In this document: positions 1 to 64,000 of the stretch, one piece after another
How positions within the stretch are numbered: the first letter of the stretch is position 1
Layout of the letters: every line of letters begins with the position of its first letter
Assembly (NCBI RefSeq): GCF_031834615.1
Contig: NZ_CP115543.1
Location: 3,483,001-3,547,000, forward strand
Length of the DNA stretch: 64,000 nucleotides
Source of the DNA: Stenotrophomonas aracearum
Lineage (GTDB): Bacteria > Pseudomonadota > Gammaproteobacteria > Xanthomonadales > Xanthomonadaceae
Reading direction: 5' to 3'
Notes under the pieces: model-generated
What the model was told of the DNA's origin: nothing
Seen by the model: only the letters and a program-made list of their open reading frames with translations
Databases searched by the model: none
Position numbers and translations under genes: made by a program

Positions 1-942
1 TACAAGCTGGAAGCGGACTTCTCCGGCGACCAGGTGGAAGCCAAGGACGTGTATGTCAGCCGCGATTTCAGCGGCGGCAAGCTCAGCATCGGCCAGTTCA
101 AGCAGTTCTTCTCGCTGGACGACCGCACCGGCTCCAACTACGGCAGCTTCCTGGAGCGCGGCAACGCCGGCACCACGCTGGCGCCGCTGTACCGGTTGGG
201 CGCCTCCTGGCAGGCCGCCAAGGGCGACATGACCTGGGCCGCCAGCGCCTACAGCCTGGAAAGCATCGACGCATGGCAGGTGAAGGGCCGTGCGGCCGGC
301 GGACGCGCCACCTGGGCGCCGGGCGCCACGGCGGGCGACGTGCTGCACCTGGGCCTTTCGCTGGCGCACGAACGCTATGACACGCCCGGCGCCAACGGCG
401 TGCCGGCCCTGCGGATCCGCCCGCGTCCGGCCGGTCACCTTTCCGACAACAGCCGCCTGACCCTGATCGACTTCTCGTCCGGCCGCGACACTGACGTGAA
501 CAAGTGGTCGCTGGAATACGCACAGGTGCGCGGCCCGCTGAGCTGGCAGGGCGAGTTCAGTGGCGCCACCTTCGATGATGGCAGCCAGCGCGGCACCGTG
601 CTGGCCGGCTACGGCATGCTCAGCTGGTTCGTGACCGGCGAGTCGCGCGGCTACGACCGCAAGACCGGCCGCTTCGCGCGCATCAAGGACATCCGGCACA
701 AGGCCGGCGCGTTCGAACTGGCGCTGCGCTACGACCAGATGCGCGGCGAGCAGCACCTGTTCGGCCAACCGGACCTGATTGATGCGCGCACCGAAGCGTG
801 GACGCTGGGCGGCAACTGGTACATGCGCCCGAACCTGCGCTTCATGCTGAACCTGATCGACAGCCGCAACCGCGATTACCTGGCGGCAGCCACCGTGGAC
901 CACACCCGCGCGGTCACCGGCCGCCTGCAGTTCGATTTCTAA
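1..942 (+). CDS. Phosphate-selective porin O/P family protein, 5' end missing
   Basis: The frame is open from base 1 (reads YKLEADFSGD...), so this is the last 313 residues of a gene that begins outside the window. The barrel-like repeats, the early stretch LSIGQFKQFFSLDD followed by FLERG, and the terminal aromatic residue (RLQFDF) match the Porin_O_P (OprO/OprP) family of outer-membrane channels. It ends 24 bases before a citrate carrier and probably forms an operon with it. I infer that this porin brings citrate or a citrate-metal complex across the outer membrane. Family assignment is by recognition of the sequence pattern; substrate is inference from the neighbour only. Confidence 0.75.
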   Translation, partial: YKLEADFSGDQVEAKDVYVSRDFSGGKLSIGQFKQFFSLDDRTGSNYGSFLERGNAGTTLAPLYRLGASWQAAKGDMTWAASAYSLESIDAWQVKGRAAGGRATWAPGATAGDVLHLGLSLAHERYDTPGANGVPALRIRPRPAGHLSDNSRLTLIDFSSGRDTDVNKWSLEYAQVRGPLSWQGEFSGATFDDGSQRGTVLAGYGMLSWFVTGESRGYDRKTGRFARIKDIRHKAGAFELALRYDQMRGEQHLFGQPDLIDARTEAWTLGGNWYMRPNLRFMLNLIDSRNRDYLAAATVDHTRAVTGRLQFDF

Positions 943-966
943 CCCCCTTTGCAAGGAAACCCGCAG

Positions 967-2295
967 ATGATGCTGAGCATCCTCGGTTTTGGCATGGTCA
1001 TTACGTTCATGTACTTGATCATGAGCAAACGACTGTCGCCGCTGGTCGCGCTGATCACCATTCCCATCCTGTTCGCGCTGGTAGGTGGCTTCGGTGCGGG
1101 TATCGACCAGATGATGCTGGACGGCATCAAGAAGATCGCGCCGACCGGCGTGATGCTGATGTTCGCCATCCTGTACTTCGGGGTGATGATCGACGCCGGC
1201 CTGTTCGACCCGCTGGTGCGGATCATCCTGCGCCTGGTCAAGGGCGACCCGATGAAAATCGTGCTGGGCACGGCGGCGCTGGCGATGCTGATTTCGCTGG
1301 ATGGCGACGGCTCCACCACCTACATGATCACCGTCTCGGCGATGCTGCCGCTGTACCAGCGCCTGGGCATGAACGCCTTGAACATGACCTGCGTGACCAT
1401 CCTGGCCGGCGGCGTGATGAACCTCACCCCGTGGGGCGGGCCGACCGCACGCGCGGCCACGGCGCTGCATGTGGACCCGGCCGACGTGTTCGTGCCGCTG
1501 ATTCCAGCGATGGTGCTGGCCTGTGCTTCCGTATTGCTGCTGGCGTGGTACCTGGGCCTGAAGGAACGCCGCCGCCTGGGCGTGGTGAAGCTGCCGAGCG
1601 GTGGCAGCTGGATGGATTCCAGCGTGTCCGATGATGGCTCGCTGCCCACCGTGGAAGATGCCGAAGACACCAAGCGCCCGAAGCTGCTGTGGGTGAATCT
1701 GGCCCTGACCCTGGCCCTGATGACCGCGCTGGTGATGGGCGTGCTGCCGATGCCGGTGCTGTTCATGGTCGGCTTTGCGATCGCACTGGTGATCAACTAC
1801 CCGAACCTGGCCGAGCAGCGCCGCCGCGTGGTGAACCATGCCGGCAATGTGCTTTCGGTGGTGTCGCTGATCTTCGCGGCGGGCATCTTCACCGGCATCC
1901 TCAACAACACCGGCATGGTGGAGGCGATGTCGCGCAGCTTCCTGGCGGTCATTCCCGATGCCTGGGGCCCGTACCTGGCAGTGATCACCGCGCTGGCCTC
2001 GATGCCGTTCACCTTCTTCATGTCCAACGACGCCTTCTACTTCGGCGTGCTGCCGATCCTGTCCGAGGCGGCCGGCAACTACGGCATCACACCGGTAGAG
2101 ATGGCGCGCGCCTCGCTGGCGGGCCAGCCGGTGCATCTGCTCAGCCCGCTGGTCCCTTCCACCTACCTGCTGGTGGGCTTGGCAAAGGTGGAGTTTGCCG
2201 ACCATCAGAAGTTCACCCTGAAATGGGCGGTGATGGTCTCACTGGTGCTGATGTTCGGCAGCCTGCTGTGCGCGCTGTATCCCTTCGCGGCCTGA
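967..2295 (+). CDS. CitMHS-family citrate (metal-citrate:H+) transporter
   Basis: A 442-residue inner-membrane protein with about a dozen hydrophobic segments. The conserved stretches DGDGSTTYMIT (near residue 115) and NLTPWGGPTARA (near 155) are typical of CitMHS carriers, which import citrate complexed with a divalent metal in symport with protons. The frame can be extended to a TTG at 949, but AAGGA at 953-957 sits nine bases before the ATG at 967, so I prefer 967. It follows the porin gene and is followed after 16 bases by an SDR gene, suggesting a citrate-uptake operon. The metal preference cannot be read from sequence. Confidence 0.85.
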   Translation: MMLSILGFGMVITFMYLIMSKRLSPLVALITIPILFALVGGFGAGIDQMMLDGIKKIAPTGVMLMFAILYFGVMIDAGLFDPLVRIILRLVKGDPMKIVLGTAALAMLISLDGDGSTTYMITVSAMLPLYQRLGMNALNMTCVTILAGGVMNLTPWGGPTARAATALHVDPADVFVPLIPAMVLACASVLLLAWYLGLKERRRLGVVKLPSGGSWMDSSVSDDGSLPTVEDAEDTKRPKLLWVNLALTLALMTALVMGVLPMPVLFMVGFAIALVINYPNLAEQRRRVVNHAGNVLSVVSLIFAAGIFTGILNNTGMVEAMSRSFLAVIPDAWGPYLAVITALASMPFTFFMSNDAFYFGVLPILSEAAGNYGITPVEMARASLAGQPVHLLSPLVPSTYLLVGLAKVEFADHQKFTLKWAVMVSLVLMFGSLLCALYPFAA

Positions 2296-2311
2296 TCCTG
2301 GAGATATCGAG

Positions 2312-3052
2312 ATGACCCTTCGCATTGCATACGTCACCAGCGGCATGGGCAGCGTGGGCACCGCCATCTGCCAGAAACTGGCCCGCAACGGCCATACGGT
2401 GGTGGCGGGCTGCGCACCGGATTCGCCACGCAAAGCCGCATGGCTGCGCGAACAGCGCGAGCTGGGCTTTGACTTCATCGCCTCCGAAGGCAACGCGGCC
2501 GACTGGCAGTCCACGGTGGCGGCCTTCACCAAGGTCAAGGCCGAGGTGGGCGAAATCGACGTACTGGTGAACAACGCCGGCGGCAGCCGCGACGTGCTGT
2601 TCCGGCAGATGAGCCAGGACGACTGGAACGCGGTGATGGGCTCGAACCTGCATGCGTTGTTCAACATCACCAAGCAGGTGATTGATGGCATGGCATCGCG
2701 CGGGTGGGGCCGGATCGTGAACATCGGCTCGGTGAGCGCGCACAAGGGCCAGATCGGCCAGGTGAACTTTGCTACGGCGAAGGCGGCGATGCATGGTTTC
2801 AGCCGGGCGCTGGCCAATGAAGTGGCCACGCGCGGGGTGACGGTGAACACCATCTCGCCCGGGTACATCGCCAGCCAGTCGATCAGCAGCTTCCCGCCGG
2901 ATGTGCTGGATCGGTTGGCCGGATCGGTGCCGATCAGGCGGTTGGGCAAGCCGGAAGAAGTGGCCAGCCTGTGTGCGTGGCTGGCTTCGGATGATGCCGC
3001 GTACGTCACTGGGGCGGATTATGCGGTGAACGGTGGGTTGCATATGTTCTGA
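2312..3052 (+). CDS. PhaB-like SDR (acetoacetyl-CoA reductase family) with Phe in place of catalytic Tyr
   Basis: 246 residues, closely resembling acetoacetyl-CoA reductase PhaB along its whole length (TSGMGSVGTAI cofactor loop, NNAG at about 89, SPGYIA, terminal NGGLHMF). Ser140 and Lys157 of the catalytic triad are present, but residue 153, which is the catalytic Tyr in the family (NYSTAK), is Phe here (NFATAK, codon TTT at 2768-2770). Reduction of acetoacetyl-CoA would be expected to be badly impaired, so the protein may bind rather than reduce, or use another proton donor. Third gene of the porin-citrate operon, 16 bases after the carrier. Annotation pipelines would probably call it phbB; I leave the symbol empty because of the lost Tyr. 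Confidence 0.8.
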   Translation: MTLRIAYVTSGMGSVGTAICQKLARNGHTVVAGCAPDSPRKAAWLREQRELGFDFIASEGNAADWQSTVAAFTKVKAEVGEIDVLVNNAGGSRDVLFRQMSQDDWNAVMGSNLHALFNITKQVIDGMASRGWGRIVNIGSVSAHKGQIGQVNFATAKAAMHGFSRALANEVATRGVTVNTISPGYIASQSISSFPPDVLDRLAGSVPIRRLGKPEEVASLCAWLASDDAAYVTGADYAVNGGLHMF

Positions 3053-3090
3053 GCGGTCACGCCCCGAACGGCCGGCCGCACCCGACCCTC

Positions 3091-3172
3091 GTAGTGCCGG
3101 CCGCTGGCCGGCTCCAGGCGGTATGTCGAACGAGACGTAGACCACGTGGAGCCGGCCGGCGGCCGGCACTAC
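3091..3172. repeat. GTAG REP pair (SMAG-type BIME)
   Basis: Two inverted copies of a GTAG-headed palindrome. The first starts GTAG at 3091 with stem GCCGGCC-GCT-GGCCGGC; the second reads towards it and ends in ACTAC at 3172. They lie between the SDR stop and the TonB receptor stop, and the second copy's GTAG begins one base after the receptor's TGA. SMAG elements are known in Stenotrophomonas; function at this convergent junction (termination or mRNA protection) is inference. Confidence 0.9.
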
Positions 3173-3173
3173 G

Positions 3174-5483
3174 TCAGAATTCCGCGCCGAAGGTCAGGAA
3201 CAGTTGGCGCGGCGCGCTTGCATGAATCGCATACCGAGTTCCATTCGGGTCAGTCGGCGCAAACGAGCTCAGCTGCCCGGCATACCGCTTGTTGGTCAGG
3301 TTCGTGGCATTCAGCGCCACCTTCACGTCCCGCAGCCCCAGCCCCGGCCCGAACGAATACCCCATGCCCGCATCAAACGTGGTCACGCCCGGTACCGACT
3401 GGTCGTTGGTATACGTGTAGTACCGCTTCCCGGTGTACTTCCCGCGCAGGCTGGCGAAGAAACCATCCCGGTTCCAGCTGATCTCGCTGGACACCATCTG
3501 CTGCGGCGTATCCACGGTGATCTTCCCGGCCACCGGCACCACCACGCCACCGGAGATGTAGTCATCCTCGTAGGTGGTCTTGTTCCACGACACCGCGTTG
3601 TACCACTGCAGCCCTTCCACCGGCTTGAGGATGAAGGTCAGCTCCGCACCCTGGCTCTTCACCGAACCCACGTTGATGAAGCGCGTGATGCACTCCGGGC
3701 GGGTACCCACCTCAATGCTGGTACACGGGTTGAGCGACAGCAGGCGGTTGTCGAACATCACGTGGTAAGCCGCGATGGAGGCCTGGTACTTCTCGCCAAA
3801 CGTACGGAAGCCCGCTTCCAGCGTCCGCGACTTCTCCGGCTCCAGATCATCCACGCTGGCCGCAAACGACTCCGGCGAGACCTGCAGCGGGCCGCCACTG
3901 CCACCACCGACGAAGGCGGCGATGTTCTCGGCGTAGGAGGCGAACACTTCATTGCGCTCGCTGAGCTTGAAGCCGATACCTGCCTGCGGCAGCACCGACT
4001 CCTTCGCGGTGAGCGTGCCCGATGCATAGCTGGACTCGGTGCCAGGTTTTGAAACTGCCGTCATGCGGGTATTCGGGCTCTTGATGCCCACATCCACGGT
4101 CAGCCGGTCATCCAGGAAACGCATGCGGTCCTGCACGTAGAACTGGCGCGTGCGGATGTCGTAGTCCTGATCGAACAGGCGGCGGTTCGGGTAGTTCAGG
4201 TAACCATCGTCCAGGAACGGACCAGTGATGTAGTAGAAGTTGCGCTCCACGTTGTGGTCGTTGCGCTCGTACCACAGCCCCGCTTCCAGCTCGTGCAGGC
4301 CCCACTGCCAGCTCAGCGCGGCGGTGATGCCCTGCCGGTTGATGGTGTAGTTGGTGCTGCGGATGGAGATGGGCAGCGCCTGCGGCGTGCCCGGGTTGGA
4401 CGGCTGGCCGGGTGCCCACCAGTGGCCCTGGCCGCGGTTCTCATGGTGGTACCCGAGCAGCTTCAGACGCGCGGTGTCGCCCAGTGCGAAGTCAGCATCG
4501 AGCGAGTACAGGTTGTCGTCGCGCAGGGCACGGCTCTGGTAGTACGCGTCGTCGATGCTGTTGACGCCGCCGCTGAAGGCGCAGCGCTGGGCATCATAGG
4601 TGGCCGGCGCGCAGTACGCGGCAGCCAGGGCGCGATCCCAGTCCGGTGCGTAGATGTTCCAGTCCCAGCCCAGGCCACGGGCGAGCATGCTCTTGGACAG
4701 GTACGCATAGTTGGCCTGGCTGACCCGCGAGGTGGCCGCGAAGGCCCCGAAGCGATGGTCGCCCACCTGCCACACCGCCTTGGCGTTGAACTGGCGGGTG
4801 GTCTGGTTCTGGTTCGGCTCGGCCCACATGTCCGCGTCCTGGTGAACGCCGGAGACATAGGCCGAGAAACCGTTGAGGTCGCCGGTGTCCACGCGCAGGT
4901 AGCCACGGCGCTGGTTGTCGTCGCCCACGGTGACGCTGGCACGGCCACCAAACTCGGTGGACGGGTCCTGCGAGAAGTACTGGATGGTGCCGCCCAGGTT
5001 GCTGGTGGACGCCACGCCCAGCGAGCCGATGCCCTGCGAGAGCTCGGCGCCGGCCAGGTTCTCGGCGATCAGCGCACGCGCAATGCTCAGGCCGTTGTAG
5101 TTGCCGTAGCTGTTGTCGCCCAGCGGCAGACCGTCGAGCGTGTAGCCCAAGCGGCTCTTGTCGAAGCCGCGCAGGCTGATGGTCTGGGATTCTTCGTTGG
5201 CGCCGAACGCGTCGTTGGACTGCACCGACACGCCGGGCAGCCGGTCGAGGATCTTCTGTGCGCTGGTACCGGGCGGCAACACCTGCTTGTCAGCAATGGT
5301 GAGGCGCTGCACCTGGCGGGTTTCGCCCTGGCCGATGACGGAGACGGCGTCCAGCGTGCGGGCGGTGGCAGCCGAGTCGGCGCTCAGCGCGGCATCTACG
5401 TCGGCGGCATTTGCATTGGCAGCGCACAGCGCGATCGCCACGGCGATCGTCAGGGGACGGTTGAGCATGAGGGTCCGTTGCAA
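3174..5483 (-). CDS. TonB-dependent outer-membrane receptor
   Basis: 769 residues with a signal peptide (cleavage after NANA, about residue 27), a TonB-box-like stretch DAVSV, a plug domain (SAQKILDRLPGVSV, ISLRGFDKSRLGYTLDGLPLGD) and a C-terminal 22-strand-type barrel ending in FGAEF. It is an energy-dependent importer in the outer membrane; the substrate is not identifiable. A second, truncated copy of its first ~151 residues and of its upstream region lies at 8624-9160, about seven residue changes away (counted by eye). Its stop codon abuts a GTAG REP. The leader region 5484-5563 is shared with the truncated copy, so the promoter was duplicated too. Confidence 0.9.
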   Translation of the reverse strand: MQRTLMLNRPLTIAVAIALCAANANAADVDAALSADSAATARTLDAVSVIGQGETRQVQRLTIADKQVLPPGTSAQKILDRLPGVSVQSNDAFGANEESQTISLRGFDKSRLGYTLDGLPLGDNSYGNYNGLSIARALIAENLAGAELSQGIGSLGVASTSNLGGTIQYFSQDPSTEFGGRASVTVGDDNQRRGYLRVDTGDLNGFSAYVSGVHQDADMWAEPNQNQTTRQFNAKAVWQVGDHRFGAFAATSRVSQANYAYLSKSMLARGLGWDWNIYAPDWDRALAAAYCAPATYDAQRCAFSGGVNSIDDAYYQSRALRDDNLYSLDADFALGDTARLKLLGYHHENRGQGHWWAPGQPSNPGTPQALPISIRSTNYTINRQGITAALSWQWGLHELEAGLWYERNDHNVERNFYYITGPFLDDGYLNYPNRRLFDQDYDIRTRQFYVQDRMRFLDDRLTVDVGIKSPNTRMTAVSKPGTESSYASGTLTAKESVLPQAGIGFKLSERNEVFASYAENIAAFVGGGSGGPLQVSPESFAASVDDLEPEKSRTLEAGFRTFGEKYQASIAAYHVMFDNRLLSLNPCTSIEVGTRPECITRFINVGSVKSQGAELTFILKPVEGLQWYNAVSWNKTTYEDDYISGGVVVPVAGKITVDTPQQMVSSEISWNRDGFFASLRGKYTGKRYYTYTNDQSVPGVTTFDAGMGYSFGPGLGLRDVKVALNATNLTNKRYAGQLSSFAPTDPNGTRYAIHASAPRQLFLTFGAEF

Positions 5484-5584
5484 GATGGAGATGGCCTGCG
5501 TGGAGCAGGTGCGTCGCCATGGTGCGAGCGGAAGGTTAAGGGATTCTTACGGCGTTGTCGCGCTGGCCGAAACTGCGACCCTCG

Positions 5585-5962
5585 TCATGGATTGGTCGTC
5601 CATACCCATAGCGACGCGCCCATCATGCCGGCGCCTGTGGAGATGAGCATTGAGGTGAGACCCCCGCCAGCGACGGGTAACGCAAAGAGCGCCGATAGCA
5701 CCAGCGCCGCTGCGCTGCTCGCAAACACGGGGGCTGCCGGGCGTCGAGTGCGTGCCGTATGGCGACACGATGCGGCGACAACGCAGGCGCAGACGACTGC
5801 GGTAGACATCTCGACTGCGCTGACACCGTCGCCGACCAGGCCCATGGAAGGCACAGACGCGGGCACCGCAGAAATCGCCGCCCGCACCTTGGCACTCCAG
5901 GCGTACACCACGAGCAGCGCCAGGTAAGCCTGGATGACCATCGAACAGGTCATCCGAGCCAT
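5585..5962 (-). CDS. Small hypothetical inner-membrane protein beside the zinc receptor
   Basis: 125 residues from the ATG at 5962 (a GTG at 5992, overlapping the receptor stop, is an alternative). Three to four hydrophobic segments are visible, around residues 8-20, 45-62, 77-97 and 103-120, separated by an Arg-rich loop (RHTARTRRP). No family recognised. The gene starts 16 bases after the end of the ZnuD-like receptor on the same strand, so the two are probably cotranscribed and, if so, controlled by the same Zur-like site. A role in zinc handling is inference from context alone. Lower GC than the flanking core genes. Confidence 0.55.
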   Translation of the reverse strand: MARMTCSMVIQAYLALLVVYAWSAKVRAAISAVPASVPSMGLVGDGVSAVEMSTAVVCACVVAASCRHTARTRRPAAPVFASSAAALVLSALFALPVAGGGLTSMLISTGAGMMGASLWVWTTNP

Positions 5963-5978
5963 TGGAAATGTCCGTCGA

Positions 5979-8309
5979 TCAGAGCTTGACACTCACACCC
6001 ACCTGAAACCCACGACCAGGAAGTGGCGCTATGTACTTGAGGGGCGAATTGTGGGGGCGCGCCTCTTCATCGAGAAGATTCGATCCATTGATGAAGACTT
6101 CCACCGCTGAGACATAGCTGTTGCGGACCGCGAACTCGCGGCTCACTTGAAGATCAACCATGTTGAACGCATCCAGCGGGATCTCTTCGCTTACGTTCTT
6201 CCCCAGGTACTTCTGCTTGTCGTAATAGATGCTGGACAGCCGCGCCTTCCATCCGCGGTTCTGCCAGGCGATGTTGGCGCCGTAACGATTGGTGGGCATA
6301 TTCGGCAGGTACTCGCCATCGTTGTGGGCACGCAGTGAGTCCGGGTTGTCCGCCTTGTTCTTCACTAGGTCCGAAAATGCCGAGAGGTCGAGTTTTCCGA
6401 ACGCCCCCAGGTCCATCGATTGGGAGACATCGATCTCAACGCCTTCCACGGTGGTGTCGGTCTGCTTCCAATACTTCAGCGGCAATCGGTTGGCGGTCTG
6501 CAGCCCGGAGTAGCCCAGGTAGAGGTAGTTCTGGTACTTCATCTCATAGGCCGTGGCCGAGGCGGCGAAGCCGGAACTCTTGAACGCCAGCGTGGCTTCA
6601 CTGGTTCGCGCCCGTTCCGGACTCAGCTTCTGGCTGCCCTCTTCCTGGGTCATGGTTGAGTAGTGCGCGTTGCTCGCGTAGAGCTCGTTGACCTCGGGCG
6701 CCCGCTCGGAGTCCGAGTAGCGCAGCTTTGCCGAGAAGCGGCTGCCAAGTTCGAAGTAGCCGCCGATGCTATGGCTGTTCAGCGAGTAAGCACGGTCCTC
6801 CAGGGTGGCGTTGGGCGAATTCCGGGATGTCTTGAACCTGCTCGGCTTGATCTGGTGGTCAATGCGCTCATGCCTGAACCCGCCGTCGAAGATCGCCCAA
6901 CCCAGATCGAGGCTTTCCTTGACGAAGAACGCGGTCGCGTCGGTCTCCACATCAGGCAGGTATCGCTGCGCGCCGCTTCCGGTGATGTCCCTGGACCGGA
7001 GGCTGGCGCCGAGTGTGCCGCTGAGTGGGCCAAACGGCGTGTGGGTGAGCAGTAGTTCGGCTTGATTGGTCTTGAAATCGTACTCGTTCGCCTTCGTGGC
7101 GCCGAGGTACTCACCCGAGGTGTTGTCCAGCTTGGCCAGGTTCAGCTCGGCCAGCTCGAACAGCGGCAGCGGGTCGCGAAGGTTTGCTTCGATGGTGTAC
7201 TTGTCCTGCTTGAGCTTTACGCCCACCGGGCGTCCTGCGCTGTAATCCGCGCCGAACGACAGGTTCTCCATCGAGAATCCAGGCACGCCGTACTCGCTGT
7301 CCTTGGAGTCCATGCTGGCTGCAATGTAGCCGCGCTCGAAGAAGTAGGTTGAACCCACGGCCAGGTGGGTGTTCTTGATATAGCTGTTGCCCAGGGTAAC
7401 GCGGTAGTTCGGCGTGACGTCCCGGTTTATCTTGTTCTGCACATAGGAAGGGGTTCCTTCCACGTACTGCGGATTGGCAGGATTGGTGTAGGTTTTTCCC
7501 ATCCAGACAGAGGTGGGCCGGTTGGTGAAGAAGGAGAAGTCCCCGTCTGCCCAGTCGGGATTCTCGGTCATGAACTGATCGATGAAAGGCTGCGATGCTT
7601 TGTTGTAGACACGCTGCACGCGTGCCTCCCTCTGACAACTGTCGGCCAGTGCGCTGTTGGCGCCGCCCGCAACCGGAAACATCTGGCTGTCGCACACGCT
7701 TGCCTTGCTGTTGCCCGGGATGTCGTAGTGTGAGATCCGCTGCACGGACATCTGCAGGTTGGTGGAGATGTTCCGCTGATTGTTGAAGTTCATGCGGAAG
7801 CCCTGCGCATCGGCATCGTTGAACCCCTTTCGGAGCATCAGTTCCATCTCCTGATCCTTGTCTTCCATTTCGCGGGAGATCAAACCAGAGTCCATATTGA
7901 CGCTGCCGCCGATGGCGTTGCCGCCAAAGCGCACGGTGTCGGACGACTTGTTGACCGTGACGCTCTTCACAAAAAGCGGGTCAAACGGGACGTTGATGTC
8001 ACCGCTGATGGCATTCATGCCGAGAATCGACTGACCGTCTTCAAGGACCTGCACGCGGTTTCCACTCAGGCTGCGAATCACCGGCGCGCCCGAGTTCGGG
8101 CCGAATGCGCCGCTCTGTACACCTGAGACGTGCTTGAGCATGTCGCCCAGCGTCCGGTCGGGCGCCTGGGTGTTTTCCACGTTCACTACGGTATCCACGC
8201 GGGAAACCTTTTCAGCCTGCACCATTACGGCGGGCAGGGTGACGTTGTCGGCTGCGTGCGCAGCTTGGACACAAAGAAATGTTGCAACAGCAAGAACGTG
8301 ACGCCGCAT
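5979..8309 (-). CDS. ZnuD-like TonB-dependent receptor, probably zinc
   Basis: 776 residues with a signal peptide (cut after AHA, ~20), TonB box-like LPAVMVQAEKV, a plug with GAFGPNSGAPVIRSLSGNR and VNKSSDTVRFGGNAIGGSVN, and a barrel ending in VGVSVKL. The plug pattern is that of the ZnuD/zinc-regulated receptor group rather than siderophore receptors. A perfect 12-base palindrome that fits a Zur box lies 27-38 bases upstream of the ATG, supporting zinc-repressed expression. Codon use and base composition are noticeably less GC-rich than the neighbouring core genes, suggesting transfer. Zinc as substrate is inference from family resemblance plus the operator; other metals or metallophores are possible. 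Confidence 0.8.
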   Translation of the reverse strand: MRRHVLAVATFLCVQAAHAADNVTLPAVMVQAEKVSRVDTVVNVENTQAPDRTLGDMLKHVSGVQSGAFGPNSGAPVIRSLSGNRVQVLEDGQSILGMNAISGDINVPFDPLFVKSVTVNKSSDTVRFGGNAIGGSVNMDSGLISREMEDKDQEMELMLRKGFNDADAQGFRMNFNNQRNISTNLQMSVQRISHYDIPGNSKASVCDSQMFPVAGGANSALADSCQREARVQRVYNKASQPFIDQFMTENPDWADGDFSFFTNRPTSVWMGKTYTNPANPQYVEGTPSYVQNKINRDVTPNYRVTLGNSYIKNTHLAVGSTYFFERGYIAASMDSKDSEYGVPGFSMENLSFGADYSAGRPVGVKLKQDKYTIEANLRDPLPLFELAELNLAKLDNTSGEYLGATKANEYDFKTNQAELLLTHTPFGPLSGTLGASLRSRDITGSGAQRYLPDVETDATAFFVKESLDLGWAIFDGGFRHERIDHQIKPSRFKTSRNSPNATLEDRAYSLNSHSIGGYFELGSRFSAKLRYSDSERAPEVNELYASNAHYSTMTQEEGSQKLSPERARTSEATLAFKSSGFAASATAYEMKYQNYLYLGYSGLQTANRLPLKYWKQTDTTVEGVEIDVSQSMDLGAFGKLDLSAFSDLVKNKADNPDSLRAHNDGEYLPNMPTNRYGANIAWQNRGWKARLSSIYYDKQKYLGKNVSEEIPLDAFNMVDLQVSREFAVRNSYVSAVEVFINGSNLLDEEARPHNSPLKYIAPLPGRGFQVGVSVKL

Positions 8310-8332
8310 ACCGGACCCCCCAAGAAAGAGGC

Positions 8333-8350
8333 GCGATGTTATAACATTAC
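8333..8350 (-). promoter_or_regulatory. Candidate Zur operator
   Basis: The minus strand reads GTAATGTTATAACATCGC, containing the perfect palindrome ATGTTATAACAT (8336-8347). Published comparative work gives a compact Zur-box consensus of the form GTAATGTTATAACATTAC in some proteobacteria; this differs at two positions. It sits just upstream of the ZnuD-like receptor start, where repressor binding would block transcription. Identification is by pattern; binding is not shown. Confidence 0.65.
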
Positions 8351-8463
8351 TTTCGCGTCTTCAACGGTGGTCAAGGTCACGGGTTCGGACCCGCGGGTGT
8401 TTTCAGGATGATTGGTTATTGCGCCCGGGCTTCTGGCGGTCGGGCATCGTCGGTGGCGACTGC

Positions 8464-8622
8464 TCACTCGGCCGCCAGCTGATCCATGCGTATGCGGGTG
8501 GCAAACCGCGGGAACGCCAGCATACCGGCCAGCCCATTGGCGCGACTCACCCAGTGCGGCAACCAACGCGGCGGGCGCAGGATGCCCTCTTCGAACAGCG
8601 GCGCGAAATCAATCGCGTAGGT
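8464..8622 (-). pseudogene. 3' fragment of a second DUF1704/QEGLA gene
   Basis: The minus strand encodes the last ~54 residues of a protein nearly the same as the C-terminus of the gene at 11196-12452 (about four residue differences by eye, including PR for SL and T for N near the end), finishing at an equivalent TGA (8464-8466). Upstream it stops abruptly at 8622, where sequence of the truncated TonB receptor copy takes over in another frame. No start or N-terminal part remains, so it is a fragment left by recombination. Confidence 0.85.
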
Positions 8623-9082
8623 CAGCGACGCCCTGCGAGAGCTCGTCGCCGGCCAGGTTCTCGGCGATCAGCGCACGCGCGATGCTCAGGCCGTTGTAGT
8701 TGCCGTAGCTGTTGTCGCCCAGCGGCAGGCCGTCCAGCGTATAGCCGAGTCGGCTCTTGTCGAAGCCGCGCAGGCTGATGGTCTGGGACTCTTCATTGGC
8801 GCCGAAGGCATCATTCGACTGCACCGACACGCCAGGCAGTCGGTCGAGGATCTTCTGCGCGCTGGTGCCGGGCGGCAACACCTGCTTTTCGGCGATGGTG
8901 ATGCGCTGCACCTGGCGGGTCTCGCCCTGGCCGATAACGGAGGCAGCGTCCAGCGTGCGGGCGGTGACTGCCGAATCGACGCTCAGCGCGGCATCCACGT
9001 CGGCGGCGTTTGCATTGGCAGCGCACAGCGCGATCGCCACGGCGATAGTCAGGGGTCGGTTGAGCATGGGGGTCCGTTGCAA
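8609..9082 (-). pseudogene. Truncated 5' copy of the TonB receptor gene
   Basis: Encodes a copy of the first ~151 residues of the receptor at 3174-5483 (signal peptide, TonB box and half of the plug), then runs out of homology after LSQG at about 8624 and ends VADLRD-stop by reading into the DUF1704 fragment out of frame. It has no barrel and cannot be a receptor; a secreted plug fragment could in principle be made because start codon and leader are intact. The upstream 75 or so bases (9083-9160) also match the leader of the intact gene. Confidence 0.85.
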
Positions 9083-9291
9083 GATGGAGATGGCCTGCGT
9101 GGAGCAGGTGCGTCGCCATGGTGCGAGGGAAAGATCAAGGAATTCTTACGGCATGCTTCGCGTTGCCTAAAATGCGAACTTCATCGTGGAACGGTGAAAC
9201 ACGGGTCAGCCGACACTTAGCGGCTGGCGTGCAGGCCACACCTCAATTCCGCCCCTGTAATGTCCGCTTCCGGCCAAGAGCGGCCGGTCTA

Positions 9292-9546
9292 TCAGCCCTC
9301 GAAGTGCGCTGGGAACAGGCGTCTCGCCTCTGCCTCATCGATCACAGAGGCCGTCCGCTCACCAAACTCCCACCAAGCACCACAGCAATCGCAGTAATGA
9401 AGAGCCGCATGCTGTTCTAGACTAGTGAGAACGTGACGGGGAGGAAGGGTCTTGCCGCCGAATCGCGTCACTACTTCAGGTGACCACTCGCTCGAGAGCA
9501 CTCCTTGCCTGCAAAGCTCACATCCCTGCTCTGACCAGTTGCTCAT
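9292..9546 (-). CDS. Small hypothetical protein with two Cys pairs
   Basis: 84 residues, preceded by a GGAAGA ribosome-binding site. Cys9-x2-Cys12 and a second pair in YCDCCGAWWEFGE (around 52-55) suggest a small zinc-binding fold; the WWEFGE stretch is acidic and aromatic. No family recognised. First (3'-most) of five small same-strand genes in the low-GC island between the truncated receptor and the QEGLA gene. The size, acidity and clustering resemble immunity-protein arrays, but no toxin gene is visible, so this is only a suggestion. Confidence 0.6.
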   Translation of the reverse strand: MSNWSEQGCELCRQGVLSSEWSPEVVTRFGGKTLPPRHVLTSLEQHAALHYCDCCGAWWEFGERTASVIDEAEARRLFPAHFEG

Positions 9547-9613
9547 TGCATTCTTCCTATACGCTCAGATCGTCCGCTATGAGTCGGAAGCTAACCATTA
9601 GATCACCCCCAGA

Positions 9614-9889
9614 CTACCGCGCCACTTGGGCTCTATCGAACCTTCGGGCTAGCGCAAAAGCGCGATGACGAAGGCTCTGCGGAAAATTTTCGTTAGCGGC
9701 CACCGCACTTACCAGGCTGGCTAGTTCGCTGTCCAAGCCTGCCCCCTCTTCAATCCACCGGACGGCTAACTCTGGCCAATAGGAAGTTGGCCAGCGGAGC
9801 CCAGCTTTGATGGCCCCACGCACAAACTCTGGCGACGTGACGTCCTTCTGCGGCGACTCGAGGAGCACAACAAGCTCACGGCTGTCCAC
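9614..9889 (-). CDS. Small hypothetical helical protein
   Basis: 91 residues from a GTG start at 9889 with an AGGGAAG ribosome-binding site upstream. The sequence is predicted mostly helical by eye (VRGAIKAGLRW, AVRWIEEGAGL, SLRHRAFALARRF), reminiscent of short HEAT-like or tetratricopeptide-like helices. No family recognised. It belongs to the island of small minus-strand genes and a degenerate copy of the palindromic repeat lies about 40 bases upstream of its start. Confidence 0.55.
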   Translation of the reverse strand: MDSRELVVLLESPQKDVTSPEFVRGAIKAGLRWPTSYWPELAVRWIEEGAGLDSELASLVSAVAANENFPQSLRHRAFALARRFDRAQVAR

Positions 9890-10011
9890 TGGTCTTCCCT
9901 CTGGTTAGGATGCTGCCATGTCGAGCCCACGACTGCTTTCGGCCAGAAGCAGACATCCAAGACGTCGTCCGACCATCAACAGCCATCTTGGCGTTTACCT
10001 GCTGCGATCAA

Positions 10012-10257
10012 TTAGTAAACTCCTGCTGTCGGGTCTATGATCAGTTGCGCCTTATTGGTTACGCACCACTGTGCAAGCTCACTTCTAAGCTCCGGCCAGA
10101 GGTCCTCGGCCCATGAAGGCGCCGCTCTTTTGAACGCATCTTCAGTTGGGAGGTAGGCAGTAAGAATCCCCATTGGTAACTCAAGCACGAAAGTGCCGCC
10201 TGGCCCCGTGCAGACCAATTCTTCCTTCCACCTTGCCCTGAACTCGAAGACGGACAT
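10012..10257 (-). CDS. Small hypothetical protein
   Basis: 81 residues (begins MSVFEFRARWKEEL, ends PTAGVY). No recognised family; a compact alpha/beta protein with strands FVLELPMG and a helix WAEDLWPELRSELAQW is suggested by residue pattern. Same strand and style as its neighbours in the low-GC island. Flanked on both sides by copies of the palindromic repeat. Could be an immunity-type protein; not supported beyond context. Confidence 0.5.
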   Translation of the reverse strand: MSVFEFRARWKEELVCTGPGGTFVLELPMGILTAYLPTEDAFKRAAPSWAEDLWPELRSELAQWCVTNKAQLIIDPTAGVY

Positions 10258-10416
10258 TAGTACCTAGCCACTTAGCAGTTGAACGCGCGGACAGATTATC
10301 CGTTATTTTCCGGCATCCTCTGGGTCGATAGCCAACAGTAGCGCTGGACGATTTTCTCAGGTGGTCCTCATGTCAGCTTTCGGCCAGCAGCAGACCTAGA
10401 GGTCGGAAGTGGTCAC

Positions 10417-10677
10417 CTACGAACGATCGCTTCCGGTCGGGTCACCGAGGCCTATCGCCTCACTCAAAAGTTGGTCAAGCAGGAGACAACCCTCGGTTTC
10501 CGAGAGACCGCTGCCGATCTCAGTGAAGATGCCTCGCTCCTTGTAGAGGACGACCCAAGCGGAGCCATCCCTCACGAGGGAGTAAGACTCGCTCTCCGAG
10601 GCAGGTAACGCAATGGAGTAGAGACCCGAATGGACTCCAGCGCGAACCAATTTGTCCCTCAGCTCTTCGATGTTCAT
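10417..10677 (-). CDS. Small hypothetical protein, possible immunity-type fold
   Basis: 86 residues. Pattern: N-terminal helix (NIEELRDKLVRAG), then strands SYSLVRDGSAWVVLYKERG and a C-terminal helix (EGCLLLDQLLSEAIG). This alternation resembles small immunity proteins of polymorphic toxins, but I cannot name a family. Its ATG overlaps the stop of the upstream gene by four bases (ATGA, 10674-10677), so translation of the two is probably coupled. Confidence 0.55.
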   Translation of the reverse strand: MNIEELRDKLVRAGVHSGLYSIALPASESESYSLVRDGSAWVVLYKERGIFTEIGSGLSETEGCLLLDQLLSEAIGLGDPTGSDRS

Positions 10678-11141
10678 TCGAGTGCACGTGCGTCCGCAAT
10701 TGCTCGAGAGTAGACGTTAGCACCGCCGGGGTTGATCCGCACACCCAGTGTCCGCTTCCGGCCAAAGCGGACATCATTCTTTGGGTACGGAAGGCTAATC
10801 GTACGTGCGCAGCTAGCAGGTGCGAAAGTCGTAAACTGACTAATACGCGCCTCAAGCGAAAACGGGTGTTGGAGTGGCACCCAAGCTAAAACGCCACGCG
10901 CTGCCAGTTCCGTCAACAAGGGTTTCATGGTTGCGGTAACCAGCAGCCTTGGCTCAATACCTGGGAACTGCCGGATGGTCTTCGACAGCAGAAACTCAAG
11001 CTGATCGGCAGACGAAATGCCGGACACGCTGTCGATGGAGAGCGCTGACGATCCCGGCACGAACTGACCTGATGCCGAGATGCTGCCTCCATCGAACCAC
11101 CACTCATCCCCGCGCTGCGACTTCCATCGATCGTGGTCCAT
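10674..11141 (-). CDS. Hypothetical protein whose C-terminus is encoded by the palindromic repeat
   Basis: 155 residues with a strong ribosome-binding site (GGGAGGG directly before the ATG at 11141). Residues 1-115 look like a compact globular domain (DEWWFDGGS, QLEFLLSKTIRQFPGIEPRLLVTATMKPLL). From about residue 122 the reading frame runs through the palindrome at 10749-10773 (NDVRFGRKRTLGV) and on to a stop that overlaps the next gene's ATG. The repeat therefore appears to have been added to, or built into, the 3' end of the gene. No family recognised. Fifth and 5'-most gene of the island. Confidence 0.55.
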   Translation of the reverse strand: MDHDRWKSQRGDEWWFDGGSISASGQFVPGSSALSIDSVSGISSADQLEFLLSKTIRQFPGIEPRLLVTATMKPLLTELAARGVLAWVPLQHPFSLEARISQFTTFAPASCARTISLPYPKNDVRFGRKRTLGVRINPGGANVYSRAIADARALE

Positions 11142-11195
11142 CCCTCCCTATTCTCCTATCTATAGCGAATGCACAGCATTGCTCGTGGCAGCTAC

Positions 11196-12452
11196 TCATT
11201 CCGCCGCCAGCTGATCCATCCGAATGCGATTGGCAAACAACGAAAACGCCAGCATCCCGGCCAACCCGTTCGCCCGACTCACCCAGTGCGGCAACCAGCG
11301 CGGTGGGCGCAGGATGCCTTCTTCAAACAGCGGCGCGAAATCAATCGCGTCGGTCAATGACATTTTCCCCGCGAACAGCCAGCGGCAATTCTGCAGGCGA
11401 TCCTCGGCCAGCATGTGGCGGAAGAAGGTATGCACCGAGACCAGCCCGCGCAGGTAAACGGTGTCCTTAGTAAACGCCGCGCCACCCGTAGCCGGCACGC
11501 CACGGAACACGCGCTGCGCGGAAGCAAAGCTCTCTTCGTTGTTCTGGCCCGCGTCGCAGAAGTAGCGGAACACCTGGATGAAGTCCGCACCTTCCCGCGC
11601 CATGGCAATGGCCTCGGTACGCAGGCTGATGCGCTTGAGCCGCTCGATGTCGATGCTGCCGGTGATCTGCTCGGCGAACGTGGCCAACCCTTCCTGGGTG
11701 GCGGTCACGCGCGGCGAGGACAGCGCCAGGCTGGGCAGGTGCGGTTGTTCGCGACCATTGAGCGCGGTCAGCGAATGCACCAACGCTTCATGGTGGAACA
11801 GCTGCGCGCGGTCATAGGCGCTGAACCGCGCACTGGTGCGCAGGCGGATGCGGGTGGGACCGGCCGCAGCCTTGGAGATCAGTTCCGGGTCCAGCTGCAC
11901 GCTGATGATGCGCGATTCGAAGAAGGCGTCCAGGTCGCTCTGCAATTGCAGCTGCAGCGCGGTCGCCGAAACCGGTACCTGCTCCTCCGGAGCCAGCAGC
12001 TCGTGATCCAGCTCCTGCGCGATCTGGATGAAATGCCGGGCCGCCTCGCGCGTGCTGGGGCCGTTGCCGGGCAACGGCTGCTCGGGTGATCCGAAGAGCT
12101 CTACCGAATAGCGGTCCACTTCAGCGGTACCCAGCGATTCCAGCAGGCCGGCGGCCAGGTCCCAGCTGTGGGCCGAACGCTGGATGTACAGCCCCAGCGG
12201 GTGGCTGAGGTCGCACTGGGCGCTGAGCGCGGCCAGTTCGCGGCGGGTGTCGGTGAAATCGAGCTTTGGATATTCCAGCACCGGCAGTACCGGTTGCCCA
12301 CGCGCAACACTGGCGAGAAACGGGGCCTGGAGCGCGGCTGGCCAGCTGGTCAACGTCAGCAGGCGGATGCCGCCAACCGCCTCCACCAGCCGGGCGTCCA
12401 GCGCCGTGTGGTGGGTTACGTCACGGTCCATGGTCATGGGCGCGCTGTTCAT
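11196..12452 (-). CDS. DUF1704 / QEGLA-motif protein, putative metallopeptidase fold
   Basis: About 418 residues from the ATG at 12452 (other Mets at 12437 and 12431; no clear ribosome-binding site, so the start is uncertain). It carries HEALVH (an HExxxH motif, near residue 220) and QEGLA about 30 residues later, the signature of proteins annotated as flavohemoglobin-expression-modulating QEGLA proteins (DUF1704). The same domain occurs in the eukaryotic MATCAP tubulin carboxypeptidases, where HExxxH plus the Glu of the xEGLA motif bind zinc. A zinc-dependent peptidase role here is inference. Its last ~54 codons exist a second time at 8464-8622. Confidence 0.8.
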   Translation of the reverse strand: MNSAPMTMDRDVTHHTALDARLVEAVGGIRLLTLTSWPAALQAPFLASVARGQPVLPVLEYPKLDFTDTRRELAALSAQCDLSHPLGLYIQRSAHSWDLAAGLLESLGTAEVDRYSVELFGSPEQPLPGNGPSTREAARHFIQIAQELDHELLAPEEQVPVSATALQLQLQSDLDAFFESRIISVQLDPELISKAAAGPTRIRLRTSARFSAYDRAQLFHHEALVHSLTALNGREQPHLPSLALSSPRVTATQEGLATFAEQITGSIDIERLKRISLRTEAIAMAREGADFIQVFRYFCDAGQNNEESFASAQRVFRGVPATGGAAFTKDTVYLRGLVSVHTFFRHMLAEDRLQNCRWLFAGKMSLTDAIDFAPLFEEGILRPPRWLPHWVSRANGLAGMLAFSLFANRIRMDQLAAE

Positions 12453-12586
12453 ACAGAGACAGTAGCAGGGTCGGCGCGGGGTGGGCAGGGTACGCGGGCG
12501 GCTCGTGCGTCCGGACGGGCGCACTCCGTGCGGGAAGCGTCAGCTCTGGGGCACCAGCTTCCGGTCAAGGTCCGGCCTTCAGGGCC

Positions 12587-13009
12587 TTGCTACGCGGGGC
12601 GCCGCTTGCCAAAGAGGGCTGGATCGAGCGCGATGGCGTGCCTTACCAGGTGGTCAGAGAGCCCATTGATGGGATATTCGACGGCACCGTCACTTTCCAG
12701 ACCTTCGTGCACAGCCCCAAAGCCGACTCCATCAAGAAGATGCGCGAAGAGTCCCTGTGCGCAGGAACTAACGGGCAGTCCGCGCCCGGCGTGACGGAGC
12801 TCATCAACCGCGTTGAAGACATGCTGGCGGCCGAGCCAGACAGAGCTGAGGCCGGCACCTTCGATGTGGAGCAGTGGGTGGGCGACTGGATCCAGCGGCC
12901 GCAGCCGGCCCTGGGCGGTCGGGCCCCGGCCGAGGTAATGGACACCCCCGCCGGTCGCGACTCGGTCATGCGGCTATTGAGCGCCATCCAAAGCGGCGCC
13001 TACCAATGA
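12587..13009 (+). CDS. DUF2384 (MbcA/ParS/Xre toxin-binding domain) protein, start uncertain
   Basis: The C-terminal part, WVGDWIQRPQPALGGRAP followed by EVMDTPAGRDSV and LLSAIQSGAYQ, is the DUF2384 domain found in antitoxins of Xre-MbcA/ParS type II systems, where it binds the RES or similar toxin. The N-terminal half (SIKKMREESLCAGTNGQSAP) is not the usual Xre helix-turn-helix. The frame is open far upstream and no convincing start exists; a TTG at 12587 or GTG at 12638 are candidates, and the gene may have lost its 5' end. No toxin gene lies beside it: the neighbours are QEGLA (divergent) and rsgA (convergent). Confidence 0.6.
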   Translation: MLRGAPLAKEGWIERDGVPYQVVREPIDGIFDGTVTFQTFVHSPKADSIKKMREESLCAGTNGQSAPGVTELINRVEDMLAAEPDRAEAGTFDVEQWVGDWIQRPQPALGGRAPAEVMDTPAGRDSVMRLLSAIQSGAYQ

Positions 13010-13018
13010 CGCCAGGCA

Positions 13019-14107
13019 TTACCGCTTCTTGGTCGGGCGCCACTGCGCGCCCTTGCTCACGTGCTTGCGTTCGATCGCCTGCTGCGCCTGGCGCACCGCC
13101 AGCTTCGCAGCAGCCGCAGCCACTTCTTCCTTCAGCTTGAAGTAGTTCAGCAGCCGCTCTTCATCCAGTTCACCCGAGTCGATGGCCGCACGCACGGCGC
13201 AGCCGGGCTCGCGCTGGTGGGCGCAATCGCGGAAGCGGCACTGTTCGGCCAGCGCTTCGACGTCGGCAAAGCCCACTTCGCCCAGCGCTTCTTCACCGGT
13301 GGGCTTGAGCTCGCGCATGCCGGGGGTGTCGATCAGGCAGGCGCCGGACGGCATCGGAATCAGCGCGCGGTGGGTGGTGGTGTGGCGGCCCTTGGAGTCG
13401 TTGCCGCGTACTTCGGCGGTCTTCATCAGCTCGTAGCCGAGCAGCGTGTTGGTCAGGGTCGACTTGCCGGCGCCGGAGGAACCCACCAGCACCACGGTCT
13501 GGCCGGCGCCCAGCCACGGCAGCAGTGCGCTGGCGCTGGCCGGGTCGCGGCCATTGATGGCCAGCAGCGGGATGTCCTGGGCGGCCAGTTCTTCGAGCAC
13601 GGCCAGCGCGTCTTCGCTGTATTCGGTCTGGTCGGCCTTGGTCAGCACCACCACCGGGCGCGCGCCACCGCCGCCGACCAGCATCAGGTAGCGCTCGATC
13701 CGGCGCGGGTTGAAGTCCGAATCCAGCCCGCAGACGATGAAGACGGTATCGATGTTGGCCGCGATCACCTGCTGGTGGTAGTGCTCGCCGGCCGCGCCGC
13801 GCTTGATCGCGGTGCGCCGGGGCAGCAGCGCCACGATCAGGTTGCCTTCCAGCAGCACCCAGTCGCCCACCGCGGCGCGTTCGTGGCTGGGGAAGCGCGG
13901 GCGCTGCCATTCGGCGGGCGATTCGGTCTTGATCGCCGCGCCGGGGGCGTCGGCCACCACGTAGCCGGTGCGGTGCTGTTCGACCACCCGGCCCGGGCGG
14001 CCCTGCGGGTGGGCATCGAACAGGGCCTGCCAGGCCGGCAGCTCGGGGGCGCCTGCCCAGGGCCAGCCCATGGTCTGCAGGGCGTGGAAGTCGATCGGTT
14101 CGCTCAT
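13019..14107 (-). CDS. rsgA: Ribosome small-subunit-dependent GTPase A
   Basis: 362 residues with the circularly permuted GTPase order of RsgA/YjeQ: an N-terminal OB-like region, the G4 TKAD motif (~157), then the P-loop GSSGAGKST (~209), the switch region GNDSKGRHTTTH and DTPGMREL (~262), and a C-terminal zinc knuckle with CRFRDCAH and GC. RsgA checks and releases late 30S assembly intermediates in a GTP-dependent way. The length fits the family. It ends nine bases from the DUF2384 gene, facing it, and is divergent from the aminotransferase gene. Confidence 0.97.
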   Translation of the reverse strand: MSEPIDFHALQTMGWPWAGAPELPAWQALFDAHPQGRPGRVVEQHRTGYVVADAPGAAIKTESPAEWQRPRFPSHERAAVGDWVLLEGNLIVALLPRRTAIKRGAAGEHYHQQVIAANIDTVFIVCGLDSDFNPRRIERYLMLVGGGGARPVVVLTKADQTEYSEDALAVLEELAAQDIPLLAINGRDPASASALLPWLGAGQTVVLVGSSGAGKSTLTNTLLGYELMKTAEVRGNDSKGRHTTTHRALIPMPSGACLIDTPGMRELKPTGEEALGEVGFADVEALAEQCRFRDCAHQREPGCAVRAAIDSGELDEERLLNYFKLKEEVAAAAAKLAVRQAQQAIERKHVSKGAQWRPTKKR

Positions 14108-14192
14108 GGGCCCATTCTAGGCGAAGGGCCGCAACCGCACCGCAGCATTTCCGCTACCATGCGATTTCCATGCCCGAAACCACGGCCCAGTC

Positions 14193-15467
14193 ATGTCAAC
14201 GCCCCCGCTGAAGCCGCTTGCTACCCGCGAGCGCCTGTCCGAAGTCCGCTACGAGATCCGGGGCGAACTGGCGCGGCGAGCGCGGGAGCTGGAGGCACAG
14301 GGGCGCAAGCTGATCAAGCTGAACATCGGCAACCCGGGCAACTTCGGGTTCCGCGCGCCGGAACACCTGCAGCGCGCCATTGCCGACGACATGGGCCGTA
14401 CCGATCCCTACACCCACCAGCAGGGCCTGCCCGAGGCGCGTGAGGCGATTGCCGCCGCGTATGCCCGCCGTGGCGCCCCCGACGCGCACCCGGACCGGGT
14501 GTTCATCGGCAACGGGGTGAGCGAGCTGATCGACCTGTCGCTGCGCGCCCTGCTCAACCCCGGCGACGAAGTGCTGGTGCCCTCGCCCGACTACCCGCTG
14601 TGGTCGGCGGCGACCATCCTCAACGACGGCCGCCCGGTGTACTACCGCTGCGCGCCGGAGAACAACTTCCAGCCCGACCCGGTGGAGATCGAATCGCTGG
14701 TGTCTTCGCGCACCCGCGCGATCGTGCTGATCAACCCGAACAACCCCAGCGGCGCCAGCTACCCGCGCGAGCTGCTGGAGCGCATCGTGGCGGTGGCGGC
14801 CAAGCACAACCTGCTGCTGATGGTCGATGAGATCTACGACCAGATCCTGTATGACGGCGCGCAGTTCCAGCCGGTGGCCCCGCTGGCCGGCGACCACCCG
14901 TGCATCACCTTCAGCGGCCTGAGCAAGGTGCACCGCGCCTGCGGCTGGCGCGTGGGCTGGGCGATGCTGTCCGGCGCCGCCCAGCGCCTGGGCGAGTTCC
15001 GCGCGGCGATGGACCTGCTCAGCGCGCTGCGCCTGTGCGCCAACGTGCCGGGCCAGTACGCCATCGATGCGGCGGTGAACGGGCCGGACACGGTGTCGGC
15101 GCTGTGCGCCCCCGGTGGCCGCCTGTATGAAACCCGCCGTGCGGTGATCGAGGCCTGCAACGCCAGCGAACACCTTTCGCTGGTGGCGCCGGCCGGTGCG
15201 CTCTATGCGTTCCCGGCGGTGGTGGGCGATGCGGCACGCAGCTTCGACGACCACGATTTCGCACTCGACCTGATGAACCAGGAAGGCGTGCTGGTGGTGC
15301 CCGGCTCGAGCTTCAACGTGCCCTACCGCCACCACTTCCGCGTGACCCTGCTGCCGGAGGCCGAGGTGATGCGCGACGTGTTCGCGCGCATCGACCGGGC
15401 GCTGGCGCGCCGCGCTGAAGCCAATACCAAAGTAGTCCCGCTCAAGCCACGCAGCGCGGTGGCTTGA
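14193..15467 (+). CDS. PLP-dependent aminotransferase, AlaA-like
   Basis: 424 residues, fold-type I class I/II aminotransferase. Visible landmarks are NPGNFGF near the N-terminus, PDYPLW for cofactor ring stacking, NPNNPSG, DEIYDQ, and the PLP-lysine context SGLSKVHRACGWRVGW. The overall pattern is that of AlaA/AlaC glutamate-pyruvate aminotransferases, which make alanine from pyruvate. Its stop at 15467 is one base before the GTG of the GDSL gene, and the following genes are tightly packed, so it probably heads an operon 14193-17170. Confidence 0.88.
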   Translation: MSTPPLKPLATRERLSEVRYEIRGELARRARELEAQGRKLIKLNIGNPGNFGFRAPEHLQRAIADDMGRTDPYTHQQGLPEAREAIAAAYARRGAPDAHPDRVFIGNGVSELIDLSLRALLNPGDEVLVPSPDYPLWSAATILNDGRPVYYRCAPENNFQPDPVEIESLVSSRTRAIVLINPNNPSGASYPRELLERIVAVAAKHNLLLMVDEIYDQILYDGAQFQPVAPLAGDHPCITFSGLSKVHRACGWRVGWAMLSGAAQRLGEFRAAMDLLSALRLCANVPGQYAIDAAVNGPDTVSALCAPGGRLYETRRAVIEACNASEHLSLVAPAGALYAFPAVVGDAARSFDDHDFALDLMNQEGVLVVPGSSFNVPYRHHFRVTLLPEAEVMRDVFARIDRALARRAEANTKVVPLKPRSAVA

Positions 15468-15468
15468 G

Positions 15469-16092
15469 GTGGCGGTGTCCTACCTGGCGCTGGGCGACTC
15501 GTACACCATCGGTGAAGGCGTGGCCCCGGCCGGGCGCTGGCCGGTGCAGCTGGCCACGGCGCTGCAGGAAGCCGGGCATGTCGTGGACGAACCGCAGATC
15601 ATCGCCACCACCGGCTGGACTACAGACGAACTGGACGGCGGGATCGACGCCGCCGCGCCGCAGGGGCCGTTTGGCTTCGTCAGCCTGCTGATCGGGGTCA
15701 ACGACCAGTACCGGGGGCGCAGCGTGGAGGAGTACCGTCCCGCCTTCACTGCCCTGTTGCAGCGCGCGATCGCGTTCGCCGACAAGCGTCCGGGGCGCGT
15801 GCTGGTGCTGTCGATTCCCGACTGGGGCGTGACCCCGTTCGCACGCGACAACAAGCGTGATCCCGCGCAGATCGCGCGCGAACTGGATGCGTACAACGCG
15901 GCCGCGAAGACGATCTGCACCGACCATGGCGTGGCCTTCGTGGACATCACGCCTGTCAGCCGCGAACGCGGTGCCGAACCGGCGATGCTGGTCGAAGACG
16001 GCCTGCATCCCTCCGCCGCGATGTATACCGAATGGACGCGCCTGGCCTTGCCGGTGGCGCGCACCCTCCTGGACGATGGGGCAGCACGCTGA
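15469..16092 (+). CDS. SGNH/GDSL-family hydrolase
   Basis: 207 residues. The SGNH blocks are visible: GDSYT with the catalytic Ser (about residue 11), LIGVND with the oxyanion Asn (~78) and DGLHPS with the Asp-His pair (~189). No signal peptide, so a cytoplasmic esterase or acyl-hydrolase is likely. Starts at a GTG one base after the aminotransferase stop and is probably translated by coupling. Substrate unknown. Confidence 0.88.
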   Translation: MAVSYLALGDSYTIGEGVAPAGRWPVQLATALQEAGHVVDEPQIIATTGWTTDELDGGIDAAAPQGPFGFVSLLIGVNDQYRGRSVEEYRPAFTALLQRAIAFADKRPGRVLVLSIPDWGVTPFARDNKRDPAQIARELDAYNAAAKTICTDHGVAFVDITPVSRERGAEPAMLVEDGLHPSAAMYTEWTRLALPVARTLLDDGAAR

Positions 16093-16790
16093 GCACGGAC
16101 GCATCACCACTGGCCAGGGAACAGGCCCACCGCATCGCCGAGGCGTACCGCCCGGCGCACCGCTTCGGCAACCGCCGCGATTACTACTACAGCCGCGGCA
16201 AGCTCGGCAGCGACCCGCTGTACCCGGGCGTGCTGGCGGCGCTGGCGCCGTGTTCGCGTCCGCTGCTGGACATCGGCTGCGGGCTGGGCTTGCTGGCGCA
16301 TGTACTGAGGCAACATGACCGCAGCCAGCCGTACCTGGGCGTGGATATCGACGCCGACAAGATTGCCCGCGCGCAGCGCGCGGGTGCGCGTGCGGCGCTG
16401 GTCGAGGCGCGTTTCGACTGCGTGGACGCCAGTGCTGCCCTGCCCCACCACCACGGCAGCGTGGCCCTGCTGGATGTGCTGCAGTACCTGCCGGCCGAGG
16501 CCCAACCGGTGTTGCTGCGCGATGCAGCAGCGCGCGTTGCGCCCGGTGGCCGACTGGTGATCCGCACCACGCTGGCCGACAACAGCGGCCGCGACCGCAC
16601 CACCCGCGTCACCGACATGCTGGCCCACCTGGTGGGTTGGATGGGCACGCGCCCGCGCCATTATCCGGATGCGGCGAGCGTTCGCGCCCCTTTGGAAGCC
16701 GCCGGCCTGCAGCTGCAGATGACCCCGCTGTACGGGAACACGCCGTTCAACAACTGGTTGGTGGTTGCCGTGCGCGGGGAGATCGCATGA
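16032..16790 (+). CDS. Class I SAM-dependent methyltransferase
   Basis: The SAM-binding motif LDIGCGLGLLA, the acidic end of strand 2 (GVDIDADKI) and the post-motif LLDVLQYL place it in the class I methyltransferases. The only standard start in frame is the ATG at 16032, which overlaps the hydrolase gene by 61 bases. The recognisable protein begins near PLAREQAHR (about 16110), so translation may really begin at a non-ATG codon (CTG 16089) at the hydrolase stop. Third gene of the packed operon; target not identifiable. Confidence 0.82.
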   Translation: MDAPGLAGGAHPPGRWGSTLSTDASPLAREQAHRIAEAYRPAHRFGNRRDYYYSRGKLGSDPLYPGVLAALAPCSRPLLDIGCGLGLLAHVLRQHDRSQPYLGVDIDADKIARAQRAGARAALVEARFDCVDASAALPHHHGSVALLDVLQYLPAEAQPVLLRDAAARVAPGGRLVIRTTLADNSGRDRTTRVTDMLAHLVGWMGTRPRHYPDAASVRAPLEAAGLQLQMTPLYGNTPFNNWLVVAVRGEIA

Positions 16791-17170
16791 CCAGGACCGG
16801 GCCCCGCCATTCCGCGCTGGGTGTTGCCGCACTGGTGGTGAGCCTGGTGGCCCTGGTGCTGTTTGCGGTCACCGCGCACGTAGCGCACCTGCCGCGCTAC
16901 GCGGACATGCAGGACGTGCCGGTCGCGGTGCTGGTGATGCTATTCGTCAGCCTGGGCGTGACCATCGTGGGCCTGCTGCTCGGCATCGGCAGCGCGCTGC
17001 AGCACCAGCGCCGCCGGGTCACCGGCGTACTGGCGCTGGGCCTGTCGATCACGCTGTTGTGGGCGCAGGCGTCGCTGGGGAGCTGGGTTCACCAGCAGTG
17101 GGAGCAGGCGCATCCGGCAGCACCGCCTGCAGACCGCGCTTCTGCATCGCCTGCAACACCGCTTCAATGA
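16787..17170 (+). CDS. Small hypothetical membrane protein
   Basis: 127 residues; the ATG overlaps the methyltransferase stop (ATGA). Three hydrophobic segments at about 12-34, 46-67 and 80-98, then a low-complexity Ala/Pro/Ser tail. No family recognised. The last ~40 codons overlap the 3' end of the polysaccharide deacetylase gene on the other strand by about 122 bases, an unusually long convergent overlap; the low-complexity tail is what one would expect if the frame was extended by loss of an earlier stop. Confidence 0.65.
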   Translation: MTRTGPRHSALGVAALVVSLVALVLFAVTAHVAHLPRYADMQDVPVAVLVMLFVSLGVTIVGLLLGIGSALQHQRRRVTGVLALGLSITLLWAQASLGSWVHQQWEQAHPAAPPADRASASPATPLQ

Positions 17171-17885
17171 TCGCGAGGTTGTGACCGTGCGCGGCGCCTT
17201 CGTGCAGCAGCACGATCGCGCCGGAACGCAGGTCGGCCACGACACGGTCGATGACCTGCTGCGGCTGGCAGTCCACACCGTCGAAGCCGCGCGCGCTCCA
17301 GCCGACCCGGGTCAGGTCCCAGCGCTTCAGCGCTGGGGCCACGAACGGGTTGGTCATGCCTACCACCGAGCGGTACCAGCGCGGCGGGCTGCCGGCGATG
17401 TCGGTCAGGATCTGCTGGCAGCGGGCGATTTCGTCGGCCATCGTCGCCGGGCCCAACCGCCAGAACCGGGTCTGCGGGTGGCTGTGGCTGTGGTTGCCCA
17501 GGTCGTGGCCACGCGCCAGCACCTGGCGCACCAGTGCCGGCTGGGCGGCGGCGCGCTCGCCGACCATGAAGAAGGTGGCCTTGGCCTGGTAGCGGTCGAG
17601 CAGGTCCAGCACCGCCGGGGTCTCGGCCGAAGGGCCGTCATCGAGGGTCAGCCATACGTGCGGCGCCGGCCCGGGCAGGCGGCTCAGTACCGGTGCATAG
17701 AAGCGGCTGTTGGGCAGGAACACCGGCACCATGAACAGCGCGTGCGAGGCCACCATCAGCGGCAGGCCGACGGCCCAGCCCCAGGCCCACCAAGCCAGCG
17801 CCACGGCCAGCTGGGACACCACCAGCCAGGGCAGCCAGCGCCACGGGCGGCGGGGAATGCGATGCAACGTTTCCGGGACAGTCAT
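17049..17885 (-). CDS. Polysaccharide deacetylase family protein
   Basis: 278 residues from the ATG at 17885. Two N-terminal membrane segments (WLPWLVVSQLAVALAWWAWG and LPLMVASHALFMVPVF) are followed by a NodB-type domain: LTLDDGP with the metal and base Asp pair, HSHSHP with the two metal His residues, and VLLHEG late in the domain. Such enzymes remove N-acetyl groups from peptidoglycan or other polysaccharides at the cell envelope. Convergent with and overlapping the small membrane gene; divergent from the glutaredoxin fusion gene. Confidence 0.88.
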   Translation of the reverse strand: MTVPETLHRIPRRPWRWLPWLVVSQLAVALAWWAWGWAVGLPLMVASHALFMVPVFLPNSRFYAPVLSRLPGPAPHVWLTLDDGPSAETPAVLDLLDRYQAKATFFMVGERAAAQPALVRQVLARGHDLGNHSHSHPQTRFWRLGPATMADEIARCQQILTDIAGSPPRWYRSVVGMTNPFVAPALKRWDLTRVGWSARGFDGVDCQPQQVIDRVVADLRSGAIVLLHEGAAHGHNLAIIEAVLQAMQKRGLQAVLPDAPAPTAGEPSSPATPAPTTA

Positions 17886-17943
17886 GCCCCATGATGCCAT
17901 GCGGCGTAGAATGAGCGGTTCGAAACTCCGGACCCCGACCGCC

Positions 17944-18870
17944 ATGTCCCTTGATCCCGCCCTGCGCTCGCGCATTGAATCCATCCTCACCGCCAACCGC
18001 GTCGTGCTGTTCATGAAGGGCCAGCCGACCATGCCGCAGTGCGGGTTCTCGGCCAAGGCCGTGGGCGCGCTGCAGGACCTGGGCGTGGAGTTCGCCCACG
18101 TCAACGTGCTGGCCGACGCCGAGATCCGCGAAGGCATCAAGGCCTACGGCGACTGGCCGACCATCCCGCAGCTCTACATCGAAGGCGAACTGGTCGGCGG
18201 CAGCGACATCATCCTGCAGATGGCCAGCAGCGGGGAGCTGAGCAGCGTGCTCGGCCTGGCCGCGCCGGACCGCACCCCGCCGCGCATCACCGTGACCCCG
18301 GCTGCGGTGGAAATGCTGCGCGGCGCGCTGGCCGACGCCCCGGGCGCGGCACTGCAGCTGGGCATCGACGCGCAGTTCCAGCCGAACTTCCAGCTGGCCC
18401 CGCACGACGACAACGCCATTGCCGCCGAATCCAACGGCCTGCGCGTGCAGTTCGACCTGGCCAGCGCGCGCCGCGCCGAAGGCATCACCATCGACTGGGT
18501 GGACGACATCCGCGGCAAGGGCCTGGCCATCGACAACCCGAACGCACCGAAGGCCGTGCAGGAGCTGTCCGTGCGCGACGCCGACGACCAGCGCCGCGCC
18601 GGCAGCGTGACCATCGTGGACGTGCGCCCGGCCGACGAGCGCGCCATCGCCGCCATCGACGGTGCGTTCGAAACCTTCGACGGCGACAACCGCGCCCGCC
18701 TGGAAGCCCTGCCCAAGGACACCCCGCTGGCCTTCCTGTGCCACCACGGTGGCCGCAGCGCGCAGGCCGCAGAGCAGTTCCGTGCGCTGGGCTTCAGCAA
18801 GGTCTACAACATCACCGGCGGTATCGACGCCTGGTCGGATACGGTGGACAACAGCGTGCCGAAGTACTGA
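17944..18870 (+). CDS. Monothiol glutaredoxin (CGFS) - IscA-like - rhodanese fusion
   Basis: 308 residues in three parts. Residues 1-103: Grx4-type glutaredoxin with CGFS at 33-36 (MPQCGFSAK) and the WPTIPQLY/GGSD glutathione site. Residues ~111-205: a region that aligns by eye with A-type Fe-S carriers (ITVTPAAVEML, WVDDIRGKGLAIDNPNAP) but has none of the three cluster-binding Cys. Residues ~207-308: rhodanese with catalytic Cys266 in CHHGGRS. CGFS glutaredoxins carry [2Fe-2S] clusters with glutathione; rhodaneses move sulfane sulfur. I infer a combined role in Fe-S biogenesis or repair. Followed by a strong terminator. Confidence 0.9.
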   Translation: MSLDPALRSRIESILTANRVVLFMKGQPTMPQCGFSAKAVGALQDLGVEFAHVNVLADAEIREGIKAYGDWPTIPQLYIEGELVGGSDIILQMASSGELSSVLGLAAPDRTPPRITVTPAAVEMLRGALADAPGAALQLGIDAQFQPNFQLAPHDDNAIAAESNGLRVQFDLASARRAEGITIDWVDDIRGKGLAIDNPNAPKAVQELSVRDADDQRRAGSVTIVDVRPADERAIAAIDGAFETFDGDNRARLEALPKDTPLAFLCHHGGRSAQAAEQFRALGFSKVYNITGGIDAWSDTVDNSVPKY

Positions 18871-18890
18871 TCGCGAAATCGGAATAAGAA

Positions 18891-18920
18891 AAAACGCCGG
18901 CAATGCCGGCGTTTTTTTTG
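18891..18920 (+). terminator. Rho-independent terminator
   Basis: An A-tract, stem ACGCCGGC-AAT-GCCGGCGT and a run of eight T follow the glutaredoxin fusion by about 20 bases. The flanking A and T tracts make it usable from both strands, so it may also end the DUF924 transcript. Confidence 0.9.
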
Positions 18921-18936
18921 GGCGATCCGCCGCAGC

Positions 18937-18958
18937 GTAGTGACACGCCATGCGTGTC
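18937..18958. repeat. Single GTAG REP, GACACGC-stem variant
   Basis: GTAG followed by the stem GACACGC-CAT-GCGTGTC. Same architecture as the other GTAG REPs but with a different stem sequence, shared with the pair at 51563-51632. Lies between the terminator and the DUF924 stop codon. Confidence 0.8.
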
Positions 18959-18972
18959 AACGCGCCAACGAA

Positions 18973-19512
18973 TCAGCCGGCAAACCCACCCTCAGCCAGG
19001 AAATCCAGTTCCTCCGCCGTAGGCATCCGCCCAAGCACCGCATTCCGATGCGGAAACCGCCCGAAGCGCCGGATGATGTCGCGGTGCAGCTCGGCGTACT
19101 GCAGGTACTCCTTGTCGCCGAGCACATCGAACATCGCCACGGACCGCTCCTGGTCCTGCGGATCTTCCGAATGTTCGAACGGCAGGTAGATGAAAGCGCG
19201 CAGCTTCGGCACCAGTTCCAGGTCCAGCCCCTCTTCCACCGCGCGCATGGCGTAGTGGCGGGCCAGCCCGTCGGTGGCGTAGGAATGGGCGGTGTCGCGG
19301 AAGCAGTTGCGGGGGAACTGGTCGAGCAGGATCATCAGCGCCAGCGCGCCCTCGGACGTGGCCAGCCAATGCTCACGCGCACGCTTTGCCGCCGCGAAGT
19401 GCTCCTCCTGGAACATCTCGCGGAAACGCGCATCGAACGCGTCATCGCGCGCGAACCATTTCTCCGGTCCCGCGTCGCGCCAGAACTCCACGATGTTTGC
19501 CGCCACGTCCAT
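18973..19512 (-). CDS. DUF924 family protein
   Basis: 179 residues. The pattern FWRDAGPEKWFARDDAFD at the start, then LMILLDQFPRNCFRDT and YLPFEHSED is characteristic of DUF924, a helical TPR-like family of unknown function common in proteobacteria. Full length. Minus strand, 53 bases after the AMP nucleosidase stop, so possibly cotranscribed with it. Confidence 0.88.
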   Translation of the reverse strand: MDVAANIVEFWRDAGPEKWFARDDAFDARFREMFQEEHFAAAKRAREHWLATSEGALALMILLDQFPRNCFRDTAHSYATDGLARHYAMRAVEEGLDLELVPKLRAFIYLPFEHSEDPQDQERSVAMFDVLGDKEYLQYAELHRDIIRRFGRFPHRNAVLGRMPTAEELDFLAEGGFAG

Positions 19513-19565
19513 TCACTGCCCCTGCGGGCGGCGCGCCATCCCGGCGTCCACCCCTGCCAATGCCA

Positions 19566-20342
19566 TCACTCGTCAAAGCGCAGGTGTCGGACCGACTTGC
19601 CGTTGCGCCGTATAAGCTTAAGCGCCTCGATGCCGATCTGGATATGGTTTTCGACGAACTGCGAGCTGACCTTGGCGTCCGACGCCTCGGTCTTGACCCC
19701 GTCCGGGATCATCGGCTGGTCCGAGACCAGCAGCAGCGCCCCGATCGGGATGTGGTTGGCGAAACCGGCCGCGAACAGGGTGGCCGTTTCCATGTCGATG
19801 GCCATGCAGCGCATCAGCCGCAGCCGCTCCTTGAACGCTTCGTCGTGCTCCCAGACCCGCCGGTTGGTGGTGTAGACGGTGCCGGTCCAGTAGTCGTGGC
19901 CGAGGTCGCGGATGGTGGTGGACACCGCCCGCTGCAGCGCGAAGGCCGGCAGCGCCGGCACTTCCGGCGGCAGATAGTCGCTGGAGGTGCCCTCACCGCG
20001 GATCGCGGCGATCGGCAGGATCAGGTCGCCCAGCTGGTTCTTGCGCTTCAGCCCCCCGCACTTGCCCAGGAATAGCACCGCCTTGGGCATCACCGCTGAG
20101 AGCAGGTCCATCACGATGGCCGCGTTGGGGCTGCCCATGCCGAAGTTGATGAGCGTGATGCCGTCGTGGGTCACGCTCGCCATCGGCCGGTCCAGGCCCT
20201 GCACCGGCGCGCCGGTGAGGTGGGAAAACACGTGCAGGTAGCCACTGAAGTTGGTCAGCAGCACGTGCGGGCCGAACTGGTCCAAGGGCACGCCGGTGTA
20301 GCGCGGCAGCCAGTTTTCGACGATTTCCTGCTTGTTCTTCAT
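19566..20342 (-). CDS. amn: AMP nucleosidase, short form
   Basis: 258 residues from the ATG at 20342. It matches the C-terminal catalytic domain of Amn, which splits AMP into adenine and ribose 5-phosphate: LGKCGGLK, GEGTSSDYLPPEVPA, DMETATLFAAGF and SDQPMIPDGVKT are clear nucleoside-phosphorylase-fold landmarks. The N-terminal regulatory domain of the long enterobacterial enzyme is absent, as is usual in Xanthomonadaceae. The frame stays open upstream, but the sequence before MKNKQEIVENW is not family-like. Confidence 0.9.
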   Translation of the reverse strand: MKNKQEIVENWLPRYTGVPLDQFGPHVLLTNFSGYLHVFSHLTGAPVQGLDRPMASVTHDGITLINFGMGSPNAAIVMDLLSAVMPKAVLFLGKCGGLKRKNQLGDLILPIAAIRGEGTSSDYLPPEVPALPAFALQRAVSTTIRDLGHDYWTGTVYTTNRRVWEHDEAFKERLRLMRCMAIDMETATLFAAGFANHIPIGALLLVSDQPMIPDGVKTEASDAKVSSQFVENHIQIGIEALKLIRRNGKSVRHLRFDE

Positions 20343-20502
20343 TGCCCGGTTCCGTTCCGCCTCTGTATTCGTGGGCCAATTGTCATGGGCTTGAACGAAT
20401 AAGCAAGCCGGAAACGGTCGCACCGTGCGCTTGGTCACTTGGCAACGCCTCGCCCAGCGGCTAGCGTCGCGGAACGATCTTTCACGCTGCATCGGGGACA
20501 AC

Positions 20503-21912
20503 ATGCGTACACGATTGACCGTCGGGCTGGGCCTGGCGTTGTTTGCACTGGCCGCGCCCTCGGCGCCGGCCGCATCGCGCTTCACCCAGGACCCCTACCC
20601 CAGCACCTACGCGCCGATTCCTTCGGCCCCGGTGCTGATCCGCAATGCCACCGTGCTCACCGGCACCGGGCAGCGCCTGGAACGCACCGACCTGCTGCTG
20701 CGCGACGGCCGCGTCGCCGCGCTGGGCACCGCGCTGGAAGCCCCGGCCGGCGCGGTGCAGGTGGACGCCAGCGGCAAGTGGGTCACCCCCGGCATCATCG
20801 ACGTGCACTCGCACCTGGGCGTGTACCCCAGCCCCAGCGTGGGCGCGCATGCCGACGGCAATGAAATGACCGCACCGGTCACCGCCAACGTCTGGGCCGA
20901 ACACTCGGTATGGCCGCAGGACCCCGGCTTTGCGGCCGCGCTGGCCGGCGGGGTGACCTCGCTGCAGATCCTGCCCGGCTCGGCCAATCTGGTCGGCGGG
21001 CGTGGGGTGACGTTGAAGAACGTGCCGGCCACCACCTACCAGGCGATGAAGTTCCCCGGCGCGCCGTGGGGCATGAAGATGGCCTGCGGCGAGAACCCAA
21101 AGCGCGTGTACGGCAGCGGCAAGGGCGTGGCACCGCAGACCCGCATGGGCAGCGTGGCCGGGTACCGCGCAGCCTTCATCGACGCCAGCGAATACCTCGC
21201 CAAGAACTCGCCGAAGACGGTCAAGAAGAAGCGCTGGTTCAGCGGCAGCGACAAGGGCGACAGCGCCGGCGACAGCGGCGGCAAGCGCGATCTCAAGCTG
21301 GACACGCTGGCCGGGGTGATCGACGGCGACATCCGCGTGCATATCCACTGCTACCGCGCCGATGAAATGGCCACCATGCTCGACCTGGCCAAGGAATTCG
21401 GCTTCAAGGTCGCCGCGTTCCACCACGCCACCGAGGCCTACAAGCTGTCCGACCGGCTGGCGGCTGAAGGCGTGTGCGGTGCGCTGTGGGCCGACTGGTG
21501 GGGCTTCAAGATGGAAGCCTTCGACGGCATCCAGGACAACATCGCGCTGGTCGACCGCCCGGCCAACAGCTGCGCGATCGTGCACTCCGATTCGCCCGAG
21601 GGCATCCAGCGCCTCAACCAGGAAGCGGCCAAGGTGATCGCCAACGCGCGTCGTGCGGGCATGCCGATCACGCCCGAACACGCCATCGCCTGGCTGACCA
21701 TGAACCCGGCAAAATCGATGGGCATCGAGCAACAGACCGGTAGCCTGGAGGTGGGCAAGATGGGCGACGTGGTGATCTGGAACGGCAGTCCCTTCAGTTC
21801 CTACGCACTGGCCGAGAAGGTCTATATCGACGGCCACCAGGTGTACGACCGCCAGGACGCACCCCGGCAGCCGCTGTCGGACTTCATGCTCGGCCAGGAG
21901 GCCCGCCCATGA
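20503..21912 (+). CDS. Secreted amidohydrolase, metal site intact
   Basis: 469 residues from the ATG at 20503, with a signal peptide (cut near APAAS). Amidohydrolase-superfamily metal ligands are visible: HSH in IIDVHSHLG (~105), HIHCY, AFHHATEAY and HSDSPE for the catalytic Asp. The C-terminal MGDVVIWNGSPF is typical of imidazolonepropionase-like members. It probably hydrolyses a small amide or peptide in the periplasm. Its stop overlaps the ATG of a second amidohydrolase gene by four bases; the pair are probably made together. Divergent from amn across a 160-base promoter region. Confidence 0.88.
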   Translation: MRTRLTVGLGLALFALAAPSAPAASRFTQDPYPSTYAPIPSAPVLIRNATVLTGTGQRLERTDLLLRDGRVAALGTALEAPAGAVQVDASGKWVTPGIIDVHSHLGVYPSPSVGAHADGNEMTAPVTANVWAEHSVWPQDPGFAAALAGGVTSLQILPGSANLVGGRGVTLKNVPATTYQAMKFPGAPWGMKMACGENPKRVYGSGKGVAPQTRMGSVAGYRAAFIDASEYLAKNSPKTVKKKRWFSGSDKGDSAGDSGGKRDLKLDTLAGVIDGDIRVHIHCYRADEMATMLDLAKEFGFKVAAFHHATEAYKLSDRLAAEGVCGALWADWWGFKMEAFDGIQDNIALVDRPANSCAIVHSDSPEGIQRLNQEAAKVIANARRAGMPITPEHAIAWLTMNPAKSMGIEQQTGSLEVGKMGDVVIWNGSPFSSYALAEKVYIDGHQVYDRQDAPRQPLSDFMLGQEARP

Positions 21913-23174
21913 GCGCGCGTTCGAAGGCTTCACTGCTGGCGCTGGCGCTGCTGGCGGCGGCACCGGCCAGCTGGGCACAGGACCTGCTGGTCCGCAATGC
22001 CACGGTGCATACCGCCACCGCGCGTGGCAGCCTGGAGCACAGCGACGTGCTGGTCCAGGGCGGGGTGATCCGCGCGGTCGGCACCGGCTTGGCCGCGCCG
22101 GCCGGGGTGACCGTGGTGGAGGCCAACGGCCGCCCGCTGACCCCGGCGCTGTTCGGCGGCATCACCGACATCGGCATCGAAGAGGTGTCCGGCGAGTCGA
22201 CCACGGTGGACAGCACGTTGAAGCTGGAAGACCAGCCGCTGCGTCCGGAGTTCGATGTGACCCTGGCCTACAACCCGTCCTCGGTGCTGATTCCGGTGGC
22301 GCGGCTGGACGGCATCGGCTTTACCGCGCTGGGTGCGAACAGCGGCGGCGGCTTCGTCGCCGGCCAGGGCGGGGTGATGCGGCTGGACGGCAGTGCCGAC
22401 CCGATCGGGCCGCTGGCGCTGTACCTGCGGCTGGGCTCTTCGGCCGCCGAACTCACCGGCAACTCGCGCGCCGCGCAGTGGATGCTGCTGGAGCAGATGG
22501 TGAGCGAAGCGCGCGGCCGGGTCCCGGTCGATTCGCCGCATGCCCTGCTCACGCCGGCCGGGCGCGCCACGCTGGCCCGCTACCTGGCCGGCCAGGGACG
22601 CCTGGTGGTCGAAGTGGACCGCGCCGCCGACATCCGCCAGCTGCTGCGCTGGGCCGCGCGCGAGAAGGTGAAGATCGCCATCGCCGGCGGCGCTGAAGCC
22701 TGGCGGGTGGCCCCGCAGCTGGCGCAGGCCGGGGTGCCGGTGTTCGTCGATGCGCTGGGCAACCTTCCGGCCAGCTTCGACCAGCTCGGCGCCACGCTGG
22801 AAAACGCCGCGCGCCTGCACGCCGCCGGCGTGCCGGTCAGCTTCACCCAGCGCGACGACCCCTCGCACAACGCCCGCAAGATGCGCCAGCTGGCCGGCAA
22901 CGCAGTGGCCAACGGCCTGCCCTGGCAGGACGGCCTGGCCGGGCTGACCCGGGTGCCGGCACAGGCGCTGGGGGTGGGCGACAAGGTGGGCAGCATCGAG
23001 CCGGGCAAGCTGGCCGACCTGGTGCTGTGGGAAGGCGACCCGCTGGACGTGGGCCACTATGCCGAGCAGGTCTGGCTGGGTGGCCGGGCCATGCCGATGC
23101 GCTCGCGCCAGACCGAGCTGCGCGACCGCTATGCGGCGCCGGCGGGGAGCGAACCGCGGGCATACTCGCGCTAA
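21909..23174 (+). CDS. Amidohydrolase-like protein lacking the metal ligands
   Basis: 421 residues with a signal peptide (cut after SWA, ~23). It keeps the amidohydrolase N-terminal beta domain (DLLVRNATVHTATARG) and C-terminal stretch (GKLADLVLWEGDPL), but where its partner has IIDVHSHLG it has LFGGITDIGIEE, and the later metal His residues are also missing (IAIAGGAEAW, DALGNLP). It is therefore unlikely to be a metal hydrolase by itself. As it overlaps the intact paralogue (ATGA), a pseudo-enzyme partner subunit is the natural inference. Confidence 0.82.
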   Translation: MSARSKASLLALALLAAAPASWAQDLLVRNATVHTATARGSLEHSDVLVQGGVIRAVGTGLAAPAGVTVVEANGRPLTPALFGGITDIGIEEVSGESTTVDSTLKLEDQPLRPEFDVTLAYNPSSVLIPVARLDGIGFTALGANSGGGFVAGQGGVMRLDGSADPIGPLALYLRLGSSAAELTGNSRAAQWMLLEQMVSEARGRVPVDSPHALLTPAGRATLARYLAGQGRLVVEVDRAADIRQLLRWAAREKVKIAIAGGAEAWRVAPQLAQAGVPVFVDALGNLPASFDQLGATLENAARLHAAGVPVSFTQRDDPSHNARKMRQLAGNAVANGLPWQDGLAGLTRVPAQALGVGDKVGSIEPGKLADLVLWEGDPLDVGHYAEQVWLGGRAMPMRSRQTELRDRYAAPAGSEPRAYSR

Positions 23175-23302
23175 GGTGGGGTGGCGATGCCGGGCAGAAT
23201 CCGGCATCGCCGAAGCTGACCCGCGCGGTCAGGTAAGCGGACGCGTTTTGAGATAGCTTTCACATTTTCGAACGGACACCCTGCCTGGAGGGGGCAAACA
23301 GG

Positions 23303-24247
23303 ATGCGCATCGGAATCGTGGTCGACTCTGCCTGTGATCTACCGCAGGACTTCATCCAGCAACACAACATCGTGGTGCTGCCCATTACCGTCCGGATTGG
23401 CGAGGCCGTGCTGGCCGACCACCGCGACGAGCAGGCGACCTTGAGTTTCCTGCATGCCCACGTTGCCGAGAACGGCGCCGAGGCCGAAACCATTCCCTTC
23501 AGCGTCGCGCAGATCCGCGACCTGTTCCTGGGCAAGCTGGTGATCGATTACGACCATGTGTTCTGCATGACGATCACCAAGACCCGCAGCCCGATCTACG
23601 ACAACGCGATGCAGGCCAGCTTCGCGATCCTCAACGACTACAAGCCGGTGCGCCAGGCGGCCGGCTACAACTCGCCGTTCGCGCTGCGCGTGCTGGACAC
23701 CCAGAACCTGTTCGCCGCCCAGGGCATCACCGCGGTGGAAGCGGTGCGCCTGCGCGACAGCGGTGCCGGCGTGCAGCAGATCCGCGAGCGGCTGGAGCAG
23801 CTGTCGCAGAACGTGCACGGCTACATGGTCACCCGCGACCTGTACTACCTGCGCGCGCGTGCCCGCCACAAGGGCGACCGCAGCGTGGGCCTGATCAGCG
23901 CCGCGCTCGGCAGCGCGCTGGACATCAAGCCGGTGCTGCATGGCTTCCGTGGCGAAACCGGGCCGGTGGCCAAGATCAAGGGCTTCGACAACGCCGTGCA
24001 GAAGCTGTTCGAGTTCGTCGGCCAGCGGGTCCGCGCCGGGCTTCTCTCGCCGACCGTCTGCGTGAGCTATGGCGGTGAACTGGCCGACCTGCAGACCCTG
24101 ACGGGCTACGCCGGCCTGCGCGAGACCTGCAAGGCGCACGGGGTGGAGCTGTACGAGACGGTGATGAGCCTGACCGGCATGGTCAACGTGGGCAAGGGCG
24201 CGGTGACGGTCGGGTTTGCCGACGAGCCGCATACCTTTACTGCCTGA
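23303..24247 (+). CDS. DegV family fatty-acid-binding protein
   Basis: 314 residues. The start IGIVVDSACDLP, the loop TITKTRSPIYDNA and SVGLISAALGSALDIKPVLHG are DegV landmarks. DegV-fold proteins (FakB in Firmicutes) bind a fatty acid for activation by a FakA kinase; no FakA-like gene is visible here. A strong GGAGGGGG ribosome-binding site at 23287-23294 precedes the ATG at 23303. The C-terminus MVNVGKGAVTVGF is intact. Confidence 0.88.
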   Translation: MRIGIVVDSACDLPQDFIQQHNIVVLPITVRIGEAVLADHRDEQATLSFLHAHVAENGAEAETIPFSVAQIRDLFLGKLVIDYDHVFCMTITKTRSPIYDNAMQASFAILNDYKPVRQAAGYNSPFALRVLDTQNLFAAQGITAVEAVRLRDSGAGVQQIRERLEQLSQNVHGYMVTRDLYYLRARARHKGDRSVGLISAALGSALDIKPVLHGFRGETGPVAKIKGFDNAVQKLFEFVGQRVRAGLLSPTVCVSYGGELADLQTLTGYAGLRETCKAHGVELYETVMSLTGMVNVGKGAVTVGFADEPHTFTA

Positions 24248-24257
24248 GAAGGGCGGC

Positions 24258-24280
24258 CGGACCTTCCCTGCGAAGGTCCG
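24258..24280 (+). other. Hairpin after degV
   Basis: CGGACCTTC-CCTGC-GAAGGTCCG, a perfect nine-base-pair stem just after the degV stop. No T-tract follows, so it is an mRNA-stabilising or Rho-linked structure rather than a canonical terminator. Confidence 0.5.
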
Positions 24281-24353
24281 CCACGCCGGCCGTTTCTGCA
24301 CGCCGGATGCACCCGGCTTCTGCGACTCTTTCCCGCATTCAACGGAGGCCACC

Positions 24354-24689
24354 ATGTCGCAGTACTACATCAGCCTGCCGGACCCGACCAAGGCCCGCGG
24401 CAACGATCCCGATCTTTCCTTCCATTCCCAGAGCGCCGGCGGCTTCGCCGAAGAGCTTCAGGATGCGTTGAGCAGCACCGCGTTGTTCGAGCGCTGGCGC
24501 GCCAAGCAGCCGGACCCGGATGCGGTGGAAGCGCAGTGGGGGGCAACCGACCCGGGGGCCACCGTAACCGGTGAGCAGAAGGACCTGCGCGTCAATCTGG
24601 TGGTCACCACCAACATCGACAGCGACGTGCTCAAGCAGCGCCTCCGCCTGCTCGCCGGCCATCATTGGGAACTGCGCGACGTTCGTTGA
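24354..24689 (+). CDS. Hypothetical protein
   Basis: 111 residues from the ATG at 24354, preceded by GGAGG at 24344-24348, which decides the start over upstream codons. Begins MSQYYISLPDPTKARG; contains a helix rich in charged residues (ELQDALSSTALFERWRAKQ) and ends with two strands and a helix (LRVNLVVTTNIDSDVLKQRLRLLAG). No family that I can name; looks like a conserved cytoplasmic protein of the Xanthomonadaceae. Followed by a hairpin at 24700-24725. Confidence 0.75.
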   Translation: MSQYYISLPDPTKARGNDPDLSFHSQSAGGFAEELQDALSSTALFERWRAKQPDPDAVEAQWGATDPGATVTGEQKDLRVNLVVTTNIDSDVLKQRLRLLAGHHWELRDVR

Positions 24690-24699
24690 GGCGTCACCG

Positions 24700-24725
24700 C
24701 CTGACGGTCAGCTTGCCGTCAGGCA
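24700..24725 (+). terminator. Possible terminator
   Basis: Perfect nine-base stem GCCTGACGG...CCGTCAGGC with an eight-base loop, followed only by ATTTC. A weak rho-independent terminator at best, located 11 bases after the hypothetical gene. Confidence 0.5.
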
Positions 24726-24787
24726 TTTCACGGGACCTGCGCAGCGCGCTCCGGCATGGTGGGGACGAACCCATTCCGGATTATCCG

Positions 24788-25753
24788 ATGCTGCTGCGAC
24801 TGCCTGCTTCTGTTTCCCTGCTTGCCCTGGCCCTCGCTGCCGCTTCGCCGGTGATGGCGCAGGCCCCAGCCACGCTTCCCGCCCCCATTGCAGAAGACGC
24901 CCCGCTTGCCACCGGTGTCCGCTCGGACCTGCACGCGCAGGTCCTGCTGGATCGCGCGCAGTTCTCGCCCGGGCAGATCGATGGCGTGCTGGGCTCGAAC
25001 CAGAAGCGCGCGGTGGCGGGATTCCAGGCCGCGAAGGGGCTGAAGGTCAGCGGTGAGCTGGACGATGCCACCTGGCAGGCGTTGCAGCCGGACACTGCGG
25101 GGCCGCTGGCGACCTACACGCTGACTGCGGAAGACGTGGCCGGGCCGTTCCTGCCGGTGCCGAAGAAGCCTGCCGACCAGGCGAAGATGACAGCGCTGGG
25201 CTATGCCTCGGTCGCCGAGTCGCTGGGCGAGCGGTTCCATGCCGATCCCAAGCTGCTGCAGACCCTCAACCCGGGCGTGGACCTGGGCAAGGCCGGCAGC
25301 CAGATCCAGGTGCCGAACATCGCCCCGACTGCGTTGCCCAAGGCGGCCAAGCTGGTGATCGACAAGTCTGATTCGACCCTGCGCCTGTACGACGCGCAGG
25401 GCAAGGTGTACGCGCAGGTGCCGGTGTCTTCGGGGAGCCAGCACGATCCCCTGCCGATCGGCGAGTGGAAGATCCTGGGCATCTCGCGCGATCCGCCGTT
25501 CCACTACAACCCGAAGCTGTTCTGGGATGCGAAGAAGGGCGATAAAAAGGCGACGATTCCGCCGGGTCCGAACAATCCCGTGGGTCCGGTGTGGATTGAT
25601 ATTTCCAAACCGCATTACGGCCTGCACGGTACGCCGGAGCCGGGCCACGTGGGCAAGACTGAATCGCACGGCTGCGTGCGCATGACCAACTGGGATGCCC
25701 TTCGGGTCGCCGACGCGGTGGACGCGTCGGTGCCCGTCATCATGCAGGAGTAA
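24788..25753 (+). CDS. L,D-transpeptidase (YkuD) with peptidoglycan-binding domain
   Basis: 321 residues: signal peptide to about 25 (PVMA), a PG_binding_1 domain (FSPGQIDGVLGSNQKRAVAGFQ, ~50-100), a LysM-like linker (~145-180, LNPGVDL), and a C-terminal YkuD domain with HGTPEPGHVGKTESHGCVRM, containing the catalytic Cys of the SHGCVRM motif. Such enzymes make 3-3 cross-links or attach proteins to meso-diaminopimelate in the periplasm. Six bases separate its stop from the M23 peptidase gene, so a cell-wall operon is likely. Confidence 0.92.
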   Translation: MLLRLPASVSLLALALAAASPVMAQAPATLPAPIAEDAPLATGVRSDLHAQVLLDRAQFSPGQIDGVLGSNQKRAVAGFQAAKGLKVSGELDDATWQALQPDTAGPLATYTLTAEDVAGPFLPVPKKPADQAKMTALGYASVAESLGERFHADPKLLQTLNPGVDLGKAGSQIQVPNIAPTALPKAAKLVIDKSDSTLRLYDAQGKVYAQVPVSSGSQHDPLPIGEWKILGISRDPPFHYNPKLFWDAKKGDKKATIPPGPNNPVGPVWIDISKPHYGLHGTPEPGHVGKTESHGCVRMTNWDALRVADAVDASVPVIMQE

Positions 25754-25759
25754 ACGACG

Positions 25760-26548
25760 ATGCTGACTCGACTGCTGGCGCTGGGCGTGGTGATCGGGGT
25801 GGCCGGGTGGTGGTTGCTGGCTTCGGACACCGGTACGTCGTCCGAGGTTGCAGGCGGCCGGGCAGAGCCCGGCGCTACCTCGGGGGTGCCCGTGGCGTCG
25901 GAACCCACCCCGCCGGTAGAGCCGGGCTCTGCCCGGCTTGCCGTAGCCCCGGACCCCCACCCGGTAGAGCCGGGCCCTGCCCGGCTGGCGGTGACCCCTG
26001 ATGCGCCGAAAAGCAGCCAGGCAGGGCCTGGCTCTACCGGGGCCGGGACCACACCCGCGCCCGGGACCGCCGATGTGGCCGCAGCCCCCGCCAACGCCGT
26101 AGCGCCGTCGGCGCTGCTGCTTCCCGTGCAGGGCATCACCGCCGCGCAGCTGCAGGACACGTTCACCGATGCGCGCAGCGAAGGCCGGGTGCATGACGCC
26201 ATCGATATCCTCGCTGCCGAGGGCACCCCGGTGCTGGCGGTGGCCGACGGCACGGTGGAAAAACTGTTCGACAGCGAGCGCGGCGGCCTGACCGTCTACC
26301 AGTTCGAGCCCAGCGGCAAGTACTGCTACTACTACGCCCATCTGCAGCGCTACGCCGACGGGTTGGCCGAGAAGAAAACGATCAAGCGCGGCGAGGTGAT
26401 CGGCTACGTCGGCCACACCGGCAACGCCAGCCCCGACGCCCCGCACCTGCACTTCGAGATCCACCGCCTGGGTCCGGAAAAGCAGTGGTGGAAGGGCGAA
26501 TCGCTCAACCCCTACCCGGTCCTGCGCGGCACCCAGGCCCTGCCCTGA
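25760..26548 (+). CDS. Membrane-anchored M23 peptidase with REP-derived linker
   Basis: 262 residues: an N-terminal membrane anchor (LALGVVIGVAGWWLLA), an Ala/Pro-rich linker (about residues 27-115), and an LytM/M23 domain with HDAIDI (first metal His and Asp) and HLHFEI (the HxH motif). The family cleaves peptide cross-bridges in peptidoglycan or regulates amidases. The linker is remarkable: four GTAG REP palindromes lie within the frame and are translated as repeated PVEPGxARLA/QAGPGS-type segments. Operon partner of the L,D-transpeptidase. Confidence 0.9.
   Translation: MLTRLLALGVVIGVAGWWLLASDTGTSSEVAGGRAEPGATSGVPVASEPTPPVEPGSARLAVAPDPHPVEPGPARLAVTPDAPKSSQAGPGSTGAGTTPAPGTADVAAAPANAVAPSALLLPVQGITAAQLQDTFTDARSEGRVHDAIDILAAEGTPVLAVADGTVEKLFDSERGGLTVYQFEPSGKYCYYYAHLQRYADGLAEKKTIKRGEVIGYVGHTGNASPDAPHLHFEIHRLGPEKQWWKGESLNPYPVLRGTQALP
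25857..26038. repeat. Four GTAG REP palindromes inside a coding sequence
   Basis: Copies at 25857-25879 (reverse), 25915-25937 (forward), 25963-25985 (forward) and 26016-26038 (reverse). Each has a seven-base stem such as GCCGGGC-TCT-GCCCGGC next to a GGTAGA or GCTACC head. They fill most of the linker of the M23 peptidase and keep its frame open; orientation alternates so both strands of the REP are translated. Confidence 0.88.
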
Positions 26549-26576
26549 ACCCGCGCCCATGGGCCCTGGCTGAACC

Positions 26577-26603
26577 GGCCGGGCCCCGGCGATTGGCCCG
26601 GCC
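26577..26603 (+). other. GC-rich hairpin before the RIO kinase gene
   Basis: Stem GGCCGGGCC / GGCCCGGCC with a nine-base loop, 28 bases after the M23 stop. No T-tract. Could be a weak terminator or a structure in the kinase leader. Confidence 0.45.
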
Positions 26604-26678
26604 GCCGCGAAGGTGCGAGAATCGCCGCCCCTTTCCTTGCTGGCCGGCGTCCTGGCGCCGCCCCCTGACCGAGACTAC

Positions 26679-27539
26679 GTGAAGACCCCCGAAAGCCTGC
26701 AGGCGCTGATCGAAGACGGCGTCATCGACGAGGTGCTGCGGCCGCTGAAGAGCGGCAAGGAAGCAGCCGTGTACGTGGTGCGCAGCGGCGACGATGTGCG
26801 CTGCGCGAAGGTCTACAAGGACATGGCGCAGCGCAGCTTCCAGCAGCGCACGCAGTACCAGGAAGGCCGCAAGGTGCGGGGCAGCCGCGAGGCGCGCGCC
26901 GTGGGCAAGGCCAGCAAGTACGGCCGCAAGCAGCAGGAAACGGCCTGGAAGAACACCGAAGTGGACGCGCTGTACCAGCTGCGCGATGCCGGGGTGCGCG
27001 TGCCGGTGCCGTACGGCTATTTCCACGGCGTACTGGTGATGGAACTGGTGACCGATGCCGAAGGGTTCTCCGCCGCGCGCTTGGGCGAAGTGGAGCTGGA
27101 GCCGGACCAGGCCCGTGAGTTCCACCAGATCCTGGTGCGGCAGGTGGTGCTGATGCTGTGCTGCGGCCTGATCCACGGCGACCTGTCGCCGTACAACGTG
27201 CTGGTGGGCCCGGACGGCCCGGTGGTGATCGATTTCCCGCAGGTGGTCAGCGCCGGTGGCAACAACGCCGCGCGCAGCATGCTGCTGCGCGATGTGAACA
27301 ACCTGACCGCCTACCTGGGGCGTTCGGCGCCGGAGCTGCTGGACACCTGGTATGGCGAGGAAATGTGGGCGCTGTTCGAGGCCGGCGACCTGCGGCCGGA
27401 CAGCGAACTGACCGGCACGTTCGTGCATGACGAATCGACCATCGACCTCGATAGTGTGCGCCATGCGATCAATGACGCGCGGGAAGAAGCGTTGATTCGC
27501 CAGCAGGGTCGTGAAGCCGCGGAAGAAATGGACGATTGA
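26679..27539 (+). CDS. RIO1-family serine protein kinase
   Basis: 286 residues from a GTG at 26679; homologues begin MKTP..., which matches VKTPESLQ here and argues against the GTG at 26613. Landmarks: SGKEAAVYVV (nucleotide loop), CAKVYK (phosphate-binding Lys), HGDLSPYNVL (catalytic loop with Asp and Asn) and VIDFPQ (metal Asp). Bacterial RIO kinases are cytosolic and their targets are largely unknown. The stop is immediately followed by the convergent fghA stop. Confidence 0.88.
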   Translation: MKTPESLQALIEDGVIDEVLRPLKSGKEAAVYVVRSGDDVRCAKVYKDMAQRSFQQRTQYQEGRKVRGSREARAVGKASKYGRKQQETAWKNTEVDALYQLRDAGVRVPVPYGYFHGVLVMELVTDAEGFSAARLGEVELEPDQAREFHQILVRQVVLMLCCGLIHGDLSPYNVLVGPDGPVVIDFPQVVSAGGNNAARSMLLRDVNNLTAYLGRSAPELLDTWYGEEMWALFEAGDLRPDSELTGTFVHDESTIDLDSVRHAINDAREEALIRQQGREAAEEMDD

Positions 27540-28370
27540 TCAGCCGTACAACGCCTTGGCGTGATACGCGATGTGCTCACCAATGAAGCTGCTGATGAAG
27601 TAATAACTGTGGTCATACCCAGGCTGCAGTCGCAGCTGCAGCGGATGCCCCGCTGCCGTACACGCCGCCTGAAGCCACTGCGGCTGCAGCTGGCTGTCCA
27701 GGAACTCATCCCCACCGCCCTGGTCGACCAGCAGCGGCAACTTCTCCGCCGCCGCGGCCACCAGCTCACTCGCATCCCACTGCGCCCAGCCGGCGCGATC
27801 TTCGCCCAGGTACGCCGAGAACGCCTTCTGCCCCCACGGCACCCGGGTCGGGGCCACGATCGGGGAGAACGCCGAGACGCTGCGGTAGCGCCCCGGGTTG
27901 CGCAGCGCGATCAGCAGCGCGCCATGCCCGCCCATCGAGTGCCCGCTGATGCTGCGTGCATCGGTCGCCGGCAGGTGCGCTTCGATCAGCCCCGGCAGCT
28001 CATCCACGATGTAGTCATACATGCGGTAATGCGCCGCCCATGGCTGCTCGGTGGCATTGAGGTAGAACCCCGCCCCCTTGCCCAGGTCGTAGCCTTCCGC
28101 GTCGGCCACATCGTCACCGCGCGGGCTGGTATCCGGCGCGACCAGGATCACCCCGTGCTCGGCGGCATAGCGCTGCGCACCGGCCTTGGTGATGAAGTTC
28201 TGCTCGGTGCAGGTCAGCCCGCTCAGCCAGTACAGCACCGGCAGTTTCTGCGTGGTGGCCTGCGGCGGCAGGTATACCGCCACCTTCATCTCGCAGCCCA
28301 GCACCGCCGAGCGGTGCTGGTACACGTCCTGCCAGCCGCCGAAGGCGGCGCGGTGTTCAATGCGTTCCAT
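27540..28370 (-). CDS. fghA: S-formylglutathione hydrolase
   Basis: 276 residues, full length for the family. The nucleophile elbow GHSMGGHGAL holds the catalytic Ser (~148); the Asp and His of the triad lie in QGGGDEFL and YDHSYYFI. It splits S-formylglutathione into formate and glutathione, the second step of glutathione-dependent formaldehyde oxidation. Its start is 17 bases after the adhC stop, same strand, forming a frmR-adhC-fghA operon. The end abuts the RIO kinase stop with no gap. Confidence 0.95.
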   Translation of the reverse strand: MERIEHRAAFGGWQDVYQHRSAVLGCEMKVAVYLPPQATTQKLPVLYWLSGLTCTEQNFITKAGAQRYAAEHGVILVAPDTSPRGDDVADAEGYDLGKGAGFYLNATEQPWAAHYRMYDYIVDELPGLIEAHLPATDARSISGHSMGGHGALLIALRNPGRYRSVSAFSPIVAPTRVPWGQKAFSAYLGEDRAGWAQWDASELVAAAAEKLPLLVDQGGGDEFLDSQLQPQWLQAACTAAGHPLQLRLQPGYDHSYYFISSFIGEHIAYHAKALYG

Positions 28371-28387
28371 GGAAGGCTCCGCCGGGA

Positions 28388-29804
<1,417 letters not shown>

Positions 29805-29821
29805 GGCAGCGCGACCAGAGA

Positions 29822-29843
29822 ACTATACTGGGGGATAGTATAC
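29822..29843. promoter_or_regulatory. FrmR operator
   Basis: The core TATACTGGGGGATAGTATA is an AT-rich inverted repeat around a G-tract, the operator type bound by CsoR/RcnR/FrmR repressors. It is 18 bases upstream of the frmR GTG. It also lies upstream of the divergent 29926 gene and could control both. Confidence 0.8.
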
Positions 29844-29925
29844 ACGGCCGGCTCGCCGGTGCTGCACGAGGCCGTCACGGCGGACCGTGGATGCTCGTTC
29901 CACCCCACCACCTCGCGGACCGACG

Positions 29926-30222
29926 ATGCCCGACGCCCCTACCTTCGTTGTCCGCGCCTTCGAGGCGAACTACACCGCCGCCGGCGCCGTCGAACGCATC
30001 CTGGCCCTCACCGTGGGCTGCGGCCAATGCGGCACCACTTCGTCCTGTGGCGGCAGCCAGCTGATCCATCTGCCGGGGGGCGCCCTGTTCCGCTGTGAGA
30101 GCTGCGGCTCGCACCAGGCGATCAGCCACGCGCGGCTGGACGCCAGTGCCCTGCCCGCTGCGCCGCGCGCCGAGCTCGCCCGGATGCACAGTCGTACCCC
30201 GGTGGTAACGCTCCGCTCCTGA
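29926..30222 (+). CDS. Hypothetical Cys-rich (zinc-ribbon-like) protein
   Basis: 98 residues from the ATG at 29926 (a GTG at 29887 is possible). Cys pairs in GCGQCGTTSSCGG and RCESCGSH suggest a small zinc ribbon. No family recognised. Divergent from frmR, with the FrmR-type operator in between, and four bases upstream of the CDF exporter gene, so it may belong to either unit. Confidence 0.6.
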   Translation: MPDAPTFVVRAFEANYTAAGAVERILALTVGCGQCGTTSSCGGSQLIHLPGGALFRCESCGSHQAISHARLDASALPAAPRAELARMHSRTPVVTLRS

Positions 30223-30227
30223 GTCAC

Positions 30228-31178
30228 ATGGCCAAGCCATCCGGTTCGCGCCTGGTTGTATACGCCGCCCTTGTCGGCAACCTGTGCATCGCCATCGCCA
30301 AGTTCATTGCGGCCGGCATCTCCGGCAGCTCGGCGATGCTCAGCGAAGGCGTCCATTCGCTGGTAGACACGCTCAATGAAGTGCTGCTCCTGTACGGGCT
30401 GCACCGGGCCGACAAGAAACCGGACACCGTGCACCCGTTTGGTTACGGGCGCGAACTGTACTTCTGGAGCTTCATCGTCGCGCTGCTGGTGTTCGCGGCC
30501 GGCGCTGGCGTATCTGCGTATGAGGGCGTGCTGCATATCCGCAACCCCGAGCCGGCCACCAACCACGCACTGAGCTACACGGTGCTGGGCATCGCCTTCG
30601 TGTTCGAGGGCGTTTCATGGTGGGTGGCATTGCGCGAATTCCGCGCCACCAAGGGCACCATGGGCTACTTCGAGGCGTTCCGGCGCAGCAAGGATCCCGC
30701 CACCTTCACCGTGTTGCTGGAAGACAGCGCCGCCCTGCTCGGCCTGGCCTTCGCCGCAGCCGGCCTGGCCGCGGCACAATGGTTCGACATGCCCGAGTTG
30801 GATGGCGTGGCCTCGCTGTGCATTGCCGGCGTGCTGGCGGTCACCGCGTTCCTGTTGGCGCGCGAGACCAAGGGGCTGCTGGTCGGCGAACCCGCCCACC
30901 CCAGTGTCGCCCGGCGCATCCTGGCGGTGGCCAATACGGACCCCGACCTGCGCAACGCCAACGGCGTGACCACCATGCAGATGGGACCGGAGCAGGTGGT
31001 GGCCATGCTCAGCGCGGAGTTCGAGGACGACCGCACCACCCCGCAGATCGAGGCCTGCATTACCCGGATCGAGCAGGCGGTGAAGGCGGAGTACCCGGAG
31101 CTGGTGGCGCTGTTCGTGAAGCCGCAGACACCCGAAGTGTTCCGTGCCCGGCGTGCAGCACTGGGCGATCCGGGATGA
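30228..31178 (+). CDS. Cation diffusion facilitator (CDF) family transporter
   Basis: 316 residues with six hydrophobic segments and a C-terminal cytosolic domain. Metal-site residues are in SEGVHSLVDTLNE (helix 2, ~40) and LLEDSAALLGL (helix 5, ~159); HPFGYGRE is a conserved loop. CDF proteins export divalent metals against protons. The ED in helix 5 instead of HxxxD suggests a metal preference different from classic zinc exporters; the actual ion is not readable. Confidence 0.9.
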   Translation: MAKPSGSRLVVYAALVGNLCIAIAKFIAAGISGSSAMLSEGVHSLVDTLNEVLLLYGLHRADKKPDTVHPFGYGRELYFWSFIVALLVFAAGAGVSAYEGVLHIRNPEPATNHALSYTVLGIAFVFEGVSWWVALREFRATKGTMGYFEAFRRSKDPATFTVLLEDSAALLGLAFAAAGLAAAQWFDMPELDGVASLCIAGVLAVTAFLLARETKGLLVGEPAHPSVARRILAVANTDPDLRNANGVTTMQMGPEQVVAMLSAEFEDDRTTPQIEACITRIEQAVKAEYPELVALFVKPQTPEVFRARRAALGDPG

Positions 31179-31282
31179 AGCATTCAGCTGCCTGGCCGCG
31201 TCCCGTCAAGGCGTGTTCATGGCCGTCAGGCACCTTCGGATAATCTAGCGGGTCCTGCCCGCCCTTCGCCCGCGAGACCGCC

Positions 31283-34084
31283 TTGAACCTGACGGACCCA
31301 CCCGACAAGCACAGCCGGCGCGACACCGAGCGCGTGAAAATGGCGATGGCGGCAGGCGCCATCGTAGGTACCTGGTTCTGGGACGTGGCCAACGACCGGG
31401 TCACGGTGGACGATGGTCTTGTGCAGGCCTTCGGCCTGGAAGCGGGCGCCACCCAGCACGAACTGCCGCTGCAGCAGATCCTGCGTTCGGTGCACCCGGA
31501 AGACCATGACGGGCTGGTGGAAGCGATCAACGACGCCATGGCACGCGGCGGGCGCTATTCGCACCAGTACCGCGCCCGCAATACCGAAGGTCAGTACCGC
31601 TGGCTGGAAGCGATCGGCCGCGTCGACCTGGCACCGGACGGGCGACCACTCGGGTTCCAGGGCGTGTTGATCGACATCGACGAGCGTCGCCAGATCGAGA
31701 CCGAACGCGACCAGGCCCAGACACTGCTGCGCTCATTCGTCGAAGCCGCACCGGGCGTGGTGTATGCCAAGGACCGCCAGGGCCGTCTCCTGATCGGCAA
31801 CCATGGCACGACTGAGCTGATCGGTGTGCCGCCGGAAAAATATGTCGGGCGCACCGACGCCGAACTGCTGAATGATCCGGTGCAGGCTGCTGCGGTGATG
31901 GCCGCCGACGAACGCATCATGTCCAGCGGCCGGTCCGAGCAGCTGGAGGAGACGGTGAGCTTCCCCGATGGCAGGCATGCGCACTGGCTGTCGACCAAGG
32001 CCCCATTGCGCGATGCCGACGGGAACGTGGTGGGCCTGATCGGCACCTCGCTGGACATCACCGAACGCAAGGCCGCGGAAGCCCGCCACCACGAAATCGA
32101 GGAACGCTACCGGCTGGCAGCGCGCGCCACCAACGACGCGATCTGGGACTGGCGCATGGCCGATGGCCAGGTGGTCTGGAACGAAGCGTTGGGGGCGCTG
32201 TTCGGCCACGTCCTGATGGAAACCGATGCGCAATGGTGGCTGGACCACATCCACCCGGATGACCGTGCCCGGATCGATGCCGATATCCACCAGGTGATCG
32301 ACGGCGATGGCAGCGCCTGGTACGGCGAGTACCGTTTCCGCCGTGCCGACGGCAGCTACGCCTCCGTGCTGGACCGTGGCACGGTGCTGCGGGGCCCACG
32401 CGGCGAGCCGCTGCGCATGATCGGTGCGATGCTCGACCTGACCGCACGCAGGACCGCCGAGGCTGCACTGGCCGAAAGCGAAGAGCGCCTGCGCTTCGCC
32501 ACCGATGCGGGCGACATGGGGTTCTGGGACGTGGACCTGGTACACAACGTGCTGATCTGGCCACCGCGCACCAAGGCCATGTTCGGTATCTCGGCCGGGG
32601 TCGAAGTTGCGATGGAAGATTTCTACAACGGGCTGCATCCGCTGGACCGGGAGGCCACCAGCGCTGCGTTCGCTGCCGCTGCCGACCCTGTGCTGCGTGC
32701 GGTGTACGACGTCGAGTACCGCACCATCGGCAAGGAAGACGGCGTGGTGCGGTGGGTTGCAGCCACCGGGCGGGGCCATTTCGAAGATGACCGCTGCGTG
32801 CGCGTGGTCGGGGTCGCGATCGAGGTCACGGCCCGCAAGCAGGCTGAAGCCCGCCTGCAGGAATTGAACGAGCACCTGGAAAGTCGCGTAGCCGAAGAGG
32901 TGGCCGAACGCACCCGGGTGGAAGAGGCATTGCGCCAGAGCCAGAAGATGGAGGCGGTGGGCCAGCTGACCGGCGGCATCGCGCACGACTTCAACAACAT
33001 GCTGGCAGCCGTGATCGGTCCGCTCGACCTGCTCGCGATGCGCCTGGGAGAGACCGACCCGCTGGTTACCCGCTACATCGACATGGCCATCGATGGCGCC
33101 AACCGTGCCGCCCAGCTGACCCAACGACTGCTCGCGTTCTCCCGGCAGCAGCCGCTTCAGCCGGTGCCGGTGGATGCCAACCGGCTCGTCGCGGGCATGT
33201 CCGACCTGTTCGTGCATTCGCTTGGCAGCAACATCCGACTGGAAACCTCCCTGGCCTCCGACCTGTGGCTGACGTTCGCCGATGCCAACCAGCTGGAAAG
33301 CGTGATTCTCAACCTGGTGGTCAACGCCCGCGATGCGATGCCCTCCGGTGGCCATCTGGCAGTGCAGACGTCCAACTGCCCGGTTGACGTCGCCAGTACC
33401 GACCTCCACCCGGGCATCCCGCGCGGCGATTACATCCTCGTCACCGTGGCGGATGATGGCGTCGGCATGTCGCAGGACGTCATCGCCAAGGCGTTCGATC
33501 CCTTCTTCACCACCAAACAGGTCGGCCAGGGTACGGGACTGGGACTGTCGCAGGTGTACGGCTTCGTAAAGCAGTCCGCTGGACACGTGAAGCTTTGCTC
33601 GACCATTGGCGAAGGCACAACCGTAAAACTGTACCTGCCGCGTCTGGTTGCCGATGCGGCCGTGGTGGATGCCCCGGTGGCGGTCGAGTCGGCACTGCCC
33701 GATGAAGGGCGCGAGCTTGTGCTGGTGGTGGAGGACGAACCGGCCGTGCGCCAGTTCTCGGTGGATGCCCTCACCGCGTTGGGCTACGACGTGCTGTCGG
33801 CCGAAGGCGCGGCACCCGCCCTGGCGCTGCTGGACGGCCACCCCGACATCGCGCTGCTGTTCACCGACGTGGTGATGCCCGAGGTCAACGGCCGCGAGCT
33901 GGCCGATGAGGCGCTGCGTCGTCGACCCGATCTGAAAGTGCTGTTCACCACCGGCTACAGCCGCAATGCGCTGGAACGCGACGGGGTGATCGAACCGGGG
34001 GTGCAGGTGATCGGCAAGCCCTTCAGCGTGGAGACGCTGGCGACGCGGGTGCGGGCGGTGTTGGGGGTGGTGGAGGGTGGTTGA
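31283..34084 (+). CDS. Soluble hybrid histidine kinase with four PAS domains and a receiver
   Basis: 933 residues from a TTG at 31283. Four PAS/PAC repeats occupy about 20-140, 150-265, 275-400 and 405-535 (each ending in an IDERR, ITERK, LTARR or VTARK block). A coiled coil ([21 protein letters not shown]) leads to the HisKA domain with the phospho-His in IAHDFNN (~571), an ATPase domain ([28 protein letters not shown]) and a C-terminal receiver with the phospho-Asp in [10 protein letters not shown]. No membrane segment, so it senses a cytosolic ligand, redox or light cue through PAS. No cognate regulator adjoins it except the convergent AraC gene. Confidence 0.92.
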
Positions 34085-34109
34085 GGAACGGTGATGGGGG
34101 TGCGTGGTT

Positions 34110-34132
34110 GCCACGCAGGGCGTGGCACTACC
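34110..34132. repeat. Single GTAG REP overlapping the AraC gene stop codon
   Basis: Stem GCCACGC-AGG-GCGTGGC with the GGTAGT head read on the minus strand (34127-34132). The TAG of that head is the stop codon of the AraC-family gene (34128-34130). Confidence 0.8.
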
Positions 34133-35075
34133 GGGCGAGGGCTGCGGCCAGCTCTACGGACGGCAACAGGCCGAAGGTGCGGTGGTACATGCCGGCGAAT
34201 CGGCCTTGGTCCCAGACGCCGAACTGGCTGCAGATGCTGGTGACGGTGTCGCCGGGCCGGGCTTCGCGCAGCGCCTTGCGGATCACATGCAGGCGCTCGA
34301 GCATGTAGTACTGCTGCGGACCCATGCCGAAGGCTTCGTCGAAGGCGCGGTTCAACGAGCGCTGCGAGGTGCCGGCACTGAGCACCAGGTCGCCGATCAC
34401 CGCGTCGCCGCGGATGGCCTTGTGGATGTGGTCGAGGCTGCGCCGGATGATCTCGTTGCGCGGCACCGGCGGACGCCCGCGCGAACGCCGTACCGCCTCG
34501 GGATTGTCCAGCACCATGCAGCGCAGCAACGCGTGGATGACCTGTCCGCTGAAGGCCTTGCGTACGCTGGGCGCCTGGAACAGCGTTGGATCTTCCAGGT
34601 CGATCATCAGCGCACGCGTCACCAGCTTGACGATCTCGGCAACTTCCAAGCGCCCGATGCTGACGACGTGCGTACGCGCGACATGCTCATCGAACAACCC
34701 GGCCACCTCGCGTGCGCGCTGCACCACGGCGGCTGCGTCCATGCTCAGCCCCATGAAGCGCGATATCTTCCGCGTGTGCCCGTGGATCTCGGCACGCGGC
34801 GGAAACCAGACAAACATATCGTCGGAGGTGTCCTGGCCCTGCATGGCCGTATCGCTGCCGGGCAGCGCCATGTAGGCAAGGTAGCGGTCAACATGATTGA
34901 GACCGTGGTACACGCCGGTCCCACCGTCGCGGCCCAGCGAGGCGGTAACCTCGCCCGCGTCCAGCATATGCAGGATCCACTCGCCCTGGTTGGGCGACAG
35001 CGCGCGCAGGATCCCGTCCACCCCGGCGAAGGCGTCCGAATAGGCCTCGAAATCCTTGAACCTCAGCAGCGGCAT
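34128..35075 (-). CDS. AraC-family transcriptional regulator
   Basis: 315 residues from the ATG at 35075 (MPLLRFKDF). The C-terminal ~100 residues hold the two helix-turn-helix motifs of AraC/XylS proteins (IHKAIRGDAVIGDLVLSAGTSQ and VTSICSQFGVWDQGRFAGMY); the N-terminal part is a ligand or dimerisation domain with HGHTRKISRF. Activates or represses an unidentified target; the next gene upstream on the same strand is a GH43 glycosidase, a plausible one. Its stop codon is provided by the GTAG REP. Confidence 0.88.
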   Translation of the reverse strand: MPLLRFKDFEAYSDAFAGVDGILRALSPNQGEWILHMLDAGEVTASLGRDGGTGVYHGLNHVDRYLAYMALPGSDTAMQGQDTSDDMFVWFPPRAEIHGHTRKISRFMGLSMDAAAVVQRAREVAGLFDEHVARTHVVSIGRLEVAEIVKLVTRALMIDLEDPTLFQAPSVRKAFSGQVIHALLRCMVLDNPEAVRRSRGRPPVPRNEIIRRSLDHIHKAIRGDAVIGDLVLSAGTSQRSLNRAFDEAFGMGPQQYYMLERLHVIRKALREARPGDTVTSICSQFGVWDQGRFAGMYHRTFGLLPSVELAAALAR

Positions 35076-35229
35076 GGGCGTCGCCGTGATCGGGAGGAAG
35101 GTCCTGCATGCGCCGGTTGCCAGGCCGCGGCGATCCCCCCGAGAAGGACGCTGCCTGTTGGAGCGGGCAAGCCCCGGGGCCGACTGTGCCACAACCCGCC
35201 CCCGGGGGATATTGGCCTTGGGTCACATA

Positions 35230-36234
35230 TCAGGGCATCGGATCGGCCGGAACGCCTTCATGGGTGATCCTGACCGGGAGGACATGTCCCTGCGCGTCGA
35301 AGGACATGCGCTCGATGGCGGTGACCCGGTGGTCGCGCGCCTTGTCGCCCAACGGACGGCGGTGGTAGACGATGTACCAGTTGTCGCTGCCCGGGGCATG
35401 GATCACCGAATGGTGGCCGGCGCTGGTGGCGATGGCCGGGTCCTGCTGCAGGATGCGTCCGATGCGCTTGAATGGCCCGGTCGGCGCGTCGGCGATCGCG
35501 TATGCGACCGAGTAGTCCGGGCCGCCCCAGCCGCCTTCGGACCACATGAAGTAATAGCGGCCGTCGCGCTTGAACATCAGCGAGCCTTCCACATACTCCG
35601 GCGCGGGGGTGATCTCCTTGAACACGGTGCCGTCGGCGAACGGCAGCACGCCGGTGAAGTCATCTTTCAGCCGCACGATATTGGCGTGCTTCCAACCGCC
35701 ATAGAGCATGTACCAGCTCCCATCGTCGTCCTTGAACACGAACTGGTCGATTGGCTGCGCGCCGTTGTGGAACGCGCCGACCAGCGGCTTGCCTAGCAGG
35801 TCTCTGTATGGGCCTTCGGGCTTGTCGGCCACGGCAACGCCGATGCCGCCGAGCTCCTGGTCGTTCTTGATGTCATTGGCGGAGAAGAAGAAGTAGTACT
35901 TGCCGTCCTTCTCGACCACCGAAGGCGCCCACATCGCCTCACGCACCCACGAGACCGCTTCCATCTTCAGCACGTCGGGGTGCTTTTTCCAGGTCACCAG
36001 GTCCGACGAGGAAAACGCGTCGAACGAGGTCTGGTCGGCGTACTCGCGCGAACTGGTGGGGAATATCCAGTACTGGTTGTTGAACACCGCCGCTTCCGGG
36101 TCGGCGTACCAGCCCGGCAGGATCGGATTGCCCGACATGGCCGGCGCGGCGGCCGGTACCGCGGGGGCCGCTGCGGCCCCGAATGAAACGGCTGCCACCA
36201 CTGCCGCGGCGATCAGCGTGCTGCGAAACGTCAT
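35230..36234 (-). CDS. Secreted glycoside hydrolase family 43 protein
   Basis: 334 residues with a signal peptide (cut near AAAAPA). The five-bladed propeller landmarks are visible: WYADPEA with the general-base Asp (~45), MWAPSVV, DQFVF with the pKa-modulating Asp (~163) and EGSLMF with the catalytic acid Glu (~215). GH43 enzymes cut arabinan, arabinoxylan or xylo-oligosaccharides, typical of plant-associated bacteria. It lies in the periplasm or outside the cell. Exact linkage specificity cannot be decided. Confidence 0.9.
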   Translation of the reverse strand: MTFRSTLIAAAVVAAVSFGAAAAPAVPAAAPAMSGNPILPGWYADPEAAVFNNQYWIFPTSSREYADQTSFDAFSSSDLVTWKKHPDVLKMEAVSWVREAMWAPSVVEKDGKYYFFFSANDIKNDQELGGIGVAVADKPEGPYRDLLGKPLVGAFHNGAQPIDQFVFKDDDGSWYMLYGGWKHANIVRLKDDFTGVLPFADGTVFKEITPAPEYVEGSLMFKRDGRYYFMWSEGGWGGPDYSVAYAIADAPTGPFKRIGRILQQDPAIATSAGHHSVIHAPGSDNWYIVYHRRPLGDKARDHRVTAIERMSFDAQGHVLPVRITHEGVPADPMP

Positions 36235-36308
36235 GCCCTGCCCTCCCGAACTGGTCGATGAGGGTTGAGTTTAGATCGATTTAACTGCCGGTGGGGCGAA
36301 CCGGCCGA

Positions 36309-37148
36309 TCAGAAGCGATAGACGAAGCCCAGTCGCAACCCGGCGTCGGTGAAGTTCACGTTGCCGGTGAAGCTGGTCTTGTCGGCGTCCGCTTCGATCC
36401 GGGTGTAGGTGTAGTCCAGGCTGAAGCCGGCGCGTTCCCACGGGAACCACTCCACGCCCGCACGCCCGAAGTAGATGTCGCCGTCGATATCGTCGACGCT
36501 GATGGTGAAGTAGCCGACATCGGCGGACAGGCGCCAGTCGTCCAGCGGGGTCCAGCGCCAGCCACCGCCGATCATCGGCGCAGGTACATCGGCCGACACG
36601 TTGCTCTTCGCGGACGCGCCGCCCTGGTTGCCACCCACGTCCACGTCCAGGTCGATGCCCAGTTCCATGCGGTACCAGATCAGGCCGACGCGGGGGCCCA
36701 GTGCCCATTGGTCCCTGTTGGCCGCCCACCAGGTGTAGGACGCCTCGTACGCGTCGACGTCAACGTCGGTGCGGATCCGGCTCGACGCTTCGTACAGCGT
36801 CCCGTCGAACTCGATGTCGCGCTCGATGGTGCGCGTGGCGTCGGCGCTCTGGGTGTAATAGGACACGGCGAACTCGTGGTTCTCCCACGGGCGCCAGGTA
36901 AACCCGACGTTGGCGATGAGGTTGTCGTCGCCCAGGCCCAGGTCGCGGTGCAGGTCGATGTCGGTGCCGCGCCGGCCTTCACCATCAGCGCGGATCTCGG
37001 TATCGAACGAAGTGATGTAACCGCTGATGTGCGCGCTGAAAGTATCCAGCGGTTCCACCGCATGGGCGTTCGGTGCGAACGCGAGCACGCCGGTGACGGA
37101 GGCGCAGAGAGCGATGGCGGTGCTGCGGAACGGCAGGGAGAGCGACAT
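36309..37148 (-). CDS. Outer-membrane beta-barrel protein
   Basis: 279 residues: signal peptide (cut after AHA, ~30), then alternating amphipathic strands rich in Tyr, Trp and Asp and a terminal YRF, the usual sorting signal for outer-membrane insertion. Paired segments such as NLIANVGFTWRPWENHEFAVSY suggest an 8 to 12-strand barrel of the OmpW/OmpA-like size. Function unknown. Same strand as GH43, 74 bases apart, but promoter sharing is uncertain. Confidence 0.8.
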   Translation of the reverse strand: MSLSLPFRSTAIALCASVTGVLAFAPNAHAVEPLDTFSAHISGYITSFDTEIRADGEGRRGTDIDLHRDLGLGDDNLIANVGFTWRPWENHEFAVSYYTQSADATRTIERDIEFDGTLYEASSRIRTDVDVDAYEASYTWWAANRDQWALGPRVGLIWYRMELGIDLDVDVGGNQGGASAKSNVSADVPAPMIGGGWRWTPLDDWRLSADVGYFTISVDDIDGDIYFGRAGVEWFPWERAGFSLDYTYTRIEADADKTSFTGNVNFTDAGLRLGFVYRF

Positions 37149-37301
37149 GGTGGATCTCCGGGTAAGCCGGTCTCGGACCGCAACCTCGGGGTCCGCCCGG
37201 TGACGCCATGGTTACTCCGTTGTCGTCGATTTGAAAGATGAATTCGTGCGGAAGGCGGCAGTAAATCTACGTAGCCCCAAAGGGTGGGGTATCGTGCGCG
37301 C

Positions 37302-37709
37302 ATGGACTTCCTGGTCAACATCGACGTCGACGATCTCGATGCCGCGCTGTCGTTCTACACGCGCGCCTTCGAGCTGCGTGCCGGAAGGCGCTTCGGCGCC
37401 GATGGCGTGGAACTGCTCGGCGGCCCTGCCCCGATCTACCTGCTGGTGAAGCCCGCCGGCAGCGCGGCCACGCCGCAGGTGCGCGACCGCCGCGATTACC
37501 GCCGGCACTGGACGCCGGTGCACCTGGACTGGGTGGTGCACGACCTGGATGCCGCGCTGGCGCGCGCGGTCGCCGTGGGTGCACGCGTGGAGAAGGCACC
37601 GGCCACCCACGCCTGGGGCCGCATCGCCCTGCTCGCCGATCCGTTCGGCCACGGCTTCTGCCTGCTGCAGTTCCTGGGGCGCGGCTACGACGAGATCTGC
37701 GACGCGTAG
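37302..37709 (+). CDS. VOC-family (glyoxalase/bleomycin-resistance-like) protein
   Basis: 135 residues from the ATG at 37302. Two beta-alpha-beta-beta-beta units are recognisable (DFLVNIDVDDLDAALSFYTRAF and HLDWVVHDLDAALARAVAVG), ending with ADPFGHGFCLLQF, the usual VOC signature. Possible metal ligands are His in PVHLDW and in the FGHGF stretch. The reaction is unknown. Divergent from the barrel gene; its 3' end overlaps the LysR gene by 25 bases. Confidence 0.85.
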   Translation: MDFLVNIDVDDLDAALSFYTRAFELRAGRRFGADGVELLGGPAPIYLLVKPAGSAATPQVRDRRDYRRHWTPVHLDWVVHDLDAALARAVAVGARVEKAPATHAWGRIALLADPFGHGFCLLQFLGRGYDEICDA

Positions 37710-38593
37710 CCGTCGCGCAGCATGTCAACGAACGCGCGCAGCGCCGAGGACATCTGGCGCTGGCGCGGGTAGTACAGCACCCAGCCGGCGAACGGCTCGC
37801 TCCAGTCCTGCAGCACCGCCACCAGGCGACCGTCTTCCAGGCAGGGCCGCGCCGCATCCTCCAGCACGTACGCCAGGCCCAGTCCATCCAGGACCGCCTG
37901 CAGGATGGTGTGCTGATCGCCCAGCGTCAGTCGCCCCGGCACGTCGATATCCAGCGCCTGCCCCTCGCGCTCGAACTGCCATTTGTACAGATGCCCGCTG
38001 GCGAAGCGGAAGCGCACGCATTCGTGGTCGACCAGCTCGCGCGGATGCTGCGGAACGCCGCGGTCGCGCAGGTACGCTGGCGAAGCCACGATCAGGCCGC
38101 GCAGCGGCGGCCCCAACGGCACCGCCACCATGTCTTCGGGCACGAACTCATGCAGGCGCACGCCGGCGTCATAGCCTTCGGCCACGATGTCCACCAGACC
38201 ATCGTCCTGCGCCACTTCCAGCCGCACGTCCGGGTGCGCGCGCAGGAAACTGGCCAGGCGCGGGCCGAGCTGCGTGTGCACGGCGGCGCGGGTGGCATTG
38301 ATGCGCAGCAGCCCGGCCGGCGCCGCGCGGAAGTGGTTCATCTCCTCCAGCGCGTCGTGCACCTGGCCCAGCGCCGGCTGCAGCCGGTCGAGCAGGCGCT
38401 GGCCGGCCTCGGTCAGGGCCACGCTGCGGGTGGTGCGGTGGAACAGCCCTACGCCGAGGCGCTCTTCCAGCGCGCGGATCGCATAGCTCACCGCCGAGGT
38501 GGAAAGCGCCAGCTCGGCGCCGGCGCGGCGGAAACTGCGGTGGCGCGCCACGGCGGCAAAGGCAGCCAGGTGGGTGAGGTTGTCAGTGGCCAC
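37685..38593 (-). CDS. LysR-family transcriptional regulator
   Basis: 302 residues. N-terminal winged helix-turn-helix (LAAFAAVARHRSFRRAGAEL, ALEERLGVGLFHRTTR) and a C-terminal effector-binding domain (residues ~90-300) are typical of the CrgA/AaeR-like branch. Divergent from the alcohol dehydrogenase gene at 38698 across a 104-base gap, the classic arrangement for a LysR protein controlling its neighbour. Confidence 0.93.
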   Translation of the reverse strand: MATDNLTHLAAFAAVARHRSFRRAGAELALSTSAVSYAIRALEERLGVGLFHRTTRSVALTEAGQRLLDRLQPALGQVHDALEEMNHFRAAPAGLLRINATRAAVHTQLGPRLASFLRAHPDVRLEVAQDDGLVDIVAEGYDAGVRLHEFVPEDMVAVPLGPPLRGLIVASPAYLRDRGVPQHPRELVDHECVRFRFASGHLYKWQFEREGQALDIDVPGRLTLGDQHTILQAVLDGLGLAYVLEDAARPCLEDGRLVAVLQDWSEPFAGWVLYYPRQRQMSSALRAFVDMLRDGYASQISS

Positions 38594-38697
38594 GATTGTG
38601 CAGTCTGCCTTGATGAATCATGCCGATATCCGGACTGTATACCCCTCCGATCGGGGCGTATTGTAAAGCGCCTTTCCATAAATCCCAGGATACCCCC

Positions 38698-39750
38698 ATG
38701 TCCCTTGCCCATGGCTATGCGGTGCACGACCAGACCGCGCCGCTGGTGCCGTTCTCCTTCGAACGCCGCCCGGTGGGTGCCGGCGATGTCCGCATCCAGA
38801 TCCTCTACAGCGGCATCTGCCATTCCGACCTGCACCAAGCCCGTGACGATTGGGGCGGTTCGAAGTTCCCGATGGTGCCGGGCCATGAAATCATCGGCCG
38901 CGTCACCGAAGTCGGTGCCGGCGTGACCGGGCTGAAGGTCGGCGACTTCGCCGGTGTCGGCTGCATGGTCGACTCCTGCCGCCACTGCGAAGCCTGCGAC
39001 CAGGACCTGGAGCAGTACTGCCACAACGGTGCCACGTTCACCTACAACAGCACCGAGCGCGACAGCGGCCAGCCGACTTTCGGCGGCTATTCGGACCACA
39101 TCGTGGTCGAGCAGCGCTTCGTGGTGAAGGTCTCTGAAAAGCTGGACCTCAAGGCCGCCGCACCGCTGCTGTGCGCCGGCATCACCACCTATTCGCCGCT
39201 GCGCCACTGGAAGGTCGGCCCCGGCCAGAAGGTCGGCGTGATCGGCCTGGGTGGCCTCGGCCACATGGGCGTGAAGTTCGCAAAGGCGATGGGCGCCACC
39301 GTGGTAATGATCACCACCACCCCGGAAAAGGGCGCGGATGCCAAGCGCCTGGGCGCTGACGAGGTGCTGGTCTCGCGCGACCCGGCGCAGATGAAGGCCC
39401 ACGCCGGCAGCTTCGACTTCCTGCTCAACACCATTCCGGTCAGCCACGACACCAACCCGTACATGTCGCTGCTCAAGCGTGACGCCACCATGTGCCTGGT
39501 GGGCGTGCTGACCGAACTGGATCCGCCGCTGATGGGCGCCAGCGTGATGTTCGGCCGCAAGCACATCACCGGTTCGGCGATCGGCGGCATGGCCGAAACA
39601 CAGGAAATGATGGACTTCTGCGCCGAGCACAACATCGTCAGCGACGTGGAAGTGATCGACATCAAAACCGTCAACGAAGCCTGGGAGCGCATGGCGAAGA
39701 ACGACGTGCGCTATCGCTTCGTCATCGACATGGCGACGCTGGCCGCGTAA
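38698..39750 (+). CDS. Zinc-dependent NADP(H) alcohol dehydrogenase, CAD/YahK-like
   Basis: 350 residues from the ATG at 38698. Catalytic zinc ligands in GICHSDLH and GHEIIG; structural zinc Cys in CRHCEACDQDLEQYC; Rossmann motif GLGGLGHMGVKFAKAMG. The sequence matches YahK/cinnamyl-alcohol-dehydrogenase-like aldehyde reductases of broad specificity. Probably induced by the divergent LysR regulator, possibly by an aldehyde. Ends at a bidirectional terminator shared with gshA. Confidence 0.92.
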   Translation: MSLAHGYAVHDQTAPLVPFSFERRPVGAGDVRIQILYSGICHSDLHQARDDWGGSKFPMVPGHEIIGRVTEVGAGVTGLKVGDFAGVGCMVDSCRHCEACDQDLEQYCHNGATFTYNSTERDSGQPTFGGYSDHIVVEQRFVVKVSEKLDLKAAAPLLCAGITTYSPLRHWKVGPGQKVGVIGLGGLGHMGVKFAKAMGATVVMITTTPEKGADAKRLGADEVLVSRDPAQMKAHAGSFDFLLNTIPVSHDTNPYMSLLKRDATMCLVGVLTELDPPLMGASVMFGRKHITGSAIGGMAETQEMMDFCAEHNIVSDVEVIDIKTVNEAWERMAKNDVRYRFVIDMATLAA

Positions 39751-39762
39751 GAAGCGAGATAG

Positions 39763-39792
39763 AAAAAACCCCGGCAATGCCGGGGTTTTTTT
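39763..39792. terminator. Bidirectional rho-independent terminator
   Basis: Six A, the stem CCCCGGC-AAT-GCCGGGG and seven T. Read in either direction it has a T-tract, so it ends both the alcohol dehydrogenase transcript and, from the other side, gshA, whose stop codon touches it. Confidence 0.93.
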
Positions 39793-41213
39793 CAATACGC
39801 AAACTGCTTGAACACCGGGTCCACGCTCTGCCCCCACTCGCCGTGGTACAGCGCCAGCTTTCGCTCGGCCGGGGTCAGGCCCGAGTCCACGATCTCCTGC
39901 AGCACGTCCAGGAAGTGGCTTTCATCCTGGCCGTCGGCATTGCGCGCCGCACGGCGCTGCAGGCCGGCCACCGCGATCTTCAGCGCCTCGCGCGCCAGGT
40001 CGCGCACGGTGCCGTTGCGGAACGGCAGGTTCAATGCCTGCTTCGGCACGCCGTCACGCAGTGCGTGGCGTTCGACCAGGCTGAAGTCACGCACCAGGTC
40101 CCACGCCGCATCCAGCGCCGCGTCGTCATACAGCAGGCCCACCCAGAACGCCGGCAGCGCGCACAGGCGGCTCCACGGACCGGCGTCGGCGCCGCGCATT
40201 TCCAGGTACTTCTTCAGGCGTACTTCCGGGAACGCGGTGGTCATGTGGTCCGACCAGTCGCGCAGGGTCGGCAGCTGGCCCGGCAGCACCGGCAGCTTGC
40301 CCACCATGAAATCGCGGAAGCTCTGCCCGCTGGCGTCGTGGTACACGCCGTCGCGGTAGGAGAAGTACATCGGCACGTCGAGCAGGTAATCCACGTAACG
40401 CTCATAGCCGAAGCCGTCTTCGAACACGAAGTCGAGCATGCCGGTGCGGTCGGCGTCGGTGTCGGTCCAGATGTGCGAGCGATAGCTCAGGTAGCCGTTC
40501 GGCTTGCCTTCGGTGAACGGCGAGTCGGCAAACAGCGCGGTGGCGATCGGCTGCAGCGCCAGCGACACGCGGAACTTCTTCACCATGTCCGCCTCGGAGG
40601 CGTAGTCCAGGTTGACCTGCACCGTGCAGGTGCGGGTCATCATGTCCAGCCCCAACGAGCCGACCTTGGGCATGTACTCGCGCATGATCCGGTAGCGGCC
40701 CTTCGGCATCCACGGCATCTCGTCGCGCGTCCACTTCGGCTGGAAGCCCATGCCCAGGAAGCCCAGCTGCAGCTCCGCAGCCACCTGGGCCACTTCATTG
40801 AGATGCGTGCCGGTTTCCACGCAGGTCTGGTGGATGCTCTCCAGTGCCGCACCGGACAGCTCCAGCTGCCCGGCCGGTTCCAGCGTGACCGAAGCGTTGT
40901 CGCGCAGCAGCGCGATGGTGCGGCCGTTCTCCTGCACCGGCGCCCAGCCGAAGCGGGTCAGCCCGGTCAGCAGCGCTTCGATGCCGCGCTCGCCATCGAA
41001 GGTGGGCGGGCGCAGGTCGTCCAGGCGGAAGCCGAACTTCTCGTGCTCGGTGCCGATGCGCCACTGCGCCTTGGGCTTTTCGCCGGAGGCCAACGTGGCG
41101 ACCAGTTCGTTGCGGTCGGTGATCGGCGTCTCGGCGACGTGGCTGGGGCTCGACAAGGGGGGGCTCGCAGGGATTCTGGTCAGGACGGGGATGTGGGGCT
41201 CGGTGCCCCGCAT
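39792..41213 (-). CDS. gshA: Glutamate-cysteine ligase, plant/alphaproteobacterial type (GCS2)
   Basis: 473 residues from the ATG at 41213; homologues begin near [14 protein letters not shown], so a TTG at 41156 is a real alternative. The family blocks [36 protein letters not shown] and [11 protein letters not shown] identify the GCS2/plant-type enzyme rather than the E. coli type. It joins glutamate and cysteine, the first and rate-limiting step of glutathione synthesis in the cytosol. It supports the glutathione-dependent formaldehyde module in the same window, though not linked to it. Confidence 0.93.
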
Positions 41214-41304
41214 CGCAAGGCCGCACTATATCGTGGCCGTTCCAGCCGTCGCGTCACCGTGACGGTTTTCTGCATCCTATCGGGAACCCCTTGACGCGCC
41301 TGGA

Positions 41305-41949
41305 TCAGGCGACGGGCGCGTCCGGTGCTTCAGGTGCGGGCGTGTTGAGGCCGAGCCAGCCACCGATGATGGCGCGCGCTTCGTCCACGCCCTGGCGGGC
41401 CGGACCGGAGAAGGTCTGCACGCTCACCGTGTCGCCAAAGGCGGACTGCAGTTCCTTGCGTACCTTCTGCAGGGCGATGCCCTGCTGGCCCCGGCCGAGC
41501 TTGTCGGCCTTGGTCAGCAGCGCATGCGCCGGCAGCCCGCGCCGGACCGCATAGGCCAGCATCTGGCGGTCGTAGTCCTTGAGCGGGTGGCGGATGTCCA
41601 TCACCACCACCAGGCCACGCAGCGCCTCGCGGGTGCGGAAGTACTGGTCGATGAAGGCCTGCCAGTGGGCCTGCAGGTCCAGCGGCACCTTGGCGTAGCC
41701 GTACCCGGGCAGGTCGACCAGCTTGGCCTCCGGGGTGACTTCGAAGAACACCAGCTGCTGGGTGCGACCGGGGGTCTTGGAGACCCGGGCCAGGCTGTTC
41801 TGGCGGGTCAGGGCGTTGAGGGCACTGGATTTGCCGGCGTTGGAGCGGCCGGCAAAGGCCACTTCGGCCCCCACGTCGTCCGGAAGTTGCCGGATATTGT
41901 GGGCCGAGAGCAGGTAATGGGCGCGTTCGAGGAGCAATGACATGCGCAT
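41305..41949 (-). CDS. engB: Ribosome biogenesis GTP-binding protein EngB/YsxC
   Basis: 214 residues from the ATG at 41949 (41943 also possible). G1 GRSNAGKSS (~35), G2-region KTPGRTQQ, G3 DLPGYGYA, G4 TKAD and a G5-like stretch are in family order. EngB is an essential GTPase in 50S assembly. The frame is open further upstream, but the family start is MSLLLERAHYLLSAH. Divergent from the cytochrome c4 gene. Confidence 0.95.
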   Translation of the reverse strand: MRMSLLLERAHYLLSAHNIRQLPDDVGAEVAFAGRSNAGKSSALNALTRQNSLARVSKTPGRTQQLVFFEVTPEAKLVDLPGYGYAKVPLDLQAHWQAFIDQYFRTREALRGLVVVMDIRHPLKDYDRQMLAYAVRRGLPAHALLTKADKLGRGQQGIALQKVRKELQSAFGDTVSVQTFSGPARQGVDEARAIIGGWLGLNTPAPEAPDAPVA

Positions 41950-42074
41950 AGGATCGCACGCCACCGGTTTTGCCGCACTGCCGCGTTGACCCTGGCGTGA
42001 AAGCGCATGGATAATCGGGCGATCCCCGCGTGTGCATCCTGCACATGCCAGGCCGGTCCACACGGAGCTTCCGC

Positions 42075-42866
42075 ATGCGCCATGCTCGCGTTCTTGCCGT
42101 TTCCGCTGTTGCTGTATCGCTGTTGGCCGCTGTTGCGGTCGCCCAGACCGCCGTGACCCCGCTGCCGGACAATGCACCGGTGCGCACGGCGTCGCTCGAA
42201 GTCGATTTCAGCAAGACCACCTGGGGCGACCCCAAGGCGGGCCAGGCCAAGGCGGCCGCCTGCGCGGCCTGCCACTCGGCCGACGGCAACGCCACGGTGG
42301 AGATGTACCCCAGCATCGCCGGACAGAGCGAACGCTACGTGGCCCAGCAGATCGCCCTGATCGCCAACGGGCAGCGCACCTCCGGGGCCTCGGCGGCGAT
42401 GGTGCCGTTCGTACAGGACCTCACCCCGCAGGACATGCGCGACATCGGTGCGTATTTCGCAACGCAGAAGGCCAGCGCCGGGCTTGCCGACGACAGCGCG
42501 GTCGGCGATGGTCCCTACAAGGGCATGAAGTTCTTCGAGATCGGGCAGCAGCTCTATCGCGGCGGCGATGCCCAGCGCGGCATTCCGGCGTGCATGGCCT
42601 GCCATGGACCGACCGGTGCCGGTAATCCGGGCCCGGCCTACCCGCACATCGGCGGCCAGCATGCGTCGTACGTGGCGCGGCGGCTGCAGGAGTACCAGGC
42701 CGGGGTGACCCAGGAAACCGACAAGGCGCACTTCCAGATCATGGCCAGCATTGCCAAGTCGCTGACCGAACAGGAAATCCAGGCGCTGGGCAGCTACCTG
42801 CAGGGCCTGCACAACCGCGCCGACGACGTCGCTGCGGCCTCCCCGCGGGCTGGCGCGACGCAGTAA
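42075..42866 (+). CDS. Diheme cytochrome c4
   Basis: 263 residues with a Sec signal peptide (cut after VAVA, ~24) and two heme-binding sites, CAACH (~70) and CMACH (~180), each in one of two similar halves of the cytochrome c class I fold. Distal Met ligands are probably in MVPF and HFQIMASI. Cytochrome c4 carries electrons in the periplasm to terminal oxidases. It is followed by a strong hairpin and then dsbA, as in other Xanthomonadaceae gene orders with redox genes. Confidence 0.9.
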   Translation: MRHARVLAVSAVAVSLLAAVAVAQTAVTPLPDNAPVRTASLEVDFSKTTWGDPKAGQAKAAACAACHSADGNATVEMYPSIAGQSERYVAQQIALIANGQRTSGASAAMVPFVQDLTPQDMRDIGAYFATQKASAGLADDSAVGDGPYKGMKFFEIGQQLYRGGDAQRGIPACMACHGPTGAGNPGPAYPHIGGQHASYVARRLQEYQAGVTQETDKAHFQIMASIAKSLTEQEIQALGSYLQGLHNRADDVAAASPRAGATQ

Positions 42867-42932
42867 GCCTGGACCTGCACCGGGACCGATGACAGATGCA
42901 CCCCGCCCCGGTGGCGGGTTATGTTCACCACC

Positions 42933-42961
42933 ACGCCGGCACTGGGCCGGCGTTGTTTTTT
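42933..42961 (+). terminator. Terminator or attenuator between cytochrome c4 and dsbA
   Basis: Stem ACGCCGGC-ACTGG-GCCGGCGT followed by TGTTTTTT, a good rho-independent terminator. It ends only 19 bases before the dsbA ATG, with the ribosome-binding site GAGGGA in between, so there is no room for a promoter after it. Confidence 0.88.
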
Positions 42962-42980
42962 CCGATGAAGAGGGATGTAG

Positions 42981-43628
42981 ATGTCGCTGATGCCCCGTTT
43001 GATGCTGTTGCTGCTGGCCCTGAGCCCCCTGTCGGCGCTGGCCGCGCCCGCCCCCGCCACGCTGGTGGAAGGCAAGGACTACGACGTCATTGAGGCGCCC
43101 GGCCCGTTCGCGCCGCTGGCCGGCAAGATCGAAGTGGTGGAGATGTTCGGCTACACCTGCCCGCACTGCGCGCACTTCGAGCCGCAGCTGGAAGCCTGGG
43201 CGAAGAAGCTGCCCAAGGACGTGCGCTTCACCCCGGTGCCGGCCGCCTTCGGCGGTGTCTGGGACTCGTTCGCCCGCGCCTACTACGCCGCCGACCAGCT
43301 GGGCGTGGCCAAGCGCAGTCATGCGGCCATGTTCACGGCCCTGCATGAAGCAGGCTCGCTGCCGATGCAGAACGTGTCGCCGGACGAACTGGCGGGCTTC
43401 TACGCTGCCTACGGCGTCAAGGCCGATGCCTACACCGCCGCGCTGAAGAGCGACGCGGTGGAGCAGAAGATCAAGTACGCCCGCGCCTTCGCCCAGCGCA
43501 CCAAGGTGCCGGGCACCCCGGCACTGCTGGTCAACGGCAAGTACCTGGTCAAGGGCGACTCGTTCGAAGCGCTGCTGCGCAATACCGACGCGCTGATCGC
43601 CCGCGAGCGCCTCGCCAAGGCTCGCTGA
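42981..43628 (+). CDS. dsbA: Thiol:disulfide interchange protein DsbA
   Basis: 215 residues with a signal peptide (cut near LSALAAP). Active site CPHC in FGYTCPHCAHFEP (~60) and cis-Pro in KVPGTPALLVNGKYLV. It oxidises cysteine pairs of exported proteins in the periplasm. Length fits short DsbA forms. A second DsbA-like gene follows after 107 bases. Upstream terminator hairpin suggests attenuated or processed expression from the cytochrome gene's promoter. Confidence 0.93.
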   Translation: MSLMPRLMLLLLALSPLSALAAPAPATLVEGKDYDVIEAPGPFAPLAGKIEVVEMFGYTCPHCAHFEPQLEAWAKKLPKDVRFTPVPAAFGGVWDSFARAYYAADQLGVAKRSHAAMFTALHEAGSLPMQNVSPDELAGFYAAYGVKADAYTAALKSDAVEQKIKYARAFAQRTKVPGTPALLVNGKYLVKGDSFEALLRNTDALIARERLAKAR

Positions 43629-43735
43629 ACCGTCACACCCCCTGCACGCGGCGCCCCGGCGACCGCGTGGCATCATGCCCCCTTGGCTGGCGCCCGACGC
43701 GCCGGCCCCACCATGCCCCTGCTGGAGTCGCTTCG

Positions 43736-44581
43736 ATGAAGACCCGTTTCGCCCTCATGCTGATGGCCCTGCTGCCGATACTTGCCGCCTGCAAGGCCCA
43801 GGACGGCACCGCCAACACCGCCGCCCCGACCGAACCGGCCACCCCGGCCACCGCCCCGGCCACCGAAACCGCGCCCAGCCAGACCGAAGCGACCCCGACT
43901 GAAGTCGCCCCGGCCGCCAGCGGTGAAACCGCCGCCGCCGAGACCGCCGCCGCCGAAGCCACCACCCCGGCCCCGGCCCCCGCCTCGTCGCAGCCGGTGG
44001 GTCCGGCCCCGGTCGAGGGCACCGACTACGTGGTGATCGCCAACGGCAAGCCGTTCGAGCCGGCCACCGGCAAGATCGAAGTGGCCGAAGTGTTCGGCTT
44101 CGTCTGCCCAGCCTGCGCCGCGTTCCAGCCGCTGATCGGACCGTGGAAGGCCGGCCTGCCGAGCGACGTGAACTTCGTCTACGTGCCGGCCATGTTCGGC
44201 GGTACCTGGGACAACTACGCCAAGGCGTTCTACGCCGCGCAGGCGCTGGGCCTGGAAGACAAGACCCATGAAGCGCTGTACAAGGCGATCCATGCGGACC
44301 AGAGCCTGAAGGGCGAGCGCGGCCGCGATACCCCGGAAGAAATCGCGGCGTTCTACGCCAAGCACGGCGCCGACCCGAAGCAGTTCCTGGCCGAAATGAA
44401 TGGCTTCAACGTCAGCAACAAGACCAACAAGGCCAAGAAGTTCGCCCAGGACAGCCAGATCTCCGGCACCCCGTCGGTGATCGTCAACGGCAAGTACATG
44501 GTCAAGGGCAAGAGCTTCCCCGACATGCTGCGCATCGCCGATCACCTGATCGCCCGCGAACGCGCCGCCAAGGGCAACTGA
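43736..44581 (+). CDS. DsbA-like lipoprotein
   Basis: 281 residues from the ATG at 43736. A lipobox (LPILAACKA, Cys19) indicates a lipid-anchored protein; a long Ala/Pro/Thr/Glu linker (about 25-90) leads to a DsbA domain with CPAC in FGFVCPACAAFQP (~122) instead of CPHC, and cis-Pro in ISGTPSVIVNGKYMVKG. The changed dipeptide alters redox strength, and the tether would keep it near a membrane target. Tandem DsbA genes occur in Xanthomonas; the division of labour here is inference. Confidence 0.9.
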   Translation: MKTRFALMLMALLPILAACKAQDGTANTAAPTEPATPATAPATETAPSQTEATPTEVAPAASGETAAAETAAAEATTPAPAPASSQPVGPAPVEGTDYVVIANGKPFEPATGKIEVAEVFGFVCPACAAFQPLIGPWKAGLPSDVNFVYVPAMFGGTWDNYAKAFYAAQALGLEDKTHEALYKAIHADQSLKGERGRDTPEEIAAFYAKHGADPKQFLAEMNGFNVSNKTNKAKKFAQDSQISGTPSVIVNGKYMVKGKSFPDMLRIADHLIARERAAKGN

Positions 44582-44604
44582 GTTTCCAGGAACCTGCAAC
44601 CGTC

Positions 44605-45372
44605 GTGACTTCCCCCAACACGCGGACCCTGCGCCTGCTCACGGCCAACATCCAGGCCGGTTCGAGCACCCGCCGCTACAGCGACTATGTGACCCGCAGC
44701 TGGTCGCATGCGCTGCCGGCGGGGCGCAAGCGGACCAGCCTGGACGCGATCGCCCAGCTGGCCCGTGGCCATGACATCGTCGGCCTGCAGGAGGCCGACC
44801 CCGGCAGCCTGCGCTCGGGCTTCACCAACCAGACCCACTACCTGGCCGAGCGCGCCGGCTTCAATTACTGGAGCCACCAGCCCAACCGCCGGATGGGCGG
44901 AGTGGCCTCCAGCGCCAACGGCCTGCTGAGCCGGCTGGAACCGGTGGAAGTGCAGGACCACGCCCTGCCCGGCCGCATCGGCGGGCGCGGCGTACTGCTG
45001 GCCAAGTTCGGCGAAGGCGCCGAAGGGCTGGCGGTGGCGGTGGCGCATCTGTCGCTGGGGACCAATTCGCGCATGTCGCAATTGGCCTTCATTGCCGACC
45101 TGCTGTCCGACCACCCCAACGCGGTGCTGATGGGCGATTTCAACTGCCTGGCCGAACGCCCGGAAATGCAGGTGCTGTACCAGAAGACCACCCTGCAGCC
45201 CCCCGGCTGCGCGGTGCCGACCTTCCCCAGCTGGCGCCCGGACCGGGCCATCGACCACATCCTGCTCAGTGACGGCCTGCAGCAGCGCAGCGCCGAAGCG
45301 GTGCCGGCGGCGTTCTCCGACCACCTGGCCCTGGCCATGGCCATCGACGTCCCCAGCCAGGCCCTGCGCTGA
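44605..45372 (+). CDS. Endonuclease/exonuclease/phosphatase family protein
   Basis: 255 residues from a GTG. EEP-fold motifs: LLTANIQ (metal Asn), GLQEAD (metal Glu), MGDFNCL (Asp/Asn) and SDHLALAM (the Asp-His pair). No signal peptide. Members cleave phosphodiester bonds in nucleic acids, inositol phosphates or lipids; the substrate is unclear. 23 bases after the DsbA-like lipoprotein and in the same direction. Confidence 0.87.
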   Translation: MTSPNTRTLRLLTANIQAGSSTRRYSDYVTRSWSHALPAGRKRTSLDAIAQLARGHDIVGLQEADPGSLRSGFTNQTHYLAERAGFNYWSHQPNRRMGGVASSANGLLSRLEPVEVQDHALPGRIGGRGVLLAKFGEGAEGLAVAVAHLSLGTNSRMSQLAFIADLLSDHPNAVLMGDFNCLAERPEMQVLYQKTTLQPPGCAVPTFPSWRPDRAIDHILLSDGLQQRSAEAVPAAFSDHLALAMAIDVPSQALR

Positions 45373-45380
45373 CCACGTGA

Positions 45381-45400
45381 ACGCCCTGTCCACAGGGCGT
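45381..45400 (+). other. Hairpin between the EEP and betT genes
   Basis: Perfect inverted repeat ACGCCCTG-TCCA-CAGGGCGT, eight bases after the EEP stop. No T-tract; either a structure ending the EEP transcript or an operator for the choline genes. Confidence 0.5.
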
Positions 45401-45446
45401 ATGCGCTAATTCACCGGTCTGCCGGCAACGGCACCGGGGCCCCATC

Positions 45447-47426
45447 ATGAACACCGTGGAGACACCTCCCAGCGAGGTGCGCACGCTGCGGCCGGTTTTC
45501 CTGCTCGCCGCCACCCTCGTGGCGGCCTTCGCGATCCTGGTCACCGCGTTTCCGTCCCAGTCCGGCGTCCTGCTGCTGCAGGCGCAGACCTGGGCGTCGC
45601 GCAATGTCGGCTGGTACTACCTGCTGGCGATGACCCTGTACCTCGTGTTCGTGGTCGGGGTCGCGCTGTCCGGCTACGGCAACGTGAAGCTGGGCGCGGA
45701 CCACGACGAGCCGGAGTTCAGCTACCTCTCCTGGGCCGGCATGCTGTTCGCCGCAGGCATCAGCATCACCCTGTTCTTCTTCTGCGTGTCCGAACCGCTC
45801 ACCCACTACCTGCAACCGCCGCAGGGCGGTGTCGGCAGCGGCGAGGCCAGCGCGCGCCAGGCCATGCAGCTGCTGTTCCTGCATTGGGGCCTGCATGGCT
45901 GGGGCGTGTTCGCGCTGGCGGCGATGGCGCTGGCCTACTTCGCCTACCGCCACAACCCGCCGCTGGCACTGCGCTCGGCGCTGTACCCGTTGATCGGCAA
46001 ACGCATCAACGGCCCGATCGGCTACACCGTGGATGCGCTCGGCATCGTCGCCACCGTGTTCGGGATCGGCGCGGACATGGGCTTTGGCGTGCTGCACCTC
46101 AATGCCGGGCTCAACACGCTGCTGCCGGTACCGCATGCGCCGTGGGTGCAGGTCGCGCTGATCGTGCTGATGATGGGCGCGGCGATCACCGTTGCCGTGT
46201 CCGGGGTGGAGAAAGGCGTGCGGCTGATGTCGGACATCAACATGCTGCTGGCGATCGCGCTGCTGCTGTTCATGCTGTTCGCCGGGCCCACCCAGTACCT
46301 GCTCAGCACCTTGATGCAGAACCTGGGCGACTACCTGGGCAACGTGGTCGGCAAGAGTTTCGACGTATACGCCTATGGCGGTCGCACCGACTGGCTGGGC
46401 GACTGGACGGTGTTCTACTGGGCCTGGTGGATCGGCTGGGCGCCCTTCGTCGGGTTGTTCATCGCGCGCATCTCACGCGGCCGCACGCTACGCGAGTTCG
46501 TGTTCGGGGTGCTGCTGATCCCGCTCGGTTTCACCCTGGCGTGGCTGTCGATCTTCGGCAACAGCGCGCTGGACCAGGTGCTGCACCACGGCCAGGAACA
46601 CCTGGCGCAGCTGGCCGTGGACGACCCGCCGACGGTGCTCTACGCACTGCTGGAAAGCTACCCCTGGAGCCGCGCGGTGATCGGCGTGGTGGTATTCGTC
46701 AGCTTCATCTTCTTCGTCACCTCGGCCGATTCGGGCACCGTGGTGCTGTCCACGCTGTCCTCGCATGGCGGCGTGCCCGAAGAAGACGGCCCGCGCTGGT
46801 TGCGCGTGTTCTGGGGCGTGATGATCGCGCTGGTCACCACCGGGCTGCTGCTGGCCGGCAGCATGGACGCGCTGAAGTCGGCGGTGGTGCTGGCCTCGCT
46901 CCCATTCTCGGTGGTGCTGCTGTTGATGCTGTGGGGGCTGACCCGCGCACTGGGCGAAGAATCGCAGCGCAGGAAGGCCTCGCAGTACTCGCCCGTGCCG
47001 TTGATCGGCCAGTCGCGGCACCAGCGCGGCTGGCGCCAGCGGATCACCCAGGCCGTGCATTTCCCCGTGCGCGACGAGGTCTACCGTTTCATGGACAGCG
47101 AGGTGCGCCCGGCGATGGAAGCGGTCGCCGCGCAGCTGCGCGAACAGGGGCTGGATGTCAGCACCGACTTCGAGCCCGGCCAGATGACGCTGGAAGTCGA
47201 CCACGGCGAGCAGCAGGTGTTCCGCTACCAGGTGGTGTTGCAGGGCTACCTGACCCCTTCATTCGCTGCGCAGCGCTTCCGCAACCAGCGCTATTACCGC
47301 GCCGAAGTGCACCTCTACGAAGGTGGACAGGACTACGAGCTGGTCGGCTACAGCCGCCAGCAGATCATCAACGACATCATCGACCAGTACGAGCGCCACC
47401 TGCAGTTCCTGCACCTGACCCGCTGA
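45447..47426 (+). CDS. betT: BCCT-family choline transporter
   Basis: 659 residues with 12 hydrophobic segments (about 15-510) and a long hydrophilic C-terminal domain (~530-659) as in BetT of Pseudomonas and E. coli. The BCCT substrate region [15 protein letters not shown] and [15 protein letters not shown] are clear. The C-terminal tail senses osmotic stress in characterised members. First gene of a betT-betB-betA operon (35 and 25 base gaps), importing choline for conversion to glycine betaine. Confidence 0.9.
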
Positions 47427-47461
47427 ACCCGCTGGCCGCCCCACGCACAGGAGTCATCGCC

Positions 47462-48934
47462 ATGCCCACCTTCCCCGACCAGCTGCTCTACATCGGCGGC
47501 CGCTACGTGCCCTCGCAGGGCAACCGCACCTTCGAGGTGGTCAACCCCGCCAACGGCGAGGTGTTGGCCAACGTGCACAACGCCAACAGCGACGACCTGG
47601 ACGCTGCAGTGGAAAGCGCGCGGGCCGGGCAGAAGGCATGGGCGGCACTGACCACGGTGGAACGTTCGCGCGTCCTGTTGCGCGCGGTGGCGCTGCTGCG
47701 CGCGCGCAACGACGACCTGGCCGAACTGGAAAGCCTCAACACCGGCAAGCCGCTGAGCGAAACCCTCAGCGTGGACATCGTCACCGGCGCGGACGTGCTG
47801 GAGTACTACGCGGGCGTGATGCACGGACTGGAAGGCAGCCAGGTACCGCTGCGCGAAGGCAGCTTCTTCTACACGCGGCAGGAACCGCTGGGCGTGGTCG
47901 GGGCGATCGGCGCCTGGAACTACCCGATCCAGATCGCACTGTGGAAGGCCGCGCCGGCGCTGGCCGCCGGCAACGCGATGATCTTCAAACCCAGCGAAGT
48001 GACGCCGCTGACCGCACTGAAGCTGGCCGAAATCTTCACCGAGGCCGGCCTGCCGGACGGGGTGTTCAATGTGCTGCCCGGCGACGGTGCCGGGGTCGGT
48101 TCGGCGCTGACGGAGCATCCGGGCATCGAGAAGATCTCCTTCACCGGCGGCACCGCGACCGGGCGCAAGGTGATGGCCAGCGCGTCGAGCTCCACGTTGA
48201 AGGAGGTGACGATGGAGCTGGGCGGCAAGTCGCCCCTCATCATCTGCGCCGACGCCGACCTTGGGCTCGCTGCCGACATCGCGATGATGGCCAACTTCTA
48301 CAGTTCGGGCCAAATCTGCACCAACGGCACCCGCGTGTTCGTGCCGCAGGCGCGGCTGGCCGAGATGGAACAGGCACTGCTGGCGCGCGTGGCGCGGATC
48401 CGGATCGGCGACCCGATGGCGGTGGACACCACGTTCGGCCCGCTGGTCAGTGCCGCGCACATGCGCAGCGTGATGGCGCATATCGAGCGCGGCAAGGCCG
48501 AGGGTGCGCGCCTGCTCTGCGGTGGCGGACGCCTCACCGACGGCGCACTGGGCAAAGGCTGCTACGTGGCCCCGACCATCTTCAGCGACTGCCGCGACGA
48601 CATGGCGATCGTACGCGAAGAAATCTTCGGGCCCGTGCTCAGCCTGCTGGCCTACGCGGACGAAGACGAAGCGGTGCGGCGTGCCAACGCCACCGAGTAC
48701 GGACTGGCGGCGGGCGTGGTGACGCCCAACCTCAGCCGCGCGCACCGCCTGATCCACCAGCTGGAAGCGGGCATCTGCTGGGTGAACTGCTGGGGCGAAT
48801 CGCCGGCGACGATGCCGGTGGGCGGTTACAAGCAGTCCGGGGTGGGACGCGAGAACGGGCTGGCCACGCTGCGCGCGTATACCCGTACCAAGTCCGTGCA
48901 GATCGAGCTGGACCGCTACGTGTCGGTGTTCTGA
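47462..48934 (+). CDS. betB: Betaine aldehyde dehydrogenase
   Basis: 490 residues, the usual length. Aldehyde dehydrogenase landmarks: [24 protein letters not shown], the catalytic Glu in ELGGKSP (~252) and catalytic Cys in [12 protein letters not shown] (~286). The sequence closely follows BetB. It oxidises betaine aldehyde to glycine betaine with NAD(P). An ATG at 47462 opens the family-like N-terminus [16 protein letters not shown]. Confidence 0.95.
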
Positions 48935-48959
48935 ACCGGCCTGACCAGGAGATTCCGCG

Positions 48960-50630
48960 ATGAAGCGCGAGTACGACTACATCATCATCGGGGCCGGCTC
49001 GGCGGGCAACACGCTGGCCGCGCGCCTGACCGAAGACGCCGGGATCAGCGTGCTGCTGCTGGAGGCCGGCGGCCCGGATTACCGGCTCGACTTCCGTACC
49101 CAGATGCCAGCCGCGCTGGCCTACCCGCTGCAGGGCCGGCGCTACAACTGGGCGTATGAAACCGAGCCGGAACCGCACATGGACAACCGGCGCATGGAAT
49201 GCGGGCGCGGCAAGGGCCTGGGCGGTTCCTCGCTGATCAACGGCATGTGCTACATCCGTGGCAACGCACTGGACTTCGACCAGTGGGCCGGTTTCGATGG
49301 CCTGGAAGACTGGAGCTACCGCGACGTGCTGCCGTACTTCCGCAAGGCCGAAAGCCGCGACATCGGTCCGAACGATTACCACGGCGGCACCGGCCCGGTC
49401 AGCGTGGCCACGCCGAAGAACGACAACAACGTGCTGTTCCACGCCATGGTCGAGGCCGGCGTGCAGGCCGGGTACCCGCGTACCGACGACCTCAACGGCT
49501 ACCAGCAGGAAGGCTTCGGCCCGATGGACCGCACCGTGACCCCGCAGGGGCGCCGGTCCAGCACCGCGCGTGGTTACCTGGACATGGCCAAGGGCCGGCC
49601 CGGGCTGCACATCGTGACCCGCGCCACCACCGACCGCATCCTGTTCGACGGCAAGCGCGCGGTGGGCGTGCGCTACCTGGTCGGCGGCAGCGCCGACCCC
49701 ACCGACGCCCACGCACGCCGCGAAGTGCTGCTGTGCGCCGGGGCCATCGCATCACCGCAGATCCTGCAGCGCTCCGGCGTGGGCGCGCCGGCGTTGCTGG
49801 CCGCGCTGGGCGTGCCGCTGGTGCATGACCTGCCGGGCGTGGGCGAAAACCTGCAGGACCATCTTGAGGTCTACATGCAGTACGCGTGCACCAAGCCGGT
49901 GTCGCTGTACCCGGCGCTGCAGTGGTGGAACCAGCCCGCCATCGGCGCGGAGTGGCTGTTCAACGGCACCGGCATCGGCGCCAGCAACCAGTTCGAGGCC
50001 GGCGGCTTCATCCGCACCCGCGACGATTTCGCGTGGCCCAACATCCAGTACCACTTCCTGCCGGTGGCGATCAATTACAACGGCACCAACGCGGTGAAGG
50101 AGCATGGCTTCCAGGCGCACGTAGGCTCGATGCGCACGCCGAGCCGCGGCCACGTGCATGCGCGTTCGCGCGACCCGCACCAGCATCCGTCGATCCTGTT
50201 CAACTACCAGTCCACCGACCAGGACTGGCAGGAGTTCCGCGACGCGATCCGGATCACCCGCGAGATCATCGCGCAACCGGCGCTGGACCCGTATCGCGGT
50301 CGCGAGATCAGCCCCGGCGCCGACTGCCGCACCGACGCCGAACTGGATGCGTTCGTACGGGCGCGGGCGGAGACGGCGTACCACCCGTCGTGTTCGTGCG
50401 CGATGGGCACCGACGCGATGAGCGTGGTGGACGGCCAGGGCCGCGTGCACGGCATGCAGGGCCTGCGCGTGGTGGACGCGTCGATCATGCCGCGGATCAT
50501 CACCGGCAACCTCAATGCCACCACCATCATGATCGCCGAGAAGATCGCCGACCGGATCCGCGGCCGCACGCCATTGCCGCGCAGCACGGCGGCGTACTAC
50601 GTGGCGGGTAACGCACCGGTAAGGCGATGA
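48960..50630 (+). CDS. betA: Choline dehydrogenase (GMC oxidoreductase)
   Basis: 556 residues. The FAD-binding start [20 protein letters not shown] signature [20 protein letters not shown], and the C-terminal active-site region [10 protein letters not shown] with [12 protein letters not shown] identify BetA. It is a flavoprotein that oxidises choline to betaine aldehyde (and can continue to betaine) at the inner membrane. Third gene of the operon. No betI repressor lies in the window next to it. Confidence 0.95.
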
Positions 50631-50637
50631 AACGACA

Positions 50638-51516
50638 TTACGCGGGGGCGCCCGGCACCGGTACCGGTGCCCGCTTCGCGGTAATCGTGCTGCCAATCGA
50701 CGCCACCACCGTGCAACCAATTGCGGCCCACTGCAGCGGGGTCAGGTGCTCGGCCAGCAGGCCCATCGCCAGCAGCGCGGCCACCGCCGGCTCCATGCTG
50801 ATCAGGATGCCGAAGGTCTCCTTGGGCAGCCGCTTCAACGCGGCCATTTCCAGCCACATCGGAATCGAGCTGGACACCACCGCCACACCGAGCCCGAACA
50901 GCAGGATCTTCGGGTCCAGCAGCGCCATGCCCGCATGCGCCACGCCCACCGGCACCACCACCAGCGCGGCGGCGCACAGGCCCAGCGACACCGTGTGCCC
51001 GGCCGGCAGGTGGCCGGCGCGCTTGCCGAAGATGATGTAGAGCGCCCAGCACACCGCCGCGCCCAGCGCATACAGCACGCCAACCAGGTCCAGCGGCTCG
51101 CCATGGCCCAGCGGCAGCAGCATCAGCAGGCCGGCCGCCGCACAGCCCACCCAGACGAAGTCGATGGGCCGACGCGAGGACCACATCGCCACCGCCAGTG
51201 GCCCGCAGAACTCGATGGCCACCGCGATGCCGAACGGAATCGTGCGCAGCGCCATGTAGAACAGCAGGTTCATCGCCCCCAGGGTGATGCCGTAACGCAG
51301 GATTGCGCCGGCGTCAGCGCGCGAGGTGGCCCGACGCCACGGCCGGAACACCGCCAGCAGCACCAGCGCGGAGAAGCCCACGCGCAACGCGCTGGTGCCC
51401 TGCGCCCCGATCAACGGGAACAGCTGCTTGGCGAACGAGGTGCCGACAGCGAGGGACGTGACCGAGCCGAGCACGGCCAGGACGGGAAGCAGCGATGAGA
51501 GGCGCGTGGTAGACAT
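50638..51516 (-). CDS. EamA-family exporter, RhtA-like
   Basis: 292 residues with ten hydrophobic segments arranged as two EamA repeats (~15-145 and 150-285). Sequence features such as FCGPLAVAMWSSR and KRLPKETFGILISMEPAVAALL are those of RhtA, the threonine/homoserine efflux protein. Convergent with betA, seven bases between stops. Substrate is likely an amino acid but not proven. Confidence 0.85.
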   Translation of the reverse strand: MSTTRLSSLLPVLAVLGSVTSLAVGTSFAKQLFPLIGAQGTSALRVGFSALVLLAVFRPWRRATSRADAGAILRYGITLGAMNLLFYMALRTIPFGIAVAIEFCGPLAVAMWSSRRPIDFVWVGCAAAGLLMLLPLGHGEPLDLVGVLYALGAAVCWALYIIFGKRAGHLPAGHTVSLGLCAAALVVVPVGVAHAGMALLDPKILLFGLGVAVVSSSIPMWLEMAALKRLPKETFGILISMEPAVAALLAMGLLAEHLTPLQWAAIGCTVVASIGSTITAKRAPVPVPGAPA

Positions 51517-51562
51517 CGCGCGAGCATACGCGCGTCACCCGTTCCGCATAAGAGCCATTCGC

Positions 51563-51632
51563 GTAGCGACACGCCATGCGTGTCCTGCGTGCGGCCGGGC
51601 ACCTCGTGGGACACGCATGGCGTGTCGCTACC
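51563..51632. repeat. GTAG REP pair, GACACGC-stem variant
   Basis: GTAGC head with stem GACACGC-CAT-GCGTGTC at 51563-51584 and an inverted copy at 51608-51632. The GGTAGC head of the second copy supplies the TAG stop of the VOC gene (51628-51630). Confidence 0.85.
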
Positions 51633-52107
51633 CTTTCACCGCGGCTTCTATCTTTGCTACGTCTATCTTTTTCATGGTCATCATCGCTTCGAAGGCGCGC
51701 TTGGCCACTGCGGGGTCGCTGCTGTTGAATGCTTCGGTCAACACGCGCGGGGTGATCTGCCAGGACAGGCCCCATTTGTCCTTGCACCAGCCGCAGTCGC
51801 TTTCCTGCCCGCCATTGCCGACGATGGCGTTCCACAGGCGGTCGGTTTCGGCCTGGTCGTCGGTGGCGATCTGGAACGAGAACGCTTCGCTGTGCTTGAA
51901 CGCGGGTCCGCCGTTCAAGCCGATGCAGGGAATGCCGACCACGGTGAACTCCACGGTCAGCACGTCGCCCTTCTTGCCGGACGGGAAGTCCGAAGGCGCG
52001 CGATGCACGGCGGTAACCGCGCTGTCCGGAAAGGTTGCAGCGTAAAAGGCCGCCGCTTCTTCGGCGGTGCCGTCATACCAGAGGCACAGGGTGTTCTTGG
52101 CGATCAT
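51628..52107 (-). CDS. VOC/PhnB-like (glyoxalase-fold, 3-demethylubiquinone-9-like) protein
   Basis: 159 residues. The pattern NTLCLWYDGTAEEAAAFYAATF, GIPCIGLNGGP, SEAFSFQI and DKWGLSWQITPRVL is that of PhnB/YdhR-type VOC proteins of unknown activity. Full length: the C-terminus AKIEAAVKG is followed by a TAG that belongs to the REP. Monocistronic, flanked by the RhtA-like gene and the siderophore receptor. Confidence 0.87.
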   Translation of the reverse strand: MIAKNTLCLWYDGTAEEAAAFYAATFPDSAVTAVHRAPSDFPSGKKGDVLTVEFTVVGIPCIGLNGGPAFKHSEAFSFQIATDDQAETDRLWNAIVGNGGQESDCGWCKDKWGLSWQITPRVLTEAFNSSDPAVAKRAFEAMMTMKKIDVAKIEAAVKG

Positions 52108-52210
52108 CGGGGCATTCCTGGAATCGGGCCGAACCCGGGTGCCGCCAAGGTAGGCCGCACTGTGTTAACCCCCGGTGGGCCAGCGTCTACCCCCGGTAGA
52201 CATTGCGGAT

Positions 52211-52229
52211 GGGACTGATTCGCATTACC
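52211..52229 (-). promoter_or_regulatory. Candidate Fur box
   Basis: On the minus strand GGTAATGCGAATCAGTCCC; it agrees at 13 of 19 positions with the standard Fur consensus (counted by eye). It lies 164 bases upstream of the siderophore-receptor ATG. Weak but placed sensibly. Confidence 0.4.
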
Positions 52230-52392
52230 ATAACTGAATGCCGTTTGCGCCAGGGAGGCGCTTCGGCACTCAGTTGCCACCGCCCGTGCCGCTGCATCGC
52301 ACCCGCCAGACGCTGACTGCCCCCACTTTTCGCAGCGCCCGGCATCCGAGGATCGCCGCCTGGTGCGCGCCGCTGCTCCAGGAACCGCTCTG

Positions 52393-54543
52393 ATGACCCG
52401 TACCTCCGCTGTGCTGTCCCGCTCCTTGCCGCAAGGCCGCCTGCCGCAGGCGCTGCTGATTGCGCTGGCCACCCTGGCCGCCGCGCCCGCCTTCGCCGAA
52501 GACGCCGCTGCCGACCCGACCACGCTGGACAAGATCGTGGTCAAGGGTGAGCGCGCCGAAGGCTACTCGGTGCGTCGCACCTCGGCCGGTACCCGCTTCG
52601 ACCTGGCCCCGCGCGAGATCCCGCAGTCGGTCAGCATCATCAGCCACCAGCGCATCGAGGACCAGAACCTCGACGACATCATCGACGTGCTGGCCAACAC
52701 CACCGGCGTGAGCAGCACCCAGTCCGACACCGAGCGCACCGAGTTCTACTCGCGCGGCTTCTATATCGACAGCTACCAGTACGACAACCTGCCCACCCAG
52801 ATGGTGCAGAACTGGAGCTACGGCGATTCCGGCCTGGACCTGGCCCTCTACGACCGCGTGGAAGTGGTGCGCGGCGCCACCGGCCTGCTCACCGGCGCGG
52901 GCAACCCGTCGGCCTCGGTCAACCTGATCCGCAAGCACGCCGACAGCGCTGAACTCACCGGCAGCGTCTCGGTCAACGTGGGCAGCTGGGGCCGCACCCG
53001 CAGCACCGTGGACGTGACCACCCCGCTCAACGCCAGCGGCTCGGTGCGCGCCCGCGTGATCGGCAGCTACCTCGACACCGAATCGCAGATGGATCGCTAC
53101 GACCAGCACAAGACGCTGGGCTACGCGGTCATCGACGCCGACCTGACCCCGGACACCCAGCTCAGCGTGGGCTACGACTACCAGCAGAAGCGCGCCAACG
53201 GCGCTACCTGGGGTGGTTTCCCGATGTTCTTCTCGGACGGGACGCGCACCCCGTTCGACGAATCGTTCGCTGCCAATCCCGGCTGGACCTATTGGGACAC
53301 CACCAGCAAGCGCCTGTTTGCCACGCTGGAGCACGGTTTCGCCAATGACTGGAAAGTGCGTCTTGGCGCGACGCACGACAAAACCAACGCAGATGACAAG
53401 CTGTTCTACCCGTTCTACGCGGCGTTCGACAAAAACGACGGCTCCGGCATCACGCCCATGGCCGGGCTGTACGAGACCCAGCGCGAGGTCAACGCTTTGG
53501 ACGGTTACGTGGAAGGTCCATTCCAGCTGTTCGGTCGCCAGCATGAAGTCATGGCCGGCGTGAGCTACAACAAGCGCGAGTATGCCAACTACGGTGATTT
53601 CCAAAGTGGTTGGGCGCCCTTGGATAACTATCTCGCCTGGACCGGGGATTTTCCGGAACCCAACTGGAACGCACTGACGCTTGCCAGCGAAGGCACCATC
53701 ACGCAGAAGGCAGGCTATGCAGCCACCCGCCTGTCGTTGGCTGACCCGCTGAAGCTGATCCTGGGTGCACGCTACAGTGACTGGGAGCTCGACGGGACCG
53801 AAGGCACTGTAGTCAGCAGGTTTGGCCACAAGGTCACTACCCCGTATGCAGGCCTGGTGTTCGACATCAATGACACGTGGTCGACCTATGCCGCCTATAC
53901 CGAGATCTTCCAGCCGCAGACGCTCAAGCAGCGAGATGGAAGCTACCTTGATCCGGTGGACGGCAAGAGCTACGAAGTCGGCGTGAAGGCCGCTTGGTTC
54001 GACAACCGCTTGAATGCATCGGCGGCCGTATTCCGAATTGAACAGGATAACGTTGGTCAAGCCACCACCGAGCTTGTGGAAGGCAGTGAGAACGAGTTCG
54101 CCTATATCGCCGCACGGGGCACGGTCAGCCGGGGTTTCGAGCTTGAAGTCAACGGTGAGCTGACCCAGGGCTGGAATGCTACTTTCGGTGCATCGCGCTA
54201 CGTGGCGAAGGATATCGACGGTGCGGACATCAATACCAACCTGCCGCAGACGTCGATCAAGCTGTTCACCAGCTACACGCCGCAAACGCTGCAGGACCTC
54301 ACCGTGGGCGGCGGCGTCAACTGGCAGAACCGCATCTATTATCCGATCCCGGGGCTGGGCCGTTTCGAGCAGGAGGGCTACGCCTTGGTGAGCGCATTCG
54401 TGCGCTACCGCCTGGCCCCGCAGTTCAGCGTGCAGGCCAACCTCAACAACCTGCTGGACAAGAAGTACCTGTCGCAGATCAACGGCTACGGTGCGTTCGG
54501 CGACGGTCGCAACGGGTCAATCAGCTTCACCTGGTCGTTCTAA
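52393..54543 (+). CDS. TonB-dependent siderophore receptor
   Basis: 716 residues from the ATG at 52393: signal peptide (cut after AFA, ~35), TonB box region LDKIVVKG, a plug with REIPQSVSIISHQRIED and VEVVRGATGLLTGAGNPSASVNLIRK, and a barrel ending in SFTWSF. These plug blocks define the ferric-siderophore (FpvA/FhuE-like) subgroup, which brings iron-siderophore complexes into the periplasm using TonB energy. No siderophore synthesis genes are near. The last third (from about 53.9 kb) has lower GC than the rest, which may reflect recombination in the ligand-binding loops. Confidence 0.9.
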   Translation: MTRTSAVLSRSLPQGRLPQALLIALATLAAAPAFAEDAAADPTTLDKIVVKGERAEGYSVRRTSAGTRFDLAPREIPQSVSIISHQRIEDQNLDDIIDVLANTTGVSSTQSDTERTEFYSRGFYIDSYQYDNLPTQMVQNWSYGDSGLDLALYDRVEVVRGATGLLTGAGNPSASVNLIRKHADSAELTGSVSVNVGSWGRTRSTVDVTTPLNASGSVRARVIGSYLDTESQMDRYDQHKTLGYAVIDADLTPDTQLSVGYDYQQKRANGATWGGFPMFFSDGTRTPFDESFAANPGWTYWDTTSKRLFATLEHGFANDWKVRLGATHDKTNADDKLFYPFYAAFDKNDGSGITPMAGLYETQREVNALDGYVEGPFQLFGRQHEVMAGVSYNKREYANYGDFQSGWAPLDNYLAWTGDFPEPNWNALTLASEGTITQKAGYAATRLSLADPLKLILGARYSDWELDGTEGTVVSRFGHKVTTPYAGLVFDINDTWSTYAAYTEIFQPQTLKQRDGSYLDPVDGKSYEVGVKAAWFDNRLNASAAVFRIEQDNVGQATTELVEGSENEFAYIAARGTVSRGFELEVNGELTQGWNATFGASRYVAKDIDGADINTNLPQTSIKLFTSYTPQTLQDLTVGGGVNWQNRIYYPIPGLGRFEQEGYALVSAFVRYRLAPQFSVQANLNNLLDKKYLSQINGYGAFGDGRNGSISFTWSF

Positions 54544-54550
54544 GGCGTCA

Positions 54551-54604
54551 GCCGGGCAGAGGCTGGCTCTACGTCACCTGCGGTAGTGCCGGGCCCTGCC
54601 CGGC
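54551..54604. repeat. GTAG REP pair after the siderophore receptor
   Basis: An imperfect reverse copy (GCCGGGC-AGA-GGCTGGC with TCTAC) and a forward copy starting GGTAGT at 54582 with stem GCCGGGC-CCT-GCCCGGC. Located just after the receptor stop and before the terminator. Confidence 0.85.
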
Positions 54605-54607
54605 AAA

Positions 54608-54636
54608 ACAGGGGCGCCAGCGGCGCCCCTGTGCTT
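54608..54636. terminator. Terminator between convergent TonB receptors
   Basis: Stem ACAGGGGCGCC-AGC-GGCGCCCCTGT followed by GCTTTT, and preceded by AAAA on the other strand. It can stop transcription from both receptors. Confidence 0.85.
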
Positions 54637-54643
54637 TTGTGCC

Positions 54644-57514
54644 TTAGAACCGCAGATCCGCGCGCACGTACCAGTAGCGGCCACGCGGGATGTCATACGT
54701 CGACGCGTCATACCCGTTCAACGAGCACGACAGGCAGATCGGCGGATCCTTGTCGAACGCATTGTTCAAGCCGGCGCTGAGCTGCAGGCCCTTCATCCAG
54801 TCGAACTTGTAACCCACCTGGAAATCATTGTAGGTGGTGGCCGCCAGCTCGTTGGTGCCGGCAACCTGGTCGCTGCACACCGGGAACGCCGCCGCATCGC
54901 CGCACTCTTCGGTGAGCTTGGAGATGTGCCGCACCGTCCACGACGCGTTCCAGTTGCCCAGGTTCCAGCTCAGCGAGGCGTTGCTGGTCCACTCCGGAAT
55001 CGAGCTGTCGGTGACTTCCACGCCCGGTTCCTGCGGCTGGCGCTGGCCCGCCGCACCCACGGCCTCGTAGCGGCCGACGAAGGTGTTCTGCCAGCCCAGC
55101 TTGAACTGGCCGATGTCGCTCTGCGGGAAGGTCCAGAACAGGTCCACGTCCCAGCCGTCGGTCTTGATCGAGCCCAGGTTGGTCAGGCGGTTGTTGAAGC
55201 CACTGACCGCACCGGTGGAGGCGCGGGTGATGCCGCCGCAGTACAGCGGGTCCAGCGTGTCCACGCACAGGTCAAGCTGGGTCTGGGCATTGATCGCCTG
55301 GATCGCGCCTTCGATGTTGTGGCGGTAGAAGGTCACTTCCACGTCGAAGCGTTCCGACCACGAGGCGTTGTTGCCGAACCACGGGCTCCACACGAAGCCG
55401 GCACTGAAGCTGCGCGAGGTTTCCGGATCGAGCTGGTCGTTGCCGCCGGTGGTGACCGAGATCTGCGAGTTGGCCTGCTGGAAGCCGGCCGGCACGCCCA
55501 GCGCCGCGCAGTTGGCCGCACTGCCGCGCGGCGGGGTGCCGCCCAGGCCGACCGAGCACGGATCGAACAGCTGCAGGTCGGCGCGCGCGGCCGAACCGTA
55601 CAGTTCACCGATGGACGGAGCACGGAAGCCTTCGGCATAGCTGGTCCGCAGCACGAAGTCGTTGGTCACCTGCCAGCGCAGGCCGTACTTCGGCGTGAAC
55701 TCGCCACCGAAGGTGGAGTAGTCCGAATAGCGCCCGGCCAGGCTCAGGTCCAGTTTGTCGCCGAGCGGACTGTTGGCGAAGATCGGCACCGCCAGTTCCA
55801 GGTACATTTCATTGACGTCGTACGAACCGGAAGTCGGCAGCGACGGCACGCCGTTGTAGTGCCCGGCCACGGTGATCGGGTCCGGTTGGTACTCACCCTC
55901 GTACTTGCGGTACTCGTAACCGGTCGCGAACGACACCGGGCCGGCCGGCAGGGTGAACAGGTCGCTGCTCAGGTTGGCGGTGAACAGGCTCAGCTCGTTC
56001 TGGCTGCGGTCGCGCACCACCGGCTGGATCCAGTCCAGCATCTGCCGCGTGATGGTGCCGGGGCCGCCGAAGATGTTCAGCGGCACGCAGCCGGGCGTGG
56101 CCGCGCACACGGCCGGGTCACCCAGCGCGATGTTCGCGTTGTAGATGTTGTAGCTGCCGAAGTTGGTCTGTTCGGCCTTGTTCTTGCTGTACATGCCGTT
56201 GACGTCCCACGACCAGCTGCGGTCTGCGGCCTGGAACAGGCCGGTCAACCCGGTGGCGAAGTACGTGGTGTTCACTTCCTGCTCGAAGATGCGCGGCCCG
56301 CCTTCCACCGGTCGGCGCCCGATCATGCTCAGGTTGCTGCCCGAATCCAGGTCGAAGCCGAATGGGTTGTACGGGTTGAGCGCGGAGATGACGATGTTGT
56401 CGGCCAGCGGATTGCCGGTAGCGCCGTCAGGCCCGAAGAACAGCGGTTCCGGACCGGCCTGGTTGGTCGACTCGCGGCGGTTGGCCAGCGCCTTGATGTA
56501 CCACTGCACGTTGTCGGTGATGTCGAAGCGGAACTGGCCGAAGATGCCCTTGCGCTCGGACGGAGTGAGCAGCAGGTTGTACTCGGCGAAGTTGAAGCGG
56601 TCCGCGGTGGTGAAGCAGTGGTAGTCGTCGGTGCGGTCGCAGCCGCCCACGCCGTTGAAGGTCGGGTTGGTCGCGCCGTTGTTCGGGGTGATGTTGTAGG
56701 CGATGCCGGTATTCGGGTCGGTGAACATGAAGCGCCCGGTCGGCGTGGCCGAGCTGCCGAACGACAGGCCGGTGCCGGGGATCGGGTAGCGCGACTGTTC
56801 ACGGCTGCTGGCCTTTACGTCGTCCTGCTTGGTCCAGCTCGCGCCGAGGAACAGGGTGTAACGGTCGCCGCTGGTGCCCCAGGCCAGGTCCACGCCCTTC
56901 TGGGTACCGTCGCCCTTGGTGTACTCGCCGTAGTTCAGGGTGACCTGGCCGCCGTCGAACTCGCGGCGGGTGATGATGTTGACCACGCCGGCGATGGCAT
57001 CCGACCCGTACAGCGAGGACGCGCCGTCTTCGAGCACTTCGATGCGTTCGACGATCGCCAGCGGAATGGTGTTGAGGTCGGTGGCCGCGCCCACGCCCGA
57101 GGCGGAGGATTCGTTGACCCAGCGGATGCCGTCGACCAGCACCAGCACCCGCTTGGCACCGAGATGGCGCAGGTCGACCTGGGCCGAACCGGCACCGACG
57201 CCGCTGCCGTCAGGCGGGAAACCGAAGTTGCCGGACGAGTTGAACTTGGCGTTGAGCGCCGAACCGGAGCCGGTCAGCTGCTGCAGGACTTCGCCGATGG
57301 AGTTGAGACCGGTGCGTTCGATCTCGCTGCGGGTCAGGGTCTGGATCGGCACCTGGCCTTCGACCTCGGCGCGCTTGATGCGGGTACCGGTGACTTCCAC
57401 CCGGTCCAGGTCGGTGGGGGTGCGGGACGCATCCTGCGCGGTGGCAAGGGTGGGGACGGACAGCAGGCACAGCGCTACAGCAGCCGCCAACGGGCGGTAA
57501 TGCAGGGTGTTCAT
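54644..57514 (-). CDS. Large TonB-dependent receptor
   Basis: 956 residues from the ATG at 57514, preceded by GGAGAGA. Signal peptide (cut after ATAQ, ~28), TonB box [12 protein letters not shown], plug motifs [12 protein letters not shown] and [25 protein letters not shown], and a long barrel ending WYVRADLRF. This size and plug type are typical of the many Xanthomonadaceae receptors for plant or oligosaccharide/peptide substrates rather than siderophores. Several Cys pairs in extracellular loops ([20 protein letters not shown]) suggest disulfides. Substrate unknown. Next gene upstream on the same strand is exbD. Confidence 0.9.
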
Positions 57515-57710
57515 TCGCTCTCTCTCCAAAGGAATGGGTAGCTGGTACCGCCCCGCCCCCCCTTGAAGCGCGGCAGCGTCTCCTTTGTAAACATTCTGTA
57601 AAGATGAAGGTGTGATGAAACCTTCACTTTCGCAGGGAGCGTACGAGAGCGTCATCGAACGGCGCGTTCGGAACGACGGGCCGGGATGGCTCCCGGCCCG
57701 GACGCATGTC

Positions 57711-58118
57711 TTACGGCCGCACGAACGCGATCTTTTCCATGTGCGCGTTGTTGGCGGCGGCCAGCACCTTGGCCATCACGTCGTATTCGGCGTTCGGGTC
57801 GGTGGCGATCCGCAGCTCCGGCAGGTTGCCGGTAGTGGCCTGGGCGGCGTCCTGCATGCGCTGCTGCAGGGAAGACACGGCTACCACCTGCCCGTTCCAG
57901 CTGACCTGGTTGCTGGCGTCCACGCGCAGTTCGATCGGCGGTGGCGGCGCGACCGGCGGCACGATCGTGGTCGGTTGCGGCAGGTTGACCGGGATGGGCA
58001 TCGAGACCATCGGGGCGGTCACGATGAAGATGATCAGCAACACCAGCATTACATCGACCAGCGGAGTGACGTTGATCTCGGCCAGGGGGCCGGACTTGCC
58101 TGCTGCGGTGAAGGCCAT
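57711..58118 (-). CDS. exbD: ExbD/TolR-family biopolymer transport protein
   Basis: 135 residues from the ATG at 58118 with an AGGAGC ribosome-binding site. The single membrane segment with the proton-pathway Asp lies in [17 protein letters not shown] (~20-35), then a Pro-rich periplasmic stretch (VPPVAPPPP) and a small C-terminal domain. ExbD with ExbB harnesses the proton gradient to drive TonB. No ExbB or TonB gene is beside it; the upstream side is occupied by a REP and the divergent transglycosylase gene. Adjacent large TonB receptor is a natural client. Confidence 0.92.
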
Positions 58119-58147
58119 GGGGTGCTCCTTGTCGGGTGGTGATGCGT

Positions 58148-58173
58148 GGAGCCGGCCAGCGGCCGGCACTACC
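58148..58173. repeat. Single GTAG REP
   Basis: Stem GCCGGCC-AGC-GGCCGGC ending in ACTACC, upstream of exbD and the lytic transglycosylase, within the divergent promoter region. Confidence 0.87.
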
Positions 58174-58305
58174 GGTTCCCTGCGTGTGGTGCGTCTCCGA
58201 CATTACGCGCGTTCGCGCCGCCCATTCATGGCGCGGCCCGGTGCCGTTCATCATGGAGTTGGCTTGCCCACACCGACGTTCACTGGCGCCCGCTATCCTT
58301 TCGGC

Positions 58306-60285
58306 ATGAACCGACTCCCCGTGCATATCCTCAGCGCCGTCCCCCTTCTCGCCTGCCTGGGGCTGAGCGCGGCGGCCGGCGCCCAGAGCCTGGACGCGCA
58401 GCGCGCGCAGATGAAGGCGGCCATCGACAACGCCGAGCGCGGCCAGTTCGATCCGGCCCAGGCCGCAGCGCTGGTCAAGCACCCGCTGTACCCGTGGCTG
58501 GAGTACGCCAACCTGCGCCGCAACATCGACACGGTGACCACCGCGCAGGCCCAGGATTTCCTGAAGCGCTACAACGGCCAGGCCGTGGCCAGCAGTTTCC
58601 GCAGCGTGTGGCTGCCGGCGGTGGCCCGCCGCGAAGACTGGCCCACCCTGCTCGCCAACTGGGCGCCGACCGACAACGTCGGCCTGCGCTGCGCGCAGCT
58701 CAACGCGCGCCAGGCGACCGGCAAGGCCGATGCCCAGTGGGTCAGCGACGCCCAGGCCATCTGGCGCAGCACCGGCAAGTCGCTGCCCGACGCCTGCGAC
58801 CCGGTGTTCGCGGTGCTGGATGCGAAGGGCGGGCTGAGTGCGGACCTGCGCTGGGCGCGGATCGACGCCGCCGCCGACGCGCAGCAGCCGGCGGTGATGC
58901 GCAGCGCCGCGCGCGGCCTGCCCGCGGCCGACCTGGCCTTGGCCAACACCTACGCCGCGTTCGTGGACAACCCCAACGCCAGCGCCCTGAACTGGCCGCG
59001 CAACGAACGCAGCCGGCGCATCGCCACCGACGGCCTGGCCAAGCTGGCCAAGGCCGACCCGGATGCCACCGAACGGCAGCTGCCGCAGTACGCCGATGCA
59101 CTTCAGCTCAGCGCCGCCCAGCAGGCCGACGTGAAGTACCAGATCGCGCTGTGGACGGTGGCCTCGTACGGGCCGGACTCGGCGCGCCGGCTCAACGCCG
59201 TGCCCGATTCGGCCTATGACGAACGCCTGCACGAGTGGCGCGCGCGCGAGGCGATGTCGCGGGGCGACTGGCCGGCCACGCTGGCCGCGATCCGCAAGAT
59301 GGGCCCGAAGCAGCGCAGCGACTCGCGCTGGCGCTACTTCGAGGCGCGCATGCTGGACAAGACCGGCAAGCGCAACGAGGCGCTGCCGCTGTTCCGCGAA
59401 GCCGCGCGCTCGGCCACCTTCCATGGCTTCCTGGCCGCCGACCAGCTGGGCCAGAACGCGTACACGCTGTGCCCGCTGGAACCGAATGACAGCGCGCAGG
59501 CGCAGGCCGCAGTCGCCCGCGATCCTGCGATCGTGCGCGCGATGGAACTGTTCAAGATCGAACGCTCCGGCTGGGCCGTGGCCGAGTGGAACGACGCGCT
59601 GACCCGCTTCGACACCACCCAGCGCCGTATCGCGGTGGAAGTGGCGCGCGACAACGGCTGGTTCGACCGCGCGGTGTTCTCGCTGGGCAAGACCCCGGAC
59701 GAGCAGCGCCTGTACAGCCTGCGCTTCCCCCTGCACCACGACGATGCGATCCGCCGCGAATCGGCGCGCAACGCGATCGACCCGGCCTGGGTGGCGGCGG
59801 AGATCCGCGCCGAGAGCATCTTCAATCCGAAGGCGCGTTCGCCGGCCAACGCGATGGGCCTGATGCAGGTGCTGCCGGCCACCGGTGCCAGCGTGGCGAA
59901 AAACATCGGGCTGTCCGGCTACGGCGGCGCCGCCAGCCTGTATGACCCCGACACCAACATCGCGCTGGGCACCGCCTACCTGCGCCAGCTGATGAACAAG
60001 TACGACGGCCTGCCGTACGTGACCATCGCCGCGTACAACGCCGGCCCGACCCCGACCGCACGCTGGCAGGCGCAGCGCCCGGGCTTCGACCCGGACATCT
60101 GGATCGAGACCATCAGCTACAAGGAAACCCGCGAATACGTCGCGCGCATCCTGGCCTTCAGCGTGATCTACGACTGGCGCTTGAACGGCGACGCACTGCC
60201 GGTGACCGACCGCATGAACGGGCGGCTGCAGGCCAAGCGCAAGGCGCTCACCTGCCCTGCCGACGCCGAGAAGGGCGGCGAGTAG
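58306..60285 (+). CDS. slt: Soluble lytic murein transglycosylase
   Basis: 659 residues with a signal peptide (cut after AGA, ~26). A long helical superhelix (30-480) precedes the catalytic SLT domain with the Glu in [14 protein letters not shown] (~498), followed by [10 protein letters not shown] and [13 protein letters not shown]. This is the Slt70 architecture. It cleaves the MurNAc-GlcNAc bond with 1,6-anhydro formation, in the periplasm. The TAG stop (60283-60285) belongs to the GTAG head of a REP. Confidence 0.93.
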
Positions 60286-60351
60286 TGCCGGCCGCCGGCC
60301 GGCTCCTCGCATGGCCGGCACCGCGCGGAGCCGGCCAGCGGCCGGCACTAC
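60282..60351. repeat. GTAG REP pair overlapping the slt stop codon
   Basis: Forward copy from GTAG at 60282 (stem GCCGGCC-GCC-GGCCGGC) and inverted copy ending ACTAC at 60351. The slt stop TAG is bases 2-4 of the first GTAG. Confidence 0.9.
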
Positions 60352-60388
60352 GGCATGCCGCGCTGCACGGCGTGGCATCATTCAAACC

Positions 60389-61609
60389 ATGAAGATCTAT
60401 CTCGTTGGCGGCGCCGTGCGCGACCGCCTGCTGCAGCGACCGCCCGGCGACCGCGACTGGGTGGTGGTCGGTGCCACCCAGGCCGAAATGGAAGCGCAGG
60501 GCTACAAGGCGGTCGGCAAGGACTTCCCGGTGTTCCTGCACCCGGACAGTGGTGAGGAATACGCGCTGGCGCGTACCGAGCGCAAGTCCGGCCGCGGCTA
60601 TCGCGGCTTCGTGGTCGACGCCGACCCGTCGGTGACGCTGGAAGACGACCTGCAGCGCCGCGATTTCACCATCAATGCAATTGCCTGCGACGAGGCCACC
60701 GGCACGCTGGTGGACCCCTATGGCGGCGTGCGCGACATCGAACAGCGCGTGCTGCGCCATGTCGGCCCGGCCTTCATTGAGGACCCGCTGCGCGTGCTGC
60801 GTGCGGCACGCTTCATGGCGCGCTTCGCACCGCTGGGCTTCACTGTCGCACCGGAGACACTGCAGCTGATGCGGCAGATCGCCGAAAGCGGCGAACTGGA
60901 TGCGCTGGTGCCCGAACGCGTGTGGCAGGAACTGCGCCGCGTGCTCGGCTCGGCGCAGCCGTCGGCGTTCCTGCGCACCCTGCACGACGCCGGTGCGCTC
61001 GGCGCGGTGCTGCCGGAACTGGAAGCACTGTACGGCGTGCCGCAGCGGGCCGAGTACCACCCGGAAGTGGACACCGGCGTGCACCAGGAAATGGTCAGCG
61101 ACAAGGCCGCGCAGCTGGCCCCGGGCGATGACCAGGTGGGATTCGCCGCGCTTACCCACGACCTCGGCAAGGCGCTGACGCCGCAGGCGGAGTGGCCGCG
61201 CCACGTGATGCACGAACAGCGCGGCCTGGCCCCGCTGCGGGCGCTGTGCGAGCGCTTGAAAGTGCCGCTGGACCATCGCCAGCTCGCGGAAGCGGTGTGC
61301 CGCGACCATCTCAACGTGCACCGCATCGACGAACTGCGCGATGCCACCGTGCTGGAGCTGCTGGGCCGCTTCGACGGCTTCCGCCGCCCCGAGCGCATTG
61401 CGCGCATCGCGGTGTGCTGCGAAGCCGACGCCCGTGGCCGGCTCGGATTCGAAGATCGTGCTTACCCGCAGGGCGAGACGTTGAAGCGCCTGCACCAGGC
61501 GGCGCTGTCCGTGCAGGCGCGCGACCTGGACGTGACCCACCTGAAAGGCCCCGCCATCGGCGAAGCCCTGGCCCGGGCACGGATCAAGGCTATCGCCGCA
61601 GCGCGCTGA
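60389..61609 (+). CDS. cca: CCA-adding tRNA nucleotidyltransferase
   Basis: 406 residues from the ATG at 60389. Head motif GGAVRDRLL (nucleotidyltransferase), DRDW with the metal Asp pair, [10 protein letters not shown], and the [12 protein letters not shown] neck that recognises ATP and CTP. The C-terminal half carries an HD-domain pattern ([10 protein letters not shown]), as in the E. coli-type enzyme with phosphatase/phosphodiesterase activity. It adds or repairs CCA at tRNA 3' ends. Convergent overlap of 20 bases with the dgoA fusion. Confidence 0.95.
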
Positions 61610-63047
61610 CCACGAACAGGCCGCCTGCGCCCGGTGAACGGGCCAGGTCGGCGTCGGACAGGCGCGCGCGGGCGGTGGTGATGAACAACCTTCCGTCTGG
61701 CGCGAACGCCAGGCTGCCCACATGCGCCGCCGGCACCGGAATCGAGCGCAGCACAGCGCCGTTCGGGGCCAGCTCCACGACCGCATGGCCACCCCACATC
61801 GCCACCCACAGGTGACCGTCGGCGGACATCGCCATGCCATCGGGTTTGCCGGGTACGCCGAGGAAATCGGTGACCACGCGCGGTTCGTCCAGCGTGCCCG
61901 CCTCGATGTCGACCGGATACGCCAGCAGCGTGCGCGCCAACGTATCGATCACGAACAGGGTGCGCTCATCGGCGGAGAACGCCATGCCGTTGGCGACCCC
62001 CAGCCCGTCGGCCACGCGCTGCGCCGGTGCATCTACGTGCGTTGCATGGAACAGCGCGCCGCGACCGCCCAGCAGTCCGCGGTGCATCGTCCCTCCCCAC
62101 AGGCCACCACGACTGTCCACGACCAGGTCGTTGAGCCGGCAGCCCGCGCCGACCTCGATCTCCGGGCCGGCCTGGATGCTGCCGTCCAGCGACAGCCGCA
62201 GGAAATGCGTTTCGCCGTTGCCGACCAGCGCGGCGCCATCGCGACCCAGCGACCACACCGGCTCACCCAGGGGTACGCGCGTGCACTGCGTGTCGTCCCA
62301 GCGCAGAAGGCACGGCGCGGTGGGGTCGACCCAGTACAGGGCACCGTCGGCGGCAACCACGGGCGACTCACCGACCATGGTCTGCGCAGCGTGTGCCAGC
62401 GTGGCCACCGGTGCCGGTGGGGCCTGCAGCGCCTGCATCCACGCACGGGCGCGGCGGCCCACTTCGTCGGCCCCGCGACCGGGCCGGTACAGATCGGTAC
62501 CGACGCCGAACGCCTGCACGCCGGCCTCGCGATACGCCCCGATGTCCGTCGGTCCTACGCCACCCACCGCGATCAACGTGGTGTCTTTCGGCAGCACCGC
62601 CGACAACGCCGACAGCCGTGGCCGCGCGCCATGCGCCGGGAAAGCCTTGAGGTGTCGTGCCCCGGCGGCGAGCGCCGCAAAGGCTTCCGTAGCGGTGGCG
62701 AAGCCAGGCAGCGGCACCATGCCGTGCGACCGCGCGGCGGCGATCACGGCCGGATCGCTGTTGGGTGCCACGCAGAACGCGCAGCCGGTGGCGGCCAACT
62801 GCTCGACCGCTGCAACGGTCACCACCGTACCCGCACCAATGAGCATGCGCCCCTGGAAGTGCGCGGCCAGCGCCGCGATGGTGGTGAACGGGTCAGGCGA
62901 GTTGAGCGGCACTTCGGCCAGCCGCACGCCTGCGTCGTACAGCGCCTCCACCACGTCTACCGATTCGGCGCCGGTCAAGCCGCGCAGGATCGCGATCAGG
63001 CCGGTTTCATCCAGTGCGCGGTCGAATGCCATGGCATGCGTGCTCAT
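61590..63047 (-). CDS. dgoA: KDPGal aldolase - SMP-30/lactonase fusion
   Basis: 485 residues from the ATG at 63047, which overlaps the dgoK stop (ATGA). Residues ~1-208: class I KDPG/KDPGal aldolase with the catalytic Glu in LAEVPLNS and the Schiff-base Lys in HLKAFPAH (~134), GAGTVV and AVGGVG. Residues ~215-485: six-bladed SMP-30/gluconolactonase domain with [29 protein letters not shown] and [17 protein letters not shown] carrying the metal Asp/Asn. The two would catalyse the lactone-opening and aldol-cleavage steps of oxidative galactose breakdown. The fusion is continuous; no stop or frameshift separates the domains. Confidence 0.9.
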
Positions 63048-63964
63048 GCCAGCGCTCCTGCCGCGCGGTGCAACGCGAGGAACCCGCGCGTGGACGCCTG
63101 CTGCGAGGCGATGGCCACGCCGGAGCTCCCCAGCTCCTGCAGCGCGCGCGCATACAGCGCACACACCGGCGCAGCCCCTACCAGCGGAATGGCGTCCAAT
63201 GTCCCTCCCCAGTACCGCTGCACATCGGCCAGCTCGGCGCCGATCAGCAGCCCGCGCAGGTACGCCGCTCCATCCGTGCGCGGCAGGTCGCCGCGGATCA
63301 CCCGCGCACGCGCACCGAACAGCAGCGTGCCCAGGCCGGTCCCGTGCTGCGCCGCCTGTACGCCGGCCACGAATGCCGCGCCATCGTGCGCCGGACCGTC
63401 CACCACTGAAGCCAGCAGGCCAACCGCAGTGAGACGGTCGAAGATCTCCCCTGACATCGCGGTCATGAATTCAACCACCACACCCTGCTCCAGGCGCACC
63501 CATTTGCTGTGCGTGCCCGGCAGCGCGACCAACCCGGTGGCCGGGATCGCGCCGCTGGCCACCATGCCCAGCAACTCGGTTTCCTCGCCCCGCATGATGT
63601 CCGGCGCGCCGTCGCTGCGTCGGCAGGCCAGCCCCGGCACGATCGCCACGGGATGCGCGCCGATGCGGACCTCGTGCAGCTGGCCGGCGATCGCGTCCGG
63701 CGAGGCCGGGCAGTCCACGTAGCCGGCGTCGCTCCAGCCGATGTTGGACCCGATCATGCCGCTGGCATAGATGCGCGTGGCCTGTGGCCACGTGGCCACC
63801 ACCTCTTCCAGCAGCGCCTGCATCTGCGCGCGCTCCAACCCGGCGATGCCGCGCGGCTGTTCGAGGGTGCCGGTGACCGCGCCATCGGCGCCGATCCGAT
63901 AGGCACGGAAATTGGTGCTGCCCCAGTTGATGCCGATGATGTAGCTGTCGTGCGCTGCGCTCAT
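63044..63964 (-). CDS. dgoK: 2-dehydro-3-deoxygalactonokinase
   Basis: 306 residues. The ASKHA-type kinase start IGINWGSTNFRAYRI, IYASGMIGSN, PGTHSKWVRL and EIFDRL match DgoK. It phosphorylates 2-keto-3-deoxygalactonate to KDPGal, which the downstream aldolase splits into pyruvate and glyceraldehyde 3-phosphate. Both ends overlap neighbours by four bases (ATGA), so the operon is tightly coupled. Confidence 0.93.
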   Translation of the reverse strand: MSAAHDSYIIGINWGSTNFRAYRIGADGAVTGTLEQPRGIAGLERAQMQALLEEVVATWPQATRIYASGMIGSNIGWSDAGYVDCPASPDAIAGQLHEVRIGAHPVAIVPGLACRRSDGAPDIMRGEETELLGMVASGAIPATGLVALPGTHSKWVRLEQGVVVEFMTAMSGEIFDRLTAVGLLASVVDGPAHDGAAFVAGVQAAQHGTGLGTLLFGARARVIRGDLPRTDGAAYLRGLLIGAELADVQRYWGGTLDAIPLVGAAPVCALYARALQELGSSGVAIASQQASTRGFLALHRAAGALA

Positions 63965-64000
63965 CGCCGGGTCACTCCTGCACCGCCGTCCAGCGCGAAC
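63961..64000 (-). CDS. C-terminus of a probable SDR, cut by the window edge
   Basis: The minus strand ends FALDGGAGVTRR-stop, the TGA overlapping the dgoK ATG. The DGG...R ending is the usual C-terminus of short-chain dehydrogenases, so this is probably the galactose dehydrogenase or a related step of the pathway. Only 12 residues are visible, so the call is tentative. Confidence 0.45.
   Translation of the reverse strand, partial: FALDGGAGVTRR

Follow-up and report, generated by a model that had tools for sequence, protein, structure and literature searches.

Palindrome-bounded small-gene cassettes, probably of an integron-like system, at a variable QEGLA–TonB receptor site in Stenotrophomonas aracearum

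Gene content of the locus and the origin of its second interval

The window analysed here is a 64-kb stretch of the Stenotrophomonas aracearum genome; its features are listed in Table 1 in the order in which they are read along the minus strand. Intact QEGLA/MATCAP and TonB receptor genes border the site, and between them lie an island of five small genes, second alleles of the receptor and QEGLA genes, represented by a 5' part and a 3' part respectively, and a ZnuD-like receptor gene followed by a 135-aa ORF. Open reading frames and Pfam matches confirmed this gene order, as given in an earlier note on the same DNA. The direct repeats within the window (5027-5326 versus 8626-8925 at 92% identity; 8444-8629 versus 11176-11361 at 84% identity) bore out its further claim of a receptor 5' fragment joined to a QEGLA 3' fragment, with two intervals of different cargo. 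The segment from the QEGLA 3' end to the receptor 5' end is present twice with a single novel joint, as the note had it, except that the homology runs slightly further than was described, upstream of the receptor part as far as ~9152 and downstream of the QEGLA part as far as ~8444. Scans of the window against Rfam (gathering thresholds) and for tRNA genes returned nothing.

Table 1. Features of the QEGLA–TonB receptor site (positions within the 64-kb window)
Feature	Positions	Strand	Evidence or remark
Intact QEGLA/MATCAP gene, left border of site	11196..12452	-	Pfam PF08014, 395.8 bits
Cassette gene s1, ORF passing through its palindrome; cassette 1 ~11171-10745	10674..11141	-	
Palindrome 1, arms 0 mismatches	10749..10773	-	Pattern scan
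Cassette gene s2, 86 aa	10417..10677	-	No family match
Palindrome 2, 3 mismatches	10371..10396	-	Pattern scan
Cassette gene s3, 81 aa; cassette 3 ~10395-9939	10012..10257	-	
Palindrome 3, 2 mismatches	9930..9955	-	Pattern scan
Cassette gene s4, 91 aa	9614..9889	-	No family match
Degenerate palindrome, right half AGCGGAC retained	9571..9597	-	By eye; missed by pattern scans
Cassette gene s5, 84 aa	9292..9546	-	No family match
Palindrome 4, 3 mismatches	9261..9286	-	Pattern scan
5' part, second TonB receptor allele	8624..9082	-	92% nt identity to intact copy
Novel joint	8622..8624	-	≤3 bp microhomology, by eye
3' part, second QEGLA allele	8464..8622	-	84-86% nt identity to intact copy
ZnuD-like TonB receptor, second-interval cargo	5979..8309	-	NCBIfam ZnuD, 169.8 bits, under its cut-off of 950
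135-aa ORF after ZnuD-like gene	5585..5992	-	No family match
Intact TonB receptor, right border of site	3174..5483	-	PF00593, 137.4 bits

Compared with the intact copies, the receptor part carries 8 non-synonymous and 27 synonymous codon differences in 152 codons (3, 5 and 28 differences at codon positions 1, 2 and 3) and the QEGLA part 4 and 14 in 53 (4, 2 and 14 by position), close to the earlier counts of about 7 of 151 and about 4 of 54 residues. The predominance of synonymous changes upheld the preference for a divergent allele over a fresh duplication, since the fragments diverged as working genes. The joint is known from the assembled sequence alone, but the genome is a single contig of 4.33 Mb, and an assembly artefact at 8622-8624 is very improbable. 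A search of that whole genome with positions 8400-9200 returned the query itself and two partial copies at the places given in the note; the fragments differ by 8-16% from the other copies in the genome and so are not those copies wrongly placed.

If a circle with a ZnuD allele of the interval had integrated by a single crossover, this would account for the order of the genes and for there being just one novel joint, and the alleles do differ; however, a tandem duplication in which one cargo was later replaced yields an identical order, and we hold integration of a circle to be possible but tentative. Inspection of the joint by eye revealed no palindrome of the kind described below and microhomology of at most 3 bp, so the cassette recombinase is not needed to explain it. 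The second interval is a separate event, in which a divergent allele of the same interval was likely imported by homologous or illegitimate recombination. The best relatives of the ZnuD-like receptor (76% nt identity) are situated at other loci, and no match to its gene was found at the site among 80 relatives' loci.

Palindromes in the small-gene island

The island contains an oriented palindrome of 26-28 bp, ATGTCCGCTTT-nGGnCn-AAAGCGGACAT, in four clear copies and one degenerate one; the earlier note did not mention it. A scan of the window at ≤3 mismatches returned those four clear copies only, all within 1.5 kb; in ten base-shuffled windows the same scan gave 0 copies in eight and 1 in two. 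The clear palindromes share one orientation; three of them follow s2, s3 and s5, the fourth falls within the 3' end of s1 as called, and s4 is followed by the degenerate palindrome alone. The four clear palindromes thus end single-gene cassettes of one orientation, as sites do in integrons. Since searches of the five small genes against Pfam, PADLOC and NCBIfam gave no match, we assign them no immunity or defence label. The s3 protein has 107 clustered homologs, including ones from Alteromonas, Chitiniphilus and Sphingomonas.

Degenerate palindromes were also considered as bounds of the ZnuD-like gene and the 135-aa ORF, and this candidate was dropped; the right-hand element, TTTCGGCCAG near 5570, belongs to a GTCGCA...TTT motif that also lies upstream of the receptor at empty sites.

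The same site in related genomes

The intact QEGLA gene has matches in 88 of 91 genus genomes, and the fragment joint with its merodiploid arrangement was found in this genome alone among the 91 searched. Between QEGLA and receptor, the same-species genome G004 has 1.7 kb with other genes, G005 has 2.8 kb with yet other genes, and G027, G057 and G028 have just 131-160 bp. These contents support the earlier proposal of a variable-cargo site, for which strains with a single cargo or with neither had been predicted: near-empty sites exist, and genomes with the zinc cargo only, or with the same island at the site, were not found. Palindromes (≤3 mismatches) occur inside the interval at 2 of 80 relatives' loci and in the window, and cassette-type variability of the interval is limited to the three nearest genomes.

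Plain allele exchange, in which homologous recombination in the flanking genes swaps intervals and the palindromes are passenger hairpins or terminators, has a visible trace here. Identity to G004, measured in 100-base steps, is 99-100% from ~13000 to 11900 and then 88-96% up to the interval, marking an exchange border inside QEGLA near 11900. Together with the divergent allele in the second interval, this indicates that allele exchange surely contributes at the QEGLA–receptor locus. As the full explanation it is unlikely, for it accounts neither for cassettes that recur at unrelated loci with their edges in the palindrome, nor for a recombinase gene that is followed on its 3' side by a half palindrome. 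Palindrome-bounded cassettes in the first interval account for the variability better than allele exchange alone, and the earlier reading as a whole is partly supported.

Cassettes and palindromes at other loci

Of the five cassettes, a DNA-level search of relatives located only s1 and s3 at other loci. Cassette s1 lies at other loci in G070 (93% identity, L218) and G057 (89%, L217), and its homology in both spans palindrome to palindrome; cassette s3 lies at another locus in G057 (89%, L216), and its identity to the window has both edges inside CTGGCCGA of the palindromes. A comparison of 126 loci yielded 109 isolated shared segments, with a palindrome at both edges in 4 and at one edge in 3. 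In five other segments (L220/L221, L222/L229, L224/L260, L236/L243 and L237/L243) both edges lay more than 20 bp from any palindrome, and the remainder were mostly QEGLA and receptor genes. At 3 mismatches the element was matched in 80 of 91 genus genomes, chance matches included; the reversed-pattern control gave 0-3 matches per strand at the same setting.

Across the phylum, the element was present at ≤2 mismatches in 54 of 299 genomes, with 87 forward matches versus 6 for the reversed pattern. Cassettes with the palindrome at their edges occur on plasmids of Pantoea and Klebsiella and in prophages of E. coli. Four cassettes from a single Pantoea plasmid were compared with 17 other loci, hand-picked among 60 of 101 records. 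In the 18 comparisons a palindrome centre lay no more than 20 bp from the left edge in 15 cases and from the right edge in 13, the Erwinia context and one Klebsiella context failing at both edges. The half-palindrome edges on the right in L312 and on the left in L315 do not count as evidence, as they adjoin a likely insertion sequence. Two related Pantoea plasmids present one site filled with and empty of one cassette. This pair and other swaps could also stem from RecA-dependent exchange between repeats.

Among E. coli prophages, 21 of the 36 DUF977-side matches listed (H132-H167 of 4,144 records) start at the palindrome. One E. coli cassette adjoins a recombinase gene in L264 and lies within a prophage in L239; identity between the two runs through GTCCGCTGTTGGCACA, after which recombinase follows in one and prophage in the other. 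A phage collection gave weak matches only, in 13 records. The cargo of the cassettes comprises GNAT acetyltransferases, DUF proteins, a putative protease, a chemotaxis receptor and small proteins, and one Pantoea plasmid has a fosfomycin-thiol-transferase-like gene between two palindromes. In other bacteria, plasmids and prophages carry single genes bounded by this palindrome in varying positions, in some cases next to a small recombinase by which they are likely moved, and therefore the system is probably integron-like.

A candidate recombinase

A tyrosine recombinase of 200 residues, consisting of the catalytic domain only (Pfam PF00589 covers residues 35-184), was found among the palindrome-bounded cassettes. 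Across 32 homologs, R51, K79, H148, R151, H174 and Y183, which we take to be its catalytic residues, show conservation of ≥97%. An RKHRH pentad and a tyrosine are named for tyrosine recombinases in PMC8138268.

Half palindromes were searched for within 100 bp 3' of the recombinase stop codon and were present at ≤1 mismatch in 17 of 37 flanks and absent at that threshold from the other 20; controls gave 1 of 35 at 500 bp further on, 1 of 37 upstream of the gene, 3 of 37 on the opposite strand and, after shuffling, 6 of 740. Judged by position and sequence, this half palindrome is a candidate attI-like site beside the recombinase gene. G057, which had the most element copies among the genus genomes surveyed, has a copy of cassette s3 on one side of its recombinase gene (2249043-2249657) and a copy of cassette s1 on the other, and a palindrome lies 46 bp past the stop codon of that gene. 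L217 and L264 have one recombinase gene each and L261 one intact and one broken, ~6 kb apart; recombinase and next gene converge in G057 and E. coli L264 and not in L261. Ten larger genes that adjoin the G057 array, MFS and LysR genes among them, were considered for the role of recombinase and rejected.

Surveys of recombinase and element each drew 299 genomes, and those displayed in the recombinase survey were all in the element survey. The element was present in 15 of 45 recombinase-positive versus 39 of 254 recombinase-negative genomes (p = 0.006). The pattern was unmatched in 30 of the 45 recombinase-positive genomes, and the palindrome arms may vary by taxon. No such recombinase was found in the source genome at E 1e-20, and in the genus it occurs in 5 of 91 genomes only, with some copies broken; because of this absence and rarity, the array in the source genome appears passive now.

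Comparison with known systems

Integrons likewise have arrays of mostly single-gene cassettes with a palindromic site each and an attachment half-site next to the gene for a tyrosine recombinase; their cargo, too, includes acetyltransferases, DUF proteins and small proteins of unknown function, and integrase-less arrays of them occur. They differ in that the recombinase here is a catalytic domain alone of 200 aa, the site is a 26-28-bp near-perfect palindrome, and the half-site follows the recombinase gene on its 3' side. Cores of attC sites require GTT/AAC. A string check found neither GTT nor AAC in the window's four palindromes, and against the integron-integrase model TIGR02249 (cut-off 265) the G057 recombinase scored 19.5 bits and the E. 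coli one gave no match at E 0.01. Both results speak against the island being a CALIN, an ordinary cluster of integron attC sites without an integrase, although cassettes of small genes that all point the same way and have a palindromic site at their 3' end would suit one, and integrons, lone integrases or CALINs are reported for 93% of Xanthomonas genomes (PMC12444791). We regard a CALIN as highly unlikely.

A dif site is 28 bp with an 11-6-11 layout, and the palindrome arms are, we presume, unlike dif in sequence. The dif (pdif) modules of Acinetobacter plasmids are also bounded by short Xer sites; they are moved by the chromosomal XerC/XerD pair, whereas a dedicated small recombinase is proposed here and the system is found phylum-wide. 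Invertases of the FimB/FimE type share the length of ~200 aa and weak model matches, but scores were far below the cut-offs (PRK09871, 25.5 bits versus 222; PRK09870, 18.1 versus 221). RIT elements likewise tie simple tyrosine recombinases to mobile DNA (PMC8138268); their three adjacent recombinase genes, in contrast, were not found in L217, L261 or L264. A literature search by sequence and by concept (preprints and most subscription papers outside its scope) found no description of the palindrome or cassette system, and the palindrome sequence returned only 12-14-letter string matches in unrelated fields.

Proposed mechanism and implications

We consider it likely, from these sequence comparisons, that the island is an integrase-less array of an integron-like system, with the palindrome as the att site of the ~200-residue recombinase, and that this is probably a little-known cassette system resembling integrons. 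The 26-28-bp palindrome likely serves as the attachment site, at which genes would be inserted and excised singly, much like integron cassettes. The recombinase found among the cassettes would do the cutting, with crossover inside the central 6-8 bp of the palindrome, and cassettes would pass through a circle, with which the cassette edges are consistent. On balance we lean towards a second type of integron across the Pseudomonadota that does without IntI and attC. In it the catalytic-domain-only recombinase would capture single genes, in the form of circles, at the palindrome beside its own stop codon, and the cassettes would then be scattered as integrase-less arrays on chromosomes, plasmids and prophages, the QEGLA–receptor interval being one such array.

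If the recombinase moves the cassettes, this system may carry much of the exchange of small genes in Proteobacteria, a large share that is unannotated and that standard integron finders are presumably not designed to detect. Because its cargo includes GNAT acetyltransferases, a putative protease, a chemotaxis receptor and a fosfomycin-thiol-transferase-like gene, the system may be of similar importance for adaptation to integrons.

Origin of the duplicated fragments

The genome that holds the window is a single contig of 4.33 Mb, and the closest named record to its QEGLA gene is Stenotrophomonas sp. VV52 (100%). The partial second copies of the receptor and QEGLA genes are real, at the identities to the intact genes given in the table; as read by eye, no palindrome lies at their joint, GCAGGGC/GTCGCTGACC, which has 3 bp or fewer in common with either parent. 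Differences at codon positions 1/2/3 number 3/5/28 in the receptor part (152 codons; 27 synonymous and 8 non-synonymous changes) and 4/2/14 in the QEGLA part (53 codons; 14 synonymous and 4 non-synonymous). This codon-position bias shows that selection acted on working genes. Both fragments thus likely derive from a functional divergent allele, which the earlier note also favoured, rather than having decayed in place. Among the listed alleles, those of the genus genomes G000, G004 and G005 match the receptor fragment at 92-93% identity and the rest at about 85% or less; for the QEGLA fragment many alleles lie at 85-89%, with no clear nearest one.

Coordinates of gene fragments, the fifth palindrome and G057 features
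Feature	Position	Strand	Remark
Receptor 5' part	9082-8624	-	92% identical to intact copy
QEGLA 3' part	8622-8464	-	84-86% identical to intact gene
Fifth palindrome, s4/s5 gap	9571-9597	-	right half alone clear (by eye)
G057 s3 cassette	2243045-2243502
G057 recombinase gene	2249043-2249657		between s3 and s1 cassettes
G057 s1 cassette	2259090-2259542

The QEGLA-receptor site in relatives

QEGLA was matched in 88 of the 91 genus genomes compared, and this genome alone has an extra QEGLA 3' fragment within a contig; a second match in G078 lies at a contig end. Of the 80 fetched loci L114-L193, about half (39) carry the TonB receptor in the opposite orientation to QEGLA, 25 carry it in the same orientation and 16 gave no receptor match. 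Same-orientation intervals measure 125-223 bp at 14 loci, 384-839 bp at 9, 1.7 kb in the same-species genome G004 and 2.8 kb in G005; the near relatives among the 14 have 131 bp (G057), 156 bp (G028) and 160 bp (G027). The earlier note's variable-cargo hotspot is borne out. The ZnuD-like gene had no match at any of the 80 loci. The best relatives of that gene are 76% identical and located at other places. Four loci (L121, L122, L125, L127; intervals 756-839 bp) share a common, mutually similar other cargo that contains no palindrome.

Compared with G004, identity is 99-100% over the stretch between about 13000 and 11900 of the window and then 88-96% up to the interval, a drop that marks an exchange border inside QEGLA. 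Against the same-species locus L114, window 11900-13000 forms a block of about 1.1 kb at 99-100% identity with flanking steps of 88-99%, an exchange tract. A record titled Bacillus subtilis SK7B5 (L042) contains this Stenotrophomonas locus with QEGLA at 93% identity and is thus probably mislabelled or misassembled.

Palindromes as cassette boundaries

Reading of the G004 and G005 intervals showed that both contain the window's hairpin. Scanning for arms TGTC[CT]GCTT plus reverse complement with a spacer of 5-9 gave four palindromes in the window, every one in the island and in one common orientation (minus-strand form ...TGGCCGG/A...), against 0-1 in shuffled whole windows. At up to 3 mismatches, interval palindromes occur among the 80 loci in G004 (2) and G005 (3) only, besides the window.

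Cassettes are re-used at different loci: s1 DNA recurs in G070 (93%) and G057 (89%), and s3 DNA in G057 (89%), with homology spanning from the inside of one palindrome to the inside of the next. One window palindrome falls within the called s1 ORF, where the homology of s1 copies elsewhere stops. Between the s3 copies, agreement starts with AGCTGACAT on the left side and continues to the end of CTGGCCGA on the other, which allows both exchanges to be placed in the central 8 bp, CTGGCCGA. Comparison of 126 loci yielded 109 isolated shared segments, with a palindrome at both edges of 4 and at one edge of 3; five cassette-like segments have a palindrome at neither edge, and most of the others are QEGLA or receptor genes. 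The s3 protein (81 aa, window 10012-10257) has 107 clustered homologs, including Alteromonas, Chitiniphilus and Sphingomonas and many on short contigs; it may belong to a cassette family that is traded widely.

Distribution of the element

At least one element match at up to 3 mismatches occurs in 80 of 91 genus genomes, a count that includes chance matches (reversed control 0-3 per strand). Across the phylum, at up to 2 mismatches, 54 of 299 genomes carry it (87 forward matches vs 6 for the reversed control pattern). Loose blastn searches (E up to 10, chance matches included) matched 819 of 72,556 plasmid records and 3,538 of 5,426 E. coli genomes.

Of two Pantoea plasmids, one carries a cassette of about 1 kb exactly between two elements, and the empty site keeps one element. 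Genes of that plasmid are found without their neighbours on other plasmids of Pantoea, Klebsiella, Enterobacter, E. coli and Erwinia. In 18 comparisons with 17 hand-picked loci, the Pantoea-cassette edge lay within 20 bp of the palindrome centre on the left in 15 and on the right in 13; two edges (L312, L315) resemble insertion-sequence borders and should be discounted, and an Erwinia context and one Klebsiella michiganensis context had no palindrome-centre match at either edge. L312:1427 and L315:601, with edges at the palindrome centre, have a common 11-bp flank (GTGAGTTCAAC or complement). In L315 the annotation places ISCfr4, of the IS30 family, next to this flank, so the centre may be a target of that insertion sequence. 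Among the 36 listed DUF977-side matches in E. coli prophages, 21 start at the element and the other 15 start at least 85 bp inside.

On a Pantoea vagans plasmid, the gene at L263:9566-10236, labelled fos and FosA8-like at 54.68% identity, lies between two palindromes in the manner of a cassette. In Enterobacterales (L263, L237, L261) two palindrome types, with centres like TTCTGGCACA and TATGAGCGAG, often lie 12-14 bp apart between cassettes, forming a centre-to-centre unit of about 38-40 bp with no gene within.

A recombinase beside the cassettes

A 200-aa gene named site-specific integrase lies amid cassettes in two fetched regions, L261 and L264. The two proteins are 87% identical, their sole domain match is the catalytic Phage_integrase domain, and resemblance to XerC begins at XerC residue 127; conservation across 32 homologs is at least 97% for R51, K79, H148, R151, H174 and Y183. 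Family members were found in 45 of 299 genomes of the phylum, 5 of 91 of the genus and 395 of 72,556 plasmid records, and in G057 the gene lies between copies of the window's s3 and s1 cassettes (table).

The right palindrome half is enriched 3' of the recombinase stop, with a hairpin preceding it in many loci: at up to 1 mismatch in 17/37 flanks (controls 1/35, 1/37, 3/37, 6/740) and at 2 mismatches in 25/37 (controls 3/35, 2/37, 6/37, 51/740). One E. coli cassette adjoins the recombinase-side half-site in L264 and lies in a prophage in L239, the sequences diverging after GTCCGCTGTTGGCACA. The element is commoner in recombinase-positive (15/45) than in recombinase-negative genomes (39/254); the looseness of this link would fit with cassettes persisting after loss of the enzyme, or with variation in the arms.

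Proposed mechanism and relation to known systems

The recombinase would pair two palindromes and exchange strands in the palindrome centre, and a cassette would be released or captured as a circle. Simple tyrosine recombinases usually combine a core-binding and a catalytic domain and fall into fourteen subgroups, one of them integron-like (PMC8138268); section 7 of that paper describes no catalytic-domain-only cassette family. Integrons, lone integrases or CALINs were reported via IntegronFinder in 93% of Xanthomonas genomes (PMC12444791). The cassette system likely works like an integron, but two integron features that we tested were not found; it is not an integron member, and likeness in working is kept separate from membership.

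Since no such recombinase was found in the window's own genome at E 1e-20, its array is likely frozen and now transmitted by ordinary recombination between QEGLA and receptor genes, with the exchange border near 11900 and the divergent second interval as traces of that process.
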